A DNA stretch of 64,000 nt from assembly GCA_017395085.1 (NCBI GenBank), contig JAFPWF010000024.1, positions 183,142 to 247,141 on the forward strand. The letters are read 5' to 3'. The notes below the pieces were generated by a model. That model searched no databases and was not told the DNA's origin. It was given only the letters and a program-made list of their open reading frames with translations. Numbering within the stretch: the first letter of the stretch is position 1; each line of letters opens with the position of its first letter. Position numbers and translations under genes: made by a program. Positions 1-64,000 of this stretch are shown here, one piece after another. The stretch comes from Oscillospiraceae bacterium (GTDB taxonomy: Bacteria; Bacillota; Clostridia; Oscillospirales; Oscillospiraceae).

Positions 1-202
1 CGGCGCCGTTCTGGCGGATCTCGTCGATCACAACCTTCTGCCACTTCGGGTGATAGAGCTCCGCCTTGGCGTTGGACGCATAGGCTTTCGGCAGGGGAGA
101 GAGCGGCGTGGACTGGATGACCTGTTCACGGACATCCGGCATCTTGGAGAACTTCAGCATGTCCAGAGGCCCGATTTTTCCGATTTTTACATTCAGTGCC
201 AT
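1..202 (-). CDS. 2Fe-2S/FAD ferredoxin reductase-like protein, 5' end only
   Basis: Only the first 67 codons lie in the window; the gene runs off the left edge. The start MALNVKIGKIG parallels the complete protein at 56101..57306: both have IGxLDMLxFxxM, then IxSTP, then YASN. I therefore infer the same product, an FAD/NAD(P)-binding reductase with a C-terminal 2Fe-2S domain, although none of those domains is visible here. The start codon follows the upstream stop by one base (TAA-G-ATG), so the two genes are translationally close. This matches the direct TAA-ATG junction of the second pair. The role is probably to pass electrons between pyridine nucleotide and the partner flavoprotein. Confidence 0.75.
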   Translation of the reverse strand, partial: MALNVKIGKIGPLDMLKFSKMPDVREQVIQSTPLSPLPKAYASNAKAELYHPKWQKVVIDEIRQNGA

Positions 203-203
203 C

Positions 204-1742
204 TTACTTGCCCTCCTTTGCCATCATTTCTCCCAGCACCATTTTACCCACAATGTTGCCCGTGAGCAGGGATTCACTGAAGCCGTCGCCGCGGGGGCCG
301 GCAGCGCCCGTGAACTTGAGGCCAGGGATTGTAAAGTCGCGGTCCAGCGACATCATGCGCGCCATGCAGTTGTCCCAGCCGGCGGCTTCGTAGCCGTACA
401 CGCCGCCTTCAGGCACCGCCGCGTAGCGGCAGAAGGTCCACGGCGTTGCGACGGCAATTTCCTCAATGTAGGGGATGATGCTTGTCTTGGTGGCGCGTTC
501 ATAGAGTTCCAGGATCTCCCGCGCCTTCTGATTCTTCAGGTTCACATAGTCCCGCAGCTCCACATCGCCCCAGACATCCTTGGAGTAGGCCATGGTGAAG
601 CTCATCTGGCAGGTACCCGGAGGACCGATCTTCGGATTCGCCACATTGTAGCAGAGCGCCGCAGTGGAGCGGATCTTCTCCATCCGGCCCACGCGTTTGT
701 ACTCGTCCGCGGTGTCGAGACCCGGCGAGATGAAGATGTTGTAGTCCTTGATGCCGAGCTCCTCTGCCGTCTTGTTCAGGCCAATGTATACCACGAACAT
801 GCGGGCGGAGAACTTGCGCGCGTTGGCAAGCTTAAGTTCGCGCTCGGGAATGACGCCTTTCGGCACCATGTTTGCGAAGGCGATGTTCGGGTTTCCGTTC
901 CAGATGACATGGTCGGCATAGACGGTTCCCTGCGTGGTGCGCACGCCGCAGGCGCGTTTGCCCTCAAAGAGGATCTCCTCGGCCCGCACGTTGAACCAGC
1001 TCTCGCCGCCGAAGCGCCGGAAGGCCTCGAGCAGCCCGGTTGTCAGCTGGTGGCTGGTATGCTCCATGATGTACGCGCCGCCGTCGACCAGGTCGCCCAC
1101 CATCATCAGGTAGAAGATTGAGGACAGCCGGTACATGTCCACCGCCATGTAGCTCCAGTAGGTGCCCATGATCCGCTTGGCGTCGTCCGTGAACTTCAGC
1201 GCGGTGAGAACGTCCATCGGGGAATAGGATCCCACCTTGAGGAAGTTCGGGAACTGCTTGCGGAGCACTTTGGGATCCGGGTGGCCATTTGCGCTGCTGA
1301 TGTAGTTCAGAGCGGCCTTGCTCTCATCAAACAGCTCATAGAACCTTGCCACTGCCTCACGGTTGCCGGGGGCGTACTCTTCCATCTTGTCCATGAAGGC
1401 CTGCCTGCCGTGCGGCATCGTGAAGTCACGGATGACCGTCCCGTCGTCCTTAACATGGATGGCGCGGAACAGATCCGGAACCGGGACCCAGTTGATGGGA
1501 ACGCCGTAGTTCTCGTTGACCAGCTCGTACACTTCACCTCTGGCGCCGGGCTTGCCGATGGCTGCCAACTCATGCAGGGCGGTTTCAAACTCAAAACGCC
1601 CTCTGCGGAAACTGCTTGCTACGCCGCCGGGCAGGTTGTGCTGTTCAATCAGCAGCACTTTTTTCCCGGCTTTCGCCAGGGTGCATGCCGTGGACAGACC
1701 GCCGTTACCCGCACCGACGACGATGGCATCATATTTTTGCAT
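204..1742 (-). CDS. CrtI/phytoene desaturase-like NAD(P)/FAD-dependent oxidoreductase
   Basis: 512 residues. The N-terminus has a dinucleotide-binding Rossmann motif (VVGAGNGGLSTA, about residues 9-20), followed by the LLIEQHNLPGG segment typical of the phytoene desaturase/amine oxidase flavoprotein group. The C-terminus has the matching FAD-closing motif (FTGAAGPRGDGFSESLLTG). No signal peptide or membrane segment is seen, so it should be cytoplasmic. The substrate is unknown; relatives desaturate or saturate polyene and enone lipids. It is the first gene of a two-gene unit with the reductase at 1..202 and is closely paralogous to 54526..56100. A MerR-type promoter lies upstream. The ATG follows an AGGAGGA site, which supports the start. 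Confidence 0.85.
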   Translation of the reverse strand: MQKYDAIVVGAGNGGLSTACTLAKAGKKVLLIEQHNLPGGVASSFRRGRFEFETALHELAAIGKPGARGEVYELVNENYGVPINWVPVPDLFRAIHVKDDGTVIRDFTMPHGRQAFMDKMEEYAPGNREAVARFYELFDESKAALNYISSANGHPDPKVLRKQFPNFLKVGSYSPMDVLTALKFTDDAKRIMGTYWSYMAVDMYRLSSIFYLMMVGDLVDGGAYIMEHTSHQLTTGLLEAFRRFGGESWFNVRAEEILFEGKRACGVRTTQGTVYADHVIWNGNPNIAFANMVPKGVIPERELKLANARKFSARMFVVYIGLNKTAEELGIKDYNIFISPGLDTADEYKRVGRMEKIRSTAALCYNVANPKIGPPGTCQMSFTMAYSKDVWGDVELRDYVNLKNQKAREILELYERATKTSIIPYIEEIAVATPWTFCRYAAVPEGGVYGYEAAGWDNCMARMMSLDRDFTIPGLKFTGAAGPRGDGFSESLLTGNIVGKMVLGEMMAKEGK

Positions 1743-2111
1743 GTGTTCCTCCTCCTTGTATCAGATTTTTCGGATCCGTCTGCGGTAAAACGGATCTTTT
1801 TCCTAATATCACTATAAACTCTCCATCTGGTGGAGAGTCAAGAAATTAGGTGATATTCTATAATTGAAACAAATACAGGAGGAACAATTTGTCCATTCTG
1901 CATAAATACTGCTGCAGATCACGCTAAAATTCCGGTCAGAGAACCGCAGCCTGTTCCGTGCTTGTGCTTCCGTTCATTTTGCGGTATATAACCGGTAAAA
2001 ATGACTGCACTGCACAGGCGCCCCTGCGGGGTGCTTTTTAATAATTGGAGGATAGAAAAGTCCGCGCAAGTATGGTATCATATCAAAAAGCACCTGATAA
2101 GGGAGACCTTT
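1743..2111. other. Divergent intergenic region with leader elements
   Basis: Besides the MerR-type promoter, this 369-base gap holds a plus-strand TATAAT (1859-1864), then AGGAGG followed six bases later by a possible TTG-started 12-codon ORF (1889..1927, starting MSILHKYCC). Further on is a terminator-like hairpin (2018-2034, GCGCCCC/GGGGTGC) with a T run (2035-2039), just upstream of the histidine kinase. The arrangement could be an attenuating leader, or the hairpin could simply stop upstream read-through. The mini-ORF has no independent support. Confidence 0.3.
1811..1841 (-). promoter_or_regulatory. MerR-type promoter with dyad in a 19-bp spacer
   Basis: On the minus strand, TTGACT (1836-1841) and TATAGT (1811-1816) are separated by exactly 19 bases. 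The spacer region carries a perfect dyad, ACTCTCCA/TGGAGAGT (1818-1825 and 1831-1838). An over-long spacer with a central dyad is the hallmark of MerR-family promoters, where the activator untwists the DNA. A wider inverted repeat, AATATCAC/GTGATATT (1805-1812 and 1850-1857), brackets the promoter. It should drive the oxidoreductase at 204..1742. No MerR-family gene is in the window. Confidence 0.75.
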
Positions 2112-4568
2112 ATGAACCCGACAAACGATGAAATGAACAGCCGCGCCATACAGGAACTGGCCGAGACGAACCGCCTCCTCACCGACCTGACCAAGGCGGG
2201 AAGCTGGACCATCAACTTTGCGCCGGACGGCACTCCGGCGTCCGTGCAGTGGGGCGACGGCCTGCGCCGGCTGATCGGCTATACCGACCGGAACGATTTT
2301 CCAAATGAACTGGAACCCTTCGTGCGGGGCGTTTACCCCGAAGACCGGGAAGCCGTGCTCAGCCATATAAACTCCGGCGTTTTTGACGAAGACGTTCTGG
2401 GCAAAAAGGGCTACGATTTCCGCTTCTGCCGGAAGGACGGCACGGTCCGTTGGTTCCGCATCATGGGCGTACTCGCGCGGGACGACGAAGGCAGGCCGGT
2501 GCAGTGCCGGGGCGTGACCATCGACGTCACCGAGGTGAAGGAACACGACGCCCTGTACGCCGCACTGCAGAACGAAGCGGCCTCGCTCGACACCATCCAC
2601 GAGATGCTCGGCTCCGGAAAATGGAACATGGACTTTGACGAAGCGGGCGAGATGGTCCGCGTCAGCTGGAGCGACGAATTCCGCAGGATGCTCGGCTACC
2701 ACGGGACGGACGACTTCCCCGACGTGCTGGAATCCTGGTCCGACCTGCTGCATCCCGACGACAAAGACCGCGTGCTGCGGGAATTCAACGAAACGATTAC
2801 CGACCGGACCGGCCGGAAGACCTACGACGTGGAGTACCGCTTGCTGACGAAGAACCGGGGCTACCGCTGGTACCGCGCTGTCGGAAAACCCACGCGCCGG
2901 CCGGACGGCACGCCCATCACATACATCGGCGTGTTCATCGACATCACCGAGCGGAAGGAAATGATCCGGGAACTGGCGCAGCAGCGAGAATCGCTGAGCA
3001 TCGCACTGGAGGAGGCCAACCAGGCAAACAAGGCGAAGACGGCCTTCCTCTCCAACATGAGCCATGAGATCCGCACGCCGATGAACGCCATCATCGGCCT
3101 GGACCGCATCGCCCTGAATGACCCCGGCATCTCCCCGGAGACGCGCGAGCACCTGCAGAAGATCGGCCTTTCGGCGCAGCACCTGCTCAGCATCATCAAC
3201 GACATCCTCGATATGAGCCGCATCGAATCCGGCCGCCTGACCGTGAAGAACGAGGAGTTCTCCTTCGCAAACATGCTGGCCCAGGTCAACACGATCATCG
3301 GCGGCCAGTGCCGGGACAAGGGCCTCGGGTACGAATGCCGCATGAAGGGTGCGGTCGACGACTATTACATCGGCGACGACATGAAGCTGCGCCAGGTCCT
3401 CATCAACATCCTCGGCAACGCCGTCAAGTTCACGCCCGCGGGCGGCAGCGTCGAGTTTGACGTGGAAGAGGCCGCCCGCTTCGGAGGCAAGTCCACCCTG
3501 CGCTTTGTGATCCGCGACACGGGCATCGGCATGAGCAAAGAGTTCCTCCCCAGACTGTTCGACGCCTTCAGCCAGGAGGATTCCTCCACCACCAGCCGCT
3601 TCGGCAGCACTGGCCTGGGCATGGCCATCACCAAAAGCTACATTGAGCTCATGCACGGGACGGTTGCCGTCGAGAGCGAAAAGGGGAAGGGAACGACCTT
3701 TACCGTCACCGTCACGCTGACGGACAGCGAGCGCAAGAGCGCCGGCGAAGAGGAAGACGTCCTGCAGCCGCACGAACTCTGCGTGCTGGTCATAGACGAC
3801 GATCCCATCGCCTGCGAGCACGCCCAGCTGGTGCTGGGGCAGGTTGGCGTGAACTGCGAAAAGGCCCTGTCCGGGGCCGAGGGCCTGCAGATGGTGAAGC
3901 TCCGCCACGCAAGGCGCGAGCCCTACAACCTGATCCTGGTGGACTGGCGCATGCCCGACATGGACGGCATGGAAACAACCAGGCAGATCCGCGCCGCCGT
4001 GGGCACCGAAACGCCCGTGATCATCCTGACCTCCTACAACTGGGATGAAGTGGTGGACGAGGCGAGGGAGGCCGGCGTGGACACCTTTGTGGCAAAGCCG
4101 CTCTTCGCCGGGACGGTGCTGGACGAGTTCCGCGAGGCCTTCAAAAAGAAGAACGCCGCTCGCTTAGGGGAAAAGGCGGACCTCAGGTGCCGAAGGGTCC
4201 TGCTGGCGGAAGACGTCGCCATCAACGCCGAAATCATGATGATGGTGCTCTCCATGCGCGAGATCGAAGCGGAGCACGCCGAAAACGGGCGCATTGCCGT
4301 GGAGATGTTCGCATCGCACGAAGCGGGCTATTACGACGCCGTCCTGATGGACATGCGGATGCCCGAGATGGACGGCCTGGAGGCGACCCGGAGAATCCGG
4401 GCGATGGACCGGGCGGACGCCAAAACGGTTCCCATCATCGCGCTGACGGCAAACGCCTTTGACGAGGACGTGCAGCACAGCATGCAGGCGGGCCTGAACG
4501 CGCACCTGAGCAAACCGGTGGAGCCGGACGTCCTGTTCGAGACCCTGGAAGGACTCCTGAAGCGTTAA
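2112..4568 (+). CDS. Soluble hybrid histidine kinase (PAS-PAS-HisKA-HATPase-REC-REC)
   Basis: 818 residues from the ATG at 2112, chosen because GGGAGA precedes it; an in-frame upstream extension has no such site. Two PAS/PAC domains (about residues 25-145 and 160-285, each ending in a TDVTE/IDITER-like motif) are followed by HisKA with the phospho-acceptor His in NMSHEIRTP (about residue 318). An HATPase domain follows with the N box (ILGNAVKF) and DTGIGM and GSTGLGMAI loops. Two receiver domains end the protein, with acceptor Asp in LVDWRMPDMDG and LMDMRMPEMDG. There is no membrane span or signal peptide, so it senses a cytoplasmic cue. No output-domain response regulator lies next to it, and its partner is unknown. 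Confidence 0.9.
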   Translation: MNPTNDEMNSRAIQELAETNRLLTDLTKAGSWTINFAPDGTPASVQWGDGLRRLIGYTDRNDFPNELEPFVRGVYPEDREAVLSHINSGVFDEDVLGKKGYDFRFCRKDGTVRWFRIMGVLARDDEGRPVQCRGVTIDVTEVKEHDALYAALQNEAASLDTIHEMLGSGKWNMDFDEAGEMVRVSWSDEFRRMLGYHGTDDFPDVLESWSDLLHPDDKDRVLREFNETITDRTGRKTYDVEYRLLTKNRGYRWYRAVGKPTRRPDGTPITYIGVFIDITERKEMIRELAQQRESLSIALEEANQANKAKTAFLSNMSHEIRTPMNAIIGLDRIALNDPGISPETREHLQKIGLSAQHLLSIINDILDMSRIESGRLTVKNEEFSFANMLAQVNTIIGGQCRDKGLGYECRMKGAVDDYYIGDDMKLRQVLINILGNAVKFTPAGGSVEFDVEEAARFGGKSTLRFVIRDTGIGMSKEFLPRLFDAFSQEDSSTTSRFGSTGLGMAITKSYIELMHGTVAVESEKGKGTTFTVTVTLTDSERKSAGEEEDVLQPHELCVLVIDDDPIACEHAQLVLGQVGVNCEKALSGAEGLQMVKLRHARREPYNLILVDWRMPDMDGMETTRQIRAAVGTETPVIILTSYNWDEVVDEAREAGVDTFVAKPLFAGTVLDEFREAFKKKNAARLGEKADLRCRRVLLAEDVAINAEIMMMVLSMREIEAEHAENGRIAVEMFASHEAGYYDAVLMDMRMPEMDGLEATRRIRAMDRADAKTVPIIALTANAFDEDVQHSMQAGLNAHLSKPVEPDVLFETLEGLLKR

Positions 4569-4591
4569 CCGGAATGCCAACAATAAAGCAG

Positions 4592-4622
4592 CAGCGCAGC
4601 GGAAATCCGCTGCGCTGTTTCT
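4592..4622. terminator. Bidirectional intrinsic terminator
   Basis: A perfect 11-bp stem (4592-4602 with 4607-4617) and a four-base loop, followed by TTTCTT, sit between the convergent kinase and lipoprotein genes. Confidence 0.85.
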
Positions 4623-4653
4623 TCATGCCTGTTATTGAATTTTTCAGGCGGAA

Positions 4654-5616
4654 TCAGCCGATGTAGTCCCAGAGGTTCAGGGTTACGTCGGTCTTCGTCT
4701 CGTCGTCGATGATGCCGGGGACCTGCTCGGTCACATAGGTGCTGCCCGAAACCGGGTCGATGTAGTAGCGGTTGATGGCACCCGTGGATGCGCGGAACAC
4801 CACCACGATCTCCTGATCGCCGCTGGAAGCGATATCCCAGTAGAAGGGCGCGCCGCCGTTACCCGTGTTGTCCTCCAGGGACGGGTCCTGCGTTACACAG
4901 TACTTCTTCACCGCGGCAAGAGCCTGCTCGTCGGTAATTTTTTTGTGGTCGCCCACAATGACGGTGGTGCCGTTGCCGTCACCGGGCCCCTGCACGACCG
5001 CGGCCGTGGGAGTGGGAGAGGGCGTGGGCGTCGCGGCGGCTGCCGTGTCGGCGCCGCGCACGGTAATCATGGCCGTATCGGTGTCCTTATAGCCGGCGGC
5101 GTTGGTGTAGCGGCAGAACACGCGCCAGCCGTTTGCCGAGGCGGGGATGCTCTTCAACTGCAGGTTGGGCGTGGTCGCGTTCAGGATCTCCATATCGGGG
5201 TGCGCTTCCTGCACGGCGGCGCCGGTCAGGTCGGTCTGGCCGTCCGGGCTGACAAAGTGCCAGGCCAGGCTCTGGTAGTTATCGGCCCTTGCCGTAAACC
5301 AACAGTTGCCGCCTTTGTCCACGGTCTCCCCGAGGGGGCTCTTGGTGATCACGGGCAGCTGCCCCGCGGGGGCTGGGGTCGCAGCCGGGGTCGGCGTCGG
5401 AGTCGGGGCAGGAGTGGGCGTCGGCGTCGGAGTCGGGGTCGGAGTGGGAGTAGGCGTCGGTGTGGGTTCCGGCGTGGGAGTGGGCGTCGGGGCCAGGGTG
5501 GCCGCGGGCACCAGAGTCGGCGTCGGCACGGGGTTGGGCTTGCGCAACAGGCCGCAGCCTGTCAGCAGCAGCGCCGTCATCGCAAGGCACAGGGCCAGGG
5601 ATAAAATTTTTTTCAT
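4654..5616 (-). CDS. Ig-like lipoprotein with long Pro-Thr linker
   Basis: 320 residues. An N-terminal lipoprotein signal ends in LLTGC (lipobox), so the mature protein should be tethered to the outer face of the membrane. A low-complexity Pro-Thr/Pro-Ala stalk (about residues 28-85) follows; its DNA is a repetitive hexanucleotide-like tract that could change length by slippage. Next comes an Ig-like module with [10 protein letters not shown] and [14 protein letters not shown], then a second TPTPSPTPT linker. The C-terminal domain (about 225-320) has a PepSY-like look ([23 protein letters not shown]). The Ig-like module resembles one in the secreted protein at 21567..23171. It is monocistronic between terminators. 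The function is unknown, probably cell-surface. Confidence 0.7.
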
Positions 5617-5908
5617 CTCATATTCCTCACTGTTTAAAAATCATTATTCCCGCGTGCACCGCAAAACGGGACGCGGAAGCTGCTTTCACAGCCCGCGATT
5701 ATACACCCGGAGTCCGTTTTTGTACAGGGGTGTTTTCACAATCGGCCTCGGGACGGCGGCGCGGTTTCATTCCCGGCCTTCTGCACCCCGGGCTGAAAAA
5801 GATTCTGTTTCCGATAGGCAAAACCGCCGCTTTATGGTATGATAAACAGGCAATCCAAACTGTCCTTTAAAAAAGGATCCGTGATATCAAAACCGGGAGG
5901 TAATCAGG
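5617..5908. other. Divergent intergenic region
   Basis: About 290 bases between the lipoprotein start and the PPK2 gene. I see no convincing gene or RNA. A GTATGATAAA stretch about 70 bases before PPK2 could contribute a -10 element. Confidence 0.3.
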
Positions 5909-6829
5909 ATGTCATTTCAGAAATACCGCTTTGACGGTTCCCGTCCGTTTGAGATCTCAGCATGCTCCACGGATGAAACAAGCCTCTGCGACGACCGCAA
6001 GGATGCGGAAAAGAAAATGGAGGAAAACAACGGCCTGATCGACGAACTGCAGCAGAAGCTGTACGCTGAAAAGAAGGAAGGCGTCATTTTCCTCTTCCAG
6101 GCAATGGACGCTGCGGGCAAGGACGGCACGATCCGCGCGGTGCTGACCTGCCTGTCCCCGCACGGCGTGTATGAAGCCGCTTTCAAGGCGCCCAGTTCCG
6201 ACGAGCTGGCGCACGACTACCTGTGGCGCGTTGCCAAAGTGGTGCCGGCCAAGGGCGAAATTGCGATCTTCAACCGCTCGCACTATGAGGACGTCCTCAT
6301 CGGCAAGGTCAAGGAACTGTACCGCGGTCAGGCCAACGCCCGCCGCATCGACCTCGACCGGGTCATCGACAACCGGTACGAGGACATCCGGAACTTTGAG
6401 GAGTACCTCTACCGGAACAACGTCCGTACGGTCAAGATCTTTCTGCATGTGTCGAAGGAGGAGCAGGCCAGACGCTTCCTGTCCCGCATCGAGGAACCGG
6501 AGAAGAACTGGAAGTTCAGCGGCAGCGACTACGAGGAACGCGCCTACTGGGACGCCTACCAGGAAGCTTTTGAAAGCGCGATCAACGCCACGGCGACGGA
6601 GCACTGCCCGTGGTACGTCGTCCCGGCCGACCACAAGTGGTATATGCGCTATGTGGTTTCCGAGATCATCCTTGCGACCCTGAAGGACATGGACCCGCGC
6701 TATCCGGAGGTTACGGAAGAGCGGCTGGCGACGTTTGCAAAGTATAAGGAAGAACTGCTGAAGGAACTGCCGCCGGAAGACGCGCCGAAGCCGAAGAAGG
6801 AAAAGAATAAAAACAAGAAAAAGAAATAA
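5909..6829 (+). CDS. Polyphosphate kinase 2 family protein
   Basis: 306 residues, matching the usual size of PPK2-type polyphosphate:nucleotide phosphotransferases. The Walker A-like loop is visible as FQAMDAAGKDGTI (Lys about 71), and the lid/arginine region includes FNRSHYEDVL and a later RIEEPEKNWKFS segment diagnostic of the family. It should move phosphate between polyphosphate and nucleotides in the cytoplasm; whether it prefers AMP, ADP or both cannot be told here. The C-terminus is a Lys-rich tail (last 15 residues almost all Lys/Asn). GGGAGG lies nine bases before the ATG. The flavin reductase gene follows after 43 bases, so they may share a transcript. Confidence 0.88.
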   Translation: MSFQKYRFDGSRPFEISACSTDETSLCDDRKDAEKKMEENNGLIDELQQKLYAEKKEGVIFLFQAMDAAGKDGTIRAVLTCLSPHGVYEAAFKAPSSDELAHDYLWRVAKVVPAKGEIAIFNRSHYEDVLIGKVKELYRGQANARRIDLDRVIDNRYEDIRNFEEYLYRNNVRTVKIFLHVSKEEQARRFLSRIEEPEKNWKFSGSDYEERAYWDAYQEAFESAINATATEHCPWYVVPADHKWYMRYVVSEIILATLKDMDPRYPEVTEERLATFAKYKEELLKELPPEDAPKPKKEKNKNKKKK

Positions 6830-6872
6830 GCCGCTGACAGAATTGTAAAACGCTTTCCGGAGGAAAGACGGA

Positions 6873-7388
6873 ATGGCAAAGAGAAACATTGACCCGCTGG
6901 CCTGCGCCGGCGAAATCACCCATGCGCTGAAAAAGGGTGTGTTCCTCACAACCAAAAATGGCGAAAAGGTCAACACCATGGCCATCGGCTGGGGGCATAT
7001 CGGCAGGATCTGGGAGCTGCCGGTGTTCATCGCCTATGTCCGTGAATGCCGCTATACCCGGGAACTGCTGGACACAAATCCCGAATTTACCGTGAACGTG
7101 CCCGTGAACGGCGTCGACAGGCGAACTCTGGCCATCTGCGGCGGAAAGAGCGGCCGGGATACGGACAAAATCGCGGAAGCCGGCCTCACCCTGGTGGAGC
7201 CGGAAGTCATCAGCGTTCCCGCCATCAAAGAGTTCCCCCTCACGCTGGAGTGCCGGGTGCTGTACCGCGAGCCGGAAGACGCCTCCCGGCTGCCGGAGGA
7301 CATCCGGAAAAAGTTTTATTCCATAGAGACGGAGTCTCACATTGCCTATTACGGCAGAATCATGGCGGCGTACAGGATCGAAGAATAA
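6873..7388 (+). CDS. Flavin reductase-like (split-barrel FMN-binding) protein
   Basis: 171 residues. The sequence has the order expected of the flavin reductase-like domain: a GVFLTTKNGEKVNTMAIGWGHIGR strand-loop near the N-terminus (FMN phosphate site), then VRECRYTRELLDTNPEFTVNVP. The family binds FMN and either reduces it with NAD(P)H or acts as a flavoredoxin in anaerobes. It is cytoplasmic with no signal peptide. The start follows a GGAGGAAAG site. It lies downstream of PPK2 and ahead of a terminator. The electron partner is not evident from its neighbours. Confidence 0.82.
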   Translation: MAKRNIDPLACAGEITHALKKGVFLTTKNGEKVNTMAIGWGHIGRIWELPVFIAYVRECRYTRELLDTNPEFTVNVPVNGVDRRTLAICGGKSGRDTDKIAEAGLTLVEPEVISVPAIKEFPLTLECRVLYREPEDASRLPEDIRKKFYSIETESHIAYYGRIMAAYRIEE

Positions 7389-7411
7389 GCTGCAAAACAC
7401 AAAACTAAGCG

Positions 7412-7447
7412 GCCGATCCGGAGAAAGCTCCGAACCGGCCGGTTTTT
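7412..7447 (+). terminator. Intrinsic terminator
   Basis: An imperfect 13-bp stem (7412-7424 with 7429-7441, two mismatches) is followed by TTTTTT, just after the flavin reductase stop. Confidence 0.75.
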
Positions 7448-7535
7448 TGTCGACAGGCAATATAATAAAAAAGAAACTGAACTACTCCGAAACAGGACTG
7501 TAAAAGTTCTGTTTTCTACTGTTTTTCAAAACGGA

Positions 7536-8711
7536 TCAAATCAGTGATACGAGGATTCCGATGATGATCACTGACAGACCATTTGAGATAAGAGTTGTAC
7601 TGAAGTTTAACTGAGATAAAAGCGCACCTTCAACAGCGCCTTGCTTGTTAGGGGCTGCGGTTTTGGCAATAAGGGATGCGAGGCTGCGATTAACAGGGTA
7701 GCCCATGATAGAGTTCAGAGCCAATACCATCCCCGCATATGGGCCGATAGACATCCGCTTACCCAGGAAGTATCCACAGAAAGCAAGAATTAAAGTACCG
7801 ATAAACAGAGAGAACAATGTGGGGGCAACCAAAGATAGCAGAGTCGTCAAAGATGTGTGGGCAAGATTGTTTGCCATCAATCCCATCAGGCTTAGAATCA
7901 GCAGCCCGTAGGTGTCGGATCTAAACAGAGGCGCTCTGTCGATCAAGCCAAGATTAGCAGCGATCATGCCGAACAGCAATGCTGTGATGTTGGGGTTGAT
8001 TCCGGAATTCCTGAGCAGTGTGCTATGCAGCAAATTGTTGAGTGCTGTCAGCAACATAATTGTTCCGAGATACCACGCTGTTGTTTTATATTCTGCAGGG
8101 AGGCGATCAACAGTTTTCTTCTTGCCTTCCGTTTTTTTGTGCCGGGCAACTTCTGCTCCGTCAGGCAGTTCATCCTCAAGTTGTTTTGCTTCTTTCCTGA
8201 GCGCCCAGAATAAGAACGGCATAGCAAAAAAACCCTGAAACATGAAGATAATCCAAGGATAAAATGACAAGCTGGGGTATTTGTCCATAACCCATCGGGA
8301 CCCGATCGCGCATGAAGCACCGCCGCCGATTATGGCTCCTGGCGAAAGCAGCGCGAGAGAGCGACCGAAAACAGGCCAGAGAATACCGACCAAAAGTACT
8401 GTCATGATGAGTGAACAGGCAACGACATGGAGAGTCTCTGTTTTTTTCATTTTTATTGTGCGGAAATCCAGCATGGTTCCGGAATGTACGATAAGGACAT
8501 TGAAAGCAATGGTGCCGACACTAACCAGATTTGCTGATAGCAGCATGTCTTCGGGAAGGATGTGTTTTGCAAAGCCGATACAAAGCAAAACACCGAAAAC
8601 AAGAGGCATTGGCAAGAACCACTTCAGTTTTGTCGATACTGACTCTGAAACAAAAACAATGATCAGAAATACCAGAAAACTTTTGGCAAAGGTCCATGTA
8701 TATGCTTCCAT
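7536..8711 (-). CDS. Multi-pass permease, GltS/ESS-like
   Basis: 391 residues with about ten hydrophobic segments arranged as two halves around a charged loop (KKTEGKKKTVDRL, near residue 190). The Gly-rich re-entrant-like segment SPGAIIGGGASCAIGSRW in the first half and LALNSIMGYPVNRSLAS in the second recall sodium:glutamate symporters and similar inverted-repeat carriers. Family placement is tentative. The gene lies 91 bases downstream of the hydrolase at 8803..10647 on the same strand, so the two are probably one operon. Its cargo is then likely the substrate or product of that hydrolase. GGGGGA precedes the ATG closely. Confidence 0.6.
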   Translation of the reverse strand: MEAYTWTFAKSFLVFLIIVFVSESVSTKLKWFLPMPLVFGVLLCIGFAKHILPEDMLLSANLVSVGTIAFNVLIVHSGTMLDFRTIKMKKTETLHVVACSLIMTVLLVGILWPVFGRSLALLSPGAIIGGGASCAIGSRWVMDKYPSLSFYPWIIFMFQGFFAMPFLFWALRKEAKQLEDELPDGAEVARHKKTEGKKKTVDRLPAEYKTTAWYLGTIMLLTALNNLLHSTLLRNSGINPNITALLFGMIAANLGLIDRAPLFRSDTYGLLILSLMGLMANNLAHTSLTTLLSLVAPTLFSLFIGTLILAFCGYFLGKRMSIGPYAGMVLALNSIMGYPVNRSLASLIAKTAAPNKQGAVEGALLSQLNFSTTLISNGLSVIIIGILVSLI

Positions 8712-8802
8712 AAATCCCCCTATATGGTGTCATGCTACCGGAGCACGGAACGCGGTTCCCTCTTGCTGAGAGAACCGCGCATTCTGTATTTGGGCAGACG
8801 AC

Positions 8803-10647
8803 TCAGTGCGTTGCACCCTTGCCGCTCCCACCGATGACTACATCGTCGTCACAGATCGGCTGAAGCCAGTTTTCCTGCGGTGTATAAGGAATGTACGGCA
8901 TCAACAGGTAGGATGGGTGGTCTTTATCCCGATAGATCTTATAATTGATGGTGTTGCAACTGGGGATTGGCCCCAGATGGCTCATTTTTGCCTCCCAGGC
9001 ATCCTTCTGGGCTTCAAAGTTATCCATCGCCTTGATTTCCAGCTCAATCGATGTGCCGGGACCGAAGACCATGCCGATGGGGTTGACCTCGATGACATAT
9101 TCCCGGATTTCGCCCGGCGTGATCGGCTCGCGGTGAGAGTAATCATGAACAGGTCTGCCGATTTGGCTCTTTTCCGGATCAAGCGGATAGCTCATCTTCA
9201 GCATGCCGGGGCGGCACACGGGCATCTTTGTTCCGCCGGCGGTGATCTGCCAGAGCTTTACGATGATATTTGCATCTGGAGCATCAATAGAAGCCCAGAG
9301 ATGCAGTTCGATGGGGCCTGTGAAACGGGTAGGCATACTGAAGCGGTCGGTACGGTAAACGAGTGTTTCCACCTCGGTCGTGATATGAGGAGGACGGTGA
9401 GTAAAGCTGTCAGGAGGAAGATTCCCTTCGGCAGGGCACTCCCAGCGAAGCTGATGGAAGGTGTGAAGGAACAATTTCTTCCACTGTGTCCGAGCAAGAG
9501 GATACTCGTGTTCATAACAGTATCCGCGCCCAAGAATGTTCATCTTCATCGGAGGCTCTTCCGTGATACCGGTGTCCACATCCTTCAACCAGTGGTCGTA
9601 CCAGCGCAGGCATTCCGCATCCATAAAGCGGTAGGGGAGCTCCATTCCATTATAACCTTCCATTACACCGCAGCGCTTATATGCTTTGGTGTCAGGAGAG
9701 TTCATGGCATTGAAGACAGGAGCGCTCCAGCGGCCTGTGGGAGCCCAACCGCATTTAAAGTAAGCCGGTACCGTCAGCTTGTCATATTTGTACTTCATGG
9801 ACCGGTCTTTCCAGTATTTGTCCTCGTTGGGGTGCAGCAGATAATCCAGATAGAAGGTGTGATATTTCGGGGGCCATACAGAGAAAATCTTACTGAAGAA
9901 AGTGTTGATTGCAATGTCTGGGTCTTTCTGCACTTCTTCGATCCGTTTCTTTGTGGCCTCCTCACCTTCCTCATGAAGCGTCCAGGAAGCGGGATTGTTG
10001 GAGGGACAGAGCTCCCAGTACATGTTCATGTAGGTGTTTCCGACACCGCCGTAATGCCCGTGCTGATAATAATCGTCCGTATAGCTCAGCGGCATGATGC
10101 ATTTCAAATGCGGAGGTTGAAGTGCTGCTACCAGAGGCTGGATGATACCAAAATAACTGTAACCGTGAAGGGCTACTTTCCCATTGCTCCACTGGCATTG
10201 TGTACCCGCCCACTCGACAGTATCATAACAGTCAAGCTGTTCCTGGGGATTGTAAACGCCAAGGAACTCGCCCTCACTTTTGCCAATTCCTCTCGGATCC
10301 GGGATGATAAAGGTGTATCCGCGCTTGACATAGAAATCCATGTCGCCGGCTTCCAGACTATGGTCAAAATAGTTGGATTTTCCTGGAAGGGAGCCATGCC
10401 GCATGGCCTGCATACCTTTGCTGTAAGCAGACCAGGCAATCAGAGCAGGAGCTTTTTCAATCTCTGCGGGATGATACACATCACAGAAAATCTTGCAGCC
10501 GTCTCTGAGAATAATAGGAACATCTTTCTCAACCGCAACGGTGTACTCAGGCTTGGACAGTTTCTCAAGGTTTTTTGTATAGCGCCTGTCCCAATAAACA
10601 GGTGCGTTGTCGAGCCCGGTTAATTGTACAAACTCGTCCTGATGCAT
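8803..10647 (-). CDS. CocE/NonD-type alpha/beta hydrolase, copy A
   Basis: 614 residues with the layout of CocE/NonD and X-Pro dipeptidyl-peptidase S15 hydrolases: an N-terminal alpha/beta core with DPRGIGKSEG and the nucleophile elbow GYSYFG (Ser164), then a C-terminal jelly-roll (IELHLWASIDAPDANIIVKL, GEIREYVIEVNPIGMVF). The usual acid motif GWYDGF is GWAPTGRW here (about 300-307). The usual GPWxH histidine motif is replaced by MEGYNGME (about 329-336). The canonical Asp and His therefore appear absent. It is a paralogue of 13218..15035. No signal peptide is seen. It is the first gene of a minus operon with the permease at 7536..8711 and probably responds to the Crp/Fnr protein through the operator at 10721..10740. 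Confidence 0.85.
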   Translation of the reverse strand: MHQDEFVQLTGLDNAPVYWDRRYTKNLEKLSKPEYTVAVEKDVPIILRDGCKIFCDVYHPAEIEKAPALIAWSAYSKGMQAMRHGSLPGKSNYFDHSLEAGDMDFYVKRGYTFIIPDPRGIGKSEGEFLGVYNPQEQLDCYDTVEWAGTQCQWSNGKVALHGYSYFGIIQPLVAALQPPHLKCIMPLSYTDDYYQHGHYGGVGNTYMNMYWELCPSNNPASWTLHEEGEEATKKRIEEVQKDPDIAINTFFSKIFSVWPPKYHTFYLDYLLHPNEDKYWKDRSMKYKYDKLTVPAYFKCGWAPTGRWSAPVFNAMNSPDTKAYKRCGVMEGYNGMELPYRFMDAECLRWYDHWLKDVDTGITEEPPMKMNILGRGYCYEHEYPLARTQWKKLFLHTFHQLRWECPAEGNLPPDSFTHRPPHITTEVETLVYRTDRFSMPTRFTGPIELHLWASIDAPDANIIVKLWQITAGGTKMPVCRPGMLKMSYPLDPEKSQIGRPVHDYSHREPITPGEIREYVIEVNPIGMVFGPGTSIELEIKAMDNFEAQKDAWEAKMSHLGPIPSCNTINYKIYRDKDHPSYLLMPYIPYTPQENWLQPICDDDVVIGGSGKGATH

Positions 10648-10695
10648 TGCACAGTCATTCCTTTCTGTTGAAATCTGGTTTCAGATGATAGTATC

Positions 10696-10740
10696 ATTCT
10701 AATACGCGAAACAGACACTGTCTGTCATGAAACTGACAGA
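10696..10740 (-). promoter_or_regulatory. Crp/Fnr-type operator and promoter for hydrolase A
   Basis: TCTGTCA-N6-TGACAGA (10721-10740) is a perfect dyad with the 5-6-5 core spacing of Crp/Fnr sites. A minus-strand TAGAAT (10696-10701) would give a start near 10689, placing the operator centre about 41.5 bases upstream, the class II activator position. A second palindrome, ACAGACA-C-TGTCTGT, overlaps at 10711-10725. The same core recurs at 11579-11594. Confidence 0.65.
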
Positions 10741-10757
10741 AAGAGGTTTTTTCCGCA

Positions 10758-11459
10758 TTACGTCCTGAGTTCGCTGTTCATGATAATCTCCATCAGGCTA
10801 TCGTAATCCAGAACAGAAATCTTGCCGCGGTCTGTACTGATCCATCCGTTTTTTCGCCAGTCTCCCAGAATTACTGCAGCTGTCTGGCGGGCCATCCCGG
10901 CGGTGGATGCCAGTGCCTGCTGTGTAATTCGGACTTCACGGGGGCTGCCAGGCTCGGAATTTGAGGGAAGAAGATTAATGAGAGTGAATGCAAGCCGGCC
11001 GGGTGCGTCCATATACATGGAATTGAGCATGTTTTGGGCGCTGTTGGTCAGCCGTTCCACAAGCTCCTGAATCACGACCCTGCAAATACCGGGATTCGCC
11101 CAGGCTAGTTTTAAAAAAACGCTTTTTGGCATGATGACGAGCTCTGAATCTTCCATGGTGATCGCAGTATTCAGATAATTCATGTCAGTCAGCAGAGCAG
11201 TTTCACCAAAGTACTCACCCGGTGATTTTACTTTCACAATCATCTCAAGGCTTTCTCTGTAGGAAAAGAGTTCCATGAGATAACCCTTTTTCAGAATGTA
11301 CAGGTAGTTTGCCACATCGCCTTTCTGGTACAGAAACTGGCTGCGCTTTACACGGGCTATTCTGCAGTTCCCGCTTGCTTCTTCCAGCATTGCGGCAGGC
11401 ACTGAGCAGAACAGTTCAGTATTCTTTAAAAATTGAAAGACAGTTTTTTTGATGTCCAT
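10758..11459 (-). CDS. Crp/Fnr-family transcriptional regulator
   Basis: 233 residues from the ATG at 11459, chosen because AAGGGAG lies eight bases upstream; a GTG six codons earlier lacks a site. The N-terminal half is a cyclic-nucleotide-binding-like beta roll (FLYQKGDVANYLYILKKGY, then SPGEYFGETALL). The C-terminal half is a winged helix-turn-helix (ITQQALASTAGMARQTAAVILGDWRKNGW). No Cys cluster suitable for an iron-sulfur centre is visible, so the effector is unknown. It lies between two hydrolase/transporter modules, and matching dyads upstream of both suggest that it activates both. Confidence 0.85.
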   Translation of the reverse strand: MDIKKTVFQFLKNTELFCSVPAAMLEEASGNCRIARVKRSQFLYQKGDVANYLYILKKGYLMELFSYRESLEMIVKVKSPGEYFGETALLTDMNYLNTAITMEDSELVIMPKSVFLKLAWANPGICRVVIQELVERLTNSAQNMLNSMYMDAPGRLAFTLINLLPSNSEPGSPREVRITQQALASTAGMARQTAAVILGDWRKNGWISTDRGKISVLDYDSLMEIIMNSELRT

Positions 11460-11578
11460 GTTTGCCGCTCCCTTCACTGAACGGAAAGTCCCTGTGATTC
11501 AATGTATCATCTGCTTCGGTCGAGCGCAAGCACTTGTTCCCGGTGTTGCCAAAAAAAACAATGAATTCTCTTGCCTTG

Positions 11579-11622
11579 TGTCAGCTGGATGACAGCGAAC
11601 CTAAGTGATAGGATGCTATTAT
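11579..11622 (+). promoter_or_regulatory. Crp/Fnr-type operator and promoter for the APC permease
   Basis: TGTCA-N6-TGACA (11579-11594) has the same core as the site at 10723-10738. A TATTAT (11617-11622) would place a start near 11629, so the operator centre falls about 42 bases upstream, again class II geometry. This lies about 100 bases before the permease ATG. Confidence 0.6.
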
Positions 11623-11696
11623 TAAAACAGCCGTATAGAAACTGCAGGCATAGTTTCTTTCATCCGCAAATATAATAATCGAAAGAGGGGAATTTC

Positions 11697-13091
11697 ATGA
11701 ACAACCAAAGTAGGCAAAAAATCGGTCTGTTTTCATGCATCCTGATGGCTGTTGGCAGCATCATTGGCGCGAGTATCTTTGCTACAACACCCGTAGCGAT
11801 CAAGATTGTTGGAGGCAACGGCGTTGTCATAGGCTTTATTCTGGCGGCCTTCGTAGTTGTGCTGAGGACACTGCCGGAACTGATTATGATGGCAGCACTA
11901 CCGGCTAACGGTGCATCCTATATGTACCTGTCCCGACTCGTTCATCCGCTTCTCGGAGTTCTTGAGACTTTCAACGAGCTCATGGTCGGAGTGCTGAAAA
12001 TTGCAACGATGGCGCTGACGTTCTCCACTTATTTTGCCATGCTGTTTCCGGCAATTCCGGCACAGTTGGTGGCTGTTGCGGTCTGTATTGTTTTTACGAT
12101 TATCTCCTGCTACGGCATCAAGGCGTCTGCAACCGTACAGAATATTTCCGTTGCGGTACTCATAGTCGCGCTCGGCGTTTTCATTTTCGGAGGATTGGGC
12201 GCTACGAAAGTCAGCTTTGGCGAAGTCATTTCAACCACGGTACAACTAAGCGCTCTCTGGGCGGCAATGGGTATTATGCACGGTAGCCTGATGGGCGCGA
12301 ATGTGCTGATCTACGCCGCAGAAGAGGTGGAAAATCCGGGACGGAATATTCCCATTGCATTTGCAGTTTCAACGGGTATCACGGCAATCATTTATGCAGT
12401 CATGGCTTATATCTGCGTTGGTGTTATGCCAAACTTCTACCAGATTGACAACCTGGCGACCGTCGCTTCGCAGTATCTGCCGCAGGCATTGCTGGTCTTC
12501 TTCATTACCGGCGGCGCTCTCCTGGCAGTTGTAACCAGCGTCAACTCCGCAATGCTCATGTTCTCACGACTGAATTTCTCGGCTGCCAGGGACGGAGTTC
12601 TTCCTTATGCGGTCTGCAAGACAAATAAACATAATGCTCCCTATGTGAGCCTCTGGCTGATTGGAATCATGGCGAGCTTGTTTATCATCAGCGGCTTTGA
12701 CCTGGAAGATGTGGTAAAAATCACGACAATCCCCGGACTACTGCTCAGCCCGATTCTTTTCCTTGGTGTTTTCACCATCAAAAAACATTATCCGAACTGC
12801 TACAAAAACTCCTATATTAAAACGCCTCACTGGCTCAACTGTATTTTTGCTGCGGTAGCAATGGTGGTATGCTTTATGCTAGGCTATTATGTGCTGTTCC
12901 AGATGAAGCCGCACAACTGGATCGTCATGATCTGCTATTATGTGGCGGCTGCCATTTTTGTCTACTTCCGTTATCGCCAGATTAAGGAAAAAGAAGGGGT
13001 CAGTCTTTTCGATAAAATGCGCGCTACCTACCAGCCCTGGGAAGAGAGGGAGCAGGCAGCGAAAGAGGCTTTGGGCGATAAAGCGGTTTGA
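11697..13091 (+). CDS. APC-superfamily amino acid permease
   Basis: 464 residues with about twelve hydrophobic segments. The first helix has the APC signature VGSIIGASIFATTPVAIKI (unwound helix with the substrate-binding Gly motif). Later LIYAAEEVENPGRNIP matches the conserved E-NP loop of amino acid/polyamine/organocation carriers. It sits in the cytoplasmic membrane and probably imports an amino acid or small amine. GAGGGG precedes the ATG. The hydrolase at 13218..15035 follows on the same strand, so the pair mirrors the hydrolase-permease pair on the other strand, though this carrier is from a different family. Confidence 0.87.
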   Translation: MNNQSRQKIGLFSCILMAVGSIIGASIFATTPVAIKIVGGNGVVIGFILAAFVVVLRTLPELIMMAALPANGASYMYLSRLVHPLLGVLETFNELMVGVLKIATMALTFSTYFAMLFPAIPAQLVAVAVCIVFTIISCYGIKASATVQNISVAVLIVALGVFIFGGLGATKVSFGEVISTTVQLSALWAAMGIMHGSLMGANVLIYAAEEVENPGRNIPIAFAVSTGITAIIYAVMAYICVGVMPNFYQIDNLATVASQYLPQALLVFFITGGALLAVVTSVNSAMLMFSRLNFSAARDGVLPYAVCKTNKHNAPYVSLWLIGIMASLFIISGFDLEDVVKITTIPGLLLSPILFLGVFTIKKHYPNCYKNSYIKTPHWLNCIFAAVAMVVCFMLGYYVLFQMKPHNWIVMICYYVAAAIFVYFRYRQIKEKEGVSLFDKMRATYQPWEEREQAAKEALGDKAV

Positions 13092-13145
13092 TTTTTCTAT
13101 GATATTATTGTCCGGATAATCAGGAATGGTGTCCGGATGACAGAC

Positions 13146-13187
13146 AGCGTCCTGGGCATATGTTATGATGCATATGCCTGGGACGCT
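13146..13187 (+). other. Long intercistronic stem-loop
   Basis: A 17-bp stem with two G-T pairs (13146-13162 with 13171-13187) and an eight-base loop lies between the permease and hydrolase B, followed by ATTATCTTTTT. It could be a leaky terminator or an mRNA-stabilising structure that sets the ratio of the two genes. Confidence 0.6.
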
Positions 13188-13217
13188 GATATTATCTTTT
13201 TCGGAAGGAGATAGATT

Positions 13218-15035
13218 ATGAAGAAAAGAATCACGGAAATACTGGGTATTGATACACTGCCGAATTATTGGGATAAACGCTATGTGAAGAATATTGATAA
13301 ACTGTCCCGCCCCTGTTATGAGGTGGAGTGTCACAGAGATGTCTGGATGTCGCTCCGGGATGGTGTGCGGCTTTGTGTCGACATTTATCTGCCGAAAGAC
13401 GCGGGGCCGGTTCCTGCCCTGATCAGCTGGTCGGCTTATTCAAAAACAATGCAGGGAATCAAGCGCGGTGCCATCCCGCCGGAATCTCTTCTTTTTGATC
13501 ACAGTCTGGAAGCCGGTGACATTGATTATTTCGTCAAACGCGGTTATGCCTATATCATACCGGATCCCCGCGGAATAGGTAAAAGTGAAGGGGAGTGGTA
13601 CGGGGTATACAACCCCGTGGAGATGAGGGACGTCTATGATGTCATCGAATGGGCAGCAGCGGAAGAATGGTGCGATAGCAATGTCGGTATGGTCGGTTAC
13701 TCTTATTTCGGCATTTGCCAGATTCTTGCTGCAGCATGGCAGCCCCCGCACCTGAAGTGCATCATGCCATGCTCATTTGTGGATGATTATTATCAGCACG
13801 GTTACTATGGCGGCGTTCCGTCCACATACATGAGCATATACTGGGAACTGAGCCCGTCTTCAAACCCCGTGCCATGGTCGGTGCAGATGTACGGTGAAGA
13901 AAAAGTGCGCGCGATGATGGCAGAACGGTTAAAGGATCCGGATATAGCAGTGAACAGCTATTTCACAAAGATTTTGACAACATGGCCGCCAAAGTACCAT
14001 ACGTTCTATCTGGATTATCTGCTGCATCCGCTTGACGGTGAGTACTGGCAGCAGCGCAGCGCAAATCAGATCTATGACAAGGTGAAAGTGCCGGTGTACC
14101 TGCACTGCGCCTGGAGTCCGATCGGCCGTTGGAGCGCCCCGATCTTCAACGCAATGACCGATGACCGATTGTCATGCCCCAAGAGGCTTGGCGTTCTCGA
14201 AGGGTATGATGGATTGGAACTGCCCTACAGAGCCCTGAATGAGGAGTGCCTGCGCTGGTATGACCACTGGCTGAAGGGCGTGGATACCGGCATCATGGAT
14301 GAGCCGCTGTATAAGTTCACGGTTCTCAACAGCGGAGTCCGCTATGAAAATGAGTGGCCGCTTCAACGAACCGAATGGAAGAAACTGTATCTTCGCTCCT
14401 TTGGACGTTTGCGCTGGGATCGTGAACCGGACAGCGATCTTCCGCCGGACGGATTTATGCATCTCCCGCCGTCCATATCGACAGAAGTTAACAGGCTCGT
14501 ATATAAAACATCCCGCTTCCCGCATCCGATGGAAATCACAGGACCGATTGAGCTTCATCTCTGGGCGGCTTTCGATCAGCCGGATGCCAATATTCTCGTG
14601 GAGCTGTGCGATGTTCTGCCGAGCGGAGAGCGGATGCCGCTCTATCGCTACGGTGCGCTTCGTGCGTCCCATCCGCTAGATGAAGAGAGAAGCAAAATTG
14701 GCGCGCCTGTGCACGACAACACGGTTTCAGTTCCTGTAACGCCAGGAGAAATCCGGGAATACGTTATCGAGATCAATCCTACGTCCATCATGATTCCCGC
14801 CGGTCACTGGCTTGAGCTGGAGATTACGAGTCAGTGTCCGAATCCCTGCCACAGCGAGACATGGACTGGCAAGGTTGGCAATATGAATGTGATTCCTGCT
14901 GCAGCTACAACGTCGTATAAAATCTACCGCGATAACAATCATCCGTCTTATCTGCTGCTGCCGATCATCCCGTATACGCCGTCTGAGAACTGGGTACGGC
15001 CGTTTGAGGATACTGACGAGATCGACACAGAATAA
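13218..15035 (+). CDS. CocE/NonD-type alpha/beta hydrolase, copy B
   Basis: 605 residues, collinear with copy A at 8803..10647 (same YWDKRYVKN start, DPRGIGKSEG, jelly-roll end and C-terminal PYTPSENW). The nucleophile elbow is GYSYFG (Ser162). The usual Asp motif is AWSPIGRW (about 298-305) and the usual His motif is LEGYDGLE (about 327-334), so like copy A it seems to lack the standard acid and base. No signal peptide is visible. GGAAGGAGATAG precedes the ATG. It probably acts on an ester, amide or peptide whose parts enter through the neighbouring permease. The substrate cannot be read from sequence. Confidence 0.85.
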   Translation: MKKRITEILGIDTLPNYWDKRYVKNIDKLSRPCYEVECHRDVWMSLRDGVRLCVDIYLPKDAGPVPALISWSAYSKTMQGIKRGAIPPESLLFDHSLEAGDIDYFVKRGYAYIIPDPRGIGKSEGEWYGVYNPVEMRDVYDVIEWAAAEEWCDSNVGMVGYSYFGICQILAAAWQPPHLKCIMPCSFVDDYYQHGYYGGVPSTYMSIYWELSPSSNPVPWSVQMYGEEKVRAMMAERLKDPDIAVNSYFTKILTTWPPKYHTFYLDYLLHPLDGEYWQQRSANQIYDKVKVPVYLHCAWSPIGRWSAPIFNAMTDDRLSCPKRLGVLEGYDGLELPYRALNEECLRWYDHWLKGVDTGIMDEPLYKFTVLNSGVRYENEWPLQRTEWKKLYLRSFGRLRWDREPDSDLPPDGFMHLPPSISTEVNRLVYKTSRFPHPMEITGPIELHLWAAFDQPDANILVELCDVLPSGERMPLYRYGALRASHPLDEERSKIGAPVHDNTVSVPVTPGEIREYVIEINPTSIMIPAGHWLELEITSQCPNPCHSETWTGKVGNMNVIPAAATTSYKIYRDNNHPSYLLLPIIPYTPSENWVRPFEDTDEIDTE

Positions 15036-15102
15036 CAATCACCGGCTTCGCGATTATCTACTTCCTTCTTTCTCTTTTGTCGCCTGCATTGGAGGCGGCG
15101 CG

Positions 15103-15137
15103 CTCCACCGGGTAGTTTCCTCTCCGGTGGGGCATTT
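15103..15137 (+). terminator. Probable intrinsic terminator
   Basis: A CCACCGG/CCGGTGG stem (15105-15111 with 15124-15130) is followed by GGCATTTT, after hydrolase B. Confidence 0.6.
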
Positions 15138-15225
15138 TCTATCCTTGCGCATCAAACTGTTCCGTGGTACAGTTCCAGTATAGGGTAGAAGGTCACACGG
15201 AAGAGATGTCCGTTGAGGAGGAAAC

Positions 15226-15579
15226 ATGTTTTATCTGAATGAAAGCGAACGGGAATACCGGCACGGCGACCACGGGCCGAAGTACCTGGAACAGGGGCCG
15301 CGCATGAACTTCGGCGTCGTCATGCTTCAGCCGGGCAATACCGTTTCGCCCCACGTGCACCGCGTAATGCAGGAGAGTTTTTACATCCTGGAGGGCAGTG
15401 TGACGATTTCCGTCCTCCGGGAAGACGGCACATGGGCGGACAACAAGCTGGCAGAAGGGGATTATCTCCACCTGGAACCCGGCGAAGCGCATAAGATCCG
15501 CAACGAGAGTGCAGAAGTGCTGCGCATGGTTGTTACCGCTGCACCGTATGCCGAAGGGGATAAGGAAAGCGTGGGTTGA
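15226..15579 (+). CDS. Small cupin-domain protein
   Basis: 117 residues forming a single cupin barrel. Motif 1 is PHVHRVMQESFYILEG (metal-ligand His, His and Glu pattern HxH...E). Motif 2 is GDYLHLEPGEAHKIRNES, with the final His ligand. Such proteins bind a divalent metal and act as isomerases, dioxygenases or sensors of small acids and sugars. No fused domain narrows this down. It is cytoplasmic. GAGGAGG precedes the ATG. It seems monocistronic, with a terminator hairpin before it and the terminator of the convergent gene after it. Confidence 0.85.
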   Translation: MFYLNESEREYRHGDHGPKYLEQGPRMNFGVVMLQPGNTVSPHVHRVMQESFYILEGSVTISVLREDGTWADNKLAEGDYLHLEPGEAHKIRNESAEVLRMVVTAAPYAEGDKESVG

Positions 15580-15635
15580 CGGCAGAGAAATCCGGGTGCT
15601 GGCCAGTGCCCGGGAGGTCAATCCGCACTTAACCG

Positions 15636-15663
15636 AAAAAACAGGGGGAGCCTAAGCTCCCCC
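15636..15663 (-). terminator. Terminator whose loop contains the stop codon
   Basis: On the minus strand an eight-bp GC-rich stem (15644-15651 with 15656-15663) is followed by TGTTTTTT. The TAG of the gene at 15652..15882 falls at the loop, so translation ends inside the hairpin. Confidence 0.8.
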
Positions 15664-15882
15664 GATAATACCGATCAGACTATAGATGATGATTGCAAGC
15701 CCAACGCCCGCAACTGCGGCGGCGATTTGCCGCGCGGTCCTGCGGGCTTCCTCTTTTGTGAGCTTGCCCTGCACTCTGGCGAAGAACACCGATTTCCTCG
15801 GATCCCTGTTTAAACAGAGGGCGGCGGCTGCGAAGATCAGCATGCAGCCGAAAAGCAGCAGAAAGACAAAAGCGTCACGCAT
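15652..15882 (-). CDS. Small two-helix membrane protein
   Basis: 76 residues. It has an N-terminal hydrophobic helix (about residues 5-24), a basic middle segment (RDPRKSVFFARVQGKLTKEEARRTAR) and a C-terminal hydrophobic helix (about 50-74, ending IIYSLIGIIGGA). No family is recognised. It should sit in the cytoplasmic membrane with both helices spanning. It is convergent with the cupin gene and monocistronic. An AGGAGAAAAATAT stretch precedes the ATG, which supports a real gene. Confidence 0.6.
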   Translation of the reverse strand: MRDAFVFLLLFGCMLIFAAAALCLNRDPRKSVFFARVQGKLTKEEARRTARQIAAAVAGVGLAIIIYSLIGIIGGA

Positions 15883-16024
15883 ATATTTTTCTCCTGAAAA
15901 CTTGCCTAATTTGCACCATTCTTTTACTTGCTGGACACATCAATCCAGATCATCGACAATCTGATAAACCCAGAACTGTTTTATTGTCTTGTACGTTTTC
16001 CTATGATAATATTATGTCATATTA

Positions 16025-16078
16025 AAACGAAAAAAACAATCAAACCTGAATAATAAATTGATAAACGAAAAAAACAAT
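16025..16078. repeat. Exact 16-bp direct repeat, 38 bp apart
   Basis: AAACGAAAAAAACAAT occurs at 16025-16040 and again at 16063-16078, just before the AT-rich HNH gene. The copies may mark an insertion boundary or bind a regulator. Confidence 0.7.
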
Positions 16079-16122
16079 GCTGGTTGCGGGATAAAAGGCT
16101 TAAAAGCAGTAAGGAGAAAAAA

Positions 16123-17178
16123 TTGAGCGAATTAATTGATATCTTTGATGAAGAGAGAACGTGCGAGTTTAAAGGCGAAGTATATTCAGTGCGTGACAAT
16201 GGTTCTGTTATGCGCCACAATAAAGAGGGTAAAAAGCCAAGACCACTTGATAATAAGTGGACTTTTGGGAAATTAGATACCCAACATGGATATTTAACGA
16301 TTGGATTAGTTGCTGTTCATAGAATTGTTGCCACAGCTTTTTTAGGTGGGCAGCCATCGGATAAACATGTTGTAGACCATATTGATACCAACAGACAGAA
16401 CAATAGGCCAAGTAATCTGAGATGGCTAACCAGATTAGAAAATATTGTATTGAATGATATAACACGATCAAAACTTGAACAGTTATGCGGTTGCCCTATT
16501 GATGAAATACTAAGTGATTTATCTATTCTAAGAAACATACCTTTGACACCACAATTTGAGTGGATGAGAGCCGTTAGTAAGCAAGAGGCGGAACAGTCAC
16601 TTATAACATGGAAGAAATGGGTTAATTGGTTATCCGAAAACAAGGAAAAGAAAAGAAATACGCTATTAGCGGACGAATATAAAAACAAACGAAACAGCCC
16701 TATACGTTCATCAAATCCAAATGGTGTGAATGAGCCACTTGGTGCTTATTATGATAGGCTGAATAAATGGGTTGATAAAGCATCAGAAAGAAAAGAGCAT
16801 GAAATCCCGGCAGAATATAGAAATGGGCGTAATGGATTTATATACCCATTAGAACCACAAGGTGCAGAGGCATCACTTGATGCTTATTATCATAGTCTTA
16901 AAACAGACGAAGTGTTCTGTTATAAAGATTATCCAAGTGGAAGGTATTCATTCTATATAATTGATTTTTGCTTAAATAAAGAAACAAATATTTTATCTGT
17001 TGCAACGACAAATCATAGTGAGGTAAAGCCCTTATACTTAACAGGTGTTACTTTGAGTAATGACGGTTTTGAATATGATACTCAAAGCTTTTTCACAGGA
17101 GAAGGCTTGTCAAAATATATGACTCTAGCTAGAGGCGAAGAATGGACTGGTGGAGATGTGTTTGATGATTATTGTTAA
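16123..17178 (+). CDS. HNH endonuclease-like protein
   Basis: 351 residues from a TTG start at 16123, chosen because AAGGAG lies seven bases upstream; an in-frame TTG 13 codons earlier has no site. The central region carries the HNH pattern: VHRIVATAFLGG, then VDHIDTNRQNNRPSNLRWLTRLEN (His-Asn-His fold of phage and intron HNH enzymes). The C-terminal half has two related segments of about 45 residues (DEYKNKRNSPIR...GAYYDRL and AEYRNGRNGFIY...DAYYHSL), perhaps DNA-binding modules. The gene is clearly more AT-rich than both neighbours, uses A/T-ending codons and stands alone, which suggests recent transfer. No intron or intein is visible around it. Confidence 0.75.
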   Translation: MSELIDIFDEERTCEFKGEVYSVRDNGSVMRHNKEGKKPRPLDNKWTFGKLDTQHGYLTIGLVAVHRIVATAFLGGQPSDKHVVDHIDTNRQNNRPSNLRWLTRLENIVLNDITRSKLEQLCGCPIDEILSDLSILRNIPLTPQFEWMRAVSKQEAEQSLITWKKWVNWLSENKEKKRNTLLADEYKNKRNSPIRSSNPNGVNEPLGAYYDRLNKWVDKASERKEHEIPAEYRNGRNGFIYPLEPQGAEASLDAYYHSLKTDEVFCYKDYPSGRYSFYIIDFCLNKETNILSVATTNHSEVKPLYLTGVTLSNDGFEYDTQSFFTGEGLSKYMTLARGEEWTGGDVFDDYC

Positions 17179-17226
17179 AGCGAATGATAATCTGACAAAC
17201 ATTGAAAATTGATAGGACTTCGGCAG

Positions 17227-17997
17227 ATGAAACCACTAAAAGAGAAAATCGAATTTCAACGCGACGGCCTGACTATCCGCGGGCATGTCTGGGGCCAGCA
17301 GGAGGGCAGGCAGCACGCGGTGATCCTGAGCCACGGCTTCCTGGCGAATGAGAAGATGTGCTTCCGGTACGCGGAACTGCTGGCAGGACTGGGTTACCTC
17401 GCAGTGACCTACGACTTCTGCGGCGGGGGGATCCGCTGCAGGAGCGATGGCAGGACGCAGGACATGACAGTGCTGACGGAGAAGGCCGACCTGCTGGCAG
17501 TGCTCGAGGGAGTGCGGGAACGCTTTCTGCCCCTCAGCGTTTCGCTGCTGGGCTGCAGCCAGGGCGGCTTCGTGTCGGGACTCGCGGCGGCGGATCCCGG
17601 AGCGGGAGAGATCAGGAGCCTGATGCTGTTTTACCCGGCAATCTGCATCCCGGACGATTCGCGGAGCGGGAAGATGATGTTCTACCGTTTCGATCCGGAG
17701 AACATCCCCGATCTGCTGGGGAAGCTGCCGATGAAGCTGGGCGGGGACTACGCCAGAACAGTGATCGGCATGGACCCGTATGAGGAGATGCAGGGGTACA
17801 AGGGTCCGGTCCTGCTGCTGCAAGGCACGGAGGACAAAATCGTGAATCTGCGCTACGGCAGGGCGCTGAAAGAAATCTACCCCGACTGCCGGTACGAGGA
17901 ACTTGAGGGTGCGGGGCACATGTTCCGGGGCAGGGATGACGACAGAGCCTGCGGAATCCTGCGGGAGTTTGCGGAAAAGATCATACAGAACAGCTGA
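17227..17997 (+). CDS. Cytoplasmic alpha/beta hydrolase
   Basis: 256 residues from the ATG at 17227. Visible features are an oxyanion-region HGFLANEKM, the nucleophile elbow GCSQGG (Ser about 119), an acid in LQGTEDKIV and the terminal His in GAGHMF. All three catalytic positions of a serine alpha/beta hydrolase are therefore present. No signal peptide is seen. Substrates of this broad group (esters, lactones, acyl-peptides) cannot be chosen here. The GC-rich composition returns to that of the left neighbourhood, marking the end of the AT-rich HNH island. The stop codon lies about 90 bases before the next gene. Confidence 0.83.
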   Translation: MKPLKEKIEFQRDGLTIRGHVWGQQEGRQHAVILSHGFLANEKMCFRYAELLAGLGYLAVTYDFCGGGIRCRSDGRTQDMTVLTEKADLLAVLEGVRERFLPLSVSLLGCSQGGFVSGLAAADPGAGEIRSLMLFYPAICIPDDSRSGKMMFYRFDPENIPDLLGKLPMKLGGDYARTVIGMDPYEEMQGYKGPVLLLQGTEDKIVNLRYGRALKEIYPDCRYEELEGAGHMFRGRDDDRACGILREFAEKIIQNS

Positions 17998-18086
17998 TGA
18001 ATCATTCACGGGTCAATTCCCGGTTGACCAGTTCACGTTATAGGTATGGTATTCTTGAGCCACAGTATTCAGGGGAGGTGACAGCC

Positions 18087-18674
18087 ATGAAGAAATGCCC
18101 GAAATGCGGCGGGGAGCATCTCGCCCCGATTCACTACGGTTATCCCGCCTTCAACGAGGAGACGAAGCGCCGGGTTGAGCAGAAGGAGCTCTTCCTCGGC
18201 GGCTGCCGCATCACCGGCTGCGATCCGCAATTCCACTGCTTTGACTGCGGGAAGAATGTCGGCAAGCCTCCCGTCCTGCTGACCAACAAATACGGAGAAG
18301 AGGATTACCGGGACATCGTCACTTCGGTGAAGTTTTCCGACGGCGGTTTCGGCGCCGGTTTCGACGAGGTGATCATTGAGAAGCTGCCGGACCGCATTGC
18401 CGTTCACGCACGCTCATCCCGGCCGCCGTTTGACGCGGACGGGGAACTCTCCGCGAAGGAATGGAAAAAGCTGCTGGACAGGCTCTTCTGCAGCCTGTAT
18501 GTCCACGAGTGGAAAGAATCCTACGTGAATCCCTACATCCTGGACGGGGAACAGTGGGAGCTGGAGTTCCGGTTAACCGATAAACGCGTCAGAAATACCC
18601 ACGGGAGCAATGAGTTCCCGGCGTACTGGGATGAGCTGAAGGAGACGTTTCAGCCGTTTTTCATTGGAGAGTGA
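18087..18674 (+). CDS. Zinc-ribbon protein of unknown function
   Basis: 195 residues from the ATG at 18087, picked for the GGGGAGGTGA site seven bases upstream. The N-terminus has CPKCGGEH, and a second pair FHCFDCGKN follows at about residues 50-56, which together can form a zinc ribbon. The remainder (about 65-195) is a mixed alpha/beta domain with VKFSDGGFGAGFDEVIIEKLPD and LYVHEWKESYVNPYILDGEQWELEF. No known catalytic motif is seen. It is cytoplasmic and follows the alpha/beta hydrolase on the same strand. A strong terminator closes the unit. Confidence 0.6.
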   Translation: MKKCPKCGGEHLAPIHYGYPAFNEETKRRVEQKELFLGGCRITGCDPQFHCFDCGKNVGKPPVLLTNKYGEEDYRDIVTSVKFSDGGFGAGFDEVIIEKLPDRIAVHARSSRPPFDADGELSAKEWKKLLDRLFCSLYVHEWKESYVNPYILDGEQWELEFRLTDKRVRNTHGSNEFPAYWDELKETFQPFFIGE

Positions 18675-18681
18675 CAAAAAT

Positions 18682-18720
18682 ACAGGAGCCGGATGGCAAA
18701 TCATCCGGCTCCTGTGCTTT
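18682..18720. terminator. Strong bidirectional terminator
   Basis: A 14-bp perfect stem (18682-18695 with 18702-18715) is followed by GCTTTCTTT, between convergent genes. Confidence 0.85.
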
Positions 18721-18726
18721 CTTTAC

Positions 18727-18978
18727 TTACGCGGTCATCTTTTCCCGCACGCCGTACTTCAGTTCCAACTCGGTGGGGTTGCCGCCCTGGCCGAGTTTCT
18801 TCGCTTTCGGTTTGGCGCCGCCCGTTACCTCGTACAGGGTGAAGGCGCCGGTCTGCGCCGCCAGGGTCGAAGTGACCCTGCTGGGCGAGGTCAGGAAAAA
18901 GAGGGGCTCGTACTGACGGTTGCAGTAGCTGACGCGTACGGTTTCGCCCTTCGGGCAGAGGGTGGTGAGGTCTGTCAT
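18727..18978 (-). CDS. Hypothetical protein, last gene of the S24 repressor cassette
   Basis: 83 residues, not recognised. The N-terminal 40 residues are strand-rich with a CPKGETVRVSYCNRQYEPLFFL segment. The C-terminal third is basic and low in hydrophobics (GGAKPKAKKLGQGG). There is no membrane segment. It is separated by 17 bases from the 104-residue gene upstream and ends close to a shared terminator, so it is the last gene of the minus-strand cassette that begins with the S24 repressor at 20425. An AAGGAGAA site precedes the ATG. Confidence 0.5.
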   Translation of the reverse strand: MTDLTTLCPKGETVRVSYCNRQYEPLFFLTSPSRVTSTLAAQTGAFTLYEVTGGAKPKAKKLGQGGNPTELELKYGVREKMTA

Positions 18979-18995
18979 GCGATGTTCTCCTTCGG

Positions 18996-19310
18996 TTATG
19001 CAGTCTTTTTCAAGGGGGTGAGGATCTTCCGCTCGACGTACCAGCGGCCGACCTGCATCCCGTGGGGCAGCCGGGTGCGCTCAAAGTAGAGGCTGCACTG
19101 CTGGCCGCAGATTTTGACGGTATACTTGTCGCGGCGGACGCTGGAGTAGGCGGCCTGGGACTCGTGCATGTCGATCACCTGCTCGATGCGGAAAATCTTC
19201 CCATCCTTCCAGATGAGCTCCACCGGCTTCATGAACCCGGCCGGGTCGAAAAAGACCTTCACCTGGACATAGACTTTGGCAGAGGGAGATTCGCAGTAGC
19301 TGGTTTCCAT
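18996..19310 (-). CDS. Hypothetical protein, possible DUF6504-like fold
   Basis: 104 residues, strand-rich. The pattern FMKPVELIWKDGKIFRIEQVIDMH followed by YTVKICGQQCSLYFERTRLPHGMQVGRWYVERK recalls small proteins encoded beside error-prone DNA polymerases (DUF6504-like: a Phe/Val-x-Trp-x-Gly/Asp start and a GRWYV/L end). This is resemblance by eye only. It is the third gene of the S24 repressor cassette. No polymerase gene is present in the cassette. AAAGGAGG precedes the ATG. Confidence 0.45.
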   Translation of the reverse strand: METSYCESPSAKVYVQVKVFFDPAGFMKPVELIWKDGKIFRIEQVIDMHESQAAYSSVRRDKYTVKICGQQCSLYFERTRLPHGMQVGRWYVERKILTPLKKTA

Positions 19311-19403
19311 CCGGTTAGCCTCCTTTTTGGGGTATCAGAATACCGCCCCGCCGCCGGCAGGACGGTGCGAGCTGCGTGTTTCCGTATTCCGGGCGGCGTG
19401 CGC

Positions 19404-19598
19404 CTAGAGGAAGAAGTCCCGCAGCGGCATGCGCAGCCCGGTGCAGATTTTGTCGATGGTTTCGAGCTTCAGCTGCCCGTTGCGCTCCTCGGTGCTCTTC
19501 AGCGTGTGGTAGGAGACCTTGCAGAGCAGCGACAGCTGATAAAGGGTCAGGCCCCGCTCGGCCGCGAGCTCCTTCACCCGCGCCATGGTTTCAATCAT
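19404..19598 (-). CDS. Small XRE/Cro-type DNA-binding protein
   Basis: 64 residues from the ATG at 19598, chosen because AAAGGAG lies upstream. The whole protein is one helix-turn-helix domain: VKELAAERGLTLYQLSLLCKVSYHTLKSTEER forms helices 1-3, and LETIDKICTGLRMPLRDFFL is the usual helix 4-5 ending of Cro/CI-type regulators. It starts 23 bases after the stop of the S24 repressor, so the two are cotranscribed. It may act as a Cro-like antagonist or co-repressor of that protein. Confidence 0.8.
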   Translation of the reverse strand: MIETMARVKELAAERGLTLYQLSLLCKVSYHTLKSTEERNGQLKLETIDKICTGLRMPLRDFFL

Positions 19599-19621
19599 GC
19601 CGGACGCTCCTTTCCCGCCCC

Positions 19622-20425
19622 TCAGGCCTGCAGCACCCGGCCGAAGATCCGGAAGGGGCTGTAGGGGGAGATGACGATGGGGGAGTACCGGGCGGAGTTG
19701 AAGGAGTACAGCACCGGCTGCCGGCGCATCACGCCGTAACTGTCGGTGAAGAGCTCGCGCAGGTCCTCGGCTGGCTTCCGGTCGCCGTAGATCTTGATGT
19801 AGGCCTGGTCGTCGTAGAGGAAGATGCCCACCTCGCCGACGTTCAGCTCCGAGCACTTCTGCACCCAGACGATCTGCCCGTCGTGGAAGGCGGGCTCCAT
19901 GCTGTCGCCGGAGATGCGGATGCCGAGCTCCGCGCCCTTCGGGATCTCGTCCGCGGGGAAGCTCATGCTGTCATAGGCCTCGGTGTCGTCCAGCCAGTTG
20001 CCGGTGCCGGCGGCCGCCGGCATGCAGGCCACGGCCATCTCGCGCAGGGGGACGGCGGGCTTGAGGGGCTTCGGTTCGGGCCGGTAGTTGCCGCTGCTGA
20101 TGAGGTCCTGACGGTACTCGTTGAGCTTGCGGAGGCCCTCGGGGTTCAGCTCCGGCGGGCAATCCGCCCGGTAGGCACCGAGCCGCTCGTCCATGCCCAG
20201 CAGCGCCGCCACCGCCAGGAACTGGTAGACGTTCGGCACCGTCTCGCCCGTCTCCCACTTGTTGACGGCCGCCTTGGTGAGCTTCACGCCGCTGGCCTGC
20301 AGCATCGCGGTCAGCTGTGCGAGACTCCAGTTCCTGGCGCTGCGCGCCTCGGCGATCCGGAGGCCGACCGTGTTCTCCCCGCGCTCGCGGAGCGCGTTGT
20401 ATTGTGGCGCCGTGTCGTACCGCAT
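19622..20425 (-). CDS. XRE-S24 (LexA/CI-like) self-cleaving repressor
   Basis: 267 residues from the ATG at 20425, preceded by GGAGGAAAGGA. The N-terminal XRE helix-turn-helix (LRIAEARSARNWSLAQLTAML...KAAVNKWETGETVPN) is joined to a C-terminal S24 peptidase domain. The catalytic Ser is in ISGDSMEPAF and the Lys in DQAYIKIYGD. An Ala-Gly pair (PAAAGTGN, about residue 145) is a plausible self-cleavage site. Proteins of this type repress a DNA-damage or prophage gene set and are inactivated through RecA. It heads a four-gene minus-strand cassette. Repeated GTATCG boxes and a palindrome upstream are candidate operators. Confidence 0.85.
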   Translation of the reverse strand: MRYDTAPQYNALRERGENTVGLRIAEARSARNWSLAQLTAMLQASGVKLTKAAVNKWETGETVPNVYQFLAVAALLGMDERLGAYRADCPPELNPEGLRKLNEYRQDLISSGNYRPEPKPLKPAVPLREMAVACMPAAAGTGNWLDDTEAYDSMSFPADEIPKGAELGIRISGDSMEPAFHDGQIVWVQKCSELNVGEVGIFLYDDQAYIKIYGDRKPAEDLRELFTDSYGVMRRQPVLYSFNSARYSPIVISPYSPFRIFGRVLQA

Positions 20426-20472
20426 GGGGCACCGTCCTTTCCTCCGGGGCCGGTTTCTTCCTTCCAATTTGG

Positions 20473-20537
20473 AGTTTAACACGCGGGAAAACACTTGTCA
20501 ATATCGTATCGCTCCGCATATGCGGACTATTGTATCG
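20473..20537 (-). promoter_or_regulatory. Promoter and operator array of the S24 repressor cassette
   Basis: On the minus strand, TTGACA (20496-20501) and TAAACT (20473-20478) are 17 bases apart. Upstream lie two GTATCG boxes (20506-20511 and 20532-20537, plus-strand reading) flanking a perfect 12-bp palindrome, CCGCATATGCGG (20514-20525). These are candidate autoregulatory sites. Confidence 0.6.
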
Positions 20538-20569
20538 TAAAACTATATTAATTCAGGGAGCAAAAAAGA

Positions 20570-20596
20570 GCAGAGAAGCCTGTGAGACTTCTCTGC
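20570..20596 (-). terminator. Terminator of the anchored hydrolase gene
   Basis: A nine-bp stem (20570-20578 with 20588-20596) is followed on the minus strand by TCTTTTTTG. A further 11-bp stem (20613-20623 with 20643-20653) overlaps the 3' end of the hydrolase gene itself. Confidence 0.8.
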
Positions 20597-20629
20597 ACGA
20601 TGGACTTCAGCTCTGCTGTGGTCAGCTCT

Positions 20630-21346
20630 TCAGGGGAGCTCCGACCACAGCAGGATTTTGTCGGCTGCGATGCGCTGCTGCTCCGCGGCGCTGACGGACG
20701 CCTCGCCGTCGCCTTTCTGCGGGCCGTAGTTTCCGAACTGGGCGTGGTTTCCGCCGGGGATCTCATATTCGTTGTAGTACTTCGGCACATAGGTGTAGCT
20801 TTCCAGAAGCCTGTCGGCCGAGATGACCCCGTCCTCGGAGCCGTAAAGGCTGATGACGCGGAGGTGCTCGTCCAGCGGTCTGGTGGGGTAGGCTGCACAG
20901 AGAACCAGGCCGCTCAGCCGATCGCCGCGGTTTGCGGCGCAGATGGCCGCCACGGCTCCGCCGAGCGAGTGCCCGCCGATGTACCAGCGGTCGTAGCCGT
21001 GCTCCGCCATCACCCGGTCCGCCCGGTTCATGCCCAGAAAGGCGAGGCGGAAGGGCATTTCCACCAGGCAGGCGTCCATGCCGCGCTCCGCAAGCAGACG
21101 CAAAAAGGGAGCGTATGCGGCAGCTTCCACCTTGGCCCCCGGGTAAAAGATCAGCGCGGCTTCCTCACCCGGCCCGTCAAAATGCCATCCGTAGTCCGTC
21201 CGGCTCACGGTCACGGTCGGGTTCGGGTCCAGAGCGGCCATGGCCGCGCCGTCCGCATGATAATAGTTCCCGGTATAAATCAGGAATCCGCCGGCCAGGA
21301 CCAGGAGGATCAGCAGGGGAATCAACCATTTCAGCTTTCTGCGCAT
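20630..21346 (-). CDS. Membrane-anchored extracytoplasmic alpha/beta hydrolase
   Basis: 238 residues. A single N-terminal hydrophobic helix after MRRKLK (about residues 7-26) acts as an anchor or uncleaved signal, so the catalytic domain faces outward. The nucleophile elbow is GGHSLGG (Ser about 130), an acid is in LYGSEDGVIS and the terminal His in PGGNHAQFGNYG. The triad is complete. It belongs to the dienelactone hydrolase/lipase-like group; the substrate is unknown. It is monocistronic, with its own terminator and about 200 bases of upstream sequence. Confidence 0.8.
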   Translation of the reverse strand: MRRKLKWLIPLLILLVLAGGFLIYTGNYYHADGAAMAALDPNPTVTVSRTDYGWHFDGPGEEAALIFYPGAKVEAAAYAPFLRLLAERGMDACLVEMPFRLAFLGMNRADRVMAEHGYDRWYIGGHSLGGAVAAICAANRGDRLSGLVLCAAYPTRPLDEHLRVISLYGSEDGVISADRLLESYTYVPKYYNEYEIPGGNHAQFGNYGPQKGDGEASVSAAEQQRIAADKILLWSELP

Positions 21347-21486
21347 ATCAAAAACTCCAAACGTATCGTCGTCACGGGATGGAGGTCAGCGTCCACCCTC
21401 CCATATTAAATATTTCGGACGAAAAGTCAATGTGCAGGATGTGTAAAATAGTTTGCCGCCTGTATCCCGCGGGATGAAAAAAGAAA

Positions 21487-21516
21487 GGGGCTTCCCGCCG
21501 TGCGGCGGGGAGCCCC
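21487..21516 (-). terminator. Strong terminator of the repeat-bearing secreted protein
   Basis: A 14-bp stem (21487-21500 with 21503-21516, one wobble pair) is followed on the minus strand by TTTCTTTTTTC. Confidence 0.85.
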
Positions 21517-21566
21517 GGAAAGGGTACGTGTAAAACAGGATCTGCCTAAAGGTGACTGCCGGTCGG

Positions 21567-23171
21567 TCAGGGCATGTTGTCGTAATAGTGCATGCCGGCC
21601 CAGCCGCCCCGGTCGTCTTCGTCGGGCTCGTTGTCGTAGTAGTGAGCGCCGGCCCAGCCGCCCTGGTCTTCTTCGTCGGGCTCGTTGTCGTAGTAGTGCA
21701 TGCCGGCCCAACCGCCCTGGTCTGCTTCGGTGGGCTCGTTGTTGTAGTACTGGCTGCCGGCGTATCCGCCGAGGGCGCCGTCAGGAATGATCAGGCCCGT
21801 GGCGTGGGTGGGCTGGTCAGGAACGATCAGGCCCTGGTTGCCGTAGATGTTCACCTGGTAGATGTTCGTGGCGGTGGGGGAGTTGGTGTAGTAGACGATG
21901 GCGGAGCAGCCGTCGTAGAACTGGCCTTCCACCTTGCAGATGCCGCTGCTGACGCTCACGTTGGTGCCGTTCTGCAGGCGGATGGAGTACCAGCCGCCGT
22001 TCTTGTAGGCGGTGCCGCTCATGCTGCCGTAGGAAGGCTGCGGCTGCGGGGTGGGCGTCGGGCGGTTGGTGATGTACATGTAGGCCACGGTGGTGCGGGC
22101 GGTCTGGCCCCTGTAATAGAAGGTGCAGTAGACGCCCCAGCCGTTCTCCCAGGATTCGAGGTTGGAGACGGTGAGGGTGGTGCTGTGCTCGCCGTTGACG
22201 TACGTGCCGGAGCCGGCCACGAAGTTCGCCGGGGTGTATTCGCCGCCGTCCGGGGAGACGAAGGTCCAGGTCAGGGAATCGAAGGCGTTGGCGCCGGCGA
22301 TGAAGATGGCGCTCTCACCGGTGACGCGGTTCTCATTGGTGGGGTTCTTGAGGATGTACAGCCAGGGCTGGTCCGGCTGGACGGGCGCCGGAACGGGAAC
22401 CGGGACCGGGGCGTCCTTGCCGTCGGTCTTCGGGACCGGGAAGACCTCGGTCGGCTCTCTGGTGCCCATGAAGACGTCGTAGCTCTCGGTCAGGCTGTCG
22501 GCGGTCTTGGCCTTGTCGGCGGTCAGCCACTCCAGGGCCGTGCTGCTGCGCTCGGCGCCGGCAAAGGCGTTGGCGCCGGCGGCGTTGTACTGCTCGGCCG
22601 AGATGGGCATGCCGGACTTATCCAGATGCGTGACGGCGCGGTAGCCGTTCTGGATGATGGTGTTCTCGATGGCGTAGGTCTCGTAGGAGACGACCCCGTC
22701 CTTCAGCTTCAGCGCCGTCTCGGCGGTGTTGATGTTGGTGGCGCTGACCATGACGGCGTCCGTAACCATGTAGTACCAGGTGTCGGTGTCGGTGACATGG
22801 TAGGTATCAAGCATATCGGTGAGGATGTCGGGGAAGGAAGCGCCGCCGGACTGGTCTATCTTGCACTCGGTCAGGCTCTTGGCGTCCTTGCTGACGGTCC
22901 AGATCTTCGCGCTGGTGGAGAGATCCTGCGCCTGCGTGGCCGCGATGAACTCCAGCAGACCGTTGTGATCCAGGTCCGCGACGGCGTAGTACCAGGTCAC
23001 GTCTTTCGATTCGGCCTGCTTCAGGGTGCTGAACATGTCAGCGATCAGCTTGATCTGGTCTTTGGTCTTGACGTTGGCATCGGCGGCAAAAGCCTGAACG
23101 CTTCCGACGATTGCCAGCGAGAACAGCATGGCCAGGACCAGAACGATGCTCAGAATGCTTCTTTTCTTCAT
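21567..23171 (-). CDS. Secreted Ig-like protein with C-terminal 18-residue repeats
   Basis: 534 residues from the ATG at 23171, preceded by AAGGAG. A signal peptide is clear (hydrophobic core about residues 7-26, cleavage after VQAFA). An N-terminal domain (about 30-260) has calcium-independent-looking strands with YYAVADLDHNGLLEF, perhaps a stress-type or YARHG-like fold. An Ig-like module follows (LTWTFVSPDGGEY ... NGWGVYCTFYYRG) like that in the lipoprotein at 4654..5616, then a Pro/Gln linker and a domain with GTAYKNGGWYSIRLQNGTN. The end is nearly four tandem copies of GGWAGxHYYDNEPxExD. The repeats are aromatic and acidic, which would suit ligand or wall binding. No sortase motif is seen. 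Confidence 0.7.
   Translation of the reverse strand: MKKRSILSIVLVLAMLFSLAIVGSVQAFAADANVKTKDQIKLIADMFSTLKQAESKDVTWYYAVADLDHNGLLEFIAATQAQDLSTSAKIWTVSKDAKSLTECKIDQSGGASFPDILTDMLDTYHVTDTDTWYYMVTDAVMVSATNINTAETALKLKDGVVSYETYAIENTIIQNGYRAVTHLDKSGMPISAEQYNAAGANAFAGAERSSTALEWLTADKAKTADSLTESYDVFMGTREPTEVFPVPKTDGKDAPVPVPVPAPVQPDQPWLYILKNPTNENRVTGESAIFIAGANAFDSLTWTFVSPDGGEYTPANFVAGSGTYVNGEHSTTLTVSNLESWENGWGVYCTFYYRGQTARTTVAYMYITNRPTPTPQPQPSYGSMSGTAYKNGGWYSIRLQNGTNVSVSSGICKVEGQFYDGCSAIVYYTNSPTATNIYQVNIYGNQGLIVPDQPTHATGLIIPDGALGGYAGSQYYNNEPTEADQGGWAGMHYYDNEPDEEDQGGWAGAHYYDNEPDEDDRGGWAGMHYYDNMP
21570..21773 (-). repeat. 54-bp tandem repeats in the 3' end of the secreted protein gene
   Basis: About 3.8 copies with a 54-base period encode the 18-residue unit. 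The copy nearest the stop and the next two are very similar at DNA level; the innermost copy (GGYAGSQYYNNEP) has diverged. The pattern points to recent expansion. Confidence 0.85.
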
Positions 23172-23457
23172 GGTTCTTACTCCTTGTTCAGATTGGTTTT
23201 TTCTTGCCTGTTCAGGATTACTGTTTATCATAGCATACTTTGTGCGAACGCGCCACAGTTTTTCCGAAGGAGATTCCGGAAAAACCCGGAACGGATTGAA
23301 AAGCATGCTCTCCGGTTCCGGCAGCAGGGGAGGGAGGCCGACGCCCGCAACGAAATATAACACAGGATGTTATCTCCGGTTGGTTGAATCATGCGCAACC
23401 TGACATTACAATATTCACAGAAATCACATTTCTCATATTTCCGGAGGATGTTATAAT

Positions 23458-24177
23458 ATGAGCATTGTCAGTGTTGCGGGCGTCTGCAAAACGTACCCGG
23501 CGTTCCGCCTGAAGGACGTCTCCTTTTCGCTGGAGCGCGGCAAAATCACCGGCTTCATCGGGCGAAACGGCGCCGGGAAGACCACCACCATCAAATCCAT
23601 GCTGAACCTGATCCACACCGACAGCGGCGAGGTCTCCTACTTCGGCATTCCGCTTTCCGGACATGAGACAGAGATCAAGCAGCGCATCGGCTACTCCACC
23701 GGCACGGTCAGCTGGTATCCGAGGAAGACGATCCGAGAGATCGTTGACGTCACCAGAACCTTTTACCCCAACTGGGACGGGGAAGCCTACCGCAGGTACA
23801 TGGAGCTCTTCGCCCTCGACGAGAACAAGAAGCCGATGGAACTGTCGGAAGGGATGAAGGTGAAGTTCAACCTGCTGCTGGCCCTTTCACACCGGGCGGA
23901 GGTCCTCATCCTGGACGAGCCGACCAGCGGCCTGGACCCGTTTTCGCGGGATGAACTGCTGGATCTCTTCCGGACGCTGAAGGAGCACGGCGTGACGATC
24001 CTGTTTTCGACGCACATCACTTCCGACCTCGAAAAGTGCGCCGACAACATCATTTACATCAGCCGCGGGGAGATCCGGGCGGACTGCCCCAAAGCGGACT
24101 TTATGCGGGATTGCGGCAAAGCGGACGAAACCCTGGAGGAAGTGTTCCTGCGGCTGGAAAAGGAGGCGAGAGCATGA
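23458..24177 (+). CDS. ABC transporter ATP-binding protein
   Basis: 239 residues. Walker A is GRNGAGKTT (about 35-43), the signature motif is LSEGMKVKF (about 128) and Walker B is LILDEPTSGLDP (about 150-161), followed by the switch His in FSTHIT. The LSxGMK variant is common in the YtrB/bacitracin-type exporters of Firmicutes. It energises the membrane protein encoded by the next gene, with which it overlaps in ATGA. The cargo is unknown, possibly an antimicrobial or lipid. GGAGG lies ten bases upstream of the ATG. Confidence 0.9.
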   Translation: MSIVSVAGVCKTYPAFRLKDVSFSLERGKITGFIGRNGAGKTTTIKSMLNLIHTDSGEVSYFGIPLSGHETEIKQRIGYSTGTVSWYPRKTIREIVDVTRTFYPNWDGEAYRRYMELFALDENKKPMELSEGMKVKFNLLLALSHRAEVLILDEPTSGLDPFSRDELLDLFRTLKEHGVTILFSTHITSDLEKCADNIIYISRGEIRADCPKADFMRDCGKADETLEEVFLRLEKEARA

Positions 24178-24827
24178 ACCCGATGCTGAGAAAAGAAATG
24201 CGCCTTTCGGCGCTGCTGCTGACCTACCTGTTCATGGCCTTCGGCTTCATGACGCTGATCCCGGGGTACCCGATCCTCTGCGGGGTGTTCTTCATCACGC
24301 TGGGGCTCTTCCAAAGCTTCCAGAGCGCCCGGGAAGCGAACGATATCGTGTTCTCGGCGCTGCTGCCGGTTGCCAAGCGCGACGTGGTGAAGGGGAAGTT
24401 CCAGTTCGCCATGCTCATTGAGCTGGGCGGCTTCGCCCTCATGGCGGCGCTGACCGTGCTGCGCATGACAGCCCTGGCGGATGCCCCCGTGTACCGGCAG
24501 AACGCCCTGATGAACGCCAACCCCTTTTACCTGGGCACGGCGCTGCTGATGTTCGGGCTGTTCAACGCCATCTTTGTCGGCGGCTTTTTCCGGACGGGAT
24601 ACAAGCTGGGGAAGCCCTTTGTGCTGTATATCATCGCGGCCTTCCTGGTGATCGGCGCGGCCGAGGCGCTGCATCACTTTCCCGGACTGGGGGCGCTGAA
24701 TGCCTTCGGCTTTGAGCATATCGGCCTGCAGCTGGCGCTGCTGCTCGGCGGCGCGCTGCTTTACGCCGCGATCACGTACCTGGCGTACCGGAAGGCGTGC
24801 GCGGACTTTGAAAAGATTGATCTCTAG
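24174..24827 (+). CDS. ABC-2 type permease subunit
   Basis: 217 residues from the ATG at 24174, which overlaps the ATPase stop by four bases. Six hydrophobic segments are visible, with a cytoplasmic loop QSAREANDIVFSALLPVAKRDVVKGKF after the second helix. This short ABC-2 permease architecture pairs with YtrB-like ATPases. It should form the channel of the exporter. The XRE-AbrB regulator gene follows after 14 bases, so the three genes form one operon. Confidence 0.85.
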   Translation: MNPMLRKEMRLSALLLTYLFMAFGFMTLIPGYPILCGVFFITLGLFQSFQSAREANDIVFSALLPVAKRDVVKGKFQFAMLIELGGFALMAALTVLRMTALADAPVYRQNALMNANPFYLGTALLMFGLFNAIFVGGFFRTGYKLGKPFVLYIIAAFLVIGAAEALHHFPGLGALNAFGFEHIGLQLALLLGGALLYAAITYLAYRKACADFEKIDL

Positions 24828-24841
24828 AGAGGTGTCAGGCG

Positions 24842-25273
24842 ATGCTGAAGGAAAATCTGATCATGCTCAGGAAGCTGAACGGCTACTCCCAGGAGCAGAT
24901 CGCGGAAAAAATCGAGATCTCCCGCCAGGCCTATGCGAAGTGGGAGAGCGGGGCGACCATCCCGGACATCGAAAAGGCCGCGCGCCTCGCCGAGGTGTAC
25001 GGCGTGACGATCGACGGCCTGATGAAAACGCTGACGGTGGAAGGCGTCGGCGTCCTCCCGCCGGCGCAGAACGGCAAAAACCTCTGGGGTTCCGTCACGC
25101 TCGGCGACCGCGGGCAGATCGTGATCCCCAAGGCCGCCCGCGACCGCTTCGGGCTGAAGGCGGGGGACCGGCTGATCGTAGGCAGCGACGAGGTGGGCAT
25201 CGCCCTATTCCCGGCGGAATTCTTTGAGAGCAAGATGCAGGCCTTCATGGACCTGCTGTCCGATAAGACCTGA
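24842..25273 (+). CDS. XRE helix-turn-helix fused to an AbrB/MazE-type domain
   Basis: 143 residues. The N-terminal XRE domain (LIMLRKLNGYSQEQIAEKIEISRQAYAKWESG, about residues 6-37) is followed by a SpoVT-AbrB swapped-hairpin domain (LGDRGQIVIPKAARDRFGLKAGDRLIV, about 85-112). Both domains bind DNA in their families, so this is a two-handed regulator. It is the third gene of the ABC operon, 14 bases after the permease, and probably autoregulates it. A GAGAGG site precedes the ATG. Confidence 0.85.
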   Translation: MLKENLIMLRKLNGYSQEQIAEKIEISRQAYAKWESGATIPDIEKAARLAEVYGVTIDGLMKTLTVEGVGVLPPAQNGKNLWGSVTLGDRGQIVIPKAARDRFGLKAGDRLIVGSDEVGIALFPAEFFESKMQAFMDLLSDKT

Positions 25274-25375
25274 CAGCCGGCATGAAACGCCAAACCCCGG
25301 CCCGAAAAGGCGGTGCAGATTAGGGACACTATGAAAACGGTGTTTTGAGCGGCGTCTTCAGGCGGTGAAACAAAG

Positions 25376-25422
25376 AAAGACCACATTTACTGAGATTACT
25401 CGGTAGATGTGGTCTTTTTTGT
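25376..25422 (+). terminator. Terminator after the ABC operon
   Basis: An 11-bp stem (25376-25386 with 25407-25417) with a large loop ends in TTTTTT. Confidence 0.75.
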
Positions 25423-25823
25423 TCAAGCAAAAAAATCAGATATAAAAAAGACCACTGGTTGCTGGCCCAGTAGTCGAAGCCTTTATACATCCCAAGCTAT
25501 AAGCATAGGACTACAATGATATATTGATAGGAATCAGATATTTCCTTTTGAAAAAAGCAAACAAAGGAAAGACGAAGATTTATAACCTGAATACTTATAC
25601 TCATTATCAAAATATATCCGTTACAACTGTCCATATCAGCTAAGGATCAGAAAACCGGTGTTAGTTAAAAGAGCAGCAGAGTATAAGTAAAACACTGAAG
25701 TCGGGGACGGCTTCGGCGTTTTTGCCTGAGGCAGGGGCGAATCGGGAATTGACAACGATTTGCCGTGACTTTATAATAATCATCAGGCAAATACCGAAAT
25801 ATGACGGAAGAAAGGGAACCATC
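25423..25823. other. AT-rich gene-poor stretch with repeated terminator
   Basis: About 400 bases with no credible gene. It holds a small inverted repeat at 25446-25475 (GAC-ACTGG/CCAGT-GTC), a GTAGTC/GACTAC pair around 25471-25516, and at 25693-25723 a hairpin plus T run nearly matching the terminator at 26460-26491. This may be decayed sequence of a lost gene. Confidence 0.45.
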
Positions 25824-26423
25824 ATGAAAAAACTGATTGCGCTGCTGCTTGCCGTCCTGCTGCTGGCCTCGATCCCGAGCGTTGCATTCGCAGCGGGGAA
25901 CAAGCAGGCCGTCGCGCCGGCTGAGACCCCCGTTGAACAGGAGACGGACGATACGCCGGAGTATTACTGGTCGGATCTGGAGCCTTATCTCGAGGCTCTC
26001 GGCCTGGAGGGACAGTTCTACACGTTCAACTATTACGGCCTCGACATATGGGTGCCGGACGAGCTGGAATTCCAGGAGCTCACGGACGAAGACATTGAGA
26101 ACGGCATGATCGCTTATGCGACCGACGAAGACGAGAACTGGATCTTTGCGGTTACGAACCTCGTGTATGAGCAGAAGATCAAATCCCTCTACGAGTGGCA
26201 GGACATCCTGAAGGAGTATGAGGGGATTGAGGAATCCGTGATCTGCTATGTCAACGACCTGATCGTCCTGGAGTATCTGGTGCCCGAGAAAGACTGCTTT
26301 GTCTGCGACCTGCGCGTCAGCGACGGCAGCATCCTGGAGTTTGTATGGGCGCCGTTCTCCGACCAGGCCTATGCGGTGAACACCGGCTTCATGTCCAACT
26401 CGCTCATGGACACGAACGACTGA
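25824..26423 (+). CDS. Small secreted protein of unknown function
   Basis: 199 residues from the ATG at 25824, with GAAAGGG upstream. A clear signal peptide (MKKLIALLLAVLLLASIPSVAFA, cleaved near residue 23) precedes an acidic mature domain rich in Asp/Glu and aromatics (YYWSDLEPYLEALGLEGQFYTF, then GLDIWVPDELEFQEL). No Cys pair pattern or known motif is recognised. The fold resembles small secreted proteins of gut Clostridia that have a single alpha/beta domain. It is monocistronic between two similar terminators. Confidence 0.65.
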   Translation: MKKLIALLLAVLLLASIPSVAFAAGNKQAVAPAETPVEQETDDTPEYYWSDLEPYLEALGLEGQFYTFNYYGLDIWVPDELEFQELTDEDIENGMIAYATDEDENWIFAVTNLVYEQKIKSLYEWQDILKEYEGIEESVICYVNDLIVLEYLVPEKDCFVCDLRVSDGSILEFVWAPFSDQAYAVNTGFMSNSLMDTND

Positions 26424-26459
26424 CCGGGAGCGCCGTTTCCGAAGAGAACAGAAAAAGAA

Positions 26460-26491
26460 CGCTGAAGCCGGGAACGGCTTCAGCGTTTTTT
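26460..26491 (+). terminator. Terminator after the secreted protein
   Basis: A perfect 11-bp stem (26460-26470 with 26475-26485) with a four-base loop is followed by TTTTTT. Confidence 0.88.
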
Positions 26492-26596
26492 CGTACAGGC
26501 GGTTCACAGCCTGCAAGGGTAAAATGATTCCGGATTCACCGTTGAGATTATTACGGTTGATCGTTATAATATGCAACAGAGGCAGGTGAACAGGCC

Positions 26597-27313
26597 ATGA
26601 TGACGGATTTGGCAAAATACGACGGAAAGCATGTCCGGATCACGGACCGGTGGGGAGAAATTTTCGAAGGCATGGCGGAATACGGAAACCGCGATTTCCT
26701 GGAGTGTGAATACGGCAGCGGGGAAGACGGCGTTTTCGTGGAAGACTGCCTGATCTACCATTCGCAGATCGTCTCGATAGAGGAAATCGAAGTGCACGGG
26801 ACGGTTGAACTGTGGACGGAGCGCATGGTCCTGCGCAGGTACCGCCCGGAGGACGCGGACGGCCTGCACCACTATCTGGGGACGGATCCGGCCATGGCTG
26901 AATACTCGGGCTGGAACCCCTACGCGACCCCGGAATCGGCCCGGGAAGCCGTGCGCAGGTTTATCGACGGCTACGGTGACGTGCACACCTATTCGTGGAT
27001 CATGGATAGTGATGACGTCATCGTCGGAACGATCGGGGCCTATGATTATCAGGACGGCCGGATCGAGGTCGGCTTCAGCGTCGTAAAGGGCTGGCGGGGG
27101 CGCGGCCTTGCGACCGAGGCGCTGAAGAAAGTGCTGGAATACCTGACGGGAAATGAAGGCATTCCCTGCGTGACCGCGTGGTGCGCCGCGGAGAACACCG
27201 GATCTCAGAGGGTGCTTGAAAAGGCGGGGATGCGGTTCGTCTATACGGAAAAGGACGGCCTTGCGGTCGGCGACCGGGTATATGACAAGCTGATTTATGA
27301 ATACAGGGGCTGA
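26597..27313 (+). CDS. GNAT acetyltransferase with N-terminal LSm-like domain
   Basis: 238 residues. The C-terminal part (about 75-238) is a RimJ/RimL-type GNAT fold: LWTERMVLRRYRPEDADGL start, acetyl-CoA loop VKGWRGRGLATEALKKVLEY (Q/RxxGxG/A), then AAENTGSQRVLEKAGMRF. The N-terminal 65 residues (YDGKHVRITDRWGEIFEGMAEY ... IVSIEEIE) look like a small Sm/LSm-type barrel, sometimes fused to such enzymes. It should N- or O-acetylate a protein or small amine in the cytoplasm. It starts a three-gene run with the Imm32-like gene, which follows after two bases, and the MmcQ gene. Confidence 0.85.
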   Translation: MMTDLAKYDGKHVRITDRWGEIFEGMAEYGNRDFLECEYGSGEDGVFVEDCLIYHSQIVSIEEIEVHGTVELWTERMVLRRYRPEDADGLHHYLGTDPAMAEYSGWNPYATPESAREAVRRFIDGYGDVHTYSWIMDSDDVIVGTIGAYDYQDGRIEVGFSVVKGWRGRGLATEALKKVLEYLTGNEGIPCVTAWCAAENTGSQRVLEKAGMRFVYTEKDGLAVGDRVYDKLIYEYRG

Positions 27314-27315
27314 CG

Positions 27316-27525
27316 ATGACAATCAATTGGGTGGACGGATTTGAAATCCGTGTAAGCGTCGAACACGGCGAAGCGGTGATATCAGCGAATAAGGAAGGGC
27401 TGCTTTCTCTTGCGCAGCAGCTGACAGCTCTCGCGGAAGAAACGGCGGGAAGCCATATTCATTACGATGAATACAACTCTCTCGAAGAAAGGTCGGCAGA
27501 ACTGACCATTGAAAAACTGGAGTAG
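27316..27525 (+). CDS. Imm32-like small immunity-type protein
   Basis: 69 residues. The sequence GFEIRVSVEHGEAVISANKEGLLSLAQQLTALAEE ... HIHYDEYNSLEERSAELTIEK matches my recollection of the Imm32 immunity family, including the HxHxDEYNSLEExSxEL end. Members are predicted to neutralise polymorphic toxins, but many are encoded without an adjacent toxin, as here. It lies two bases after the GNAT stop and 17 before MmcQ, so it is part of the same transcript. It is cytoplasmic. Confidence 0.7.
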   Translation: MTINWVDGFEIRVSVEHGEAVISANKEGLLSLAQQLTALAEETAGSHIHYDEYNSLEERSAELTIEKLE

Positions 27526-27542
27526 TTGCGAGGAGAAAACCG

Positions 27543-27896
27543 ATGATGACGAAGCCGGAACTGTTTGATTATATTGCGAACCGATTCAGCGCCGATCCCG
27601 AGTACCCCTGGGAAGATGATCAGACGGACTGTGTGTTCAGGCACGGCAACAACAAAAAATGGTTTGCCCTGTATATGGAAGTTGAGCGGAAGCGTCTCGG
27701 ACTGGAAGGCAGCGGAGCGGCATCCATCCTCAACGTAAAAACGGGGCCGCTGCTCCAGGGTTCTTATCTTGGTATGCAGGGAATCCTCCCCGCTTATCAC
27801 ATGAACAAAACAAATTGGGTCAGCATCATACTGGACGCCATTGATCAGAAAACGTTTGAAGAACTGCTGGACATCAGTTGGGAACTGACAAAATAA
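27543..27896 (+). CDS. MmcQ/YjbR family protein
   Basis: 117 residues. The family pattern is clear: an N-terminal helix followed by PEYPWEDDQTDCVFRHGNNKKWFALYMEV and the conserved ending GILPAYHMNKTNWVSIILD. The fold is a CyaY-like sandwich with possible DNA binding; the physiological role of the family is not settled. Two adjacent ATG codons occur at the start; either is possible behind GCGAGGAGAAAA. It is the last gene of the GNAT-Imm32-MmcQ run and converges on the AraC-type regulator. Confidence 0.85.
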   Translation: MMTKPELFDYIANRFSADPEYPWEDDQTDCVFRHGNNKKWFALYMEVERKRLGLEGSGAASILNVKTGPLLQGSYLGMQGILPAYHMNKTNWVSIILDAIDQKTFEELLDISWELTK

Positions 27897-27973
27897 CCTG
27901 ACAGGAAGCATGACATGACCGTCAGGGATCTTGAGGAAGGCAGACAGCAGATTCTTTGCGGCTTTCGGGTCCT

Positions 27974-29242
27974 TTACGAAACAGCTGATGTCTTCTGGAC
28001 TTTTTTACGGTACTGCGCGGGTGTGTAACCCGTGGTGTCCCGAAAACTCTGGATGAAATAGTTCACGGTATTGAAGGCCAGACGATCCGACAGTTCCTTG
28101 ATGCTCAGATCCGTGGATTCCAGCAGCACCTTCGCGTGCTCAATCTTCACATAGCGGATATAGCTGCTGACAGATTGCCCGGTCTCTTTCCTGAACTTCT
28201 CCGTCAGATAATACTCCGTATAGCCGACCAGAGCCGCCAAATCGGCGGTCTTTATTTTTCGATCCAGGCTCAGCTCAATATAATCACAGCATTTCTGGAC
28301 AGCGTGAGAATAGTTTGGGTTTACACGTAAGTGGTGGACACGGTAGATAAAGTCATGGTACATGGTGTGGGCCAGCGCCGAGAGTTCCCCGGAATCATGG
28401 CAGTCTTCCACAGCCTGTATATAAGAATCCCCCAAGGGATAGGCTATCTCCGGAGACAATCCTCCCTCCATGGCGGCACGGCAGACCAGAGTCGTAAAGA
28501 CGACGTTGCTTGTTTTCATCTGCCGCAGCGGATCCTGACCCCGGATAGGAACACCCGGACTTAAACGGACGCTGTTTTGGAAGACATTGTAGTAATTGAT
28601 ATCGCCGTTTCTCACCATTTGCAGCATGGCTCTCTCGGCAAGATAAATCTTGTTCCGATCCCGCATCTTTTCATCGGGCACGCGCTGAATCTGCTCTGCC
28701 TGCTCTGCGTCGGCACACAGCGCATCCAGACCGAGCTGCTGCCCGGTGAGCGTATTATGAACCATGATGATATAACGGGTGAAGATCGCATAAGACATGA
28801 CCGGCAGATCCGGAAGGAGCCGGATGAGTGCGGAGGCCCAGGCAGCGTTCTCCATACTGCGGGAGCAGGGGCTCAGCGCTGCCCTGAGCTGCCGGTCGGT
28901 CGGCAGCGTGTAGAATACGGGGCCGATGGCGAAGAACAGACTCCGGTTGCGCTCGGACTCGTAACTCAGCCCCCACTGCATCCCGATGGGAGAGCCGATG
29001 ATCTGGGGCCGGGTGTTGTCGGTATCCTCTGCATAACGGAGAAGTTTTTCCCGGCCGCCCAGTATTGTGAAGGCATTCTCCAAAATCTCGCGCTCCGGCT
29101 CCGGGCAGGAGGTGGCAACAAAACTGCCGTCCTGATCATAACACCAGACATAAAGCTTCTCACTTGCGGGGATCAGGCTTTCAAGCAAAACGAGGTTTTG
29201 CTCCCCGCGGGTCATCCATTGCCGCACACCTCTCAGATCCAC
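27974..29242 (-). CDS. AraC-family regulator of the saccharide operon
   Basis: 422 residues. The C-terminal 100 residues form two helix-turn-helix units: IKTADLAALVGYTEYYLTEKFRKETGQSVSSYIR and LSIKELSDRLAFNTVNYFIQSFRDTTGYTPAQYRKK, the AraC signature. The long N-terminal region (about 1-310) has no recognised motif and probably senses a saccharide or its metabolite. The gene diverges from the seven-gene glycoside operon starting at 29426, so it most likely activates that operon from the 183-base intergenic region. AGGGAGGTGAT precedes the ATG. Confidence 0.87.
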   Translation of the reverse strand: MDLRGVRQWMTRGEQNLVLLESLIPASEKLYVWCYDQDGSFVATSCPEPEREILENAFTILGGREKLLRYAEDTDNTRPQIIGSPIGMQWGLSYESERNRSLFFAIGPVFYTLPTDRQLRAALSPCSRSMENAAWASALIRLLPDLPVMSYAIFTRYIIMVHNTLTGQQLGLDALCADAEQAEQIQRVPDEKMRDRNKIYLAERAMLQMVRNGDINYYNVFQNSVRLSPGVPIRGQDPLRQMKTSNVVFTTLVCRAAMEGGLSPEIAYPLGDSYIQAVEDCHDSGELSALAHTMYHDFIYRVHHLRVNPNYSHAVQKCCDYIELSLDRKIKTADLAALVGYTEYYLTEKFRKETGQSVSSYIRYVKIEHAKVLLESTDLSIKELSDRLAFNTVNYFIQSFRDTTGYTPAQYRKKVQKTSAVS

Positions 29243-29425
29243 AGCAGATCACCTCCCTAACTTCTGCAATCATAGTACCACCGGCTCCGATAAAAACGCA
29301 AGAAACTTCCTTAATTTTTGTAATTTTTCCGGATTTTTTGAGTTTACGATCTCTTCTGTTTTCCTGTAAGATAGGCTCATCGGGAACCCCAATACTATCA
29401 TTACAAGAAGTAAGGAGAAAGCATC

Positions 29426-30943
29426 ATGGCAAAGGAAAAACTCAGCGCAAGTCAGATCGACGGCGTCGACTACCGCCGTGCAAAACTGTGGCAGATCATT
29501 TTGGTGGCCTTCAACGCCTTCAACGGCATGGCAATGTATTTTCTCATTGGGCTTGCCAGCTACTCAGCCAGCATCGGTTACGGCATCGCGACCCTGGTGG
29601 TCGGCGGCCTGCTGACCTTCACCCGCATTTTTGACGCGATCACCGACCCTCTCCTCGCCTTCGTCTATGACCGGGTCAACACCCCCTTCGGCAAGGTGCG
29701 GCCGCTGATGCTCCTCGGCTGGGCCGTGCAGAGCGCGGGTGTGCTGTGCATGTTCAACTTTTTCTCCAGCAAAGGCCATGGCGTCGGCATGTTCCTGCTG
29801 TTCTATATGATTTACGTCATCGGCTACACCATGGTGAACATGACCGCCCAGACCCTGCCTGCCCTGATGACAAACGATCCCAAACAGCGCCCCACCGTCG
29901 GCGTGTGGCAGACGGCACTGAATTACATCACGCCGATGGTGCTGAACATCGTGGTCTACACGAAGCTCATGCCCGCTTTCGGCGGCAGCTTCAACCAGGA
30001 ATTCCTGAATGTTGTGACCTGGCTCTGCATCGGCATTTCCTTCGTTGGCGTGGTTCTTGTCTGCATCGGCATCTCTGCCTTTGATAAGCCGGAAAACTTC
30101 AAGGGCATCGGCAAAACCGAGCGGCTCAAGTTCAAGGACATGTGGGACGTGCTGAAGAACAACAAACCCCTGCAAAGCTACATCATCTCCGCCTCCTCTG
30201 ACAAAATCGCGCAGCAGGCCGCAGCTGCCTCCATCGTCAGCACGATGTTAAACGGCATCCTCATCGGCAATATGGGCTTAGCCACCACTCTGAGCATGAT
30301 CGGCATGCTGCCTTCCATTCTGTTTGCGATCATCGGTGCCCGCTACGCCGGCAAGCACGGCAACAAGGAATCCATTGTCGCATGGACGCGCTACAGCCTC
30401 ATCGCGAATATCGCGATGATTGCCTTCTTCATCATCACCCGCCATACAGTGGGTACCACGGCTATCTCCACTTCGCTGATCTTCAAGATCCTCTTTGTCG
30501 TGCTGACGTTCGCGGTCAACGGCTTTGCGATGGGCGTCACCACCGCCAACACCGGCTTTATGGCCGACCTGATCGACTTTGAACTGGATCGCTCCGGCAA
30601 GTACATTCCCGCCGTCGTCTCCGGCACCTACAGTCTGGTGGATAAAATCGTCTCTTCCTTCTCCGCCGCCATTGCTACCGGCTGTGTTGCCCTGATCGGC
30701 TACACGACCACCATGCCCCAGCCCACCGACGCGGCGACCCCGGGCGTGTTCTGGATGACTATGTTCCTGCGCTACGGCCTGGCGGTTCTGGGCTTCATCT
30801 GCACGCTGCTGGCCATGCGCGGCTGCAAACTCGACAGGCCCGAGATGGTCGAGGTGCAGAAACGCATTGCCGACAAAAAGGCTGCAGCAAAGAGCGAGTA
30901 TTTCGAGAAAAAACTGCACGAAGGTGACTCTGACAATGCGTAA
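29426..30943 (+). CDS. GPH-type (MFS_2) glycoside symporter
   Basis: 505 residues with about twelve hydrophobic segments. The family motif RIFDAITDPLLAFVYDRVNTPFGKVRP (D-x2-TDP...G-x-RP) is diagnostic of glycoside-pentoside-hexuronide:cation symporters, as is TANTGFMADLIDFE in the second half. It should import the intact oligosaccharide or glycoside used by the following enzymes, coupled to Na+ or H+. The last eight bases overlap the GH2 gene. TAAGGAG precedes the ATG. It is the first gene of the operon. Confidence 0.9.
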   Translation: MAKEKLSASQIDGVDYRRAKLWQIILVAFNAFNGMAMYFLIGLASYSASIGYGIATLVVGGLLTFTRIFDAITDPLLAFVYDRVNTPFGKVRPLMLLGWAVQSAGVLCMFNFFSSKGHGVGMFLLFYMIYVIGYTMVNMTAQTLPALMTNDPKQRPTVGVWQTALNYITPMVLNIVVYTKLMPAFGGSFNQEFLNVVTWLCIGISFVGVVLVCIGISAFDKPENFKGIGKTERLKFKDMWDVLKNNKPLQSYIISASSDKIAQQAAAASIVSTMLNGILIGNMGLATTLSMIGMLPSILFAIIGARYAGKHGNKESIVAWTRYSLIANIAMIAFFIITRHTVGTTAISTSLIFKILFVVLTFAVNGFAMGVTTANTGFMADLIDFELDRSGKYIPAVVSGTYSLVDKIVSSFSAAIATGCVALIGYTTTMPQPTDAATPGVFWMTMFLRYGLAVLGFICTLLAMRGCKLDRPEMVEVQKRIADKKAAAKSEYFEKKLHEGDSDNA

Positions 30944-33122
30944 GATTACGACTCTGACCGAAGGTTGGCGCTTTCTGAAAAACGCCGTCTCCGCGCAGGA
31001 GGCATACACGGCTGCAGCGCGGGGCGAGACCGTCACCCTGCCACACACATGGAACGCCGTGGACGGCCAGGACGGCGGCAACGACTATCATCGCGGCATT
31101 TGCTGGTATGTCCGCGAGCTGGCCAAAGACGAGACCGCTGGAGACCGGCTGTTCCTGGAGCTGAACGGCGCCGCTCATACCTGCGAGGTCTATCTCAACG
31201 GTGAAAAACTCTGCCGGCATGAGGGCGGCTACTCTACCTTCCGCGTGGAGCTGACCGAAAAGCTGGGGGAAAAGAACACGCTTGCGATCTCCGTGGACAA
31301 CGGCAGCAACGACTATGTCTATCCCCAGAAAGCAGACTTCACCTTCTACGGCGGCCTGTACCGCGCGGTCAACCTGATCGCCGTGCCTGCCGAGCACTTC
31401 GAGCTTTTGAAGGACGGCACCCCCGGCATCAAAGTCACGCCGGCGGTCGATCTTGAAAAGAAGACGGCGACGGTCACCGTAGAGACCTGGCACAACGCCG
31501 CGAGCGTGGACATCACCGTGAACGGCGAAACGAAAACCACGGAGCGCTGCGCGCAGTTCATCATCGAAAACGTACGCCTTTGGGACGGCGTGGACGATCC
31601 CTGGCTCTACACGGCTGCGGCAAAACTGCCCTCCGGCGACGAAGTGTCGTGCCGTTTTGGCTGCCGCGTCTTTACCTGCGATCCCGAAAAGGGCTTTTTC
31701 CTCAACGGGCGCAGCTATCCTCTGCGCGGTGTGAGCCGCCACCAGGATCTCAAGGGCAGGGGGAACGCCCTGTCTTATGAAGACCATGCGGCCGACATGG
31801 CCATCATCCGGGAGCTGGGCGCCAACACCCTGCGGCTGGCCCATTATCAGCACGCACAGGAGTTCTACGATCTCTGCGATGAAAACGGCATCGTTGTCTG
31901 GGCCGAGATCCCCTATATCACCATGCATATGACAAACGGGCGGGAGAATACTCTCAGCCAGATGCGGGAACTGATCACCCAGTGCTATAATCACCCCTGC
32001 ATCGCGGTCTGGGGTCTCAGCAATGAGATCACCGCCGCCAGCGCCGTCAACGAGGAACTGCTGGAGAACCATCGGCTCCTGAACGATCTTTGCCACCGCC
32101 TCGATCCTACGCGCTTGACAACCATGGCCAACGTCTTTATGCTGGAGATTGAAAGCCCCATTCTGGAGATTCCCGATATCAACAGCTATAACCTCTATTT
32201 CGGCTGGTACCTGGGAGAGCTGGAGCAGACGGACGAATTCTTCGACGAATACCACGCCAAGTACCCCAACCGGGTCATCGGCTTCTCCGAATACGGCGCG
32301 GACGCCAATCCGTCCTTCCACTCCCAGCACCCGGAGAAGGGCGACTATACCGAGGAATACCAGGCGCTTTATCATGAGCATATGCTCCGCATGATCGAAG
32401 CGCGCCCGTATCTCTGGGCAACGCACGTCTGGAACCTCTTCGACTTCGCCGCCGACGGACGTGATGAGGGCGGCAAGCACGGTGAAAACCAAAAGGGACT
32501 CGTCTCCTTTGACCGCACGCTAAGGAAGGACGCCTTCTATCTTTACAAGGCCGCCTGGAACAGAAAAGAATCCTTTGTTCATCTTTGCGGCAAGCGCTAC
32601 ATCAACCGCTGCGAGGCTGAAACCGAGATCAAAGCATACTCCAACGCGGACCGGGTGCGCCTCTATGTGGACGATACGCTGATCGGTGAGCAGCAGGGCG
32701 AGACGGTCTTCCGCTTTACGGTTCCGCTTATGGGAGAACACCTGATCCGCGCCGAAGCGGAGGGCTGCAGCGACACCATGATGATCCGCCGGGTAAACGA
32801 GCCGGACGAGAGCTACATCTTCAATAAGGCTGCCGCTTCCGTTGCCAACTGGTTCGACGCCGATGAGATTGACCCGAGCTGCTTTTCCATCAACGATACG
32901 CTGGGCGAGATTCGCTCTCATCCGCAGGCCGGGGCGATCGTGGACGCCATGATGGCCAGGGGCGCTTCCGAGCGGGGCGATGTGGCCGATGCGGTGAAGG
33001 ACAATCCCGCGCTGCAGCGGATGATGGGCCGCATGACCATGCTGAGCCTCCTCAAGCAGGGCGGCGCGGACGAAGAAAGCATCAAACAGCTCAATCGCGT
33101 TTTGCAGGGCATTAAGAAATGA
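30936..33122 (+). CDS. Glycoside hydrolase family 2 (beta-galactosidase/glucuronidase type)
   Basis: 728 residues from the ATG at 30936, overlapping the symporter. The order is sugar-binding jelly roll (LPHTWNAVDGQDGGNDYHRG...LNGAAHTCEVYLNG), immunoglobulin-like domain, then the TIM barrel: LRGVSRHQD, NTLRLAHYQH, acid/base Glu in WGLSNEI and nucleophile Glu in GFSEYGAD. A C-terminal domain with AYSNADRVRLYVDD follows, then about 100 extra residues. With no signal peptide it should act in the cytoplasm on imported sugar. The exact sugar (galactose, glucuronic acid or mannose) is not decided by what I can see. Confidence 0.9.
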   Translation: MRKITTLTEGWRFLKNAVSAQEAYTAAARGETVTLPHTWNAVDGQDGGNDYHRGICWYVRELAKDETAGDRLFLELNGAAHTCEVYLNGEKLCRHEGGYSTFRVELTEKLGEKNTLAISVDNGSNDYVYPQKADFTFYGGLYRAVNLIAVPAEHFELLKDGTPGIKVTPAVDLEKKTATVTVETWHNAASVDITVNGETKTTERCAQFIIENVRLWDGVDDPWLYTAAAKLPSGDEVSCRFGCRVFTCDPEKGFFLNGRSYPLRGVSRHQDLKGRGNALSYEDHAADMAIIRELGANTLRLAHYQHAQEFYDLCDENGIVVWAEIPYITMHMTNGRENTLSQMRELITQCYNHPCIAVWGLSNEITAASAVNEELLENHRLLNDLCHRLDPTRLTTMANVFMLEIESPILEIPDINSYNLYFGWYLGELEQTDEFFDEYHAKYPNRVIGFSEYGADANPSFHSQHPEKGDYTEEYQALYHEHMLRMIEARPYLWATHVWNLFDFAADGRDEGGKHGENQKGLVSFDRTLRKDAFYLYKAAWNRKESFVHLCGKRYINRCEAETEIKAYSNADRVRLYVDDTLIGEQQGETVFRFTVPLMGEHLIRAEAEGCSDTMMIRRVNEPDESYIFNKAAASVANWFDADEIDPSCFSINDTLGEIRSHPQAGAIVDAMMARGASERGDVADAVKDNPALQRMMGRMTMLSLLKQGGADEESIKQLNRVLQGIKK

Positions 33123-33964
33123 AAAAAGCCGTACAACAGATCATGCTGGGCACTGTGACCGGAAACGAGGCACAGACCCGCGAAACCTTACAGAGAATCA
33201 AGGCCGCCGGATACGACGGCCTTGAGCTCAATCGCTTTATGATCCACCCGAGCTCTCTGATGGTGCGGCTCATGACCCGCGCCGCCGGGATGCCCACCGG
33301 AAACGGAGGGAAGCTCGACTGGAACGCACTCGTAAACGAAAGCGGCCTTGCGGTCGTAAGCCTCCATACCGATCTGGGAAGCCTGGAGCGGGAGCCGGAG
33401 GCAATTATCGGAGAAGCGGAGAGCTTCGGCACCGACAAAGTCGTCATCACCGGAATGTACCGCTATGACTATTCCGACGAAGCCGCGGTGCGCGGGCTGG
33501 CAAACCGGCTGAACAGGGCAGGCGAAATGTTGAGGGAGAGCGGACTCTCGCTTCTTTACCACAACCACAACGTTGAGCTGCTGCCGGTCAAACCGGGTCT
33601 TCGCGCCTATGAAATCCTGATCGAAGACACAGACCGGAGCAATGTAAGCTTTGAGTTTGACAGCTACTGGTTCACTGACGGAGGCGCGGACGCCAAAGTG
33701 TGGATGCGAAAGCTGGGCAGCCGCATGAAACTCTGGCATGTCACGGACCGGGGCAGCCGTCAAAAGGGTCCCGCCATGACACCGATCCTGAAAGCGGACA
33801 GCATGGAGCTTGGCACCGGGAGCATGGATCTGGACGGCCTGAAGGAGATTGCCGTTTCCAACGGCATCGAAGCCGTAGTGCTGGAGAGCCATAAAAACTG
33901 GATCGGCAAAGATCCGGTCAGAAGCCTGGAAGTCAGCGCAAAATGGTTAAATGAGAGGTTTTAA
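33119..33964 (+). CDS. Sugar phosphate isomerase/epimerase-type TIM barrel
   Basis: 281 residues, overlapping the GH2 stop by four bases (ATGA). The AP-endonuclease-2/xylose isomerase-like barrel is visible in AAGYDGLELNRF, VVSLHTDLG, SLLYHNHNVEL (metal-site His), VSFEFDSYWFTDGG and KLWHVTDRG (metal-site Asp/His), ending with VVLESHK. Members isomerise or epimerise sugars and inositols, or act as keto-glycoside enzymes, using a divalent metal. In this operon it probably handles a sugar released by the hydrolases, or prepares a glycoside for cleavage. It is cytoplasmic. Confidence 0.82.
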   Translation: MKKAVQQIMLGTVTGNEAQTRETLQRIKAAGYDGLELNRFMIHPSSLMVRLMTRAAGMPTGNGGKLDWNALVNESGLAVVSLHTDLGSLEREPEAIIGEAESFGTDKVVITGMYRYDYSDEAAVRGLANRLNRAGEMLRESGLSLLYHNHNVELLPVKPGLRAYEILIEDTDRSNVSFEFDSYWFTDGGADAKVWMRKLGSRMKLWHVTDRGSRQKGPAMTPILKADSMELGTGSMDLDGLKEIAVSNGIEAVVLESHKNWIGKDPVRSLEVSAKWLNERF

Positions 33965-33965
33965 C

Positions 33966-36224
33966 ATGAGCCTGATTCGAAATAAGCTCCCTGACGTCTG
34001 GCAGGCAAAGTGGATTGACCCGGAGCCGCCGCACGATCCCGCACAGAGGCAGCCTGCTTCGATCCTGCGGCGCATATTCACGGCGGCACAGGCGGAAAAC
34101 GCTTTCCTGTACATCACCTGCCACGGGCTGTATGAAGCCCGTTTGAACGGGCGGCGCGTGGGTGATTTTGTGCTCGCGCCCGGAACGGGTGACTATTCCA
34201 GGCGGCTCACGGTGCAGTGCTATAAGGTCTCGGACCTGCTGCGGGAAGGCGAAAACGAGCTGACCGTCACCCTGGGAGATGGCTGGTACCGCGGCAGCGT
34301 GGGCATTGACGGCCTGCGCAATTACTATGGCGAGGATCTCGCGCTCCTGTGCCAGCTTGAGGCGGACGGAAAAGCCGTCCTTTGCAGCGACGAGCGCTGG
34401 GAAGCCAGCCAGAATGGCCCGACAAGGGAAAACGACCTGCAGCAGGGCGAGCGCTATGATGCCCGGATGGAAGAGATCCGCGACTGGCATGGCGTGACGG
34501 TGCGGGATTTTGACAATGAAAACCTCGCACCGACGGAGAGCGTACCCATTCTGGAGCAGGAGCGCTTTGACGGAATGCTCTTTACCACGCCGAACGGCGA
34601 GAGAGTGATCGATTTTTCGCAGAATCTCTCGGGCTACACGGAACTGCGCGTCACGGCAAAAGCCGGACAGACGATGACGCTCTGGCACGGCGAGACCCTG
34701 GACGAAAACGGGAACTTTACCCAGACGAACTTCGACCCGGGCGACCGCAACAAAAACGGCATCCCGCAGAAAATCACATACATCTGCAAGGACGGAGAGA
34801 ATGTCTATAAGCCATCCTTCACGATCTTTGGTTTCCGCTATGCGAAAATCGAGACGGAGATTGATCTCAAAGACGCGGAATTTACCGCCGTCGCCGTCTA
34901 TTCCCAAATGCCGCAGACCGGTTTTTTCGAGTGCGGAAACGCGGATGTGAACCGCCTTTTCCTGAACAGCCTCTGGAGCATGCGCTCAAACTTCTGCGAC
35001 ATTCCCACCGACTGCCCTACCCGTGAGCGTGCGGGCTGGACAGGCGACGCAGGCGTCTTCGCGCCGACCGCGGTCTATCTGATGGATTGCCGGTCGGTGT
35101 TCCGCAAGTGGCTGGGCGAGTGCCGCCTGGCCCAGAAGGAGGACGGGCAGGTGCAGAACATCGCCCCGGTGAACAACAGCGGCAGCATGATCTCCAACAT
35201 GCTGCAGGGTTCCGCCGGCTGGGGCGACGCCTGTATCCTTGTGCCCTGGGCGCTGTATGAAGCCTACGGCGATAAAACGATTCTGGAAGAGAATTACGAC
35301 ATGATGCGCCGCTGGATGAGCTACTGCGAAAAACGTGCCCAAAAGACCCGGCCGCATAACCTTTTAAACCCGTATCACAAGTATTTGGTGGACGAGGGAT
35401 TTCACTTCGGGGAATGGTGCCAGCCCGATGTGGACAACGGCGCCGCGATGAAAAAGACGATGATGCTCGGCGCACCGGAGGTGGCCACGGCCTATTATTA
35501 CCGCTCCGCATCTCTGCTGGCACAAATCGCGGAGATTCTGGGCAGGCCGGAGGATGCGAAACAGTATTCGGACATCGCGGAAAACGCGAAAAAGGCTTAT
35601 CGCCATACCTGCACGAAAAAGGGAAAAATCACATCCGAACGTCAGTGCGAGTATGTGCGGCCCATCGCCTTCGGCCTGCTGGCGGGCGAGGAAGTTCAGG
35701 CCGCGGCAGATGAGCTGAACGAACTGGTGGAGAAGAACAACTTCCATCTGAACACGGGCTTTCTCTCCACGCCGGATCTCTGCCGGGTGCTGGCGGACAA
35801 CGGTCATACAGAAACAGCCTACAGGCTCCTGCTGCAGGAGGACTGCCCCGGCTGGCTGTACGCCGTCAAAAAAGGCGCCACCACGATCTGGGAGACCTGG
35901 GACGGCGTCCGCACCGACGGCACGGTGCACGACTCGCTGAACCACTATTCCTACGGGGCTGTCAGCGGCTGGCTCTTCTCCGGCGTCTGCGGCATTTCCC
36001 TGAAAGCGGGCAAGCTGACGATCAAACCGCAGCCGGGCAGAGCCCTTGGCCATGCGAAAGCCGAATGGCATTCTCCCGTGGGAATAATACAAAGCGCATG
36101 GGCGTATGAAGGCAGTCATCTCAACTTTGATATTCTGGTTCCATGTCCGGCAGAGGTCATTCTGCCAAACGGTGAGAAATACGAGCTAACGGAGGGCAGC
36201 CACCACTATGAAATATTACTGTAA
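33966..36224 (+). CDS. Glycoside hydrolase family 78 (alpha-L-rhamnosidase)
   Basis: 752 residues from the ATG at 33966, one base after the preceding stop. N-terminal beta-sandwich domains include ITCHGLYEARLNGRRVGDFVLAPG and LGDGWYRGSVG. The (alpha/alpha)6 catalytic domain opens with DIPTDCPTRERAGWTGDAGVF, the conserved segment with the general-acid Glu, and continues with GWGDACILVPW and TTIWETWDG. The C-terminal beta domain has IKPQPGRALGHAKAEWHSPVG. The size and order match bacterial alpha-L-rhamnosidases. No signal peptide, so it removes rhamnose from imported glycosides. It overlaps the GH43 gene by 17 bases. Confidence 0.9.
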   Translation: MSLIRNKLPDVWQAKWIDPEPPHDPAQRQPASILRRIFTAAQAENAFLYITCHGLYEARLNGRRVGDFVLAPGTGDYSRRLTVQCYKVSDLLREGENELTVTLGDGWYRGSVGIDGLRNYYGEDLALLCQLEADGKAVLCSDERWEASQNGPTRENDLQQGERYDARMEEIRDWHGVTVRDFDNENLAPTESVPILEQERFDGMLFTTPNGERVIDFSQNLSGYTELRVTAKAGQTMTLWHGETLDENGNFTQTNFDPGDRNKNGIPQKITYICKDGENVYKPSFTIFGFRYAKIETEIDLKDAEFTAVAVYSQMPQTGFFECGNADVNRLFLNSLWSMRSNFCDIPTDCPTRERAGWTGDAGVFAPTAVYLMDCRSVFRKWLGECRLAQKEDGQVQNIAPVNNSGSMISNMLQGSAGWGDACILVPWALYEAYGDKTILEENYDMMRRWMSYCEKRAQKTRPHNLLNPYHKYLVDEGFHFGEWCQPDVDNGAAMKKTMMLGAPEVATAYYYRSASLLAQIAEILGRPEDAKQYSDIAENAKKAYRHTCTKKGKITSERQCEYVRPIAFGLLAGEEVQAAADELNELVEKNNFHLNTGFLSTPDLCRVLADNGHTETAYRLLLQEDCPGWLYAVKKGATTIWETWDGVRTDGTVHDSLNHYSYGAVSGWLFSGVCGISLKAGKLTIKPQPGRALGHAKAEWHSPVGIIQSAWAYEGSHLNFDILVPCPAEVILPNGEKYELTEGSHHYEILL

Positions 36225-37998
36225 TCCCATCAACGTCAACTACCGCTATCAGTTCAACGCCGATCCCCGCCTGCACGGGAAACTCCAGATCTGCCGCGAG
36301 GCTGCCGACCCCTCCATGATCTGCTTCAGGGGGCGCTATTATATCTTCGCTTCCATGACGCTGGGCGTATGGGTGTCGGACGATCTGGCAAACTGGGAAA
36401 ACCACCGTCTGCCGCAGGAGCTGCCGCTCTATGATTACGCCCCCGACGTGAGGGTGCTGGGCGAGTGGGTGTACTTCTGCGCTTCCAACCGTGACCGCAA
36501 CTGTGACCGCTGGCGCACGAAGGATATCCTGAACGGCCCGTATGAACGGATTGAAGGCAGTTTCTCCTACTGGGATCCGAACCTGTTTTCGGATGACGAC
36601 GGGCGCGTTTACTTCTACTGGGGCTGCTCCAACCAGACGCCGATTTACGGCGTGGAACTGGATCCGGACACCATGGAACCCATCGGGGAAAAGAAGGAGC
36701 TGGTTTTCGGCGATCCCTACGCCAACGGCTATGAGCGCATCGGGGAAAACAACTCCACCCTCCCCGCCTCCGAGGAAGAGATAGAGGCCGGATACCGTGC
36801 CTTTGTTGCAAACAGCGCCGTTCCGGAGGAACAGCTGCCCCCGGATGTCAAGCCCCTTATCCGTGGGATGTTCAGCAAAAGGCCCTACATTGAAGGCGCA
36901 TGGATGGACAAGCACAACGGGAAATATTATCTCCAATATGCATGCCCCGGCGCCCAGTACAACACTTATTCCGACGGCGTCTACGTCGGGGACACTCCCC
37001 TCGGCCCCTTTGTCCTCGCGGAGAACAATCCCTATTCCTACAAGCCCGGCGGTTTTCTTCCCGGCGCGGGCCACGGCTCCACCATGGAGGACAGGCACGG
37101 AAACCTCTGGCATACATCAACGATGCGCATTTCCGTGAACCACGACTTTGAGCGCCGCTGCGGCCTCTGGCCCGCGGGCTTCGACGCCGACGACGAGCTC
37201 TTCTGCAACCAGCGTTACGGCGACTGGCCCATGGCACTTGAAGGCGATCCCTGGCGGGATCCGGCCTGGATGCTCCTGAGCGTGGGCAAGGAGGCAACCG
37301 CTTCTTCTTTTGTCCCCGGCCATGAGCCTTCCATGGCAACGGAGGAGAACGTGCGGACCTGGTGGCGGGCAGCAAGCAACAGCAGCGACGAGTGGCTGTG
37401 CGCGGATCTCGGCTGCGTATACGATATCCATGCGGTGCAGATTAACTTTGCCGACGATCAGATCAGCATCCCCTGCCCCGGCGAGATCCGCCCCGGCTCT
37501 CAGGCCCGCTACATTGAAGAAGCGGATCACTTCACCCAATGGAAGCTGGAGGGCAGCACCGACGGGGAAAGCTGGTTTGTGATTGAAGATAAGTCCGAGG
37601 CTCAAACTGACCTGAGTCACGATCTGATCATCCGCGAGGAGGGCTTTGCCGCCCGATATCTGCGGCTGAGCGACATGGCGGTGCCCTATGGGCAGAACCC
37701 CTGCGTCTCCGGCCTGCGTGCGTTCGGTCTCGGCCGCGGCGAAAAGCCGGCCGTGCCGCAGTTTACGGCAGTACGCGCAAACGACCTGGATATGCTGGTC
37801 GGCATAAAACCGCAGGACAGCGCGCTGGGGTACAACATTCTCTTCGGCAGCAGCCCCGAGAAGCTTTATCACAGCTGCATGGTCTTCGCTGCCGGTGAAC
37901 ATCGTCTGGGCGCGCTGATCAAGGGCAGAGAATACTATGTGCGTGTGGACGCCTTCAACGAAAACGGCATCACTGAGGGCAAGTGTGTGAAACTGTAA
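36208..37998 (+). CDS. Glycoside hydrolase family 43-like protein with C-terminal accessory domains
   Basis: 596 residues. The five-bladed propeller (about 20-340) has the catalytic-base region EAADPSMICFRGRYYIFAS, YAPDVRVLGEWVYF, WDPNLFSDDDGRVYFYWG and the likely acid Glu in KRPYIEGAWMDKHNGKYYLQY. After it comes an F5/8-type (discoidin-like) region (SNSSDEWLCADLGCVYDIHAVQINFAD ... ARYLRLSDMA) and a short fibronectin-III-like end (AVPQFTAVRANDLDMLVGI). Family 43 enzymes release xylose, arabinose or galactose. No signal peptide. The start lies inside the GH78 gene, so translation is coupled. Confidence 0.85.
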   Translation: MKYYCNPINVNYRYQFNADPRLHGKLQICREAADPSMICFRGRYYIFASMTLGVWVSDDLANWENHRLPQELPLYDYAPDVRVLGEWVYFCASNRDRNCDRWRTKDILNGPYERIEGSFSYWDPNLFSDDDGRVYFYWGCSNQTPIYGVELDPDTMEPIGEKKELVFGDPYANGYERIGENNSTLPASEEEIEAGYRAFVANSAVPEEQLPPDVKPLIRGMFSKRPYIEGAWMDKHNGKYYLQYACPGAQYNTYSDGVYVGDTPLGPFVLAENNPYSYKPGGFLPGAGHGSTMEDRHGNLWHTSTMRISVNHDFERRCGLWPAGFDADDELFCNQRYGDWPMALEGDPWRDPAWMLLSVGKEATASSFVPGHEPSMATEENVRTWWRAASNSSDEWLCADLGCVYDIHAVQINFADDQISIPCPGEIRPGSQARYIEEADHFTQWKLEGSTDGESWFVIEDKSEAQTDLSHDLIIREEGFAARYLRLSDMAVPYGQNPCVSGLRAFGLGRGEKPAVPQFTAVRANDLDMLVGIKPQDSALGYNILFGSSPEKLYHSCMVFAAGEHRLGALIKGREYYVRVDAFNENGITEGKCVKL

Positions 37999-38010
37999 GG
38001 AGGAAACGAA

Positions 38011-39306
38011 ATGGCATTTCCGAAGGAGTTCATGATCGGTGCGGCGACCGCCGCCCATCAGGTTGAGGGCAACAACACAAACAGCGACTACTGGCTCCAG
38101 GAGCATCTGCCGCACAGCAGTTTCACTGAGCCGAGCGGCGAGGCCTGCGACCATTACCACCGTTATGAAGAAGATATAAAACTGCTGGCCGCGGCAGGGC
38201 TGAACGCCTACCGCTTTTCTGTCGAGTGGGCGCGCATTGAGCCCGAGGAAGGGCAGTTCGACGAGCGGGAAGTCGAGCACTACCGCGACGTGATCCGCTG
38301 CTGCAGGGCAAACGGCGTAGAACCCATCGTGACGCTGCTGCACTTCACCTCTCCCGCGTGGCTGATCCGCAAGGGCGGCTGGGAAGCGGAGAGCACCATC
38401 GAGTACTTCCGCCGCTACGCCGCTTATGTCACCGAAAAGCTCGGTGCGGAGTTAAACTACATCTGCACGATCAACGAGGCCAACATGGGCCTGCAGTTGG
38501 CGGCGATCTCCAGGCGCTTCCGCCTGATGGCCGAGCAGGCGGCGAAGAACGCGGCCTCCGGTGCGAAGAAGGCGGAGGGCACCGTACAGGTCGGCATGAA
38601 CTTCGAGAAAATGATGGAGAACATGAAGTTCGCCGCCATCGAAAACGCCCAGGCCTTCGGAACGCCACAGCCGCAGATCTTTGTGAGCTCTCGCACACCC
38701 GATGGCGACGCGCTGGTCTTCCGCGCGCATCAGGCGGCCAAGGAGGCTGTTAAGGCGCTGTACCCCAACATCAAAGTGGGCATTACGCTCTCCGTGCACG
38801 ATCTGCAGGCGCTGCCGGGAGGGGAGAGTTTTGCCGAGGCCGCCTGGGACGAGGAGTTCAGGCACTACCTGCCGTTTATTGCGGACGACGACTTCCTCGG
38901 CGTGCAGAATTATACCCGCACGCAGTACGGACCCGCCGGGCAGCTGCCCTGCCCCGAGGGTGCGGAGCTGACCCAGATGGACTACGAGTTCTACCCCGAG
39001 GCCCTGGAGCATGTGATCCGCCGCGTTGCAGAGGACTTCAAAGGGAATCTGATTGTCACGGAAAACGGCGTTGCCGTTTCGGACGATTCGCGCCGGGTGG
39101 AATTCATCCGCCGCGCGCTTGCCGGTGTGGAGAGCTGCGTCAAAGACGGCATCCCTGTCAAGGGCTATATGTACTGGAGCCTTATGGACAATTTCGAGTG
39201 GCAGAAGGGCTTTTCCATGACCTTTGGCCTCATCGCCGTCGACCGCGCCACACAGATGCGAACGCCCAAGGAGAGCCTGGCCTTCCTCGGGGCATATAAA
39301 CAGTAA
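38011..39306 (+). CDS. Glycoside hydrolase family 1 (beta-glycosidase)
   Basis: 431 residues. The family start FMIGAATAAHQVEG and YRFSVEWARIEPEEG are plain. The acid/base Glu lies in YICTINEAN, a departure from the usual NEP. The nucleophile Glu lies in LIVTENGVA, followed by YMYWSLMDNFEWQKGFSMTFGL. It should hydrolyse beta-glucosides or related beta-linked sugars in the cytoplasm. AAGGAGGAAAC precedes the ATG 12 bases after the GH43 stop. The NEA variant may shift subsite preference but leaves the catalytic Glu in place. Confidence 0.9.
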   Translation: MAFPKEFMIGAATAAHQVEGNNTNSDYWLQEHLPHSSFTEPSGEACDHYHRYEEDIKLLAAAGLNAYRFSVEWARIEPEEGQFDEREVEHYRDVIRCCRANGVEPIVTLLHFTSPAWLIRKGGWEAESTIEYFRRYAAYVTEKLGAELNYICTINEANMGLQLAAISRRFRLMAEQAAKNAASGAKKAEGTVQVGMNFEKMMENMKFAAIENAQAFGTPQPQIFVSSRTPDGDALVFRAHQAAKEAVKALYPNIKVGITLSVHDLQALPGGESFAEAAWDEEFRHYLPFIADDDFLGVQNYTRTQYGPAGQLPCPEGAELTQMDYEFYPEALEHVIRRVAEDFKGNLIVTENGVAVSDDSRRVEFIRRALAGVESCVKDGIPVKGYMYWSLMDNFEWQKGFSMTFGLIAVDRATQMRTPKESLAFLGAYKQ

Positions 39307-39337
39307 ATCAGCGCTGTATAAAAAGGGAGGGGAGGAC

Positions 39338-40684
39338 GTGGAAAACGAGGCTTTATATCGGGACAGGCCGGTCTGGACGGCGATCTGGAGCCTTGTGATT
39401 CCCTCTGTCCTGACCATTCTGGTCATGGTCGTTTACAACCTGGCAGATATGTTTTTCATTGCCATGCTGGGTGACGACGCCCAGGTCGCAGCCGTGGCGG
39501 TGGTCGGTCCCGTTTTCAGTGTGGCCAATGCAGTGGCGACGACCATCGGCGCGGGCGGCTGCACGCTGATTGCGTGCGCCCTCGGCGCAGGAAAGCGGGA
39601 AAAGGCCTCTGCGCTGGCCAGCCTGTGCGTCTGGACGGCGCTTGGCTTCGTGCTCGTCTTTGCCGCTCTTCTTTTGGTTTTCTCCACCCCTGCCCTGCAT
39701 ATCCTCGGCGCGACGGAAGACCTGCTTGCTTATTCCGTCCGCTATCTGCGCATCCTCGCGATCGGATCCCCGCTGATGCTGTTTTCTGTCGCAACAGCGT
39801 CCATTGTCCGCGCCGAGGGCGTCATTATCCCCGGCATGATGAGCCACATAGCCGGGACGATGACGAATCTGGTGTTGGACCCCTTGTTCATCCTGATCCT
39901 TCATATGGGCGTCAGCGGCGCGGCACTGGCGACGGTGATCGGCAATCTGGCTGCTTCGCTGCTGCTCGTCCGATCGATTCGCGGAAAATGTGCGGTCATT
40001 CGTCTCTCTCCGACCTTTGCGCGCGGCATGCTGCCCCGGCTTCCGTCTGTCCTGGCGACAGGCCTTCCCAACGGTGCGAGCAGCATCCTCTCGGGTTTGG
40101 CCTCCACTTTTTCCAATCGGCTTCTGCATGGCTACGGCTCCGGCGCGATCGCAGCCATGGCCGCCGCGGGGCGATCGGTGATGATTATCACCATGGTGCA
40201 GATGGGGATCTGTATGGGTGTGTCGCCCCTGCTGTCCTACGCTTTCGGGGCCGGGGCCCGTGACCGGCTGCGTGAAACGCTGGGAAAGACCGCGCTGCTG
40301 AGCTTTTCTTTCGGCCTGCTCTCCGCGGCGGGCTGCTTCTTCGGACGCAGAGCGCTGCTAAAGCTTTTTTTACAGGATCCGACAAACCTTGCGCTCGGCA
40401 GCAGCCTCATGATCTGGCTCATTGCGGTCAGTCCGCTCCTCGGATTCTACTATCTCAGCAGCAACTTCCTGCAGGCAACGGGTCGCGCCTTCCAGGCCAC
40501 GCTGGCTTCCGTGCTGCGGCAGGGACTTTTGCTGATCCCGCTGCTTTATCTGTTGCACGCATGGATGGGGCTGACGGGAATCGCCGCTGCGCACACAGCC
40601 GCCGATGCGCTCTCCGTTGTGATTGCGGCCTGTCTGGCCTTGCGGGCGTATAGGGGAACGGGCGATATAACAAGCGAAACGTGA
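39338..40684 (+). CDS. MATE-family efflux transporter
   Basis: 448 residues from a GTG at 39338, chosen because GGGAGGGGAGGAC immediately precedes it and the in-frame upstream part overlaps the GH1 gene. Twelve hydrophobic segments in two related halves carry MATE features: VVYNLADMFFIAMLGDDAQVAAVAVVGPV near the start and LPNGASSILSGLASTFSNRLL at the start of the second half. It exports cationic or aromatic compounds using Na+ or H+. As the last gene of the glycoside operon it may expel a toxic aglycone freed by the hydrolases. Confidence 0.87.
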   Translation: MENEALYRDRPVWTAIWSLVIPSVLTILVMVVYNLADMFFIAMLGDDAQVAAVAVVGPVFSVANAVATTIGAGGCTLIACALGAGKREKASALASLCVWTALGFVLVFAALLLVFSTPALHILGATEDLLAYSVRYLRILAIGSPLMLFSVATASIVRAEGVIIPGMMSHIAGTMTNLVLDPLFILILHMGVSGAALATVIGNLAASLLLVRSIRGKCAVIRLSPTFARGMLPRLPSVLATGLPNGASSILSGLASTFSNRLLHGYGSGAIAAMAAAGRSVMIITMVQMGICMGVSPLLSYAFGAGARDRLRETLGKTALLSFSFGLLSAAGCFFGRRALLKLFLQDPTNLALGSSLMIWLIAVSPLLGFYYLSSNFLQATGRAFQATLASVLRQGLLLIPLLYLLHAWMGLTGIAAAHTAADALSVVIAACLALRAYRGTGDITSET

Positions 40685-40714
40685 AAAAGCAGCGCGGAAA
40701 GAAAAATGCAAAAG

Positions 40715-40742
40715 AAACAGGGCAGCGGTTGCTGCCCTGTTT
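40715..40742. terminator. Bidirectional terminator between the saccharide operon and trpB2
   Basis: A perfect 12-bp stem (40715-40726 with 40731-40742) has a four-base loop. Its A/T-rich flanks serve both convergent units. Confidence 0.88.
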
Positions 40743-40797
40743 GCATATGATTTAGGATTCCCGTGCCGGGACCGGGAGGGAAACGGCGGAAGCGCCT

Positions 40798-42171
40798 TTA
40801 CCGGACCTTGGGGAGGTTTGCACGGAATTTGGCCAGTTCCTCGTCGGTCGGCACATAGTCGTCCATCTGGCCGTTGTGGAACTTCTCATAGGCCACGAGG
40901 TCAAAGTAGCCCGTGCCGGTCAGGCCGAATACAATGGTCTTTTCCTCGCCGGTTTCCTTGCAGCGCATCGCCTCGTCGATGGCGACCTTGATCGCGTGGG
41001 AGCTTTCGGGCGCGGGCAGAATGCCTTCAATCCGCGCGAACTTCTCCGCCGCCTCGAAGACCGCCGTCTGCGGCACGCTGACCGCCTCCATCAGTCCGTC
41101 GTCATAGAGCTGCGAGAGAATGGGGCTCATCCCGTGATAGCGCAGGCCGCCCGCGTGGTTCGGGGCGGGGATGAAATCGCTGCCCAGGGTGTACATCTTC
41201 GCCAGCGGGCAGACCATGCCGGTGTCGCAGAAGTCATAGGCGTAAACGCCGCGGGTAAAGCTGGGACAGGACGCCGGTTCCACGGCGATGATGCGGTAGT
41301 CCGCCTCGCCGCGCAGCTTCTCGCCCATGAACGGGGAAATCAGGCCGCCGAGGTTCGACCCGCCGCCGGCGCAGCCGATGATGATGTCCGGCTTGATGTG
41401 GTACTTGTCCAACGCGATCTTGGTCTCCATGCCGATGACGCTCTGATGGAGCAGGACCTGGTTGAGCACGCTGCCGAGGACGTACCGGTAGCCGGGGTTC
41501 GACACCGCGACTTCGACCGCTTCGCTGATGGCGCAGCCGAGGGAGCCCGTGGTGCCCGGGTGCGCCGCGAGGATCTTCCGGCCGACTTCCGTCGTGTCGG
41601 AGGGGGAGGGAGTGACGGAGGCGCCGTAGACGCGCATGACCTCGCGGCGGAAAGGCTTCTGCTCGTAGCTGACCTTGACCATGTACACTTTGCAGTCCAG
41701 TCCGAAGTAGGAGCAGGCCATGGAGAGCGCCGTGCCCCACTGGCCGGCCCCGGTCTCGGTCGTCACGCCTTTCAGCCCCTGCTTTTTGGCGTAATACGCC
41801 TGCGCAATGGCGGAATTGAGCTTGTGGCTGCCGGAGGTGTTGTTGCCCTCGTACTTGTAGTAGATCTTTGCCGGGGTCTGCAGCAGCTCTTCCAGGCAGT
41901 AGGCGCGCACCAGCGGGGAGGGCCGGTACATCTTGTAGAAGTCCAGGATTTCCTGCGGGATGGGATATTCACGGGTGTCGTTGTCCAGTTCCTGCTGAAT
42001 CAGTTCATCGCAGAACACGCCGGCGAGTTCCTCCGGCTTCATGGGTTCAAGGGTTCCGGGGTTCAGCAGCGGCGCGGGCTTCGTCTTCATGTCCGCCCGG
42101 ACGTTGTACCAATATTTCGGCATCTCCGATTCTTCGAGATAGATTTTATACGGAATTTTCTGTTCTGACAT
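40798..42171 (-). CDS. trpB: TrpB2-type tryptophan synthase beta chain
   Basis: 457 residues, the length of the longer TrpB2 class rather than the roughly 400 of TrpB1. The start PYKIYLEESEMPKYWYNVRADM is characteristic of TrpB2. The PLP Lys is in NNTSGSHKLNSA (Lys117), the catalytic Glu region is TETGAGQWGTAL and the phosphate loop is CAGGGSNLGG. The C-terminus has FGLTGTGYFD. It converts indole plus L-serine to tryptophan. No trpA is adjacent, so it may salvage free indole. It is expressed from a T-box leader with a Trp-coding mini-ORF in between. AAAGGAG precedes the ATG. Confidence 0.92.
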   Translation of the reverse strand: MSEQKIPYKIYLEESEMPKYWYNVRADMKTKPAPLLNPGTLEPMKPEELAGVFCDELIQQELDNDTREYPIPQEILDFYKMYRPSPLVRAYCLEELLQTPAKIYYKYEGNNTSGSHKLNSAIAQAYYAKKQGLKGVTTETGAGQWGTALSMACSYFGLDCKVYMVKVSYEQKPFRREVMRVYGASVTPSPSDTTEVGRKILAAHPGTTGSLGCAISEAVEVAVSNPGYRYVLGSVLNQVLLHQSVIGMETKIALDKYHIKPDIIIGCAGGGSNLGGLISPFMGEKLRGEADYRIIAVEPASCPSFTRGVYAYDFCDTGMVCPLAKMYTLGSDFIPAPNHAGGLRYHGMSPILSQLYDDGLMEAVSVPQTAVFEAAEKFARIEGILPAPESSHAIKVAIDEAMRCKETGEEKTIVFGLTGTGYFDLVAYEKFHNGQMDDYVPTDEELAKFRANLPKVR

Positions 42172-42228
42172 TTTGACTGCTCCTTTTTTTTGTTTTGTTG
42201 TTGAAAGATTGTTCTCTGTTTTACAGCG

Positions 42229-42264
42229 TCACCATCGGCGCCATCGTCTGTCCAGAATGTACAT
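42229..42264 (-). CDS. Putative Trp-rich leader peptide MYILDRRWRRW
   Basis: Eleven codons encoding MYILDRRWRRW, with two UGG Trp codons at positions 8 and 11, the last just before the stop. An AAGGAGA site lies nine bases before the ATG. It begins immediately after the U run of the T-box terminator and ends 57 bases before trpB2, so it is made only when the T-box reads through. I infer a second, translational Trp-sensing step. This resembles, in concept, the rtpA leader of Bacillus subtilis, which combines a T-box with a Trp-rich mini-ORF. No terminator hairpin is visible between it and trpB2. Confidence 0.55.
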   Translation of the reverse strand: MYILDRRWRRW

Positions 42265-42285
42265 GCTGCATCTCTCCTTACAAAA

Positions 42286-42569
42286 CAAAAATCCCGTCCC
42301 TGCATACTCTGCTGGGACAGGATAAAAGAATCCTGCGGTGCCACCCGGCTTGGCGCAAAACTGCGCCCGGCTCACCCGTACCATCATACGGTGGCTTTGA
42401 TCACGGAGTGCCGCTCCGTCGCACATAGGGCGGAAAATCCGCCTTCCGATTGCCCTCCGAAGTCCATTCACACAGTCCTGTCTGTACCGCGCTCTCAGCG
42501 CCCGCGGCTCTCTGTGACGTCAAAAGACCGGTTACTTACTCTTCATCAACGGTTTCTCGCTATGAAATT
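42286..42569 (-). promoter_or_regulatory. Tryptophan T-box leader with terminator
   Basis: The minus strand carries the T-box core GGGTGGCACCGC (42335-42346). A terminator follows: ATCCTGTCCC pairs with GGGACGGGAT (42314-42323 with 42291-42300), then TTTTG. Upstream is a Stem I region with an AGAGAG-type segment and a specifier loop containing GAATGGAC; the UGG triplet (42464-42466), followed by A, is the Trp codon. Uncharged tRNA-Trp should pair with UGG and with the T-box bulge, stabilise the antiterminator and allow transcription of the mini-ORF and trpB2. The leader length of about 280 bases is typical. Confidence 0.9.
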
Positions 42570-42575
42570 GTCTGC

Positions 42576-42604
42576 ATTCTATACGCATTTGGACGATCTG
42601 TCAA
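42576..42604 (-). promoter_or_regulatory. Promoter of the T-box-trpB2 unit
   Basis: TTGACA (42599-42604) and TAGAAT (42576-42581) are 17 bases apart on the minus strand, placing the start near 42569. Confidence 0.85.
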
Positions 42605-42717
42605 GATAAAAAATGTGAGATACAGCAGGTAAAAATACGTAAGGGCTTCCTGACAGAAGATTGACTGCTGAAGACAAAGCTGCCCGCCACCGAAAAAACC
42701 GCCAGAAAAACAGCCAA

Positions 42718-42744
42718 CAGCCGGCTCTTGTAAAGAGCCGGCTG
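42718..42744. terminator. Terminator after the bai-like operon
   Basis: A perfect 12-bp stem (42718-42729 with 42733-42744) with a three-base loop lies downstream of the operon ending at 42862. On the minus strand it is followed after a short gap by TTTTT. Confidence 0.8.
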
Positions 42745-42861
42745 CCGTTGATTTCCCGCTTATTTCAGGGTCTGGCTTTTGGGGCAGTTCCCAGTTGTTT
42801 CCGGAATTATCAGAGAGAACATCTCTCATCCGAACAAGATCGCAAACAGGTGAATACCCGG

Positions 42862-43095
42862 TCAGTCACTGTCGCGAAGCGGACGCCACCATGCGATCCC
42901 GAAGAACAGGCAGTTGATGAAGGCTTCCGCCATACCGATGCCTTTGGCTTTTGCAATCGGTCTGCCCTTCAGGAAGAATTCTCCCGTATGGGCAGCCGCT
43001 AAAGCGACCAGGGGAATGTATTTCTTTTTCCCGCAGAAGAATGCGGCAACGGCATATAACAGGACACAAATCACGTTTCCGTATTTGCTTTTCAT
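42862..43095 (-). CDS. Small membrane protein of the bai-like operon
   Basis: 77 residues with two to three hydrophobic stretches (NVICVLLYAVAAFFCG, IPLVALAAAHTGEFFL and FINCLFFGIAWW) separated by basic loops. No family is recognised. It begins 20 bases after the MFS gene stop, behind GGAGGGTAAG, and is the last gene of the operon. It may be an accessory to the transporter. Confidence 0.65.
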   Translation of the reverse strand: MKSKYGNVICVLLYAVAAFFCGKKKYIPLVALAAAHTGEFFLKGRPIAKAKGIGMAEAFINCLFFGIAWWRPLRDSD

Positions 43096-43115
43096 CTTAC
43101 CCTCCGGACAGACTT

Positions 43116-44366
43116 TTAATCGGCGCTTACGATCTTCTTTGCGCCGTTAACAGAGATGAACAGCAGGAAGGTGGCGAGAACAGAAGCTGCAAGACCGAAC
43201 ATCCAGGCCAAAGTATAGGTGCCGGTGGCGTCGTATGCCGCGGCATAGACGAGGTTGTTCACCGCCATCGACAGGCTGGCAAAGGAGTTTACGAAGCCGA
43301 AGGTTTCGCCGTAATACTTGGTGCCGAAGAGACGGGAGGTCAGCGTCGGCGGGAAGATGGTCGCGTGAGAGCTGCCGAGACCGTAGAAGATTGCGACAGG
43401 CAGCAGCATGGCGAAGTTCTTTGCGATCAGCAGGAACACAAAGCAGAGACCCATGCAGACCGTGCCCATCAGGATTCCGGCTTTGACGCCCCATTTGTCG
43501 AATACGACGCCCATCAGCAGTTTGCCGAAGATTGCGACCAGACTGAAGATGGAAACGAAACGGGCTGCAGTGGCAGCGCCGAGCATGCCGGTGACGTGGG
43601 GCGCCATATGATACAGAGCGCCCATGGTCAGCAGCATTACAAAAATGGCAGCCACATAGATCCAGAATACGGGCTTCTTCTGCAGCTCTTTTAACGGAAT
43701 ACCGGCTTCGACTGCCGGTGCGGCCTTTGCGGCATCCGTGGCAGGGGCTTCATCAGCACCCAGAGGTACAAGACCTTTGTCGGACGGCTTGCTGCGGATG
43801 ATGAGGAAGGTCAGCGGAACCAGAACAACAAGCATGCCCAGACCGAGGATGCGGAAGGTCATGCGCCAGCCGTTTGCAGCAATCAGGCTGCTGATGACCG
43901 GGGAAAGAATCATGGCACCGATGCTGCTGCCGGCGAAGGTGATGCTCATCGCCGTGCCGCGCTTTTTAACGAACCAGCGGGTAAGAACGATGGCGATAGG
44001 AACAGTGGTGGAGAAAGAACTGCCGAGACCGATCACAACAGCCAGCACATACAGAAGACCGATGTTGTTGACGAAGGACAGGCAGGTATAGCCCAGAACA
44101 CCGAGCAGAAGTGCTGCGGCCATAATCATGCGGGTGTTCTTTGTCGCGCAGATTTTTCCGGCGATCGGGGAAAGGATCATACCGAGGATCATCAGGATCG
44201 TGCTGAAGACGCCAAAAGCGCTGCGGGTGATGCCGAGATCTTCGGTAATGGGCACGATAAACAGGCTGATGCAGGAAAGCAGCAGGGTAAAGAAAGTGGC
44301 CATGATCAGGGTGCAGACGACCACGATCCACCAACCGTAGAAAATGCCGCCTTTTTTATTATCCAT
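43116..44366 (-). CDS. MFS transporter, oxalate/formate antiporter (OFA)-like
   Basis: 416 residues with twelve hydrophobic segments. The start GGIFYGWWIVVVCTLIMATFFTLLLSCISLFIVPITEDLGITRSAFG is typical of the OFA and related monocarboxylate MFS group. The loop between helices 2 and 3 has SPIAGKICATKNTRMIM, and the centre has a charged loop with IRSKPSDKGLVPLGADEAP. It should move an organic acid or lipid-like anion, probably the substrate or product of the reductases in the operon, a position like that of BaiG in bile-acid operons. AAGGAGGATAATA precedes the ATG. Confidence 0.85.
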   Translation of the reverse strand: MDNKKGGIFYGWWIVVVCTLIMATFFTLLLSCISLFIVPITEDLGITRSAFGVFSTILMILGMILSPIAGKICATKNTRMIMAAALLLGVLGYTCLSFVNNIGLLYVLAVVIGLGSSFSTTVPIAIVLTRWFVKKRGTAMSITFAGSSIGAMILSPVISSLIAANGWRMTFRILGLGMLVVLVPLTFLIIRSKPSDKGLVPLGADEAPATDAAKAAPAVEAGIPLKELQKKPVFWIYVAAIFVMLLTMGALYHMAPHVTGMLGAATAARFVSIFSLVAIFGKLLMGVVFDKWGVKAGILMGTVCMGLCFVFLLIAKNFAMLLPVAIFYGLGSSHATIFPPTLTSRLFGTKYYGETFGFVNSFASLSMAVNNLVYAAAYDATGTYTLAWMFGLAASVLATFLLFISVNGAKKIVSAD

Positions 44367-44385
44367 ATATTATCCTCCTTAAGAG

Positions 44386-44418
44386 AAGCCGCCGTTTTTT
44401 GCTTTTTCCCGGCGGCTT
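44386..44418 (-). other. Intercistronic stem-loop in the bai-like operon
   Basis: A perfect nine-bp stem, AAGCCGCCG/CGGCGGCTT (44386-44394 with 44410-44418), lies in the gap between the SDR and MFS genes. There is no U run on the minus strand, so it is more likely a processing or stability element than a terminator. Confidence 0.6.
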
Positions 44419-44439
44419 TCGGTTAACCCGGGTTTCGGG

Positions 44440-45312
44440 TTACAGCGTTGCCTTGACTGCCACGTCGCTCAGTTCAACCGGGCGGGTCTTGTTCGCCTGG
44501 TATTCACCCTGCGCACGGAGCAGACCGTCGTATTTGTCATGAGTCAGAATATAGAAGCACTCGGTGCCGAGCAGCTTGAAGACATACTCCATGACCTCGT
44601 CCAGAGGCGTACCGGTCGTGGTGACGTACTTGCTGATGGCAAGCTGCTTCTGATAATCCTCATCATGATAGTACGGATCATCGGTAATGGCATAGCGCTC
44701 GGGACGGTGGCGGTCAGTCAGGTACATTTCGGTCTGGACAAAGCCCGGGGCAAAGATCGAAACGTCGATTTTGGAGCCCTTTGCCTTCAGCTCTTTGTAG
44801 AGCACCTCGCTCAGCGCGACAGCCGCATGTTTGGAACTGAAATAGGTCGGGGAAGCCGGGGAAGTGATCAGCCCGGCAATCGAGCAAACATTGATGATCT
44901 GCGCATGCTCGTCCTGAGCCTCCATCATCGGCAGGAAGTAACCGAGCATGAACCAGTGGGAAAAGACATTGACTTCATAAACCCACCGAATATCCTGCTC
45001 GGGAATGTTGGTGAAGTCACCGCTGGCGCTGACGCCGGCGTTGTTCACAAGGATGTCGCAGCGGCCGAATACTTCGACTGTTTTGTCGTAGATCTTTTTG
45101 CACTCTTCCTTCAGGGAGACGTCAGCCTGAATGGAATAGCCCTGTACGCCGAGCGCACGGATTTCTTCAGCGACAAGTTCCGCTTCATCCCCGTGAATGT
45201 CGGCAACCAGAACATCGGCGCCTCTCTGGGCGAAGCCGAGAGCGAATGCCTTGCCGATACCGTTGGCGCCGCCGGTTACAACTGCTTTGAGTCCTTTATA
45301 ATCAGTGATCAT
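44440..45312 (-). CDS. Short-chain dehydrogenase/reductase, copy 1
   Basis: 290 residues from the ATG at 45312, with AAAGGAGA seven bases upstream. Classical SDR features: cofactor motif TGGANGIG (about 13-20), Asp after the second strand (VADIHGD), NNAGVS, and catalytic Ser in NVCSIAG with Tyr-x3-Lys in TYFSSK. VADIHG after strand 2 suggests NAD(H) preference. It probably oxidises or reduces a hydroxyl/keto group on the same ring or lipid substrate as its partner at 45394..46233, to which it is collinear (shared HRPxxxAIxDDPYY segment). Cytoplasmic. Confidence 0.88.
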   Translation of the reverse strand: MITDYKGLKAVVTGGANGIGKAFALGFAQRGADVLVADIHGDEAELVAEEIRALGVQGYSIQADVSLKEECKKIYDKTVEVFGRCDILVNNAGVSASGDFTNIPEQDIRWVYEVNVFSHWFMLGYFLPMMEAQDEHAQIINVCSIAGLITSPASPTYFSSKHAAVALSEVLYKELKAKGSKIDVSIFAPGFVQTEMYLTDRHRPERYAITDDPYYHDEDYQKQLAISKYVTTTGTPLDEVMEYVFKLLGTECFYILTHDKYDGLLRAQGEYQANKTRPVELSDVAVKATL

Positions 45313-45340
45313 TTCAAGTTCTCCTTTGAAAGTAGTACTC

Positions 45341-45374
45341 CTGTCCCGATGTGTTTTAAGAGGCATCGGGACAG
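45341..45374 (-). other. Intercistronic stem-loop between the two SDR genes
   Basis: A perfect 11-bp stem, CTGTCCCGATG/CATCGGGACAG (45341-45351 with 45364-45374), has no U run. It is a candidate mRNA processing or stabilising element, like the one at 44386..44418. Confidence 0.65.
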
Positions 45375-45393
45375 TGTGTTAATCGGAAGCTGA

Positions 45394-46233
45394 TCAGCCG
45401 GGTTTCGACAGATTCATAATGTTCTTGACCCTGGCCTCCTGCAAAGAGAGGGCTTCCGGATGGGTCAGAACATAGAACTGATCCTCTTCAAAGGCGGTGA
45501 AAACAGTAAGGCCGACGGAATCGATGGGGATACCGGTAGAAACGCCGCGGGCAGCGCGAATTTTGCCGGAGATGAATTCCTCACTCTGATAGTAGGGATC
45601 GTCATTGATGGCCGCCCAGTCGGGACGGTGATTGTCGCTCAGATGGATCGTGGTCTTTACGTAGGCCGGGCAGAGCACATGCATGGAAATGTTGGTGATC
45701 CCGCGGGACTTGAGCGCGAGGTAGGTGCACTCGGTCTGCACAACGTCCGCCGTCTTGGTGGCATGATACATGCAGGAACTGAAGGAAATGCACAGACCCG
45801 CGCCGGAGGCCACATTCATGTAGCAGCACTCGTCGCCCTGTTCGATCATCTGCTTGAGGAAGTAATGCATGCCGTAGGTGTGAGAGACGAAGTTCGCCTT
45901 GGAGATCCAGTTGATATCCTGAATGGGCAGTTCCCAAACCGGGCCCGGGGCGGTGACGCCTGCGTTGGAAACGGCGATATTGACTTTGCCGAAGTTGTCA
46001 AGAGCGAGTTTCAGAAGCGCTTCGACGTTTTCAGCCTTGGTAATATCGGCACACTGGGTCACAACGGGAACGCCGATCTCTTTGATCTTCTCCTCAGTGG
46101 AAGCAAGGCCGGCAGGGTCAATGTCGTTCACAACGACCTTCATGCCGCGTCTTGCGCCTTCCAGAGCAATTGCCTGTCCGATACCGCTGCCGGCGCCGGT
46201 GACGACCAATACTTTATCTTTGAAATCTTTCAT
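45394..46233 (-). CDS. Short-chain dehydrogenase/reductase, copy 2
   Basis: 279 residues. The cofactor motif is TGAGSGIG (about 12-19), then VNDIDPAG (acidic residue after strand 2, NAD-type), SNAGVT, and the active site MNVASGAG with YHATK. It shares with copy 1 a C-terminal HRPDWAAINDDPYYQSEEF segment, so the two arose by duplication and then diverged. The operon position after the Old-Yellow-Enzyme-type reductase resembles a BaiA role (3-hydroxysteroid dehydrogenase). That role is inferred from layout only. GAGGAGGGCAA precedes the ATG. Confidence 0.88.
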   Translation of the reverse strand: MKDFKDKVLVVTGAGSGIGQAIALEGARRGMKVVVNDIDPAGLASTEEKIKEIGVPVVTQCADITKAENVEALLKLALDNFGKVNIAVSNAGVTAPGPVWELPIQDINWISKANFVSHTYGMHYFLKQMIEQGDECCYMNVASGAGLCISFSSCMYHATKTADVVQTECTYLALKSRGITNISMHVLCPAYVKTTIHLSDNHRPDWAAINDDPYYQSEEFISGKIRAARGVSTGIPIDSVGLTVFTAFEEDQFYVLTHPEALSLQEARVKNIMNLSKPG

Positions 46234-46252
46234 AAAATTGCCCTCCTCTTAA

Positions 46253-48190
46253 TTAAAATACCCAGGCCTTCGCATTGGCCTCGCGGAGCGCGTCGCCGAT
46301 CAGGCCGGGAACAGAGGCGTCACCGACCTTAGTGACCTTATCAAAGGCGGCGAAGAACTCATCCGCAAAAGCGGTGTTCGGACGGACGCCGGCAGCGAAG
46401 ACGACATAGTCGGCATCGAGCTCGGTCGGGAATGCCGTGACGCTGTTGCGCGTAATGACCTTGCCGTCCTTGATCTCGGTCAGACCTTCCATGGTCTTGA
46501 TCACTGTGCCCTGTTCGGCCAGAACGCCGAGCAGATAACGCTTTACGCTGGGATAGAGCGGCTCGCCGACGTTGCCGGTCATCTCGATGACGGTGACCTT
46601 GTTGTCAGCGCCGAGGATTTCGGCAGTTTCCAGACCGGTGATGCCTGCGCCGATGACAACGACATTCTTGCCCTTGATGTCGTATTTGCCTGCAACAACA
46701 TCCTGTGCGAGCAGGACATTATCCGCATCCGCACCGGGAACCGGGAGCTTGATGGGCGCACCGCCGGTGGCGACAATCACACCATAGGGATTCAGTTCCC
46801 TGACAGCTTCCACAGTGGCTTCGGTGTTGAGACGGACATCAACGCCATACTCCTTCAGTTCGGCCGCGAGAACATCGATCAGTTCACCGACCAGCTCTTT
46901 GTGGGGGGGCATCTTGGCAAAGTTCATGGAACCGCCAAGCTTGTCGGACTTCTCAAACAGGACCGGCTTGAATCCGCGCCTTGCCAGAACGGAAGCAGCC
47001 TGCATGCCGCCGGGGCCGCCGCCGATGATGGCAACAGTGCGCCCATCACCGTTCTTAATGAGTGTGTCTTCGTTGTAAAGGGTTTCCATGCCGAGGTTCG
47101 GGTTGGCATTGCAGATGATGGGAAGACCCATGGCCGCAGCCTTGAAGCAGAACATGCAGCCCATGCAGTTGCGGATCAGGTGTTCCTTGCCTTCCTTTGC
47201 CTTCTTGCCGAATTCCGGATCGGCCAGCTGGGCACGGCCCAGTGCGACAAAGTCACTGACGCCCTCTTCCAGGAGCTTCTCGGCAGTTGCCGGATGCTTT
47301 ACGGTGTTGACGGCGATAACGGGAATCTTAACGTTTTTCTTGATGGTGGCTGCAAGTTCTTTCTTCCACATTTCATCACGGAAGTACGGCTCAACGATGG
47401 TATTGCCGGTAGCATAGGTGCCGCAGCTTACGTTGATGGCGGAGACGCCGATGCTCTCAAGATAGCGGGCGATCTTCACACCGTCTTCCAGAGTCAGGCC
47501 GCCGTCCTGATATTCGCTTGCGCTGATGCGGACGCTGACGGGGAATCCGGGGAGAGAATAACGAATGCCGATAATAATTTCAGAGATGAAACGCATCCGG
47601 CCGAAGAAGTTGCCGCCGTATTTGTCGGTGCGCTTGTTGGTCAGCGGGCTCATGAACTGGTTGAGCAGGTAGCCGTGTGCGGCATGAAGCTCAACACCGT
47701 CCATACCGGCCATCTTGGCCATAAATGCGGCCTTAATGAACTTTTTGACCATCGCTTCGCACTCTTCGGTGGTCATAGCTCTGGGCATTTCACCGACGAC
47801 GGGGCAGGGGATCGCGCTGGGGGCGATGATTTCTCCGGCTTTCTGCATGGAAGCGGAGATTTCACGGCCGGGATGGTGGAGCTGGAGGAAGATCTTCGTG
47901 TCGTACTTGTGGACAGCATTGGCCAGCTTCTGAAGCCCCTGCACGTACTTGGGCTCAGCAGCATGAAGCTGGAAATATCCAGCCCCGCCGCGCTCTTCAT
48001 CTACACAGGTAACTTCTGTGTAAATCAGCGCGCAGCCGCCCTTTGCTCTCTCCTCGTAGTAGCGGATGATCTCGGGGGAAGCGGTGCCGTCTGCATTCGC
48101 CAGGCTGCACCCCATGGGAGGCATGACGATCCTGTTTTTCAGCTCCAAGGATCCGATCTTGCCTCTTGAGAAAAGTTTCTCGTACTTCAT
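46253..48190 (-). CDS. Old-Yellow-Enzyme/2,4-dienoyl-CoA reductase-type flavoprotein (BaiCD/BaiH-like)
   Basis: 645 residues. The N-terminal FMN TIM barrel (about 1-335) has KNRIVMPPMG, FLQLHHPGRE, ELHAAHGYLLNQFMSPLTNKRTDKYGG (catalytic His/Tyr region) and VRISASEYQDGG. A 4Fe-4S motif, NCMGCMFC then Cys 11 residues later (about 340-360), follows. The C-terminal half binds FAD and NAD(P)H (AIIGGGPGGMQAA and VVIGAGITGLETAE). This matches the family of BaiCD/BaiH, NADH oxidase and dienoyl-CoA reductases that reduce enone or dienone C=C bonds. It is the first gene of a five-gene minus-strand operon opposite a PucR-type regulator. Confidence 0.9.
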   Translation of the reverse strand: MKYEKLFSRGKIGSLELKNRIVMPPMGCSLANADGTASPEIIRYYEERAKGGCALIYTEVTCVDEERGGAGYFQLHAAEPKYVQGLQKLANAVHKYDTKIFLQLHHPGREISASMQKAGEIIAPSAIPCPVVGEMPRAMTTEECEAMVKKFIKAAFMAKMAGMDGVELHAAHGYLLNQFMSPLTNKRTDKYGGNFFGRMRFISEIIIGIRYSLPGFPVSVRISASEYQDGGLTLEDGVKIARYLESIGVSAINVSCGTYATGNTIVEPYFRDEMWKKELAATIKKNVKIPVIAVNTVKHPATAEKLLEEGVSDFVALGRAQLADPEFGKKAKEGKEHLIRNCMGCMFCFKAAAMGLPIICNANPNLGMETLYNEDTLIKNGDGRTVAIIGGGPGGMQAASVLARRGFKPVLFEKSDKLGGSMNFAKMPPHKELVGELIDVLAAELKEYGVDVRLNTEATVEAVRELNPYGVIVATGGAPIKLPVPGADADNVLLAQDVVAGKYDIKGKNVVVIGAGITGLETAEILGADNKVTVIEMTGNVGEPLYPSVKRYLLGVLAEQGTVIKTMEGLTEIKDGKVITRNSVTAFPTELDADYVVFAAGVRPNTAFADEFFAAFDKVTKVGDASVPGLIGDALREANAKAWVF

Positions 48191-48419
48191 GCAATCATTC
48201 CTTTCTTTTATTTGGTGGTTCCCGGAATTGTCCGACGATTGCTTGACAGGACAATTCTTTCGGTATTAATAACTTAGCTGCCAAATATTTAACATAGTCA
48301 TGGAGCACAAAAAACAGCCGTACAATTATGCATGGAATATTTGGACAGATCGGGCGAGATTGTATATAATAATCATGGGTCATTTCATGGATTTTCCGTG
48401 ATTTGAAGAGGAAGAGGAT
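48191..48419. promoter_or_regulatory. Divergent control region of the bai-like operon and PucR regulator
   Basis: Two inverted repeats are visible. GAATTGTCC/GGACAATTC (48225-48233 with 48249-48257) lies in the probable 5' leader of the reductase operon. CCAAATATT/AATATTTGG (48281-48289 with 48336-48344) places two identical nine-base boxes on opposite strands. These are candidate operators for the PucR/CdaR-type protein. A TATATAATAA stretch (48362-48371) may be the -10 of the regulator gene. Confidence 0.55.
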
Positions 48420-49961
48420 ATGCTGTTTTCCAGACTTGCGGACAAACTGAAAAGAAAATACCCCGAAACCGGATCTGTCATCCTCGACGACAGCCTTGTG
48501 AAAAAACTGCAGTTTCTAGGCGACGAGGAGAGCTTTCTGCCGGATACGCTTTATGTGGTGTACGGCGAGAGGGCGATTACCAAAACAGTATTTCCGCACA
48601 ACATGATCACCTTTTTCCGGAACGATCAGGAACGCGCGACGTTGACGGATCACTTTACAAAGACCAGGGGACCGACAAACATGATCTATGCATCATGGGA
48701 ACACCATGAGAAGATCATGAATGATATCCAGGACTATATGCTGAGAGATCAGAACAGAGGGGAAAGCTACTCTGAGTTCCTGCGAATGGTCATTGAAGGG
48801 AAGGATCTCTATTATTTGCTTTCAGAGGGTGCAAAACGCTGTGGACGCTGGCTGGTTGCCCTGGATATAAGCGGCAAGATACAGGGCTATTCTCCTGTAC
48901 AGAACTACCTGACGGAAGACTGGATTAAGGCGATTAAAAACGGATACTGCCCCGTAGATTTTATGGAGCATCTTCGGGAAAGACTGCTGACGCGCACGGA
49001 AATCACATCCACGCCGTTCATATACCTCTGTGATCAGACAAAACTGACCTATCTGAGCAGTCCGGTGATTGTTGACGGCAGCCCCTACGGCTATGTGTTT
49101 CTCCTGTCCGAAAAAGAAGACTTTGATCCGGTTGCCTATGATATTCTTCCGGTCCTCAGCAAGGTGATGGGGGACTACCTCAGACGCAGCAATCAGGGCG
49201 TGAGCAGCAGAAACCACATATTCCATGAGCTGGTACGAGACATCCTTCACGGCGAATCTTCGGGCTCCGTTCAGTCGCGCATCGCTTCCGGAAAACTGCC
49301 GATCCCGCCGCTGATGCGGGTTCTTGTCGTGCAGTTTTATTATGCTGAGCGGGAAAGGGAGGCGTTAAAAAAACTCAGTTCCCAACTGGCGCTGTTTTTC
49401 GGACCGTTTGCCCCGCTTCACCTTGAAAACCGCCTGATCCTGCTCCAGAATATGGATCCCAAACTGGCACAGCAGAACGAAAAGGCAATGGTCTTTCTGC
49501 GTCAGCTTGCACTCTCCAACCGTCTGTATATCGGAATCAGCAACGAGTTTATCAAGCTGGAATCTTTTGCGGAGTACTACGAAGAAGCCGAAACGGCCCT
49601 GAGACTGGCTGCCCGCCTGCATATAGAAAGCAATCTGGTTTATTTCCGGGATTTTGCGTTTTATTCCATGCTGTGTAAAATACCCTCCAGCGAAAAGCTG
49701 AGGTCTTTCTGCCATCCGGCCTTAAGAGTTTTGCAGCGCTACGATGCGGAGAATCATACAGAGCTTCTGGAAACCCTGCGGGTCTATATCAGCACAAACT
49801 GCAATCAGAAGCTTACTTCAGAACTTATGTTCGCTCACCGGAACACGGTTTCCTATCGAAGACAGCAGATTATTGATCTGACCGGGATTGATTTTCTGGA
49901 TCCTGATACCCTGTTTCAGCTGGAATACTCTTTCAAAATCTATCAGTTCATGGATTCATAA
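48420..49961 (+). CDS. PucR/CdaR-type helix-turn-helix regulator
   Basis: 513 residues. The C-terminus has the PucR helix-turn-helix: HTELLETLRVYISTNCNQKLTSELMFAHRNTVSYRRQQIIDLTG, with the invariant RNTVxYR. A middle GGDEF-like/CdaR segment (about 290-400, with YIGISNEFIKLESFAEYYEEAETALRLA) precedes it. The N-terminal 270 residues look like a sensor region with a GAF-like strand pattern (LVALDISGKIQGYSP). The protein should respond to a small organic ligand and control the divergent reductase/SDR/MFS operon. GAAGAGGAAGAGG precedes the ATG. Confidence 0.85.
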   Translation: MLFSRLADKLKRKYPETGSVILDDSLVKKLQFLGDEESFLPDTLYVVYGERAITKTVFPHNMITFFRNDQERATLTDHFTKTRGPTNMIYASWEHHEKIMNDIQDYMLRDQNRGESYSEFLRMVIEGKDLYYLLSEGAKRCGRWLVALDISGKIQGYSPVQNYLTEDWIKAIKNGYCPVDFMEHLRERLLTRTEITSTPFIYLCDQTKLTYLSSPVIVDGSPYGYVFLLSEKEDFDPVAYDILPVLSKVMGDYLRRSNQGVSSRNHIFHELVRDILHGESSGSVQSRIASGKLPIPPLMRVLVVQFYYAEREREALKKLSSQLALFFGPFAPLHLENRLILLQNMDPKLAQQNEKAMVFLRQLALSNRLYIGISNEFIKLESFAEYYEEAETALRLAARLHIESNLVYFRDFAFYSMLCKIPSSEKLRSFCHPALRVLQRYDAENHTELLETLRVYISTNCNQKLTSELMFAHRNTVSYRRQQIIDLTGIDFLDPDTLFQLEYSFKIYQFMDS

Positions 49962-50038
49962 CGGTGAATCACTTTGCAAACAGCCAGAGAAATGTGCGGA
50001 ATATCACAAATAAAAAACATCATCGGGAGGTATTATCA

Positions 50039-50335
50039 ATGATCATTGTCATCTGCGAAGCTGTAATTGATCCGGCAAAACAGAAAGAGTTTCTGGGAAA
50101 AGTCAATGAGTCCGGAGTCATCCCTGCAACCGAACAGGAGGAAGGGAATATCAGTTATGAACTTGCTGCGTCTGCCGGGAAAGAAGGCCGTCTGTATGTC
50201 ATTGAACGTTGGGAAAACATGGCTGCGCTGCAGGCACACATGAAAGGCGCCAACTTTGCCGCATTCGGGAAAATGAGTATGGAATATGGCATTCAGACGG
50301 AAATCAAGCTATATCAGGCGGAAGCGCTGAACTGA
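50039..50335 (+). CDS. ABM-domain protein (putative quinol monooxygenase)
   Basis: 98 residues from the ATG at 50039, chosen for CGGGAGG eight bases upstream. It is a single ferredoxin-like alpha/beta barrel: MIIVICEAVIDPAKQKEFLGK, then EEGNISYELAAS and YVIERWENMAALQAHMKGANFAAF, the recognisable Antibiotic Biosynthesis Monooxygenase pattern (E-x-W...H). Members act on quinols or polycyclic aromatics without cofactor, often as dimers. It follows the PucR regulator on the same strand and may be part of the same metabolic theme. A strong terminator follows. Confidence 0.85.
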   Translation: MIIVICEAVIDPAKQKEFLGKVNESGVIPATEQEEGNISYELAASAGKEGRLYVIERWENMAALQAHMKGANFAAFGKMSMEYGIQTEIKLYQAEALN

Positions 50336-50394
50336 ATACAGAACCATTTTCTAAGCAGTTTGTTATGTACCCCATAGTTAACAGCATAAAATAA

Positions 50395-50427
50395 TGGAAG
50401 CACGAGTGAAATCGTGCTTCCATTTTT
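50395..50427 (+). terminator. Intrinsic terminator
   Basis: A perfect 11-bp stem (50395-50405 with 50412-50422) is followed by TTTTTATT, downstream of the ABM gene. Confidence 0.88.
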
Positions 50428-50560
50428 ATTACGTATTAATCAATTTTTTTCTTTATTATTACGGCTGTACCATTTGCACATGCAAACAATGAAATTGACA
50501 ATAATGTAGAATTCTACAGTTTTGTGGATTAGTAGCCGCCTCAGTCCCGCCTTCCCGCCT

Positions 50561-50677
50561 CTCATCAAGCCAGACCCCGCAACCGAAAAAGCCGTCAGGA
50601 GCTTCCGGGCCAAAGCGGCGCCGGAGCCTGACGGCGGGATTGGGGCAGATACCTGGGCGGCTCTTATTTCAGCTTAG
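50561..50677 (+). pseudogene. Remnant of a peptidoglycan-binding domain (copy 1)
   Basis: In frame up to a TAG at 50675, the plus strand reads ATEKAVRSFRAKAAPEPD followed by GGIGADTWAALISA, close to the end of a PG_binding_1 domain (AVRxFQ...GxxGxxTWxAL). No start, signal peptide or catalytic part is present, so it looks like a leftover of a cell-wall hydrolase gene. The DNA can also fold as a long hairpin (50591-50599 with 50628-50636 at its base), so a non-coding repeat is the alternative. The rest of the 50336-50844 gap shows nothing else clear. Confidence 0.5.
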
Positions 50678-50844
50678 ATAAGCATAGAAAAAGGAAAATA
50701 ATATGCTATTGTAATCTTCCGGTTTTCTCCCGGTTCTTTTGTGCCGTATATTGACCGGAAGGCGATTTTTTGGAATAATAAGAAAAAGCACAAACCGCAC
50801 GGGGAAACCGTTATGTGAGCGATTGCAGGAGGTGAAGTCCCAAT

Positions 50845-52107
50845 ATGATGAAGCGTTTTTGCTTTCTGCTTCTGGCCGCCGCGGCCGTCCTGCTGGCAGG
50901 CTGTTCTTCCTCCGGCCGGGTTATGGATGGAGACGGCATGATCCGGCAGGCCGCCTATTCCCAGATCACGCCGGAAGAAGCTCTGGAAATGATGGAAAAG
51001 GACAATGGCCACGTCGTTGTGGATGTGCGCCGGCAGGATGAGTATGATGCGGGACATATCCCGGGCGCAATCCTGATCCCGAACGAGTCCATCGGCAGCG
51101 ATCCGCCGGAGGAGCTGCCCGACCGTGACCAGGTCATCCTGATCTATTGCCGAACAGGAAACCGCTCGAAACAGGCGGCGCAGAAACTGGCAGAGATGGG
51201 CTATACGAACATCTATGAATTCGGCGGGATCAACACCTGGCCCGGAGAACTCGTGAAGGAGGAGGAAACAGCGGAAGTGAGAGCGTTCAACTTTGAAAAC
51301 AGAAGCGTGCTGCTCAACAGCGGGTACGAGATGCCCATCCTGGGCCTCGGCACCTATGCGCTGGACCATGATACCTGCGTCAATTCCGTCAAAACGCTGC
51401 TTGCAAACGGCGGAAGGCTGATCGACACGGCGTACATGTACGGAAACGAGGAGGCCGTCGGGGAAGGCGTCCGCCGGGCCATGGTTGAATACGGCATTCC
51501 CCGTGAGGAGATTTTTGTCATTACGAAGATCTATCCAAACCAGTTCCATGACCCGGAAGCGGCCATTGACATAGCGCTGGAAAAGCTGGACCTCGGGTAC
51601 ATCGACATGATGCTGCTGCACCACCCGGGCACCGACGATGTGAAAGCATATAAAGCGATGGAGAAGTATGCGGAGGCGGGAAAGATCCACTCCCTCGGCC
51701 TCTCCAACTGGTATGTGGAGGAACTGACTTCCTTCCTGCCGCAGATCACGATCACGCCCGCGCTGGTGCAGAACGAAATCCATCCGTACTACCAGGAGCG
51801 GGACGTCGTGCCCTTTATTCAGGAAAAGGGAATTGTCGTGCAGTGCTGGTACCCGCTGGGCGGCAGGGGCTACACCGCGGATCTGCTGGGAGATGAGACC
51901 ATCCGCGCGATTGCCGGGGCGCACGGGGTCTCCCCGGCGCAGGTGATCCTCCGCTGGGACCTGCAGCGCGGAATCGTGGTGATCCCCGGATCCGGCAACC
52001 CGGATCATATTATCGAAAATTTGGATCTGTTCGGCTTTGAACTGAGCGAAGATGAGATGGCCGCCATTGCAGCCCTGGACCGCGGGGAGAAGCACGACTG
52101 GTATTGA
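50845..52107 (+). CDS. Lipoprotein-rhodanese-aldo/keto reductase fusion
   Basis: 420 residues in one uninterrupted frame. A lipoprotein signal ends in LLAGC (Cys20). A rhodanese domain (about 38-140) has VVVDVRRQDEYDAGHIPGA and the active loop CRTGNRS (Cys102). From about residue 148 runs an almost full aldo/keto reductase: RLIDTAYMYGNE (Asp194, Tyr199), TKIYPNQF (Lys228), LLHHPG (His259) and IPGSGNPDHI near the NADP site. All four catalytic AKR residues are present. A lipid anchor would place both enzymes outside the cytoplasm, where NADPH is scarce. AGGAGGTGA lies upstream of the ATG. Confidence 0.85.
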   Translation: MMKRFCFLLLAAAAVLLAGCSSSGRVMDGDGMIRQAAYSQITPEEALEMMEKDNGHVVVDVRRQDEYDAGHIPGAILIPNESIGSDPPEELPDRDQVILIYCRTGNRSKQAAQKLAEMGYTNIYEFGGINTWPGELVKEEETAEVRAFNFENRSVLLNSGYEMPILGLGTYALDHDTCVNSVKTLLANGGRLIDTAYMYGNEEAVGEGVRRAMVEYGIPREEIFVITKIYPNQFHDPEAAIDIALEKLDLGYIDMMLLHHPGTDDVKAYKAMEKYAEAGKIHSLGLSNWYVEELTSFLPQITITPALVQNEIHPYYQERDVVPFIQEKGIVVQCWYPLGGRGYTADLLGDETIRAIAGAHGVSPAQVILRWDLQRGIVVIPGSGNPDHIIENLDLFGFELSEDEMAAIAALDRGEKHDWY

Positions 52108-52224
52108 CAAGAATGAGAAAGAAACCGGTATCCTTTCGTTACGGCAGCAGGTTCATGCAAAGGATAAAGGGAATCGTCCCGGAAGACCAACCCCTCGAAT
52201 TCATGAAATGAAGGAGCCGTGTCT

Positions 52225-53052
52225 GTGAGATTTCGAATTTATAAAGGGAAAAAGATCAACAGGTTTCTATGTCTGCTGTTCCTGATCTTCACCGCGATTC
52301 TTCTGATTGCGGCCGGAATTTTTGCCCTGTTAAAGAATTCGGAAGCGGGCGGCACATTCTGTATCCTTGCGATGATCACCGGAGGCTTTTCCCTGCTCTA
52401 CGGGCTTTTGTGGTTTCTATACGGCCGGACGGAAAAAAAGGCGGAACGGAAGCTGAGGGAAATACTCGAGGGGCAAAACGAACCCGATGATCCCGGCCTG
52501 CCGGATTATCAGGAGTTTATCCTTCCGAAAGCGGATCTCATAGAAAAAGCAGGGAAAAGAGCCGGCAGCATTGCCCGGTGGACGGGAATCTGTGCACTGG
52601 GAATGTTTCTTCTGATCGGAGGCATCCAGCTGGCCTGCGGCTCTCTGAAAAGACCCGTTCAACTGCTGTATATGCTCCTCTTCTGCATCGCTATCATGAT
52701 CCCGGGCATTCTGATCCAGTTGAAGCTCTACCGCGAATACGGGCGATCCGTCCCCTCACGCATCCTGCTGTTCCCGGGGAAACTTATCATTGACGACACG
52801 AGCCTCCCTGCGAGAGAGATCCGGGAGATCCGCGTTTCTCCCGCGCAGATTTTTAACCGCAATTCCCCGGATGTGTTTCGGGAAATGACGATCCGGACAG
52901 AGAAGAGCAGCGCAAAGTACCGCATTGACTATCGCGCGGGCACAGCTTCCGGTGAACAGCCTTTCTGGGAAGATTACGGGCTGTTTATCACCGCCCTTTC
53001 CGAATGGGGAACAAAAAACAGCGTGCCTGTCAGCATTTCTTACATGGCCTGA
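52225..53052 (+). CDS. Membrane protein of unknown function
   Basis: 275 residues from a GTG at 52225, eight bases after AAGGAG; a GTG two codons earlier would be too close to that site. Two hydrophobic helices (about 15-37 and 45-66) are followed by a charged cytoplasmic segment, then two more helices (about 120-142 and 148-168). The C-terminal soluble domain (about 175-275) contains RILLFPGKLIIDDTSLPAREIREIRVS, a PH-like strand pattern similar to bacterial YcxB-type domains. No enzyme motif. It follows the fusion gene by about 115 bases. Confidence 0.6.
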   Translation: MRFRIYKGKKINRFLCLLFLIFTAILLIAAGIFALLKNSEAGGTFCILAMITGGFSLLYGLLWFLYGRTEKKAERKLREILEGQNEPDDPGLPDYQEFILPKADLIEKAGKRAGSIARWTGICALGMFLLIGGIQLACGSLKRPVQLLYMLLFCIAIMIPGILIQLKLYREYGRSVPSRILLFPGKLIIDDTSLPAREIREIRVSPAQIFNRNSPDVFREMTIRTEKSSAKYRIDYRAGTASGEQPFWEDYGLFITALSEWGTKNSVPVSISYMA

Positions 53053-53091
53053 TGATCAGGCACCGCTCAAAGCAGATAAACTTTTCCACTC

Positions 53092-53147
53092 TTGATTTAT
53101 TTCGGAAATGGAATATAATATGGGCTGTGGTTAGATGTGTCTAACCA
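53092..53147 (+). promoter_or_regulatory. Strong promoter with palindromic operator
   Basis: TTGATT (53092-53097) and TATAAT (53114-53119) are 16 bases apart. At about +2 to +21 lies the palindrome TGGTTAGA-TGTG-TCTAACCA (53128-53147). GGTTAG/CTAACC arms recall DtxR/IdeR-type metal-dependent repressor sites. The only gene downstream is a short, probably truncated ORF. Confidence 0.55.
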
Positions 53148-53220
53148 TATCGGAACGGTTCACGCCGGGATTTCAATGAGACGGAATCAGGAGCGATCCG
53201 GCCATCAGGGGGAATGCACG

Positions 53221-53382
53221 ATGAAAAAACTGACTTCAAGACAAAAGATCCTGTTTTGCGTATATGCCATGATTCTGGCCATGAGCGGATACCTGGGGGA
53301 GACTTTTGACGGGATAAAAAGCAGCACCGCCCGGCGTTCCGGGCGGTGCCTGTATGTGTGGGTTATTTTTTCAGGAAACTGA
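53221..53382 (+). pseudogene. Short, probably 3'-truncated ORF
   Basis: 53 codons starting MKKLTSRQKILFCVYAMILAMSGYLGETFDG, with one hydrophobic helix. It then runs through the GC-rich terminator hairpin that belongs to the opposite strand and stops in what is the minus-strand 33-residue gene. Coding quality is lost after about residue 32. A promoter with an operator lies upstream. It looks like the 5' end of a gene whose remainder has been deleted. Confidence 0.4.
53324..53349 (-). terminator. Terminator of the small membrane-protein pair
   Basis: A perfect 11-bp stem (53324-53334 with 53339-53349) with a four-base loop is followed on the minus strand by GCTTTTTATC. Confidence 0.85.
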
Positions 53383-53464
53383 TAAACGCGACTGCAACGA
53401 GCGCACAGTCCACAACGGTCGCACCGATCAGGACGGCAAGGGCTCCTCCGGAAATAATGGCCAT
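53363..53464 (-). CDS. 33-residue single-helix membrane protein
   Basis: The minus strand encodes 33 residues beginning MAIISGGALAVLIGATVVDC and ending FISFLKK, a single transmembrane helix with a basic end. AGGAGGGATAGAAT precedes the ATG, and a strong terminator follows directly. It lies 13 bases after the stop of the six-helix protein at 53478..54128. The tight spacing and good ribosome binding site support a real small protein, perhaps a subunit of its neighbour. Confidence 0.6.
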   Translation of the reverse strand: MAIISGGALAVLIGATVVDCALVAVAFISFLKK

Positions 53465-53477
53465 ATTCTATCCCTCC

Positions 53478-54128
53478 TTAAATCCAGCCGAGGCAGGCGC
53501 AGATCACTATCAGCACTGCGTCGAAGCCGAGGATCCCGCCGACGATCGCGGCGGACTGCCTGACGGTAGGCCTGTCGTGAACGTAGAAGGCGGTGGCGAA
53601 GAACGGCAGATAGCCGATCAGCCATAGGATCCACGGACAGCTGCGCTGCCAGAACGCCCACTCCCATGTCAGAATGCCGCAGTAATTGAGGAAGCACTCA
53701 ATGATCACGGCAAGCGTCGTGAGGACGATGCAGTAGAAAATACGGTTGTTGATGCCCATTATTTTGCTCTTCGGATCTTCGGGCAGCATCAGGCAGACGG
53801 TAACGCCCATGATCAGGAACATGAAGGAGATCTCAATGTTATACCCGATCATCAGCAGCCAGGCTGTATTGCCCACACCGACCGGCGTGCCCCAGACCGG
53901 CGCGTAACCGCTGATAAAACAGATCATGGAGTTCCAGATTTCGTTGAAGATGTCCACGCCCCAGAGCGCGAACGCGCCGAGAACGACCTTGTAGTTCTTC
54001 TCGTGCAGCTGTTTCGTGACGATGTACATCGTGATCAGCAGCAGCGGGACGGCGTACCAGTGCATGGTCAGCTCCGGTCTGCGCAGGATCTCCAGCGCGG
54101 ACTTTGTATATTCGGAATATCCTTCCAT
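53478..54128 (-). CDS. Multi-pass membrane protein of unknown function
   Basis: 216 residues with about six hydrophobic helices and short loops, beginning MEGYSEYTKSALEILRRPELTMHWYAVPLLLITMYIV. Trp and Tyr are frequent near the membrane edges (IWNSMICFISGYAPVWGTPVGVGNTAWLLMIGYNIE, and LTWEWAFWQRSCPWILWLIGYLP). No family is recognised. GAGGGGAGGAAAACG precedes the ATG. The 33-residue helix gene and a terminator follow on the same strand. Confidence 0.65.
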   Translation of the reverse strand: MEGYSEYTKSALEILRRPELTMHWYAVPLLLITMYIVTKQLHEKNYKVVLGAFALWGVDIFNEIWNSMICFISGYAPVWGTPVGVGNTAWLLMIGYNIEISFMFLIMGVTVCLMLPEDPKSKIMGINNRIFYCIVLTTLAVIIECFLNYCGILTWEWAFWQRSCPWILWLIGYLPFFATAFYVHDRPTVRQSAAIVGGILGFDAVLIVICACLGWI

Positions 54129-54219
54129 CGTTTTCCTCCCCTCGGCAATGATTGGCGGTTTCTATGCGGTTCCATAGTATCAGAGAATCGCGGCCTGTGC
54201 AACCGCAAATGCGGAGTGG

Positions 54220-54273
54220 GACCCGACGACAGAAAAAGCCGCCAGGAGCTTCCGGACTTATGAAACTCCGGGG
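54220..54273 (+). pseudogene. Remnant of a peptidoglycan-binding domain (copy 2)
   Basis: The plus strand reads DPTTEKAARSFR before the match is lost. A 24-base stretch (from GAAAAAGCCG) is almost identical to copy 1 at about 50585-50608. Only the first half of the domain is left and no gene starts upstream. Confidence 0.4.
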
Positions 54274-54476
54274 GTGAATGCACCGGCGGCGCTGAGCCCG
54301 GTCAGGAGTTCCTCATTGTACCGGTGCACGATGCCGATAGCCTTTGACGCGTTGCCTTCCTTTAAGGCAAGCGCGGTCTGCTCCAGATAATCTGCGGCGG
54401 AATCAGGGCCGAGTCCCATTTTAATCGGAAAATGAATCGATCTCATCCTTGCAATTTTTTTGTCAAAGTTGTACAA
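54258..54476 (-). CDS. Doubtful small ORF
   Basis: Up to 72 residues from a TTG, or 62 from an internal ATG (MRSIHFPIKMGLGPDSAADYLEQTALALKEGN). The middle is helical and charged with no membrane span. No convincing ribosome binding site precedes either start, and the 3' part overlaps the domain remnant on the other strand. It could be a small gene diverging from the flavoprotein at 54526 or chance coding. Confidence 0.25.
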   Translation of the reverse strand: MYNFDKKIARMRSIHFPIKMGLGPDSAADYLEQTALALKEGNASKAIGIVHRYNEELLTGLSAAGAFTPGVS

Positions 54477-54525
54477 TTTTCAGTGACCTGACACGACAAT
54501 CTGATCAGAAAGGGTGAAACGGTTT

Positions 54526-56100
54526 ATGAGCAAATTTGACGCTGTCGTAATAGGCTCGGGAACTGGCGGTTTGTCCGCGGCGCTGAGTCTTGCTACGGAG
54601 GGGAAGAAGATCCTTCTTCTCGAACAGCACAACATGCCGGGAGGATGTGCGACAAGTTTTGTCCGGGGAAGGTTTGAATTCGACGCCTCGCTGCACGAAT
54701 TCTGTTCTCTCGGCTCTCCCGGAAACTGGGCGATGACAGGAAAGCTCCTGATGGAGAAGTACAAACTGGACATCGACTGGTGCCTGGTTCCGGAACTGTA
54801 CCGGTGCATCGGAACCACAAGAAGCGGAAAACGCTTCGACCTCCGCCTCCCGTGCGGGGTGGAGAATGTGATCCAGGCCATGGAGAAGGCGGTCCCGGGT
54901 TCCGAAAAACCGATGCGGACCTTCTTTGAACTGGCGGAGGAATGCAGCGCGGCGTACGACTACTTCAACGACCATATGCTGGACGGCCTGGACAAAAAGG
55001 GATACACCTTTGTCGACGAAGGCCTGTTCATGAAGAAGTTCCCGAACTTCCTGAGGATGGCGGAGTATCCGTTCAACAAAGTGCTGCGGAAGATCGGGAT
55101 GCCGGAAGACGCCATCGACATCCTGGACGTCTACTGGACCTACATCGGCGCGGACTATGAGAAGATGAGCTTTGTGCATCAGGCGTGGATGTTCCTGATG
55201 TACACCAAGTACTATCCCGCCATCTGCACGAGGACCTCCCACGAGCTCACCATGGCGGGAATCCGCAGGCTGCATGAACTGGGCGCGGAAGTCTGGCTGA
55301 ACACCAAGGCGCACAAGGTGGTCGCCGATGATAACGGAAAGATCATCGGGGTGGAAACGGACGCGGGCTTCGTGGAAACCAACTATGTGATTGCAAACGT
55401 GAACCCGCAGACCGCCTACACAAAACTGCTGGACAAGCGCATCAAAGTGCCGGACAGCGAGATCAAGCGCCTCAACGCCCAGAAGCACGGCGTCCGCTTC
55501 TTCGAGGCCTACGTCGGCCTGAACAAAAGCGTGGAGGAGCTCGGCATCCGGGACTACACGATCTTCATGCCCGGCGTGCTGGACAACGGGAAGAACTTCG
55601 AGTGGTCCAAGAGCATGGACCTGAACACCCACAGCGTGGTCGTGATTTACAATGTCGTGAATCCCGAAGCGAGCCCGAAGGGCACGACCGCCATGACCTT
55701 CACGATCACCTACACGGAGGACGTGTGGGGTTCGGTTTCGCAGCGCGACTATGCGAAAAAGAAGACGGAGATTTTCCAAAAAGTGCTGGCGAATTTTGAG
55801 GCGGACACCGGCATTGTCATCCACGACTGCATCGAAGAGATCGAGATGGCAAGTCCCTGGACCTTCTGCAACTTCCTGGGCACGCCGCAGGGGACGGTTT
55901 ACGGGTTTGAAATCAACGACTGGGATACGATGGTGTCGCGCCTGATGTCGCTGCGGAAGGAACAGCCCATCCACGGCTTTAAAACCTGCGGCGCGTCGGG
56001 CGCCCGGGGCGACGGCTTCAACCAGACCTATCTCAACGGAAACGACATGGCCATGCTGATTCTGGAAGAGATGGAACAGGACGCGAAGGAGGGCAAGTAA
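54526..56100 (+). CDS. CrtI/phytoene desaturase-like NAD(P)/FAD-dependent oxidoreductase, second copy
   Basis: 524 residues from the ATG at 54526; a GTG four codons earlier would abut the AAAGG site. The Rossmann motif is VVIGSGTGGLSAALSLA, then KILLLEQHNMPGGCATSF, and the FAD-closing segment is CGASGARGDGFNQTYLNGND. It matches the protein at 204..1742 along its whole length (shared PHELxxAG, NxxTAY, GYxIxxWDxMxxRLMSL patterns), so they are paralogues. The downstream reductase starts directly at the stop codon (TAA-ATG). A TTGTACAA palindrome lies about 55 bases upstream. No MerR-type dyad like that of the first copy is seen. Confidence 0.86.
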   Translation: MSKFDAVVIGSGTGGLSAALSLATEGKKILLLEQHNMPGGCATSFVRGRFEFDASLHEFCSLGSPGNWAMTGKLLMEKYKLDIDWCLVPELYRCIGTTRSGKRFDLRLPCGVENVIQAMEKAVPGSEKPMRTFFELAEECSAAYDYFNDHMLDGLDKKGYTFVDEGLFMKKFPNFLRMAEYPFNKVLRKIGMPEDAIDILDVYWTYIGADYEKMSFVHQAWMFLMYTKYYPAICTRTSHELTMAGIRRLHELGAEVWLNTKAHKVVADDNGKIIGVETDAGFVETNYVIANVNPQTAYTKLLDKRIKVPDSEIKRLNAQKHGVRFFEAYVGLNKSVEELGIRDYTIFMPGVLDNGKNFEWSKSMDLNTHSVVVIYNVVNPEASPKGTTAMTFTITYTEDVWGSVSQRDYAKKKTEIFQKVLANFEADTGIVIHDCIEEIEMASPWTFCNFLGTPQGTVYGFEINDWDTMVSRLMSLRKEQPIHGFKTCGASGARGDGFNQTYLNGNDMAMLILEEMEQDAKEGK

Positions 56101-57306
56101 ATGGCTAATGTGAAAATGAGTTTCATCGGCCTGCTGGATATGCTGCGTTTCAAGAACATGAAAGTCCAGCGGGACAAGATCATTGACAGCACGCCGGTTA
56201 CCGCCCTGGTTGAGAATTACGCCTCAAACCTGAACGCCGCGGCGCGGCATCCCCTGAGCCAGACCTTCACCATTGAGGATATCAAAGTCCGCGGAAAAGG
56301 GGATGTGAAGACCTACACGCTCCGCAGGACCGACGGCGGGAATCCCGCGTTCTTCCGAGCGGGGCAGTTTGTGGTGATCCGCCAGATGATCGACGGGAAA
56401 CTGATCGCCCGCCCGGTTACGCTGTCCTGCGGGCCGGCGATGACGCTGGAAGGGAAAGTCCAGCTCACGGTGAAACGCGTGGAGGAGGACGCCTTCCTGA
56501 GCGCGTACATCCACGACAACTGGAAAGTCGGGGACACCGTTGAGACCTCCGGGCCGCAGGGGACCTTCTTCTACGAGCCGCTGCGCGACGCGAAGAAGGT
56601 GGTCGCCATTGCGGGCGGCAGCGGAATCACCCCGGTTTACGCGATGGCCAACGCGATCGCCGACGGGGACGAGGATTTTGAGATGACCGTCCTCTACGGC
56701 AGCAGGACGAAAAAGGACATCCTCTTCCAGGAGGAGTTCGACGCCATTATGGCGCGGACGGACAAGGTGAAACTGGTCAACGTCCTCAGCGAAGAAGAGG
56801 CGGAAGGCTGCGAGCACGGATTCATTACCGCCGACCTGATCAAAAAATACGCCGGGGACGGAATCTACAGCGTGTTTGCCGCGGGATCCCAGGGAATGTA
56901 CAAATTCCTGGACGGCGAAGCGGAAAAACTCGGACTGATCAAAAAGTATTACCGGAAGGAACTTTACGACAACATCGGCAAGCCCTGGAATTATCCCGGA
57001 TATCCGATGGAAGCGAAAGACAAGGTTTTCAACCTGAAAATCAAAATGTGCGACAAGGTCTTTGAGATTCCCTGCAGCGCCAACGAGAATATCCTTGTCG
57101 CGCTGGAACGCGCGGGCGTGGCCGGACCGAACCGCTGCCGCGGAGGAATCTGCGGCTGGTGCCGGAGCAGGCTGCTCTCCGGGGATGTGTTCATCCCCGA
57201 GGATACGGACGGCAGGAGGGCCCAGGACAAGCTCGACGGGTATATTCATCCGTGCGCGTCCTTTGCCGTGAGCGACCTGTCCATCGAGATGCCGCTGAAG
57301 AGATAA
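56101..57306 (+). CDS. FAD/NAD(P)-binding reductase with C-terminal 2Fe-2S ferredoxin domain
   Basis: 401 residues. About 60 N-terminal residues are shared with the partial gene at 1..202. Then comes a ferredoxin-NADP+ reductase-like module: FAD barrel (AGQFVVIRQMIDGKLIARPVTLS) and nucleotide-binding half (KKVVAIAGGSGITPVYAMANAI, FAAGSQGMYKFLD). The C-terminal domain (about 310-400) is a plant-type 2Fe-2S ferredoxin, with CRGGICGWC and a fourth Cys in IHPCAS. Electrons should run between NAD(P)H, FAD and the iron-sulfur centre to the flavoprotein encoded just upstream. The layout resembles oxygenase reductases, here in a likely anaerobe. Confidence 0.88.
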   Translation: MANVKMSFIGLLDMLRFKNMKVQRDKIIDSTPVTALVENYASNLNAAARHPLSQTFTIEDIKVRGKGDVKTYTLRRTDGGNPAFFRAGQFVVIRQMIDGKLIARPVTLSCGPAMTLEGKVQLTVKRVEEDAFLSAYIHDNWKVGDTVETSGPQGTFFYEPLRDAKKVVAIAGGSGITPVYAMANAIADGDEDFEMTVLYGSRTKKDILFQEEFDAIMARTDKVKLVNVLSEEEAEGCEHGFITADLIKKYAGDGIYSVFAAGSQGMYKFLDGEAEKLGLIKKYYRKELYDNIGKPWNYPGYPMEAKDKVFNLKIKMCDKVFEIPCSANENILVALERAGVAGPNRCRGGICGWCRSRLLSGDVFIPEDTDGRRAQDKLDGYIHPCASFAVSDLSIEMPLKR

Positions 57307-57328
57307 GCATCACGGCGGAAACGAAAAC

Positions 57329-57365
57329 GGAGCTGCCTCAAAACCGGAGGCAGCTCCGCTCTTTT
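57329..57365 (+). terminator. Intrinsic terminator
   Basis: A perfect 11-bp stem (57329-57339 with 57347-57357) is followed by GCTCTTTTT, closing the flavoprotein pair. Confidence 0.88.
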
Positions 57366-57456
57366 TCTCCCGTCCTTGCGCATCCCGCTCATCTGTGTTA
57401 CAGTGGAAACGCCCTTTGGGGCGTGAGCGGGATTACAGAAGACAGGTGTACGGAAC

Positions 57457-58227
57457 ATGCTTTTGAAGCAGGATTTTTATTTTCATTCCATATCGGCGGT
57501 CAGGCGGCTTCACATCCGCATCCCGGATCACGGGGCGCCGCCCTATCCCGTCATGTATTTTTTTGACGGCCACAACCTGTTCCGGGATGAGGATGCAACG
57601 TACGGGAAATCATGGGGGCTTGACGAATTCTGCGCGGCATGGGACAAGCAGCTTGTGATCGTCGGCATCGAGTGCGCCCATGAGGGCAACAGAAGGCTGT
57701 CGGAATATCTCCCGTACGGAACGGGCTTCGGCTGGCTGCGCGGCATCGAGCCTCTCGGGGAGACCGTCATGGAAGGGATCATGGGGGAGCTCAAACCGTA
57801 TATTGACAGGACGTTCCCCGTCATCCCTTTCCGCGAGTGCACCGCGATAGGCGGCTCAAGCATGGGGGGACTGATGGCCGCATATGCGCTTGTGCGGTAT
57901 AACAGATACATCTCCAAAGCGGCGTGCCTGTCGCCGTCGATCGGAAGCGTCAGCGGGAAGCTGTGGAGTGAGATGAACCGGACGGAGATGAGCCCCGACA
58001 CAAGGATCTACCTGTCGTGGGGGACAAAGGAAGGCTACGGAAAGATCAGGGACCCGGATGCCGAGGACAGATCCAGCTGGCTTTACAGGAGCTGCAGGAC
58101 CACCGCGAACAAAGTGATCAGGGCGGGCGGGGCGGCAAAGCTCTACTGCCAGGTTGGAGGACGCCACTGCGAAGAGGACTGGGAGAAACAGCTCGGCATC
58201 TTCATGCCGTTCCTCTGGCAGGAATAA
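57457..58227 (+). CDS. Esterase D-type alpha/beta hydrolase
   Basis: 256 residues. It fits the putative esterase family (Esterase D/Fes-like): YPVMYFFDGHNLFRDEDATYGKSWGLDE near the start, the nucleophile elbow GGSSMGG (Ser about 131), LSWGTKEGY in the acid region and a likely His in VGGRHCEEDWEK. There is no signal peptide, so it is cytoplasmic. It might release acyl groups from sugars or cleave an iron chelator ester; nothing nearby decides. It is followed by small proteins after a repeat-bearing gap. Confidence 0.85.
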   Translation: MLLKQDFYFHSISAVRRLHIRIPDHGAPPYPVMYFFDGHNLFRDEDATYGKSWGLDEFCAAWDKQLVIVGIECAHEGNRRLSEYLPYGTGFGWLRGIEPLGETVMEGIMGELKPYIDRTFPVIPFRECTAIGGSSMGGLMAAYALVRYNRYISKAACLSPSIGSVSGKLWSEMNRTEMSPDTRIYLSWGTKEGYGKIRDPDAEDRSSWLYRSCRTTANKVIRAGGAAKLYCQVGGRHCEEDWEKQLGIFMPFLWQE

Positions 58228-58283
58228 GGTCCCTGCATCTCCGGCCGGTCAAGGGCAGCGGAAGAGCTTCATACAGAATGGTA

Positions 58284-58803
58284 GTCGTCAACCGGTGAAA
58301 TGAAATAAGACCGCACGGAAGAGGTGCCCGAACCATGAGCGAATTTGATCACGATTCTGACCGGAAGAACGCCGACGCGCCGGAGGGTGAATTCGGCTTC
58401 GACTGTGACAGCAACGACGTCCTGTATCATTACGGGGACGGCTTCGCGACCGGTTCCGACGGAAAGCAGTACATGGAAGCGGGCGGCGGCCACGTGGTGG
58501 ACATGGAGACCAACCAGGTCCACTATGCGCCGTCAGGCGGCAACACGGGAAGCAGCGGAGGCAACCTCGCCGGCTTTTATCTGGCGGCGCTGATCGCCTG
58601 CGTGATCCTGTTCTTTGTGTCCGTAAAATTACTGTTTGATCCGGATGTGGATCATACGCTCCGCTGGACGATTGACGTCGTCGTATCCGTCTTGGGCGCT
58701 GTTTATTTCTTCAACAAACTCAGGCAAAAATGAGTTTCCGGATAATTTTTCGCCTGCTGCAAGACTTCAAGGAGACCAGAGAATCCACGTCGTCAACCGG
58801 TGA
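58284..58803. repeat. 15-bp direct repeats preceding two small genes
   Basis: GTCGTCAACCGGTGA occurs at 58284-58298 and 58789-58803, ahead of the genes at 58335 and 58816. The copies may be a shared control site or a trace of duplication. Confidence 0.6.
58335..58733 (+). CDS. Hypothetical two-helix membrane protein with acidic head
   Basis: 132 residues. An acidic, Gly-rich soluble N-terminal region (about 1-78, with FGFDCDSNDVLYHYGDGFATGSDGKQYMEAGG) is followed by two hydrophobic helices (about 80-101 and 110-126). The pattern Y-x-Y-G-D-G...GGGHVVDMETNQVHY may bind a ligand but matches no known family. GGAAGAGG precedes the ATG. A 15-base sequence in its leader recurs ahead of the next gene. 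Confidence 0.5.
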   Translation: MSEFDHDSDRKNADAPEGEFGFDCDSNDVLYHYGDGFATGSDGKQYMEAGGGHVVDMETNQVHYAPSGGNTGSSGGNLAGFYLAALIACVILFFVSVKLLFDPDVDHTLRWTIDVVVSVLGAVYFFNKLRQK

Positions 58804-58815
58804 TGGAGTAAGATA

Positions 58816-59010
58816 ATGATTGCGTTTTTTGAGTTGCTGATAGTGGCTGTGGCGGCAGCAGCCTTGATCATTGCCGGCAAAGCCCAAAAAGGAAAGACAT
58901 CCAATCCCGTGCCCCGCAAAACAATGCGCTGTCCTTCCTGCGGCAGCACGGCCGATGTCCGGGGAGGCTACTGGGAATGCCCGTACTGCGGAGACAGCGG
59001 AAGTGTTTGA
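58816..59010 (+). CDS. Small membrane-anchored zinc-ribbon protein
   Basis: 64 residues. An N-terminal transmembrane helix (about 2-22) is followed by a basic linker and a C-terminal zinc ribbon: CPSCGSTADVRGGYWECPYCGDSG, two CxxC knuckles. The ribbon should face the cytoplasm, given the Lys-rich linker after the helix. The role is unknown. GATGGAGTAAG precedes the ATG. Confidence 0.65.
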   Translation: MIAFFELLIVAVAAAALIIAGKAQKGKTSNPVPRKTMRCPSCGSTADVRGGYWECPYCGDSGSV

Positions 59011-59030
59011 CGAAATATCAGGGAAAGAAA

Positions 59031-59057
59031 ACAGGGAGAGCAGTTTGCTCTCCCTGT
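59031..59057. terminator. Bidirectional terminator
   Basis: A perfect 11-bp stem (59031-59041 with 59047-59057) lies between the zinc-ribbon gene and the convergent 40-residue gene. The minus side is followed by TTTCTTT. Confidence 0.8.
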
Positions 59058-59096
59058 GTAGTTTAATAGAACTGTGTTGTCGGTGCTGCGGCTTTA

Positions 59097-59219
59097 TTAC
59101 TTGCCGTTCATTATGCCGGGATCCCTCATCGTTTCAGCCAGAATTTCCAGAAATTCCTCGTCAGGTTCCGAAGTTTTTTTCCTCTTCTCAAGCCAGCGAT
59201 TGAGTGCGTCCTGTTCCAT
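59097..59219 (-). CDS. 40-residue acidic/basic helical small protein
   Basis: The minus strand encodes 40 residues starting MEQDALNRWLEKRKK and ending AETMRDPGIMNGK, probably one or two amphipathic helices. GGAGG lies nine bases before the ATG. A TATAAT with a TCGACT 17 bases upstream (about 59260-59295) could be its promoter, and a terminator follows. It has no recognised family. The full set of signals makes a real small gene likely. Confidence 0.5.
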   Translation of the reverse strand: MEQDALNRWLEKRKKTSEPDEEFLEILAETMRDPGIMNGK

Positions 59220-59330
59220 TTTTCCTGTCCTCCAACATCATCTTGTAGTCAACGAGCGGAATTATACCCAAGATGTTGAAAGAAGTCGATAACAAACCGG
59301 AGTCAAAGCAGGAAAAAAACGTGCTTTGAT

Positions 59331-59405
59331 AATTCCTCCTCCGTCACAGTTGAGCCGGAGGGCGAAATCGGCGCGGATACGTGGAAGGGTCTGCTAATGG
59401 GATAG
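59331..59405 (+). pseudogene. Remnant of a peptidoglycan-binding domain (copy 3)
   Basis: The plus strand reads SSSVTVEPEGEIGADTWKGL then LMG and TAG (59403-59405), the C-terminal half of a PG_binding_1-like domain and parallel to the end of copy 1 (GGIGADTWAAL). No start codon or catalytic domain is attached. Confidence 0.45.
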
Positions 59406-59483
59406 AAGTCTGCAGTTTTCTGCTGTTTGACATAAGGGTGTGTTTGTGATTTAATAAATCTATCCTCAATAATGGAGGCCAAG

Positions 59484-59987
59484 ATGGAAACTGACTGGAT
59501 GGGACGGTACCGCCCGCTTGTCGCAGCGCTTGTTCTGCATGCTAATGTAGTCAATAGAGGTCTGAGCATGCGTTCAGATATAGGCGATGGAATCATGCTG
59601 AATCCTCAGGAATGGCAGGTGTTGGAATTCGTGATCGAACACAGCGATTCCTATTTTAGCATGATTGAGATTTCGCGAGAACTGGGCATACCGCAAAGTT
59701 CGTTTTCACGAATTGTGAAAACGATTCAGGACTATAAGTTGATTTCAAAATATCAGGTTGCGGGCAATCGCAAAAATATAGTCCTTCGTCCTACGGAATA
59801 TGGTAAGAGTCTTTATTCTAAAAGGGTCGGAAGTTCTTCGAGTATTGGTTTCAACAGCTTTTTCGAAGAACTTGATTCGCTGAGTGATGATTGTATAAAG
59901 ACATTTACCAGAGCTCTGAATCATTTAACTTTGGGTCTTCCCTCAGCGCGTGATTCGCAGGAAGTAGAATTAATAGAAATCGAATAG
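59484..59987 (+). CDS. MarR-family regulator
   Basis: 167 residues from the ATG at 59484, five bases after GGAGG. The winged helix-turn-helix is visible as LNPQEWQVLEFVIEHSDSYFSMIEISRELGIPQSSFSRIVKTIQDYKLISKYQVAGNRKNIVLRPTEYGKSLY (about 40-115), flanked by dimerisation helices. It probably represses the convergent MFS gene at 60046..61206, whose promoter holds a palindrome in its spacer. The gene is more AT-rich than those to its left. A terminator separates it from the MFS gene end. Confidence 0.82.
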   Translation: METDWMGRYRPLVAALVLHANVVNRGLSMRSDIGDGIMLNPQEWQVLEFVIEHSDSYFSMIEISRELGIPQSSFSRIVKTIQDYKLISKYQVAGNRKNIVLRPTEYGKSLYSKRVGSSSSIGFNSFFEELDSLSDDCIKTFTRALNHLTLGLPSARDSQEVELIEIE

Positions 59988-59999
59988 CTCGGGAGTATG

Positions 60000-60036
60000 A
60001 ACCCCGTCTTCCGTAACAGGATGACGGGGTTTTTTG
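60000..60036. terminator. Bidirectional terminator
   Basis: A nine-bp stem, AACCCCGTC/GACGGGGTT (60000-60008 with 60023-60031), is followed by TTTTT, between the convergent MarR and MFS genes. Confidence 0.82.
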
Positions 60037-60045
60037 CCGTAATGA

Positions 60046-61206
60046 TTACTTCTCCCTTAGCGCATATAGGCACGAGATTACTCCGACTGCAGTGATTAAG
60101 CAGAAAATGAACAGAGAGCGGGAGAGGGGAAGATTATCCAGCATTGCACCAAACAGTAAAGCTCCAATCATGGATCCTATGATAGGTATGTTTGCGACAA
60201 TACCCTGCGCGTGCCCGGCCTGCTCATAGGGGAAATTGTCTTTCACATAGTCGACGATGGCAGGGGTATATAATCCGAAGGAAAAAGCCTGCAGTGAAAA
60301 AGCGATAAAGAGCATCGCGATGTTTGTCGCGGCAGAAATCAGTATGATTTTCAGCAAAAAGAAAATAAAACTGATAGCGAGCAGTCTTTCAGCAGATACG
60401 CCCCTGAAGCGGCTGTATAGTGCCATCATCGGGATCTCCGCCACTACGGTTACGCCGTTCAGATATGCAACAGCGGTTGCTCCGGCGCCGAGATTGTCGA
60501 GGATATTGGCGTTGAAGGATGAAATGTTGTTGTGTACCATGAATATGAGAAATATGCCGCACAGCAGATAAAGAAAACTGGTGTTGTTCTTTAACAGGGA
60601 GATATATCCTGTCTGTGGTGTGTTTTTTTGTGAATAGCTTGTACTCCGCAGGTCGGGTTTCAGCAACAAGATACATAGCAGCAAAAGCAGAACACAAAGA
60701 CTGTTGATGACAGGTAAAATAGTGAGAGACTTTGTTTTCAGTATGGATCCGGCAAAAAAAGACATGAATGCAAAACAGAGGGAGCCAAAAGCGCGGAATA
60801 TTGCAAAAGAGGGCAGTTTAGTGCTTTGGCTGAGATCAAAGTATAGTTTAATTATTATCGGACCGATGGCAAGTGATGAGGCTGCAAGCAGGGAATAGGC
60901 CACGGCAAATAAAGGCTTTGAAAACGGTGTAAAAAGCAGAATCCCGAGAGCAAAAACCGAGATGCCAAGTCCGGAGGCGAGCAGAGGGACAATGCCGCTT
61001 GCACCGTACTTGTCAGACAGAGATGCGAGGAGCATGGAAATAAGAACACTCAAAATATTGGCAACCGCAAGAATACTGCCCATTTCCGTGTTGCTGAATC
61101 CCCGGAAGGCAAGATAGGATACGGCCATTCCCATAGTAAGGCTTATGGTCATCCAGTAGATGCCGACGGCGGAGAGATATAGAATTGCAGTTCTTTTCCT
61201 GTTCAT
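60046..61206 (-). CDS. MFS transporter
   Basis: 386 residues with twelve hydrophobic segments. The start MNRKRTAILYLSAVGIYWMTISLTMGMAVSYLAFRGFSNTEMGSILAVANI and the loop SLSDKYGASGIVPLLA follow the MFS pattern; the general look is of the MFS_1-like/phenylpropionate or nucleoside symporter group. Cargo is unknown. It is monocistronic, facing the MarR gene at its 3' end and diverging from the membrane hydrolase at 61558. Its promoter has an embedded palindrome. Confidence 0.82.
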   Translation of the reverse strand: MNRKRTAILYLSAVGIYWMTISLTMGMAVSYLAFRGFSNTEMGSILAVANILSVLISMLLASLSDKYGASGIVPLLASGLGISVFALGILLFTPFSKPLFAVAYSLLAASSLAIGPIIIKLYFDLSQSTKLPSFAIFRAFGSLCFAFMSFFAGSILKTKSLTILPVINSLCVLLLLLCILLLKPDLRSTSYSQKNTPQTGYISLLKNNTSFLYLLCGIFLIFMVHNNISSFNANILDNLGAGATAVAYLNGVTVVAEIPMMALYSRFRGVSAERLLAISFIFFLLKIILISAATNIAMLFIAFSLQAFSFGLYTPAIVDYVKDNFPYEQAGHAQGIVANIPIIGSMIGALLFGAMLDNLPLSRSLFIFCLITAVGVISCLYALREK

Positions 61207-61258
61207 GGCCTTTTCCAGAATCTCAGTATCTCTGTGTTATCCAATATTCAACAGCAAC

Positions 61259-61286
61259 AATATATGGCGTTTCACGCCTTTGTCAA
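61259..61286 (-). promoter_or_regulatory. MFS gene promoter with palindrome in the spacer
   Basis: On the minus strand TTGACA (61281-61286) and TATATT (61259-61264) are 16 bases apart. The spacer contains GGCGT-GAA-ACGCC (61266-61278), a likely repressor site, perhaps for the nearby MarR protein. Confidence 0.65.
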
Positions 61287-61353
61287 GGGCAGCACCATAC
61301 ATTTTATGCATTATGTACAAATTTTTGTTGCATTTTTCTACACGAGCAAATCC

Positions 61354-61426
61354 TTGACAGAAAACGGTAGCAATCATATAATGAAATCAATCCATTTGGA
61401 TAAATTTAGTATCAATTAAATTTATC
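61354..61426 (+). promoter_or_regulatory. Consensus promoter and large inverted repeat before the hydrolase-glpK unit
   Basis: TTGACA (61354-61359) and TATAAT (61377-61382), 17 bases apart, form a perfect consensus promoter. From about +10 lies the perfect inverted repeat GATAAATTTA/TAAATTTATC (61399-61408 with 61417-61426), placed to act as a repressor site. The rest of the 61427-61557 leader shows nothing else clear. Confidence 0.75.
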
Positions 61427-61557
61427 TAAGCTGATTGATTGAGCAAATACTGGAACGGGGGGCGATTAGAATCTGTGATCCGCTGATACCGGTGCATTTT
61501 TCAGTTATCGTTGTTTAATTGGATTTCACGGAAGAGAAAAGGAAAGGAGTGTAAAGT

Positions 61558-63444
61558 ATGAAATTCGGTCCAAAAGCAAAGAAACGCCTTTGTATAGCGT
61601 TGGTTTTGATCCTCATTGGCAGTATTTTTGCCAGTCTTCTCCAGACAAACTTCTTTAAAGTCAGGATCAAAGATGTAAGCATCATGGTCGATGACCAGAA
61701 CTACAGCCATGCGCTTATGTTTGTACCGAAGGAGGCATCCGCAGAAAACAAGGTACCTGTCGTCATCACGTGTCATGGCTGGCTGAACAGCGGCGAACTG
61801 CAGGACGCTGCATCCATTGAACTTTCACGCCGAGGCATCGCTGTCATTGCCATTGACGCGGTCAACCATGGCATGAGCAGCAACGACATGGCATTGTCCG
61901 ATAAAGGTATGCATTCATGGGTGGAGTATGCGGCCGGCGGGGCACTGAACTTCATTGATACCACGAAAATCGGTGTAATGGGTCACTCCATGGGCGGCTT
62001 TATGTCCACATTCACGTTGATGGGCTATGCGGCAGCATATGATGCGGCAATCGCGGCGGCACAGGAGCCGGATTCCGACGGCGGCGAAGAGATTACCGAG
62101 GCGGAGCAGGCTTATGCGCAGGCCCAGTATAAGATCAGTGCCGCGCTGCCCACCGGCAACGGTCCAGAGGCGACACCGGGTGCGTATAATTACATACACT
62201 GCAACCATGGCTTCCTGTTCGGACGCTATGAGGAGGGCGGCTACAGCATGAGCACCGGCAAGGCCAATGTCCTTGGCGCCACGCCTGAAGCCCTGAACTA
62301 TATCCATTCCGTGGATCCCAGTGTCACCAGTGTCGAAGACGGCAAATTCTATGGGAACCGCGATGATGGTACGCTGCGTGTGTTGTATCAGCCGATCATC
62401 ACGCATCCGCTGATCCACTTCGACCCGAACAGTACGGCAAGAGTAATTGAGTTCTTCACCTACTGCTGGAAGATTGATACCCCGCTGGGCTCTCACAACC
62501 AGTACTTCTTCATCAAAGAGTGCTTCAACCTTGTGGCCATGATCGGCCTGTTCATGATGCTGGTGCCGATGGCCGAACTGCTGCTGAGCGTGCCATGCTT
62601 CGCAAAACTCCGCGGCAAGGAAGGCCCGAAAGTTCCGGTGCTTACCGAGTCCGGCAAGAAGAAATTCTGGACCGGCTGGATTGTCGGAGGCGCTATTTCC
62701 TTCGTTACCGCAATCATCTCGGTCTACCTGACATATAAGATCCCATGGGCGAATGACCCGTTCCACGCGTCCAATCTCTTCCCGGCACCTGCAATGAACG
62801 ATGTATGGCTTTGGACGCTGTTCAATGCGGTTTGGGGCGGATTCTGGTTCTGGCACTGCTTCAAGCAGGATAAAGCCGCGGGTGTTCGCACAGATGAGAT
62901 GATCGGCTGGAAGATCACCGGCAAGGAGTTCTGGAACACCCTGGGCTTGACAGTTACGATCCTGGGCTTCATGTATGCGGTTGTCTGGTTCTGCAAGTGG
63001 CTGTTCAACACCGATTTCCGCTTCTGGACCCCGGCAATCAGGGTCTTCACTCCTGAAAAACTCCTGACCTACATCCAGTATTGGCCGGTATTTTTCTTCT
63101 TCTATCTGTTCAACTCGCTTATGGTCAACGGTGCATGCCGCGTTGAAGGCGCAAATGAGAAGAAGGAACTGCTCATCTGCGCAATTGGCAACATCCTCGG
63201 CTGCTTTACCCTGTGGCTGATCCAGTACGGCAAGCTTGTCATCACCGGCAGTGTGCTGTTCAAGATGCCGTGGTGCGACGTGCTTGTTATCTGCTTCTGC
63301 ATCTGGCAGCTGTTCCTGGCTCCGTTTATGCTTCGTTCCTTCTATAAGCTTACGGGTAAGAACTGGCTCGGCCCGTTGGTTGTTTCCAGTGTTTATGTAC
63401 TCTGCGGCGTCATGAACACAGCAATTCACACCAACCTGTTCTGA
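61558..63444 (+). CDS. Alpha/beta hydrolase fused to a multi-pass membrane domain
   Basis: 628 residues. An N-terminal helix (about 10-30) leads to an alpha/beta hydrolase domain (about 40-310) with ITCHGWLNSG, the nucleophile elbow GHSMGG (Ser about 144) and a later THPLIHFDP segment that may hold the terminal His. After residue 320 come about eight hydrophobic helices (for example LVAMIGLFMMLVPMAELLLSV and WIVGGAISFVTAIISVYLTY) to the end. The topology suggests an outward-facing hydrolase tied to a membrane bundle. It lies 90 bases upstream of glycerol kinase, so release and uptake of glycerol from an ester is a plausible theme. AGGAGTG precedes the ATG. Confidence 0.75.
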   Translation: MKFGPKAKKRLCIALVLILIGSIFASLLQTNFFKVRIKDVSIMVDDQNYSHALMFVPKEASAENKVPVVITCHGWLNSGELQDAASIELSRRGIAVIAIDAVNHGMSSNDMALSDKGMHSWVEYAAGGALNFIDTTKIGVMGHSMGGFMSTFTLMGYAAAYDAAIAAAQEPDSDGGEEITEAEQAYAQAQYKISAALPTGNGPEATPGAYNYIHCNHGFLFGRYEEGGYSMSTGKANVLGATPEALNYIHSVDPSVTSVEDGKFYGNRDDGTLRVLYQPIITHPLIHFDPNSTARVIEFFTYCWKIDTPLGSHNQYFFIKECFNLVAMIGLFMMLVPMAELLLSVPCFAKLRGKEGPKVPVLTESGKKKFWTGWIVGGAISFVTAIISVYLTYKIPWANDPFHASNLFPAPAMNDVWLWTLFNAVWGGFWFWHCFKQDKAAGVRTDEMIGWKITGKEFWNTLGLTVTILGFMYAVVWFCKWLFNTDFRFWTPAIRVFTPEKLLTYIQYWPVFFFFYLFNSLMVNGACRVEGANEKKELLICAIGNILGCFTLWLIQYGKLVITGSVLFKMPWCDVLVICFCIWQLFLAPFMLRSFYKLTGKNWLGPLVVSSVYVLCGVMNTAIHTNLF

Positions 63445-63480
63445 TCTGTCAATTCAGTATTACTCCACTTTTCCTCACGG

Positions 63481-63505
63481 GCCGCCGCATCTACGGCGGC
63501 CTCTT
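63481..63505 (+). other. Hairpin between the hydrolase and glpK
   Basis: A perfect seven-bp GC stem (63481-63487 with 63494-63500) is followed by CTCTTT. The U run is weak, so it may only partly terminate. Confidence 0.5.
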
Positions 63506-63534
63506 TAAAAGTATTGATTTTTGGAGGTAAAGAT

Positions 63535-64000
<466 letters not shown>

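Follow-up and report, generated by a model that had tools for sequence, protein, structure and literature searches.

An uncommon block of five genes in a 64-kb stretch of DNA (the window) from a gut-type bacterium encodes two CocE/NonD hydrolases, two carriers and a Crp/Fnr-family regulator, and we predict from sequence, with a probability of about 0.8, that the block forms a local Crp/Fnr regulon of the class II type. A single local regulon had been proposed from the sequence of the window by itself, and the wider comparison upholds it: the dyads proposed as operators are conserved, their spacing to the -10 element is fixed and most genome-wide matches to the combined pattern fall in the block. 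Among the literature matches listed, we found no description of this gene block, which occurs in several named isolates and for which regulator, operator, spacing and targets can now all be predicted. Matching sites at the same promoter position in distant bacteria point to a putative dedicated switch for the use of a nutrient, possibly one that yields aspartate.

The gene block and its relatives

The gltS-like carrier gene, hydA and crp lie on the minus strand, and apc and hydB on the plus strand (about 7.5-15.1 kb; Table 1). The two hydrolases were taken for paralogues; they are 55% identical, and both exceed the curated cut-off of TIGR00976 (66.3 bits). The inverted repeat after hydB is likely the right edge of the block. 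It was noticed by eye and does not appear in our inverted-repeat scan (loop limit 8).

Table 1. Genes and predicted control elements of the block, in window positions
Feature	Positions	Strand or sequence	Remarks
gltS-like carrier	7536..8711	-	predicted CitS/AspT-type elevator fold
hydA, CocE/NonD (Peptidase_S15 + PepX_C) hydrolase	8803..10647	-	TIGR00976 214 bits, PF02129, PF08530
-10 of hydA, predicted, TAGAAT	10696..10701	-	21 nt from dyad; also consensus match with CAGACA, spacer 17
operator O1 of hydA, predicted	10723..10738	TGTCATGAAACTGACA	exact dyad; arms extend to TCTGTCA/TGACAGA; position conserved in relatives
crp, Crp/Fnr-family regulator	10758..11477	-	GTG start, alternative ATG 11459; PF00027, PF13545
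operator O2 between apc and crp, predicted	11579..11594	TGTCAGCTGGATGACA	exact dyad; position conserved in relatives
-10 of apc, predicted, TATTAT	11617..11622	+	22 nt from dyad
apc, amino-acid/polyamine/organocation permease	11697..13091	+	PF13520 122.7 bits; TIGR00909 128 bits, below cut-off
19-pair hairpin between apc and hydB	13145..13188	+	inverted-repeat scan; single copy in source genome
hydB, CocE/NonD hydrolase paralogue	13218..15035	+	TIGR00976 258 bits; AlphaFold pLDDT 91, CocE-type fold
terminator-like inverted repeat after hydB	15105..15139	+	CCACCGG, loop 12, CCGGTGG, short T run; by eye

The block had been described as AT-richer than its flanks, which holds for one side only. 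Its GC content is 0.47-0.52 and that of the left flank 0.57-0.62, whereas the 15-18 kb region to its right is even more AT-rich than the block itself (0.44-0.45). Further AT-rich stretches occur at 48-51 kb and 59-62 kb. A tRNA-linked integration site or a known RNA element was considered and rejected, given that there are no tRNA genes in the 64-kb window and no Rfam matches in its 5-18 kb region.

Relatives came from a scan of named genomes with an alignment of five hydrolase sequences; of 185 confirmed stretches, the best 80 were kept, and these make up 74 loci. The cultured species Faecalicatena orotica and Mediterraneibacter massiliensis are among the hosts. A search of related genomes had been suggested, and related blocks were indeed present in Oscillospirales, Lachnospiraceae, Fusibacter and Spirochaetota. 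By tblastn layout, Lachnospiraceae and Oscillospirales share the arrangement hydB-apc/crp-hydA, and the genes are rearranged in Fusibacter, other Clostridia and Spirochaetota. Locus L058 is evidently on the same contig as L036 (genome G244), and L062 on the same contig as L037 (G296). The distant hydrolases L070-L115 were kept outside the counts.

The carrier at the left end of the block (7536-8711) had no match in Pfam or NCBIfam at E 0.001, and at E 1 only an implausible one to Innexin. Its predicted structure is closest to CitS, a Na+/citrate symporter, and then to AspT, an aspartate:alanine antiporter, with 8-16% identity in the structure rows. The name GltS-like finds no support in family models. 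The idea of twin modules, each pairing one hydrolase with one carrier, describes the window fairly and fails in eight relatives, in which gltS lies downstream of hydB (L043, L044, L045) or carries its own dyad (L046, L047, L048, L056, L059). Thus, hydA is not tied to one carrier.

Predicted operators and promoter spacing

The dyad TGTCA-N6-TGACA had been seen ahead of both hydA and apc; it is exact in both places, and these are the sole exact copies in the 64 kb. Allowing up to two mismatches gives 17 dyads in the window where chance would give 20.9; the exact sites alone are thus notable. From the distances to the -10 elements, the dyad centres are predicted to lie near -41.5 (hydA) and -42.5 (apc) relative to the predicted starts, in agreement with the class II activator position assigned to them earlier. 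By eye, no -10 element faces crp from O2 at such a spacing in the window.

Locus L036, from a related genus (G244), has changed versions of both sites, TGTCG-N6-CGACA and TGTCT-N6-AGACA, and on this basis we refined the motif from TGTCA to TGTC. The first of these forms also occurs in L053 and L063. Loss of the dyads where the genes persist had been named as grounds for giving up the regulon; what we found is that they persist with the genes. In the 250 bp that precede the gene, TGTC-N8-GACA is present for 19 of the 22 hydA and 18 of the 22 apc genes counted, where about 0.06 each would be expected from shuffled sequence (0.04-0.07 per gene class). It also precedes gltS (6/19) and hydB (2/19), in cases where the gene heads its own unit or diverges from apc. 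The dyads upstream of crp (13/22) are the apc dyad seen from the other side or, in L063, the dyad of the lead hydB.

L054 and L060 have block genes with no recognisable crp adjoining, and also no dyad. The misses are apc of L049 and hydA of L050, which lack a dyad, and two genes with a single mismatch in theirs, apc of L048 and hydB of L057. L062 and L065-L069, which are partial, at a contig edge or without the block, were left out of the upstream count. Among them, L067, with a hydB-like gene (52%) and no crp, and L068, with apc and crp next to a fragment of hydA, are both without a dyad.

When all 3840 four-base inverted repeats (256 arms by 15 spacers, 0-14) were ranked over 40 lead-gene upstream regions, TGTC-N8-GACA came first with 37 regions, and the next, present in 15, was its own nested version. 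The 40 regions exclude L054, L060, hydA of L050 and internal genes, and L047 was dropped as a near-duplicate of L046 both here and in the count of spacings.

For the spacing, 45 sites were listed by hand on the basis of a dyad match with at most one mismatch. The constancy of the arms in this list is by construction, which is not the case for the spacing, the upstream counts or the ranking. A TANNNT element starts exactly 21 nt downstream of the dyad in 36 of the 45 sites and is missing there in nine, while each other offset from 8 to 35 has such an element in 0-5 sites. The inner and flanking bases vary from site to site while the distance from dyad to -10 stays fixed. With a dyad centre at -41.5, a -10 element in place and a predicted start, these have the make-up of class II promoters. 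A fixed distance is what class II activation would call for, and repression would not need one. This mode is reported for other members of the Crp/Fnr family in the available text of PMC12531629.

We propose that the Crp/Fnr protein would bind TGTC-N8-GACA dyads whose centres lie at -41.5 and would act in the class II mode, in direct contact with RNA polymerase, at promoters that have a -10 element but a weak -35 element. It would switch on hydA(-gltS) and apc-hydB, and gltS separately where this gene stands alone. In L045, the dyad between apc and crp has a -10 element at 21 nt on both sides, so self-regulation of crp is likely in that locus.

We infer activation rather than repression by the regulator. 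Repression by a protein that would cover the promoters until released by a pathway metabolite could draw on the hydA promoter, where the 3' end of the dyad reaches the place of the -35 element (CAGACA, 17 nt before TAGAAT), so that binding could block RNA polymerase. However, a dyad held at 21 nt from the -10 element in most sites is the signature of a class II activator, and we consider repression unlikely.

The regulator, its ligand and its reach

The product of crp belongs to the Crp/Fnr superfamily, with matches above cut-off to both PF00027 (61 bits) and PF13545 (50.1 bits); its CRP-like matches in NCBIfam are all below their cut-offs. CRP structures are among its nearest PDB sequences. 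Like E. coli CRP, it is a two-domain Crp/Fnr protein with a 5-N6-5 dyad spacing and class II geometry at -41.5. The alignment also reveals a difference, as the recognition helix of E. coli CRP carries RET and that of the window regulator RQT. RQT recurs in 23 of the 24 rows of the alignment; only L069, which matches poorly, departs from it. The half-site of E. coli CRP is TGTG, and its Glu181 contacts the base pair that distinguishes TGTG from TGTC; CooA has Gln at this position. RQT in place of RET thus goes with TGTC in place of TGTG.

Arg82 and Ser83 belong to the cAMP phosphate pocket of CRP. At the position of Arg82, the phosphate-binding Arg, the window regulator has L96 (without a gap) or N97 (gapped), and none of the 24 aligned rows has an Arg. 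We therefore rejected cAMP as the ligand.

A literature search on written forms of the dyad led only to CooA work. The available text of PMC7306483 gives the CooA consensus as TGTC-N8-GACA and that of PMC545781 as TGTCGGCNNGCCGACA, and the block dyads match it, as do the TGTCG-N6-CGACA sites in three loci. A CooA relative that senses CO through heme, with the block as a CO or redox response, would also share the Crp/Fnr architecture. In contrast to CooA, which according to the available text of PMC12937710 binds heme only in the absence of the region matching E. coli CRP residues 72-82, the window protein (GETALLTDMNYLN) and its orthologues retain this region in all 24 rows. Membership in CooA was rejected on these grounds. 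No His or Cys in the sensor domain is invariant among the 24 aligned rows, no CO dehydrogenase or hydrogenase is found among the block genes and the neighbours scanned, and the targets are hydrolases and carriers, not CO dehydrogenase. A CO-sensing role is thus very improbable, and an operator of the CooA type is likely in use here outside CO metabolism. Our guess is a metabolite of the pathway: such a small molecule is a more probable effector than cAMP or CO bound to heme.

The reach of the regulator was assessed by scanning 20 host genomes for the strict pattern dyad-N21-TATANT. It gave 30 matches in 14 genomes, 25 of them in the block, against seven for a reversed control; three of the five matches outside the block are inside open reading frames. 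Thus, the regulator seems to serve the block, the regulon looks local, and for the strict pattern, the one that the genome-wide scan of the relatives covered, we rejected a genome-wide regulon.

Chance palindromes, or functionless remnants of common ancestry, might be suspected from the five exact dyads of the source genome (2.52 Mb, 84.5% complete; two for the reversed control), of which the three outside the block are inside open reading frames, and from the lack of enrichment of two-mismatch copies in the window, but this is almost certainly wrong in view of the upstream counts, the recurrence of the dyad in lead-gene regions across two phyla, the fixed 21-nt spacing amid variable inner and flanking bases, and the missing dyads in L054 and L060, two loci that also lack crp.

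Substrate, catalysis and spread of the block

Genes that accompany the block in relatives narrow the substrate to a testable range. Five loci of the Lachnospiraceae type (L043, L046, L047, L048 and L056) encode an aspartate ammonia-lyase in the interval from hydB to gltS, with a further gene between hydB and the lyase gene in L046 and L047. In L043 and L056 the enzyme scores 712 and 716 bits with NF008909 (cut-off 510), and 662 and 665 bits with the equivalog model TIGR00839 (cut-off 681). The lyases of L046, L047 and L048 were assigned because they cluster with these two. L042, which is closer to the window than any other locus in the tree of hydA and hydB, encodes an aspartate aminotransferase type Ic after hydB. 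L060 has one next to gltS, and both enzymes exceed the curated cut-off. A gene for an aspartate-aminotransferase-like protein, below the cut-off, adjoins gltS in L050, and a malic enzyme gene adjoins gltS in L046, L047 and L049. That one and the same block has taken up several kinds of aspartate-consuming enzyme suggests that its hydrolases liberate aspartate, a reading to which we give even odds. The block of the window itself contains none of these aspartate enzymes, and in its source genome (84.5% complete) the best aspartate ammonia-lyase match is below cut-off (417.5 versus 681.2 bits).

In such a pathway, transport of an acidic, amino-acid-like compound, of its product or of both would fall to the APC permease and the CitS/AspT-like carrier, and cleavage of the compound to the CocE-type enzymes; the released aspartate would enter central metabolism via deamination or transamination.

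Alternatively, the substrate could be a conjugate of cysteine or of another sulfur compound, or an unrelated ester, with the aspartate enzymes as incidental neighbours. PatB-family C-S lyases are encoded next to hydB in L036 and next to hydA in L053, a PatB-like protein just below cut-off is encoded near hydB in L042, and CocE, the name of the closest structures, is itself an ester hydrolase. Against this, the aspartate-consuming enzymes found with the block differ between lineages (ammonia-lyase, aminotransferase type Ic), and the modelled fold of the carrier resembles CitS and AspT. We regard a sulfur or ester substrate as possible, though doubtful.

We infer that both hydrolases are catalytically competent. 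The motif of the nucleophilic Ser (GxSxxG) reads GYSYFG or GYSYYG in all 42 HydA/HydB rows, that is, those of at least 59% identity. Cocaine esterase CocE shares 20-27% identity with the block hydrolase in structural alignments. Compared with CocE, the Ser is kept, but the Asp and His of the triad (Asp259 and His287 in CocE) are not found at the aligned positions. The corresponding loops of the 42 rows read [WF][SA]P.GRW and, after a strand ending in Glu, are of the.Y...ELPYR type, without that Asp and His. The sister rows L070 and L071 have [YF]YD and.HDD at the triad positions, and L072 has YYE and EHD. A displaced acid or base in HydA and HydB is conceivable. The lack of the usual Asp and His makes the mechanism of these CocE-type enzymes a concrete question, and their catalytic centre is the most interesting loose end of the block.

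Among 300 genomes sampled from the family of the window, hydrolases at least 55% identical to hydA were found only in G244, G296 and the source genome, and of 394 genomes of the order sampled two pass E 1e-150, one of them the source genome. The five genus relatives listed gave no hydA match. An empty site was not found in the two genus relatives read, in which ppk2 was the sole match among 13 window genes tested. A search of 28 loci (L042-L069) at E 0.001 gave no homologue of the cupin encoded after hydB. The tree of hydA and hydB mixes Bacillota and Spirochaetota. Patchy spread, a tree that mixes phyla and a GC content below that of the left flank fit horizontal transfer, and the block is probably a self-contained catabolic island that has spread horizontally with its own switch.

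A bolder combination of these elements is conceivable, and on balance unlikely to hold in full: a pair of CocE-fold enzymes with a rewired centre that would act on an undescribed aspartate conjugate, under a Crp/Fnr protein that would sense a pathway metabolite and use a CooA-type operator, in a cassette of gut and sediment anaerobes that would have spread between Bacillota and Spirochaetota. A plasmid search with the regulator returned 132 records, all below 60% identity.

Intergenic hairpin and flanks of the block

The hairpin between apc (the APC permease gene) and hydB (one of the two CocE/NonD hydrolase genes) occurs once in the window's genome assembly and could act in attenuation or transcript processing. 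The stretch surrounding the HNH endonuclease-like gene is markedly AT-rich; this gene is possibly a selfish element close to the island edge. The lipoprotein predicted on the other side contains a long Pro-Thr repeat.

Related and distant hydrolase loci

PatB-family C-S lyase or PatB-like genes adjoin or lie near the hydrolases in three relatives. The double frame of apc in L056, a related block, reflects either a frameshift or an assembly error.

In the pairs of the more distant relatives L070, L071 and L072, the nucleophile Ser is gone in one paralogue (GCGTAG, GTGFAG, GCGYAG) and retained in the other (GISYFS). Judged from these motifs, each pair may combine an active and an inactive partner.

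Features of the window and of other loci
Locus	Feature	Position	Remark
Window	Predicted lipoprotein	4654-5616	left of block
Window	Hairpin	13145-13188	19 pairs
Window	HNH endonuclease-like gene	16084-17178	in stretch bordering block on right
L036	PatB-family C-S lyase	3112-4293	
L053	PatB-family C-S lyase	805-2121	
L042	PatB-like protein	2164-3372	score slightly under cut-off
L056	apc	7575-8965	split over two overlapping frames in assembly
L070	CocE-type paralogues	8236-9975, 9968-11752	adjoining
L071	CocE-type paralogues	8167-9981, 9992-11764	adjoining
L072	CocE-type paralogues	7145-8935, 8956-10734	adjoining
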